The notes beneath the pieces are model-generated. The model was not told where the DNA came from. It did no database searches and was given only the letters and a program-made list of their open reading frames with translations. A stretch of 11,416 nucleotides of DNA. It comes from Deltaproteobacteria bacterium (GTDB taxonomy: Bacteria > Myxococcota > UBA796 > SXON01). This document shows, one piece after another, positions 1 to 11,416 of this stretch (within the stretch, counting starts at the first letter, position 1; each line of letters starts with the position of its first letter). Position numbers and translations under genes: made by a program. The stretch covers positions 1 through 11,416 of the forward strand of contig CANKNP010000160.1 in the NCBI GenBank assembly GCA_947483545.1. The letters run 5' to 3'.

Positions 1-179
1 AAGGCGGCACGAAGTGCGCGCCTTCAAAGCTGGCTCCCGTGTTTGCGTCTCGGGCGGGAACGGCGCGGTAGCGCCGGACCCGGCCGAATCGACGCGAACA
101 CAAGCCCGCGGATGCGGGCGTTCTTGGCCAACACTGGCCGATGCGCCCGGCCCGCGCCCTCGCGGGGCGGGAGAATCGG
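1..179 (-). repeat. 179-bp structured dispersed repeat, copy 1
   Basis: Read on the minus strand, this stretch aligns without gaps to 10694-10872, with about 11 differences in 179 positions (about 94% identity). The central 70-odd bases are identical. Its hairpins are at 151-166 (stem CCCGCG, four-base loop), 126-139 and 104-119, with two mutually exclusive stems at 73-84 and 62-75. A possible enclosing stem pairs 93-101 with 39-47. The left edge of the window cuts the element inside its terminal inverted repeat. The homology stops sharply at 179. Several reading frames run open through it, but none resembles a known protein. Confidence 0.9.
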
Positions 180-641
180 CGAACAGGGAGACCGCGCGAC
201 GGGGTTCGTACATGGGCGCGAGTATAGAGAAAATGCGGGGGATCGGCCAGTGCTGTTCTGGAAATGTACGGGCTACGAGCTACGAGGAGCGGGCTGCGGG
301 CTGCGGGCGCAACTCCGACGTGGCAACCCTCGAAACGGGGGGCGAAGCCCCGCCGATCCGCGCGCTCGGCGAACCTCGCTCGCGGCTCGGCGGTCTCTTT
401 GCACCGTTCCTACCGGTGGAATGCGACGGTCCGGCGAAGACGCCGGGCCCGCCGCCTTCCACCTGGAACGGTGCGGGTGGGGGCCAGCCCGGCTCCAGGT
501 CAAGTCCTTCCAGTGACTTAGGACGTTGCTGTTTGCGCAGCGCCCGGGCTGCCCCCCGCCGGGTCGATGCTCAACCGCACCCGAGCCGGGTCCCGGCGAC
601 GGCGGGTACTCCCGCCGAGGACGGGTATGCGTTCGTTTGCC
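180..641. other. gene-free spacer with short repeats
   Basis: I find no convincing gene here; the open frames are GC-rich, mutually overlapping and unlike known proteins. The spacer holds a small 7-bp tandem motif (GGGCTGC, 291-308), also found in the 5.9 kb spacer, and a hairpin repeat at 590-631. On the minus strand AGTATA at 221-226 reads TATACT, a good -10 box, seven bases before an ATG at 213-211. No matching -35 is visible, and the frame from that ATG runs straight into the 179-bp repeat, so a gene is not supported. Confidence 0.6.
590..631 (+). repeat. 42-bp hairpin repeat, decayed copy
   Basis: It matches 6082-6123 at 39 of 42 positions. The core is an inverted repeat (592-606 against 611-625) around a TACT loop. 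All three differences from the other copy fall in the stem and break pairing there, so this copy looks degenerate. It lies 17 bases beyond the stop of the minus-strand toxin gene, so it could act as a weak transcription end, but no T-run follows. Confidence 0.75.
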
Positions 642-1001
642 TCAGCGCGCGCCCGAACCCTGCAACCCGAGGAACAGGCGAAGCGCCTCATCGAGTGCGG
701 CGAGCTCGTTGGCCGGCAGGACACCGTACACGCGACGAATCCGGCCCTTGTCGATGGAGCGCAGGTGATCCACGAGCGCACAGGACACCTTCGTGAGTCC
801 GCTGCCGGTGGGGGAGAGCTGTGGGTAGAGCGCTCCGACTCCGAGCGTGCCAGTCACCGGAACCACGCAAAGCACGGGAAACCGTTGGTCTTGGTTGACG
901 ACGGGGTCGCTCACGACGACGCAGGGGCGCACTCCCCGTTGTTCGTTGCCCACAGTCGGATCGAGTTCGACCAGCACGACCGATCCGCGACTCAGGATCA
1001 T
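642..1001 (-). CDS. PemK/MazF-family toxin (endoribonuclease)
   Basis: This 119-residue protein has the usual length and layout of the PemK/MazF toxin fold, a small SH3-like beta-barrel mRNA interferase that cuts cellular RNA at short motifs. Recognisable family features are the N-terminal RGSVVLVELDPTVG strand, the loop GNEQRGVRPCVVV (19-30) with Arg25, VPVTGT with Thr50, and a C-terminal helix LPANELAALDEALRLFL. By homology with studied MazF proteins, Arg25 and Thr50 are the likely catalytic pair. The start was chosen as the ATG that overlaps the antitoxin stop as ATGA, preceded by a GGCGGGG purine stretch; an in-frame ATG 15 codons upstream is less likely. Toxin second in the operon fits translational coupling to the antitoxin. 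Assignment to the family is firm; the RNA target is unknown. Confidence 0.9.
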   Translation of the reverse strand: MILSRGSVVLVELDPTVGNEQRGVRPCVVVSDPVVNQDQRFPVLCVVPVTGTLGVGALYPQLSPTGSGLTKVSCALVDHLRSIDKGRIRRVYGVLPANELAALDEALRLFLGLQGSGAR

Positions 1002-1300
1002 AGGTTCCCCGCCTTCCATCCGTCGCCGCTGACCCAACGAACGGGCGTCCCACCGGCGAGGTCAACCAACTCAGCTGCGTCCTCCACCAGATCGGGCAAC
1101 CAGTCGCCCGTCCCGAGCTCCGACAGGTCGTCCCCGCCGGGGTGCGGCGAGCTGACGGAACGCAGCAACTCCTCACGACGGCGGTGCTCAAGCTCGCGCT
1201 CCACGGCCTGGGCGATGAAGCGGCTTCGGTTTTGCTCGAACCGGTCGATACCGTCGAGCAGGTTCGACGGGAGGGTCACAGTCACGCGTTCGGTGTTCAC
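998..1300 (-). CDS. ribbon-helix-helix antitoxin of the PemK/MazF pair
   Basis: This is a 100-residue protein beginning at GTG. Residues about 4-40 form a ribbon-helix-helix pattern: a strand (TERVTVTLP), a first helix (SNLLDGIDRFEQ), then NRSRFIAQAVERELEHRRR as the second helix. This fold dimerises and binds palindromic DNA, so the protein should repress its own promoter. The acidic C-terminal half (about 54-100, with DWLPDLVEDAAELVD) is the part expected to wrap and block the toxin. Two GTG codons lie side by side at 1303-1298; I prefer the second, which puts VNTERVTVTLP at the start and leaves eight bases after a GAGG ribosome site. An upstream in-frame ATG at 1390 would start before the promoter and is rejected. 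The gene overlaps the toxin by four bases. Confidence 0.87.
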   Translation of the reverse strand: MNTERVTVTLPSNLLDGIDRFEQNRSRFIAQAVERELEHRRREELLRSVSSPHPGGDDLSELGTGDWLPDLVEDAAELVDLAGGTPVRWVSGDGWKAGNL

Positions 1301-1325
1301 CACGGATGCCTCGCAGGTATGCTGA

Positions 1326-1354
1326 ATAGTATGATCATACTTCCCCACCGTCAA
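1326..1354 (-). promoter_or_regulatory. sigma70-like promoter of the toxin-antitoxin operon
   Basis: On the minus strand, TTGACG (1354-1349; five of six matches to the -35 consensus) is followed by exactly 17 bases and then TACTAT (1331-1326; four of six matches to the -10). Transcription would begin near 1318, a short leader before the antitoxin GTG at 1300. It is the clearest promoter in the window and lies in a locally AT-richer patch. Confidence 0.7.
1328..1341. promoter_or_regulatory. palindromic operator, likely antitoxin binding site
   Basis: AGTATGATCATACT is a perfect 14-bp palindrome covering part of the -10 box and the adjoining spacer. Ribbon-helix-helix antitoxins bind such sites as dimers and repress, more tightly when complexed with toxin. 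The position and fold match autoregulation; binding itself is inferred. Confidence 0.65.
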
Positions 1355-1443
1355 GGGTATCGTCGGGCCGGCCGGCGAATTGCGCCGCACGCAGCCACAG
1401 TTTCGCGCCCAAGCACCCGATGGCGGGCCCTGCCCCCCACAAA

Positions 1444-3111
1444 TTACGGACAGGCCAACGTGACGGTCTCAGGCCGCCCTGGGGACCGGAAGGTGATCTC
1501 TTTCGGCAAGGAGCAGCCCGCACCGTCCGCATCGCTCACGAGCTTGAACTGGCGTACTCCCTCGCTTACCTGCGCGGTGACCGGCATGGCGCCGCGATCG
1601 ACGCCATCGATGAACACCCGAAAGCCGGCCGGACCGTACACGTTCACCTGCCCGGTGACGACCTCGGGCTTCAGGATGAACGGCACGTTGAGCTCGGCGA
1701 CGCGGATCGTGACCTCGCGCACCTCGGTCTTGTACCCGCTCCGCACCACCCGGATGTTGTGGGCGCCGTACGCCAGCTCCACAGTGAGCGGAGTGCGACC
1801 ACGCTGCTGCTCGTCGATATAGACGGTCGCGCCATCGGGATCGGTCACGATCTTCAGGACACCCGAGGTGGCCGGCGCCGGGGCACCCCACGGGCTGGCA
1901 TCCGCGGTCACCTGCGGCGCGGCCGTCGGCTTGGTGCTGACGGGCGTCGCGGTGGGCTCGGAGGCCGGCGTCTGCTGTTTCGGTGGGGGAGAGGTGGGAG
2001 GTGTGCCAACCGGCGACCCGGCCGGAGGACCGGACGGGGTCAGCGCCACGGGCGGTTCGGCGGGCAGTAGCGGCTCTGGCAGCACGGGCTCGACGACGGG
2101 CGGAGGGGCAGCGGCGACCGGAAGAGGGACGGCGGGCGCGGGTGGCTTCGGTTCAACCACGGCCACGGGCGTTTTTTGGGGCTCGTTCCCGCCCATGAAA
2201 TACGCTGCGGCGGCCACGGCGGCCAGCAGCAGGGCCCCCCCGACGACCAAGCCTGCTGCGAGCAGCCCGACGCCGAGCGTTCCGGAGGACGGTGCAGGCT
2301 CGTCGAGCACCGAGGGCTCTTCGGCCGGGGTCTTGCGGGCGGGCTTCGGGGCCGCGGGCGGGATCGGGGCCGCCGCCGGGATCGGCTCCATGGGCGGGGC
2401 GATCGTGGGGGCTGGGCGGCGAGGCATCGGAGCGCTCGCCGTGGGGTCCACGACATCGCCCATCGGCGCCCCGGGCAGAATGCGGGACACGTCGGACACG
2501 ACCTCGACGGGGGTCGCGGGCAGGACGACCGCGACCGGAGGCGTGGAGACGGCGGCGCCCGCGACCGCCGGCAGCTCAATGTCGACGAGGGCGGAGGAAG
2601 ACAGTGGGACCGTGGCGCTGTCCTGCTCGTCCGGCGCACCCGGAAGGGCGGTGCCCAGCGGGCGGGTGGCGTCCTGCTCGTCCAACGCATCCGCCAGGGC
2701 GGTCCCCAGCGGGCGGGTGGCGTCCCGCTCGTAGTCGGGCGCTGCCGTCAGATCCGCGAGGTTGTTGGACATGCGGGGGGGCTCCCTGCGGAACTCGTGG
2801 CCATCTTCGTCCGTGATCGGCCCCGTGAAGATCCCGGTGATGTCGCGGGGCACGTCAGCGGTGGGCGGCCTCGCGGGGGCTGAGTCCCCTGCCCCGGCGG
2901 GAGCCTGGGGGGCCACGGGCGGGCGCAAGGATCCCGGGGACGGCAGATCCGCCTCATCGGCGAGCCGGGGGGCGGGGGCGATGCTCTGGGACGCAGGCTT
3001 GACCGGCAGGGGCGAGGACACCCCACCCTTCGAGACGAGCGGCATGCCGTCGTTGAAGCAGAAGTCAATCCAGTCCTCGTAGGTGGTATGGCACAAGGGA
3101 CAGATCTTCAT
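1444..3111 (-). CDS. Zn-ribbon, single-TM, PEGA-domain protein
   Basis: This is a 555-residue modular protein of unknown cellular role. Residues 1-25 look like a zinc ribbon (CPLC at 4-7, then FCFNDG with Cys18; the usual fourth Cys position is occupied differently). Residues 30-275 are a low-complexity Pro/Ala linker holding two 17-residue repeats (130-163, each beginning DATRPLGTAL). One hydrophobic segment at about 279-306 (GVGLLAAGLVVGGALLLA and on) is the membrane anchor. A second Pro-rich linker follows. The C-terminus has two PEGA-type beta domains at about 417-482 (DPDGATVYIDEQQRGRTPL) and 487-555 (AGFRVFIDGVDRGAMP), the last with two cysteines (533, 554). PEGA domains are extracytoplasmic and often linked to surface layers or sensing, so the ribbon is probably cytoplasmic and the PEGA pair periplasmic. 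GGAG lies seven bases before the ATG. It reads in the same direction as ppdK but 69 bases after it. Confidence 0.85.
   Translation of the reverse strand: MKICPLCHTTYEDWIDFCFNDGMPLVSKGGVSSPLPVKPASQSIAPAPRLADEADLPSPGSLRPPVAPQAPAGAGDSAPARPPTADVPRDITGIFTGPITDEDGHEFRREPPRMSNNLADLTAAPDYERDATRPLGTALADALDEQDATRPLGTALPGAPDEQDSATVPLSSSALVDIELPAVAGAAVSTPPVAVVLPATPVEVVSDVSRILPGAPMGDVVDPTASAPMPRRPAPTIAPPMEPIPAAAPIPPAAPKPARKTPAEEPSVLDEPAPSSGTLGVGLLAAGLVVGGALLLAAVAAAAYFMGGNEPQKTPVAVVEPKPPAPAVPLPVAAAPPPVVEPVLPEPLLPAEPPVALTPSGPPAGSPVGTPPTSPPPKQQTPASEPTATPVSTKPTAAPQVTADASPWGAPAPATSGVLKIVTDPDGATVYIDEQQRGRTPLTVELAYGAHNIRVVRSGYKTEVREVTIRVAELNVPFILKPEVVTGQVNVYGPAGFRVFIDGVDRGAMPVTAQVSEGVRQFKLVSDADGAGCSLPKEITFRSPGRPETVTLACP
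2623..2724 (-). repeat. two in-frame 51-bp tandem repeats in the PEGA protein linker
   Basis: Residues 130-146 and 147-163 of the PEGA protein are near-identical 17-residue units, DATRPLGTALADALDEQ and DATRPLGTALPGAPDEQ. A worn third unit follows (DSATVPLSSSALVD). The DNA units match closely, so the copying is recent or kept similar by recombination. They lie in the N-terminal linker, predicted cytoplasmic. Confidence 0.8.
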
Positions 3112-3180
3112 CTGGGCTCCAGCAGCTCCGGCACAACGGTCAACTATAGCGCGTGGCGGCCGGGGGCGGGGGTGTCGCGA

Positions 3181-5823
<2,643 letters not shown>

Positions 5824-5843
5824 GCGAGACCTCGTAGGGTGGA

Positions 5844-5870
5844 CCGCCGGCGCCTTGAAGATGCCGGCGG
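5844..5870 (-). promoter_or_regulatory. hairpin in the ppdK leader
   Basis: A perfect 8-bp inverted repeat (CCGCCGGC against GCCGGCGG, loop of 11) lies about 20 bases before the ppdK start codon. If transcribed, it would form a stable stem just upstream of the ribosome site. It has no T-run and is not a standard terminator. Chance is possible in such GC-rich DNA. Confidence 0.4.
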
Positions 5871-6166
5871 GGCCGGGGGCTAACCTGAAACGGTGGGGGA
5901 CGGGTGGGTAAGGGTACGGGCTGCGGGCTGCGGGCTGCGGGCTGGGACCCGGGCGGGCGGGGCTACGGGCTGCGGGCTGCGGGCGGGGCGAAGCGCCGAG
6001 GACGAACCAGGAGAATCCACCACGGAGACATGGAGACACGGTGGGGACCCCTGAACCGGGGGCTTGGCCCCCGCAGCCGATGTCCCGGCGTCGGCGGGTA
6101 CTCCCGCCGACGCCGGGTATGCGCTCGTACCGGAGCGCACCCGTAAGAAAAGGACTGAGCAAACAC
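5871..6166. other. gene-free spacer built from short repeats
   Basis: There is no believable gene. The stretch is a patchwork of small repeats: GGGCTGC units in tandem at 5918-5944 (almost four) and 5967-5984 (about two and a half); a duplicated GGAGACA motif near 6024-6039; a G/C hairpin with 7-bp arms at 6057-6073; and the 42-bp hairpin repeat at 6082-6123. The divergent promoters for ppdK (minus) and possibly holB (plus) must lie in or near this spacer, but I cannot point to a good match. Confidence 0.6.
6082..6123 (+). repeat. 42-bp hairpin repeat, intact copy
   Basis: Positions 6084-6098 and 6103-6117 are perfect 15-bp inverted repeats (CCCGGCGTCGGCGGG as left arm) around the loop TACT. 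The same sequence with three pairing-breaking changes is at 590-631, including the shared tail GGGTATGCG. This makes it a dispersed palindromic unit of REP-like type rather than a one-off hairpin. Confidence 0.85.
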
Positions 6167-6235
6167 CCGGCCCGCCGATCTCCACGGGCGGTCCTCGGCC
6201 CGCTCGGAAGCCGCGGCGGACGCGCGGAGCCCGCC
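6167..6235 (+). repeat. 69-bp direct repeat, left copy
   Basis: It aligns without gaps to 6495-6563 in the same orientation, with five differences in 69. The right edge is 10 bases from the stop of the Fic remnant. Shared landmarks are CGATCTCCACGGGCGGTCC and CGGAGCCCGCC. A weaker relative of its first 20-odd bases may be present near 443-467. Confidence 0.85.
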
Positions 6236-6245
6236 ATGAGCGTGT

Positions 6246-6494
6246 CTACGCCTCGCCGATCTCGGTTCCATGGCGGAGCCGTCGAAGGTAGGCGTCCTAG
6301 GCGAAAGCGCGATCTCGGCGCCTCCCGGTGGTTTCCACGAGGATGCCGGCGTCCGTGAGCGTGTCGATGGCTCGGCTCGCGGTTGGGCGGTTGGTCGCAA
6401 GGATGATGCGCTCGACCTGCTGGCGCGAGGAGGCGAGCTTGCCGCCTTGCGACGCCGCTGTCAGCGTGAGGCGTGGTGGACCGCTTGATGGACG
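6246..6494 (-). pseudogene. remnant of a Fic-family protein, C-terminal end only
   Basis: Read on the minus strand from the edge of the right 69-bp repeat, the frame gives a winged-helix tail typical of the C-terminus of Fic/DOC-family AMP-transferase proteins: RPTASRAIDTLTDAGILV, then ETTGRRRDRAFA, then DAYLRRLRHGTEIGEA and a stop at 6246. Between the last two blocks an in-frame TAG (6297-6299) stands where family members have a Tyr or similar codon. The catalytic Fic motif (HxFx[D/E]GNGR) and everything N-terminal are absent, and no start or promoter is visible. The fragment is therefore non-functional as a Fic enzyme. The family call is from recalled C-terminal patterns and is moderately sure. 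The remnant fills the space between the two 69-bp repeats almost exactly. Confidence 0.65.
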
Positions 6495-6563
6495 CCGGCC
6501 CCCCGATCTCCACGGGCGGTCCACGGCCCGCTTGGAAGCCGGGGCGGACGCCCGGAGCCCGCC
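6495..6563 (+). repeat. 69-bp direct repeat, right copy
   Basis: Same orientation as 6167-6235, with five substitutions and no gaps. It ends 30 bases before the holB start codon, so it may carry part of the holB upstream region. The Fic homology begins directly at its left edge. Confidence 0.85.
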
Positions 6564-6593
6564 CCCTCCCCCCCACAACGTTAGCCCCCGCCC

Positions 6594-7619
6594 ATGGACC
6601 GAGCCATCCTCCAACCCCTCCATGGGAACGCGACCGTCCGCGCCCGACTCGCCCGCGCGGCCGAGGAGCAGCGCCTCCATCATTGCTTTGTTTTCGAGGG
6701 CCCCGAAGGCGTCGGCAAGTTCGCCTATGCCCAGCGTTTTGCGATGGAGATCAACTGCGTCGCGACGGCCCAGCCTTCCATGTTCGGCCCGCCCACCCCC
6801 GTGGAACGCCCCTGCGGCGAGTGTGAACAGTGCCGGTGGATCCTGGCAGGTACCCATCCGGACATCGTGATCGTGGAGCCTGACCCTTCGAGGGCAACGG
6901 CGATCCTCACGGCGGCCCAGGCCCGCGAGATCGTGAACGGCCTGCTCGTTCAACGCCACTCCGCCCGCTACCGCGTCGTGATCCTGCACCCTGCGGATGC
7001 ATTGGGCGAGGACGCCGCGAACATCCTGCTCAAGACCCTCGAGGAGCCGCCGCCCGGCACCCAGTTCATCCTCGTCACATCGCGCCCTGCCTCACTCTTG
7101 CAGACCGTTCGCTCGCGCAGCCAGCGGGTGCGCTTCGGCCCGCTCAGCGACGACGAGATGCGCGTCTGGCTGACCTCCCGCTCCCTCCCCCCCGACCTGC
7201 TGGAGCCGGCGGCCGGCAGCCCAGGTCGAGCCCTGGCGCTCGCGGAGGGCGAGGCGGACGCGCGGGCTGAGCTGTTGGACGCGCTCTGCGCCGTCGTCGG
7301 GCAGCCCCTGCACGTGCTCTTCGCGTTCACCGAGGCGCAGGCCAAGGCGGAGGGCGACAGCGCCGAGCTGGTCCTTCAGGTCTTCGAAGAGCTGCTGGCG
7401 GACACGGTCGCCATGGCCAGCGGCCGCCCGGTGCGTCACCTTGAGCGCGAGGTCCTGCTCCGTCGATGGGTGCGCGGCCTCTGGCCCGGGGGCGTCGGCC
7501 GGCTCCAGGTCGAGATCGCGCTGGCCCGCGACCGGCTGCGCCTCAACGTGCAGACCCGCGTCGTGCTCGAACCCCTGCTCGCCCACCTCAACCTTGAGCT
7601 CGCGCATCTACCCGCATGA
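6594..7619 (+). CDS. holB: DNA polymerase III subunit delta' (clamp loader)
   Basis: This 341-residue AAA+ subunit of the clamp loader helps open the beta clamp and place it on primed DNA during replication. Visible motifs are an intact P-loop GPEGVGKF (36-43), a zinc-binding group with Cys74, Cys77 and Cys80 (CGECEQC) plus probably Cys55, the AAA+ segment ANILLKTLEEPP (142-153), and TVRSRSQRVRF (171-181), where the usual SRC motif reads SRS. The C-terminal collar region is helical and less conserved. The start is the ATG of MDRAILQPLHGN, because family proteins begin that far before the P-loop; there is no Shine-Dalgarno sequence, only a C-rich run. It overlaps tatD by ATGA, the common bacterial holB-tatD pairing. 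gamma/tau (dnaX) is a paralogue, but the short length and the tatD neighbour favour delta'. Confidence 0.92.
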   Translation: MDRAILQPLHGNATVRARLARAAEEQRLHHCFVFEGPEGVGKFAYAQRFAMEINCVATAQPSMFGPPTPVERPCGECEQCRWILAGTHPDIVIVEPDPSRATAILTAAQAREIVNGLLVQRHSARYRVVILHPADALGEDAANILLKTLEEPPPGTQFILVTSRPASLLQTVRSRSQRVRFGPLSDDEMRVWLTSRSLPPDLLEPAAGSPGRALALAEGEADARAELLDALCAVVGQPLHVLFAFTEAQAKAEGDSAELVLQVFEELLADTVAMASGRPVRHLEREVLLRRWVRGLWPGGVGRLQVEIALARDRLRLNVQTRVVLEPLLAHLNLELAHLPA

Positions 7620-8434
7620 AACCTCCTGAAGCTCCTCCGGTCCTCCCCGGCACCCCCCTCATCGACTCGCACTGCCACCTCGACACCCGCGTCTGGGAGG
7701 ACGACGCCGGCGTCGATGCCGTCGTCGCCCGCGCCCACGCCGCAGGCGTCAGCCACATGGTCGCCATCGGGTCAGGCTACGGCTTCCAAAGCGCCGAACG
7801 TGCCCACGCCGTCGCGACGCGCCACCCCAACGTCCGCTGCGCCGCCGGTCTGCACCCGCACGACGCCTCCGAGTTCACCGACGAGCGCCTCGCCGACATG
7901 CTCGCGCTCCACCAACAAGGCCCCGGGCTCGTCGCGCTCGGCGAGATGGGCCTCGACTACCACTACACCTACTCCCCGAGGGAAGCGCAGCGGGTCGCCT
8001 TCCGCGCCCAACTTGCCGCGGCGAAGGAGCTCAACCTCCCCGTCATCATCCACGACCGCGAGTCGGGCGGCGAGACCCTGGACATCCTCGACGACACCGC
8101 CGCGTGGGACACCGGCGTGCTCTTTCACTGCTACACCGGCGACGTCGCGTACATGCAGGCCATCACCGAGCGCGGCGGCTTCATCTCGATCCCCGGCATC
8201 GTCACGTTCAAGACCGGCGAGGTCATGCGCGAGGTCGCCGCACGCGCGCCCATCGACCGCATCCTGATCGAGACAGACAGCCCGTTCCTCACGCCCGTGC
8301 CGTTCCGCGGACGCAAGAACGAGCCGGCGTATGTTGGCTACGTGGCGGCCAAGGTCGGCGAGGTCCGGGGCATGACGGCGGAGGCGGTCGCGGAGATCGC
8401 GGCGGTGAACACCAGGGGGTTTTTTCGGTTTTGA
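7616..8434 (+). CDS. tatD: TatD-family metal-dependent deoxyribonuclease
   Basis: This 272-residue amidohydrolase-fold TIM barrel belongs to the TatD family, 3'-5' exonucleases on single-stranded DNA/RNA implicated in DNA repair. All metal ligands expected for the family are visible: HCH in DSHCHLD (His19, His21), Glu110 in ALGEMGLDY, His146 in PVIIHDRE, His171 in LFHCYTG, and Asp221 in IETDSPFLTP. The closing YVGYVAAKVGEVRGM and NTRGFF blocks are also typical. It has about 12 extra N-terminal residues, rich in proline. Translation is probably coupled to holB, since its ATG overlaps the holB stop and no ribosome site of its own is clear. Many family members are annotated YcfH/TatD without tested substrates. 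Confidence 0.95.
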   Translation: MKPPEAPPVLPGTPLIDSHCHLDTRVWEDDAGVDAVVARAHAAGVSHMVAIGSGYGFQSAERAHAVATRHPNVRCAAGLHPHDASEFTDERLADMLALHQQGPGLVALGEMGLDYHYTYSPREAQRVAFRAQLAAAKELNLPVIIHDRESGGETLDILDDTAAWDTGVLFHCYTGDVAYMQAITERGGFISIPGIVTFKTGEVMREVAARAPIDRILIETDSPFLTPVPFRGRKNEPAYVGYVAAKVGEVRGMTAEAVAEIAAVNTRGFFRF

Positions 8435-8521
8435 GGGGGGCCATCCATGCGTGTGTCACCCCCGCCGCGGGCGCTCCCGCTTCGTTCGGACCGGGCGAGT
8501 CGTTCGGGATAAAGGCCCCCC

Positions 8522-10204
8522 GTGCCCCGCCCCATCCGCCTCGGCCAATCCTCGTTCACCCAACTCCGCGAGGAGGGTGGGTACTACGTGGACAAATCCA
8601 GCTTCGTCTCCGAGGTGCTGACCGCGCCGATGCAGGTCGCCCTGTACCCCCGGCCCCGGCGCTTCGGCAAGACGCTGAACATGACGATGCTCCGCGCGTT
8701 CTTCGAGATTGGACCCGACCGCAGCGGGCTTTTTGAGGACCTGTCCATCTGGAAGGACGTGGAGGCGTGCACGCACTTTCAACGGCACCCGGTGATCTCG
8801 CTCACGTTCAAAGACGTCGTGGAGCCTACCTGGCCGGAGGCGCGGCGGGCGTTGAACGCCCTGCTCTCCGCCGAGGTCGAGCGCCATGCGGCGGCAGTGG
8901 CGGATCCGCGGGTTCCTCCGGGGCTCCGGGCTCGCCTGGAGGCGGTGATCGCCGGGACCGACCACCAGGGCCGTGTGCTGCTGGACTTGTGTCAAGCCCT
9001 GGAGATTCACCACGGGGAGAAGGCAATCCTGCTGATCGACGAGTACGACGCCGTCGTGCTCACCGCCTGGGACCTGGGGTACTACGACGAAGCGGTGCTC
9101 TTTTTCCGGAGCCTCTTGTCGAGCGGGCTCAAGGGAAACGACTGGCTCTTTCGCGGGGTGATGACCGGCATTTTGCAGTTGGCGCGGGAGTCGATGTTCT
9201 CCGGGCTCAACAATGTGGAGGTCTACTCGTTGCTGAAGAATCGGGCGGACGAGCAGTTTGGGTTCACCGAAGATGAGGTGATCGGTGTGTTGGGGGAGTT
9301 CGGCCGGTCGGAGGAAGCAACGGAGGTTCGGGATTGGTACAACGGCTATCGATTCGGGAGGGCAACCGTGTACAACCCGATCTCGATCATGAGCATGTTG
9401 GCGTATCCTGACGAGCCACTGTTGCCGTACTGGCTCAATACTTCCGCGAATCTCCTGGTGCGCAAGTTGTTGCTGGCGCACATGGAGATCGATGCGGGCG
9501 TGGCCATGCTGCTCGGTGGCGGCAGTGTCGAGAGCCAGATCCAGGAGGAAGTTCCCCTTCGAGATCTGAACGGCAGGCACGTTTGGGGGCTGTTGTTGTT
9601 CTCGGGCTACTTGCGGGCGGAAAACGTGCGCGTGGAGGAAGCACGCACTTTCGCAGACCTTCGCATCCCCAATCGGGAAGTGCGTGGGTTGTGGCAGGAT
9701 ACTTTCTCGGGCTGGCTGGAGCAGCAGGCCGGTAGCGTAGAGCCCCTTCACCGCGCCGTCTTGACCGGCGACGCCCCCGCGGTGGAGGAAATCCTCCAAA
9801 CAATGTTGCTCCGGCACGTCTCCTTTCACGACACCGCAGCCAATCAGGACGAAGCATTTTACCATGCCTTCGTGCTCGGATTATTGGTGACCCTGGAGAA
9901 ATCCCACGCGGTTCGCTCCAACCGGGAGTCTGGCCGCGGCCGGCCGGATCTCTTGATCATCCCGAAGCGGCCCGGGCTGGCGGGCGTGGCGTTGGAGTTC
10001 AAACGCCGACAGCGCGTGAGGGTCAAGATAGGGGAGCCGCAACCGCCGCCGGCCGAGGGGGAGCTGGAGGGGTTGGCAAAGGCGGCATTGGAGCAGATCC
10101 AGGATCGGGCGTACGTCACCGAGCTGGAGTCGGCAGGTGCCGCGCCCATCTGCCGGCTTGGGATTGCGTTTTCGGGGCAGGATGTGGTGGTGCGGGGGGA
10201 GTGA
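8522..10204 (+). CDS. predicted AAA-ATPase / PD-(D/E)XK nuclease fusion protein
   Basis: This 560-residue protein has the two-part build of the AAA-ATPase-like (PF09820) plus PD-(D/E)XK nuclease (PF08011/DUF1703) family. The N-terminal part opens with the family signature SFTQLREEGGYYVDKSSF, then a Walker A variant RPRRFGKT (44-51) and Walker B ILLIDEYD (169-176). Mid-protein blocks RGVMTGI (211-217) and DWYNGYRFG (271-279) with YNP (284-286) are also family marks. The C-terminal nuclease motif is RPDLLI (Asp476) followed by ALEFK (Glu492, Lys494). The family is widespread, highly amplified in some genomes, and of unproven function. The start is GTG with only a weak AAAGG upstream. It lies 87 bases after tatD. 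Frequent TTG leucine codons contrast with tatD and suggest transfer. All motifs appear intact. Confidence 0.9.
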   Translation: MPRPIRLGQSSFTQLREEGGYYVDKSSFVSEVLTAPMQVALYPRPRRFGKTLNMTMLRAFFEIGPDRSGLFEDLSIWKDVEACTHFQRHPVISLTFKDVVEPTWPEARRALNALLSAEVERHAAAVADPRVPPGLRARLEAVIAGTDHQGRVLLDLCQALEIHHGEKAILLIDEYDAVVLTAWDLGYYDEAVLFFRSLLSSGLKGNDWLFRGVMTGILQLARESMFSGLNNVEVYSLLKNRADEQFGFTEDEVIGVLGEFGRSEEATEVRDWYNGYRFGRATVYNPISIMSMLAYPDEPLLPYWLNTSANLLVRKLLLAHMEIDAGVAMLLGGGSVESQIQEEVPLRDLNGRHVWGLLLFSGYLRAENVRVEEARTFADLRIPNREVRGLWQDTFSGWLEQQAGSVEPLHRAVLTGDAPAVEEILQTMLLRHVSFHDTAANQDEAFYHAFVLGLLVTLEKSHAVRSNRESGRGRPDLLIIPKRPGLAGVALEFKRRQRVRVKIGEPQPPPAEGELEGLAKAALEQIQDRAYVTELESAGAAPICRLGIAFSGQDVVVRGE

Positions 10205-10365
10205 GAGGCACAGGCGCAGACTTTTCGCACGCCTGACTTTAGATTAGACACTGCGTAGGGGCGGCCCCCTGTGAGCCTGGGAAACAACGTGCCCGACGTC
10301 GAACGGAAGCCGTTCCCGGAAGGCAGGAGGAAAGGAAGCGACGAAAAATGTCGGAAGAAAGCTCC

Positions 10366-10464
10366 CAGCAACCGAACTCCCCGAGCGCGCCCAAGCTCTT
10401 CGAGATCGGTTGCCCACAGCAACCGAACTCCCCGAGCGCGCCCAAGCTCTTCGAGATCGGTTGC
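10366..10464 (+). repeat. palindromic 48-bp unit, duplicated with 51-bp period
   Basis: 10366-10413 and 10417-10464 are identical over 48 bases with three bases between. Each unit is itself an imperfect palindrome: GCAACCGA at one end faces TCGGTTGC at the other, with further CTC/GAG pairing inside. It looks like a doubled REP/MITE-like unit. A plus-strand frame reads it as repeated QQPNSPSAPKLFEIGC, probably by chance. Confidence 0.85.
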
Positions 10465-10467
10465 GCC

Positions 10468-10515
10468 CGGGCGGCTCCCGGCGGGAACGGCGCCGGGATC
10501 CGACCGAGCCGCCCG
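10468..10515. repeat. nested inverted repeat
   Basis: Outer arms CGGGCGGCTC (10468-10477) and GAGCCGCCCG (10506-10515) are perfect 10-bp complements. Between them CCGGCG (10478-10483) pairs with CGCCGG (10491-10496) around GGAACGG. The structure sits four bases beyond the duplicated palindrome. There is no T-run on either side, so it is not a clear terminator. Confidence 0.6.
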
Positions 10516-10693
10516 TCGCCCCATCAAATGGATGGCCCCTTTGTCATCCTGGTGCAGTCCGCGATCATTCTCCGACCGGCTCACTGCCGTTGGCCACGAT
10601 CCTGAGCGTGGCACGGCGATTGCTTGACCCCGCTCGATCTCGAGATCTCCGATGTGTTCCCCGCCGTCCCTTCACCTGCCTGAGCCAGCCTCC

Positions 10694-10872
10694 CCGATTC
10701 TCCCGTCGCGCGGGGGCGCGCGCCGGGATTATCGGCCAGTGTTGGCCAAGAACGCCCGCATCCGCGGGCTTGTGTTCGCGTCGATTCGGCCGGGTCCGGC
10801 GCTCCCGCGCCGTTCCCGCCCGAGGCGCAAACACGGGAGCCAGCTTGGAAGGCCCGCACTTCGTGCCGCCTT
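10694..10872 (+). repeat. 179-bp structured dispersed repeat, copy A (full length)
   Basis: It is the inverted counterpart of 1-179. Stems visible in order: H1 10707-10722 (CGCGCG, loop GGGG), H2 10734-10747 (GGCCA/TGGCC, loop GTGT), H3 10754-10769 (GCCCGC/GCGGGC, loop ATCC), and two alternatives that share bases, H4 10789-10800 and H5 10798-10811 (GGCGC/GCGCC, loop TCCC). A longer stem may pair 10772-10780 with 10826-10834 (one mismatch) and enclose H4/H5. The element ends in a long hairpin starting at 10835. Confidence 0.9.
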
Positions 10873-10886
10873 CAAAGCTGGCTCCC
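10835..10886. repeat. 19-bp-arm hairpin joining copies A and B
   Basis: Left arm 10835-10853 and right arm 10868-10886 are complementary over 19 bases with one mismatch. The 14-base loop contains its own small stem, GCAC/GTGC (10856-10859 with 10863-10866). The right arm runs straight into copy B. Copy 1 begins inside the equivalent structure at the window edge. Confidence 0.85.
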
Positions 10887-10998
10887 CGATTCTCCCGTCG
10901 CGCGGGGGCGCGCGCCGGGATTATCGGCCAGTGTTGGCCAAGAACGCCCGCATCCGCGGGCTTGTGTTCGCGTCGATTCGGCCGGGTCCGGCGCTCCC
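10882..10998 (+). repeat. 179-bp structured dispersed repeat, copy B (truncated)
   Basis: It is identical to 10690-10806 over all 117 bases, at a spacing of 192. It contains H1-H4 but breaks off inside H5, losing the right side of the enclosing stem. It is followed by a degenerate piece resembling the terminal arm (CGCCTTCCATTCTGGCTCCC) and a small CCCC/GGGG stem at 11016-11027. Perfect identity means recent duplication or gene conversion. Confidence 0.9.
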
Positions 10999-11064
10999 CG
11001 CCTTCCATTCTGGCTCCCCGAGCGGGGTGTTGGAAAACACACACCTGCCCTGCGCAGTTCACCC

Positions 11065-11416
11065 GTGAGCGTGCTCCGCAGCACAGGGGTCACGCTGCTC
11101 CTCTGCGGGATCGGGGAAACGTGGGGGGCTGAACCCGAGACCCTCTTGGGGTTGACCGCGCTGGCGCTGGAGCGCCACCCCGAGATCGCCGCGTTTGACC
11201 TGGATGCGGAGGCCGCCCGTGCGCGAACTACGGCGGCGGGCCGTCCGATGGACCTCCAGTGGATGTTCGGCGCCGAAGCGCTGGGCGCGATGCCCGACGC
11301 GGTGGACCCGACCATGTTCATGGTCGGGTTCGAGCAGATGTTCGCTTTGCCCCCCGCGTATCGGGCCCCTCGGGAGCGCTCGGCCCTCGACGTGCGGGGC
11401 GGAATGAGCGGGATGG
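11065..11416 (+). CDS. TolC-like outer-membrane efflux protein, N-terminal part
   Basis: Only the first 117 residues are in the window; the frame is open at the right edge. It begins with a hydrophobic export signal (VLRSTGVTLLLCGIGETWGA, cleavage likely before Glu23), then LTALALERHPEIAAFDLDAEAARARTTAAG in two runs, the helical start typical of TolC/CusC-type outer-membrane factors (a conserved A..NPEL-like block followed by a coiled helix). DPTMFMVGFEQMFALPP matches the 'xxxGVEQxFPxP' block of heavy-metal or solute efflux members of the family. These proteins form trimeric channels for tripartite efflux pumps. The start is GTG, with another GTG two codons on and no clear ribosome site. The call rests on pattern recall and a fragment; partner pump genes, if any, lie outside. 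Confidence 0.72.
   Translation, partial: MSVLRSTGVTLLLCGIGETWGAEPETLLGLTALALERHPEIAAFDLDAEAARARTTAAGRPMDLQWMFGAEALGAMPDAVDPTMFMVGFEQMFALPPAYRAPRERSALDVRGGMSGM

Follow-up and report, generated by a model that had tools for sequence, protein, structure and literature searches.

An 11,416-nucleotide stretch of DNA from a member of the Myxococcota (Deltaproteobacteria bacterium; GenBank assembly GCA_947483545.1, contig CANKNP010000160.1), hereafter the window, carries a repeat whose two long copies differ by a base-pair swap within a predicted hairpin. In a preliminary description, this repeat was presented as a structured RNA or single-stranded DNA element. The question raised by the locus is what kind of element preserves its pairing while its sequence changes, and whether such a swap is the mark of an RNA gene. 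The repeat, designated A/1/B after its copies, is best read as a narrowly distributed member of the multi-hairpin repeat families of this Myxococcota genome, of which there are at least two. With a probability of about 0.6, we regard it as a non-coding, non-autonomous multi-hairpin DNA repeat that spreads as DNA and whose pairing is kept by selection and/or by template switching.

Copies and Extent of the Repeat

Positions 1-182 of the minus strand align without gaps to positions 10691-10872 of the plus strand over 182 bp, with 12 differences. An ungapped alignment of 1-179 (minus) with 10694-10872 (plus), with about 11 differences, had been claimed previously and was confirmed, 11 differences falling within the 179 bp. 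As to the extent first given, 10694-10872, the repeat is real, but its unit continues to 10886, since the last hairpin has its right arm past 10872. In addition, a third copy (B), absent from the preliminary description, has 117 bp identical to A. The copies are the following:

10694..10886, plus strand: copy A, full unit (the range first given, 10694-10872, extended by the last hairpin's right arm)
10883..11018, plus strand: copy B, head-to-tail with A; truncated, with an internal deletion
1..182, minus strand: copy 1, cut inside the last hairpin by the start of the window

The A/1 unit is about 193 bp long, consists of five contiguous hairpins and is able to form head-to-tail arrays. Among the five ORFs crossing the A/1 repeat, no Pfam family was found above the cut-off (one sub-threshold match, E 0.07), and PADLOC gave no match. 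Two known-domain ORFs of the window may be mentioned here: an ORF of the PemK/MazF-like toxin family at 642-1037 on the minus strand (PF02452) and, upstream of the A/B array, a predicted AAA-ATPase and PDDEXK_9 nuclease protein at 8522-10204 on the plus strand (PF09820, PF08011).

The A/B array has a composite history. Between A and B the core (10882-10998) shows no difference in 117 positions, and the right arm shows 3 in 23 (p = 0.004); therefore, the locus is a mosaic and not a simple recent duplication. The mosaic right arm of B leads us to infer that copies have recombined here. The edges of the units are marked by an octamer:

10690..10697, plus strand: CTCCCCGA, left edge of A; two further occurrences, one where A meets B (10882) and one at B's right edge (11014)

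This octamer is found elsewhere in the window too (7972, 10377, and 10428), and its occurrence at the A/B edges as a possible target-site duplication concerns one locus only, the right edge of copy 1 lying outside the window. No terminal inverted repeats were found, since 9 of 30 positions match when one end is compared with the reverse complement of the other. A 51-bp direct tandem (96%) at 10361-10462 is partly self-complementary and also contains the CTCCCCGA of the A/B array edges.

Fold of the Unit and Differences Between Its Copies

The five hairpins of the unit, numbered on copy A, are:

10694..10735, plus strand: H1; GGGG loop in A; carries the 10708-10721 swap; outer pairs compete with H2
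10734..10747, plus strand: H2; GGCCA-GTGT-TGGCC
10754..10769, plus strand: H3; GCCCGC-ATCC-GCGGGC, then TTGTGTT; terminator-like consensus match in all three copies
10772..10834, plus strand: H4; long interrupted stem; loop TCCC in A, TACC in copy 1
10835..10886, plus strand: H5, the terminal hairpin; GGGAGCCAGC...GCTGGCTCCC

The view of the repeat as a structured element was borne out by its folding energy, as none of 200 dinucleotide shuffles was as stable as the plus strand of A (z -7.9), the minus strand of A (z -8.6), or copy 1 (z -5.8). The four-base loops that had been described throughout are present in four of the five hairpins, but the loop of the last one has three bases in the predicted fold.

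The H1 swap itself was verified: the partners G10708-C10721 in A correspond to C-G in copy 1. Also as previously stated, the other H1 difference (10713) is located in a loop, as is the difference at 10804. In the minimum free energy structure of A, 4 of the 129 paired columns differ between the copies, compared with 8 of the 53 unpaired columns (Fisher p = 0.006). The four comprise the two columns of the swap, a change in the pair 10781-10825 (T-G in A, T-A in copy 1), and position 10728, the only one that breaks its pair. When the differences were placed anew with their spacing preserved, none of 362 placements from A to 1 was as stable as copy 1 (1 of 362 for broken pairs); from 1 to A, 8 of 362 were as stable as A (24 of 362 for broken pairs). 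With a base-matched random null, the corresponding energies were reached in 1 of 1000 (plus strand) and 0 of 1000 (minus strand) cases from A to 1, and in 16 of 1000 (plus) and 78 of 1000 (minus) from 1 to A; for broken pairs, the figures were 0 of 5000 and 489 of 5000, respectively. The proposal that substitutions spare pairing is thus upheld by these two-sequence tests, more weakly for the base-matched null from 1 to A. The structure-sparing effect is real, clear from A to 1 and weaker from 1 to A, and concerns two sequences only.

Search for Further Copies of A/1

Of 282 genomes sampled from the phylum to which a Myxococcales MAG belongs, 279 have a match to HolB, the five nearest being 67–73% identical. 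Exact 18-mers of A/1 were found in one stretch of a collection of genome contigs, a 20-bp match taken as chance, and in none of the viral contigs; plasmids and phages yielded no A/1 match. At the protein level, two peptides pieced together from the six frames of A/1 had no match at E ≤ 10 (12 and 111 candidates). Used as a DNA query, A/1 gave in 22 genomes of the family three matches of 27–44 bp at E ≤ 1e-3, each over long mechanical ORFs, and in 63 genomes of the order just one of these same three at E ≤ 1e-5. A 23-mer pattern run against 377 Myxococcota genomes found one match with one mismatch, and a reversed control pattern found matches in two genomes. Finally, a covariance model of A/1, whose sole positive control was the window itself, which it does recover, gave nothing at E ≤ 0.5 in the 22 genomes. 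No convincing further copy of A/1 was found in the searched genomes of the host's order, and three copies are known, all in one window.

Q1, a Second Multi-Hairpin Repeat in the Window

A second repeat family, Q1, was first seen in a relative (G097) when four relatives were sampled for interspersed repeats of low folding energy. The window contains one copy, 166 bp away from copy 1:

349..556, plus strand: Q1 copy, second multi-hairpin repeat (blastn with a G097 copy; nhmmer profile)

This copy shares 70.6% identity with a Q1 copy from G097 over 214 blastn columns (E 9e-15) and is found at E 2.7e-23, over positions 2-206, by an nhmmer profile of 54 copies from which the window copy was left out (E 1.2e-32 with the window copy included).

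The distribution of Q1 is patchy. A covariance model of 54 copies (31 from the relative G229, 22 from G097, and the window copy) was searched against 60 genomes of the order; matches numbered at least 58 in G229, where every scored candidate matched, 49 in G097, 8 in G105, and a single one in G113, the remaining 56 genomes giving none. This search ran under strict filters and with a ceiling of 58 scored candidates per genome. Profile matches with distinct interiors number 44 in G097 (22 full-length) and 62 in G229 (32 full-length), some of which may be opposite-strand readings of palindromes. The G105 copies have a different middle hairpin but retain the two ends and the arms of the terminal hairpin (by eye). 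Another relative, G133, has no Q1 match; among the interspersed repeats in a 236-kb sample of its genome, those inspected proved to be coding, simple, or a shared contig end.

The Q1 unit measures 208 bp and has sharp ends in 30 G097 loci, where the flanks differ from copy to copy (by eye), the exceptions being a contig end or an adjoining unit. Enough flank was available for 50 full-length copies. In 20 of these, an end motif belonging to another unit is found at one edge (six-base criterion); according to a crude GC3 rule, the remaining 30 comprise 23 copies between gene-like ORFs and 7 inside one. Head-to-tail arrays are also formed, with units 203–204 bp apart in 11 of 15 loci and other spacings in two further loci, most of the 15 having been picked for adjoining matches already seen. 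For the 30 flank pairs, the mean shared length was 2.73, compared with 2.16 for shuffled pairs; three pairs share 6 bp (0.36 expected) and the other 27 share 0–5 bp, so that no clear target-site duplication is present. The orientation of the genes neighboring Q1 in the relatives is mixed (+E+ 7, -E- 6, +E- 3, -E+ 3, and four with one neighbor only).

Pairing and Covariation in Q1

The numerous copies of Q1 allow a broader examination of pairing. Only full-length copies were aligned; the set used for covariation consisted of 349-556 plus 53 copies from two relatives, with one locus carrying a deletion (L235) left out, and 31 pairs make up its consensus fold. A covariation signal is favored here both by a structure taken from these very sequences and by shuffles that ignore relatedness; with this bias, standard pairs occupy 97.4% of 1672 cells (91.0% in shuffled alignments), 12 of the 31 pairs show changes in both partners (7.5 shuffled), as do 100 cells (37.8 shuffled), and the covariation score is 0.230 (0.123 shuffled; at most 0.055 for slid alignments), none of these values being reached in 500 shuffles. 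A fifth measure, that of further pair types, was weaker (29 of 500).

In G229, the arms of a copy pair better with each other than with the arms of other copies (0 of 2000 shuffles for P2b, P2c, and P3, and 31 of 2000 for P2a), in a test that is noisy, as the pattern mislocated 10 of 31 left terminal arms. The terminal stem of G097 gave no arm-pairing signal (1635 of 2000) because this stem barely varies. At least 3 of 32 G229 copies join the two main arm types of one stem and so break it. Tree-aware covariation on a MAFFT alignment of 55 Q1 copies yielded nothing at E ≤ 0.05. Within helices, the best pairs had E 31 and 36, and the helices contain 2 of the 30 top-ranked pairs, where 0.08 would be expected; the test loses power because the MAFFT alignment seems, by eye, to place the terminal arms one base out of register. 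Taken together, pairing in Q1 is kept as its sequence changes, the evidence being strong against shuffles and slid alignments, with no pair from the tree-aware test.

Relation Between A/1 and Q1

The A/1 unit does not contain the interior of Q1, and the likeness between the two is weak and confined to the ends. In fact, Q1 profiles did not detect A/1/B at E ≤ 10, and the Q1 covariance model gave no convincing A/1/B match (best overlapping E 0.66). When matrices built from the ends of 54 Q1 copies were run along the window, the left end of A ranked 28 of 11405 plus-strand positions, that of copy 1 ranked 19 of 11405 on the minus strand, and the right end of A ranked 26 of 11404; the right end of B only ranked 125. 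For both ends of A and for the left end of copy 1, moving the matrix by a few bases gives no better score. Jointly, the left and right ends of A rank 51 of 22528 placements on both strands of the window. Judging from these end sequences, common descent of A/1 and Q1 is possible. An improbable extension of this idea would make A/1 and Q1 branches of one gene-less selfish superfamily, in which the ends and the terminal hairpin would be kept and the interior hairpin modules swapped, and which would multiply by way of a single-stranded stage (DNA or RNA), either circular or concatemeric, giving 204-bp arrays without clear target duplication, like bacterial rolling-circle non-autonomous elements.

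Comparison With Known Repeat Families

The closest likeness is to the stem-loop sequences (SLS) of bacterial genomes, characterized as repeated, mostly intergenic, and of common predicted secondary structure (PMC2267715). A/1/B has three copies with a common fold in one window, and Q1 is multi-copy, with 23 of 30 single copies intergenic. On the basis of that SLS description, and not of family models, the repeats reported here are set apart by a longer chain of contiguous hairpins and by their head-to-tail arrays. REP sequences are described in PMC3733652 as palindromes of 20–40 bp, most with an unpaired GTAG or CGTC at one end. REPINs consist of two inverted REPs mobilized by a RAYT, and hairpin-based mobility has been proposed for them (PMC3733652, PMC3116915). 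The present repeats resemble REP/REPIN elements as these sources portray them, i.e., palindromic, extragenic, often high-copy, and with some species-specific families. Unlike a REP, the A/1 unit has about 193 bp, no GTAG is common to its copies (none in A or B, and in copy 1 on the opposite strand only), and the CGTC common to all three copies sits within the H4 stem. A classification of A/1 as REP was discarded, since it failed on the length and the unpaired motif of this description (PMC3733652).

A search of Rfam 15 with the window gave nothing at the gathering score. The best match (34.5 bits against 52) was to the Streptomyces sRNA Scr3202 (RF02833) on the minus strand, over the H5 hairpin and part of B; being under the gathering score, it was rejected as an identification and looks like generic hairpin similarity. 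MITEs and ERIC-, RUP-, or BOX-like repeats are short, non-coding, and interspersed, BOX being also modular. A/1 and Q1 are likewise short, non-coding, and interspersed; in contrast to MITEs, A/1 has no terminal inverted repeats and Q1 has no clear target duplication. No family was recognized as these multi-hairpin repeats in the literature consulted.

Origin and Maintenance of the Pairing

A transcribed structured RNA (a 3′ UTR element, a terminator cluster, or a small RNA) selected for its RNA fold is the strongest of the alternatives, although we consider it unlikely. It would account for the covariation of Q1, for the terminator-like H3 in all three copies, and for the location of copy 1 and A, 460–490 bases downstream of a same-strand known-domain ORF (the PemK-like one ending at 642 on the minus strand and the PDDEXK one ending at 10204 on the plus strand, respectively). 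Against an RNA stand the lack of an Rfam match, not only at the gathering score in the window but also at E ≤ 0.1 in three loci with Q1 copies (L116, L187, and L213), the mixed orientation of neighboring genes, and the patchy distribution of Q1. A strand asymmetry of wobble pairs was also considered as a sign of the transcribed strand. With one choice of pairs there were 13 G.T cells against 99 A.C cells, and the column pairs stood at 17 against 8 (by eye; binomial p 0.11). With symmetric choices, the G.T and A.C events were 14.7 and 13.0 in G229 and 16.6 and 11.0 in G097, the cells being 120 against 114 and 116 against 53, respectively. The asymmetry is lost once the pairs are chosen symmetrically, and therefore gives no pointer to a transcript.

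The swap by itself is not proof of selection on an RNA, because template switching could yield the same swaps. Template switching has been found to perfect imperfect palindromes in E. coli (PMC7202029), and switching between hairpin arms has been proposed as a source of compensatory changes in PMC8794818, which calls its part in maintaining short stems less clear. If this were the whole explanation, the repeats would be plain quasi-palindromes, in which template switching during replication creates and perfects hairpins with neither function nor mobility, and the swap would be a mutational by-product. The absence of strand asymmetry agrees with such an origin, as do the G229 copies (at least 3 of 32) with a stem broken by mixed arm types. 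However, it leaves unexplained both the presence of one sharp-ended unit of 208 bp at dozens of places in two genomes and the head-to-tail arrays, and we judge it less probable than a transcribed RNA. Degraded insertion sequence ends, or a MITE of a classical transposase, are the most doubtful of all, for although CTCCCCGA is present at each A/B unit edge and three Q1 flank pairs share 6 bp, the repeat lacks terminal inverted repeats, 27 of the 30 flank pairs share only 0–5 bp, and the Y1 transposase (PF01797) does not track Q1 in 10 relatives, having no match in the Q1-rich G097 and matches in G133, G214, and G147, where the Q1 covariance model found none.

A multi-hairpin DNA repeat remains the preferred reading. 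The repeats would spread and recombine as DNA, probably by way of a stage, single-stranded or circular, where the hairpins play a part. Selection for this folded form, template switching and conversion between arms, or both, would preserve their pairing, and a role of H3 as a terminator or 3′-end structure in transcripts may be a by-product. No mobilizing enzyme was identified. If this reading is right, some myxococcal genomes hold dozens of multi-hairpin units that have no genes and keep their pairing despite sequence change. These would serve as a natural experiment with many copies, in which selection on folding could be told apart from the mutational perfecting of hairpins, and would give a chance to seek an undescribed route of spreading without an encoded enzyme. 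They also carry a warning, namely that compensatory changes in repeats do not by themselves prove an RNA gene.

Other Repeats in the Window and in a Relative

A second structured interspersed repeat exists in G097 (L099:11340-11500 and L146-L175; 52 match rows), and its modules are also found apart (about 14-76 and 78-151 of the query). Locus L146 contains, away from its repeat copy, a sub-threshold match to the twister-sister ribozyme at 2637-2719 on the minus strand (27.3 bits, gathering score 34, E 0.016).

Two other repeats are present in the window. An intergenic repeat of 69 bp (6167-6235 and 6495-6563; 93% identical) has CCGCCGAT near its start (CCCCCGAT in the second copy), as in Q1; a second swap between its copies, similar by eye, was rejected, as the differences are not structure-sparing. 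Finally, a 47-bp repeat is found at 590-636 and 6082-6128, one copy of which forms a perfect 15-bp hairpin and the other a hairpin with three mismatches.
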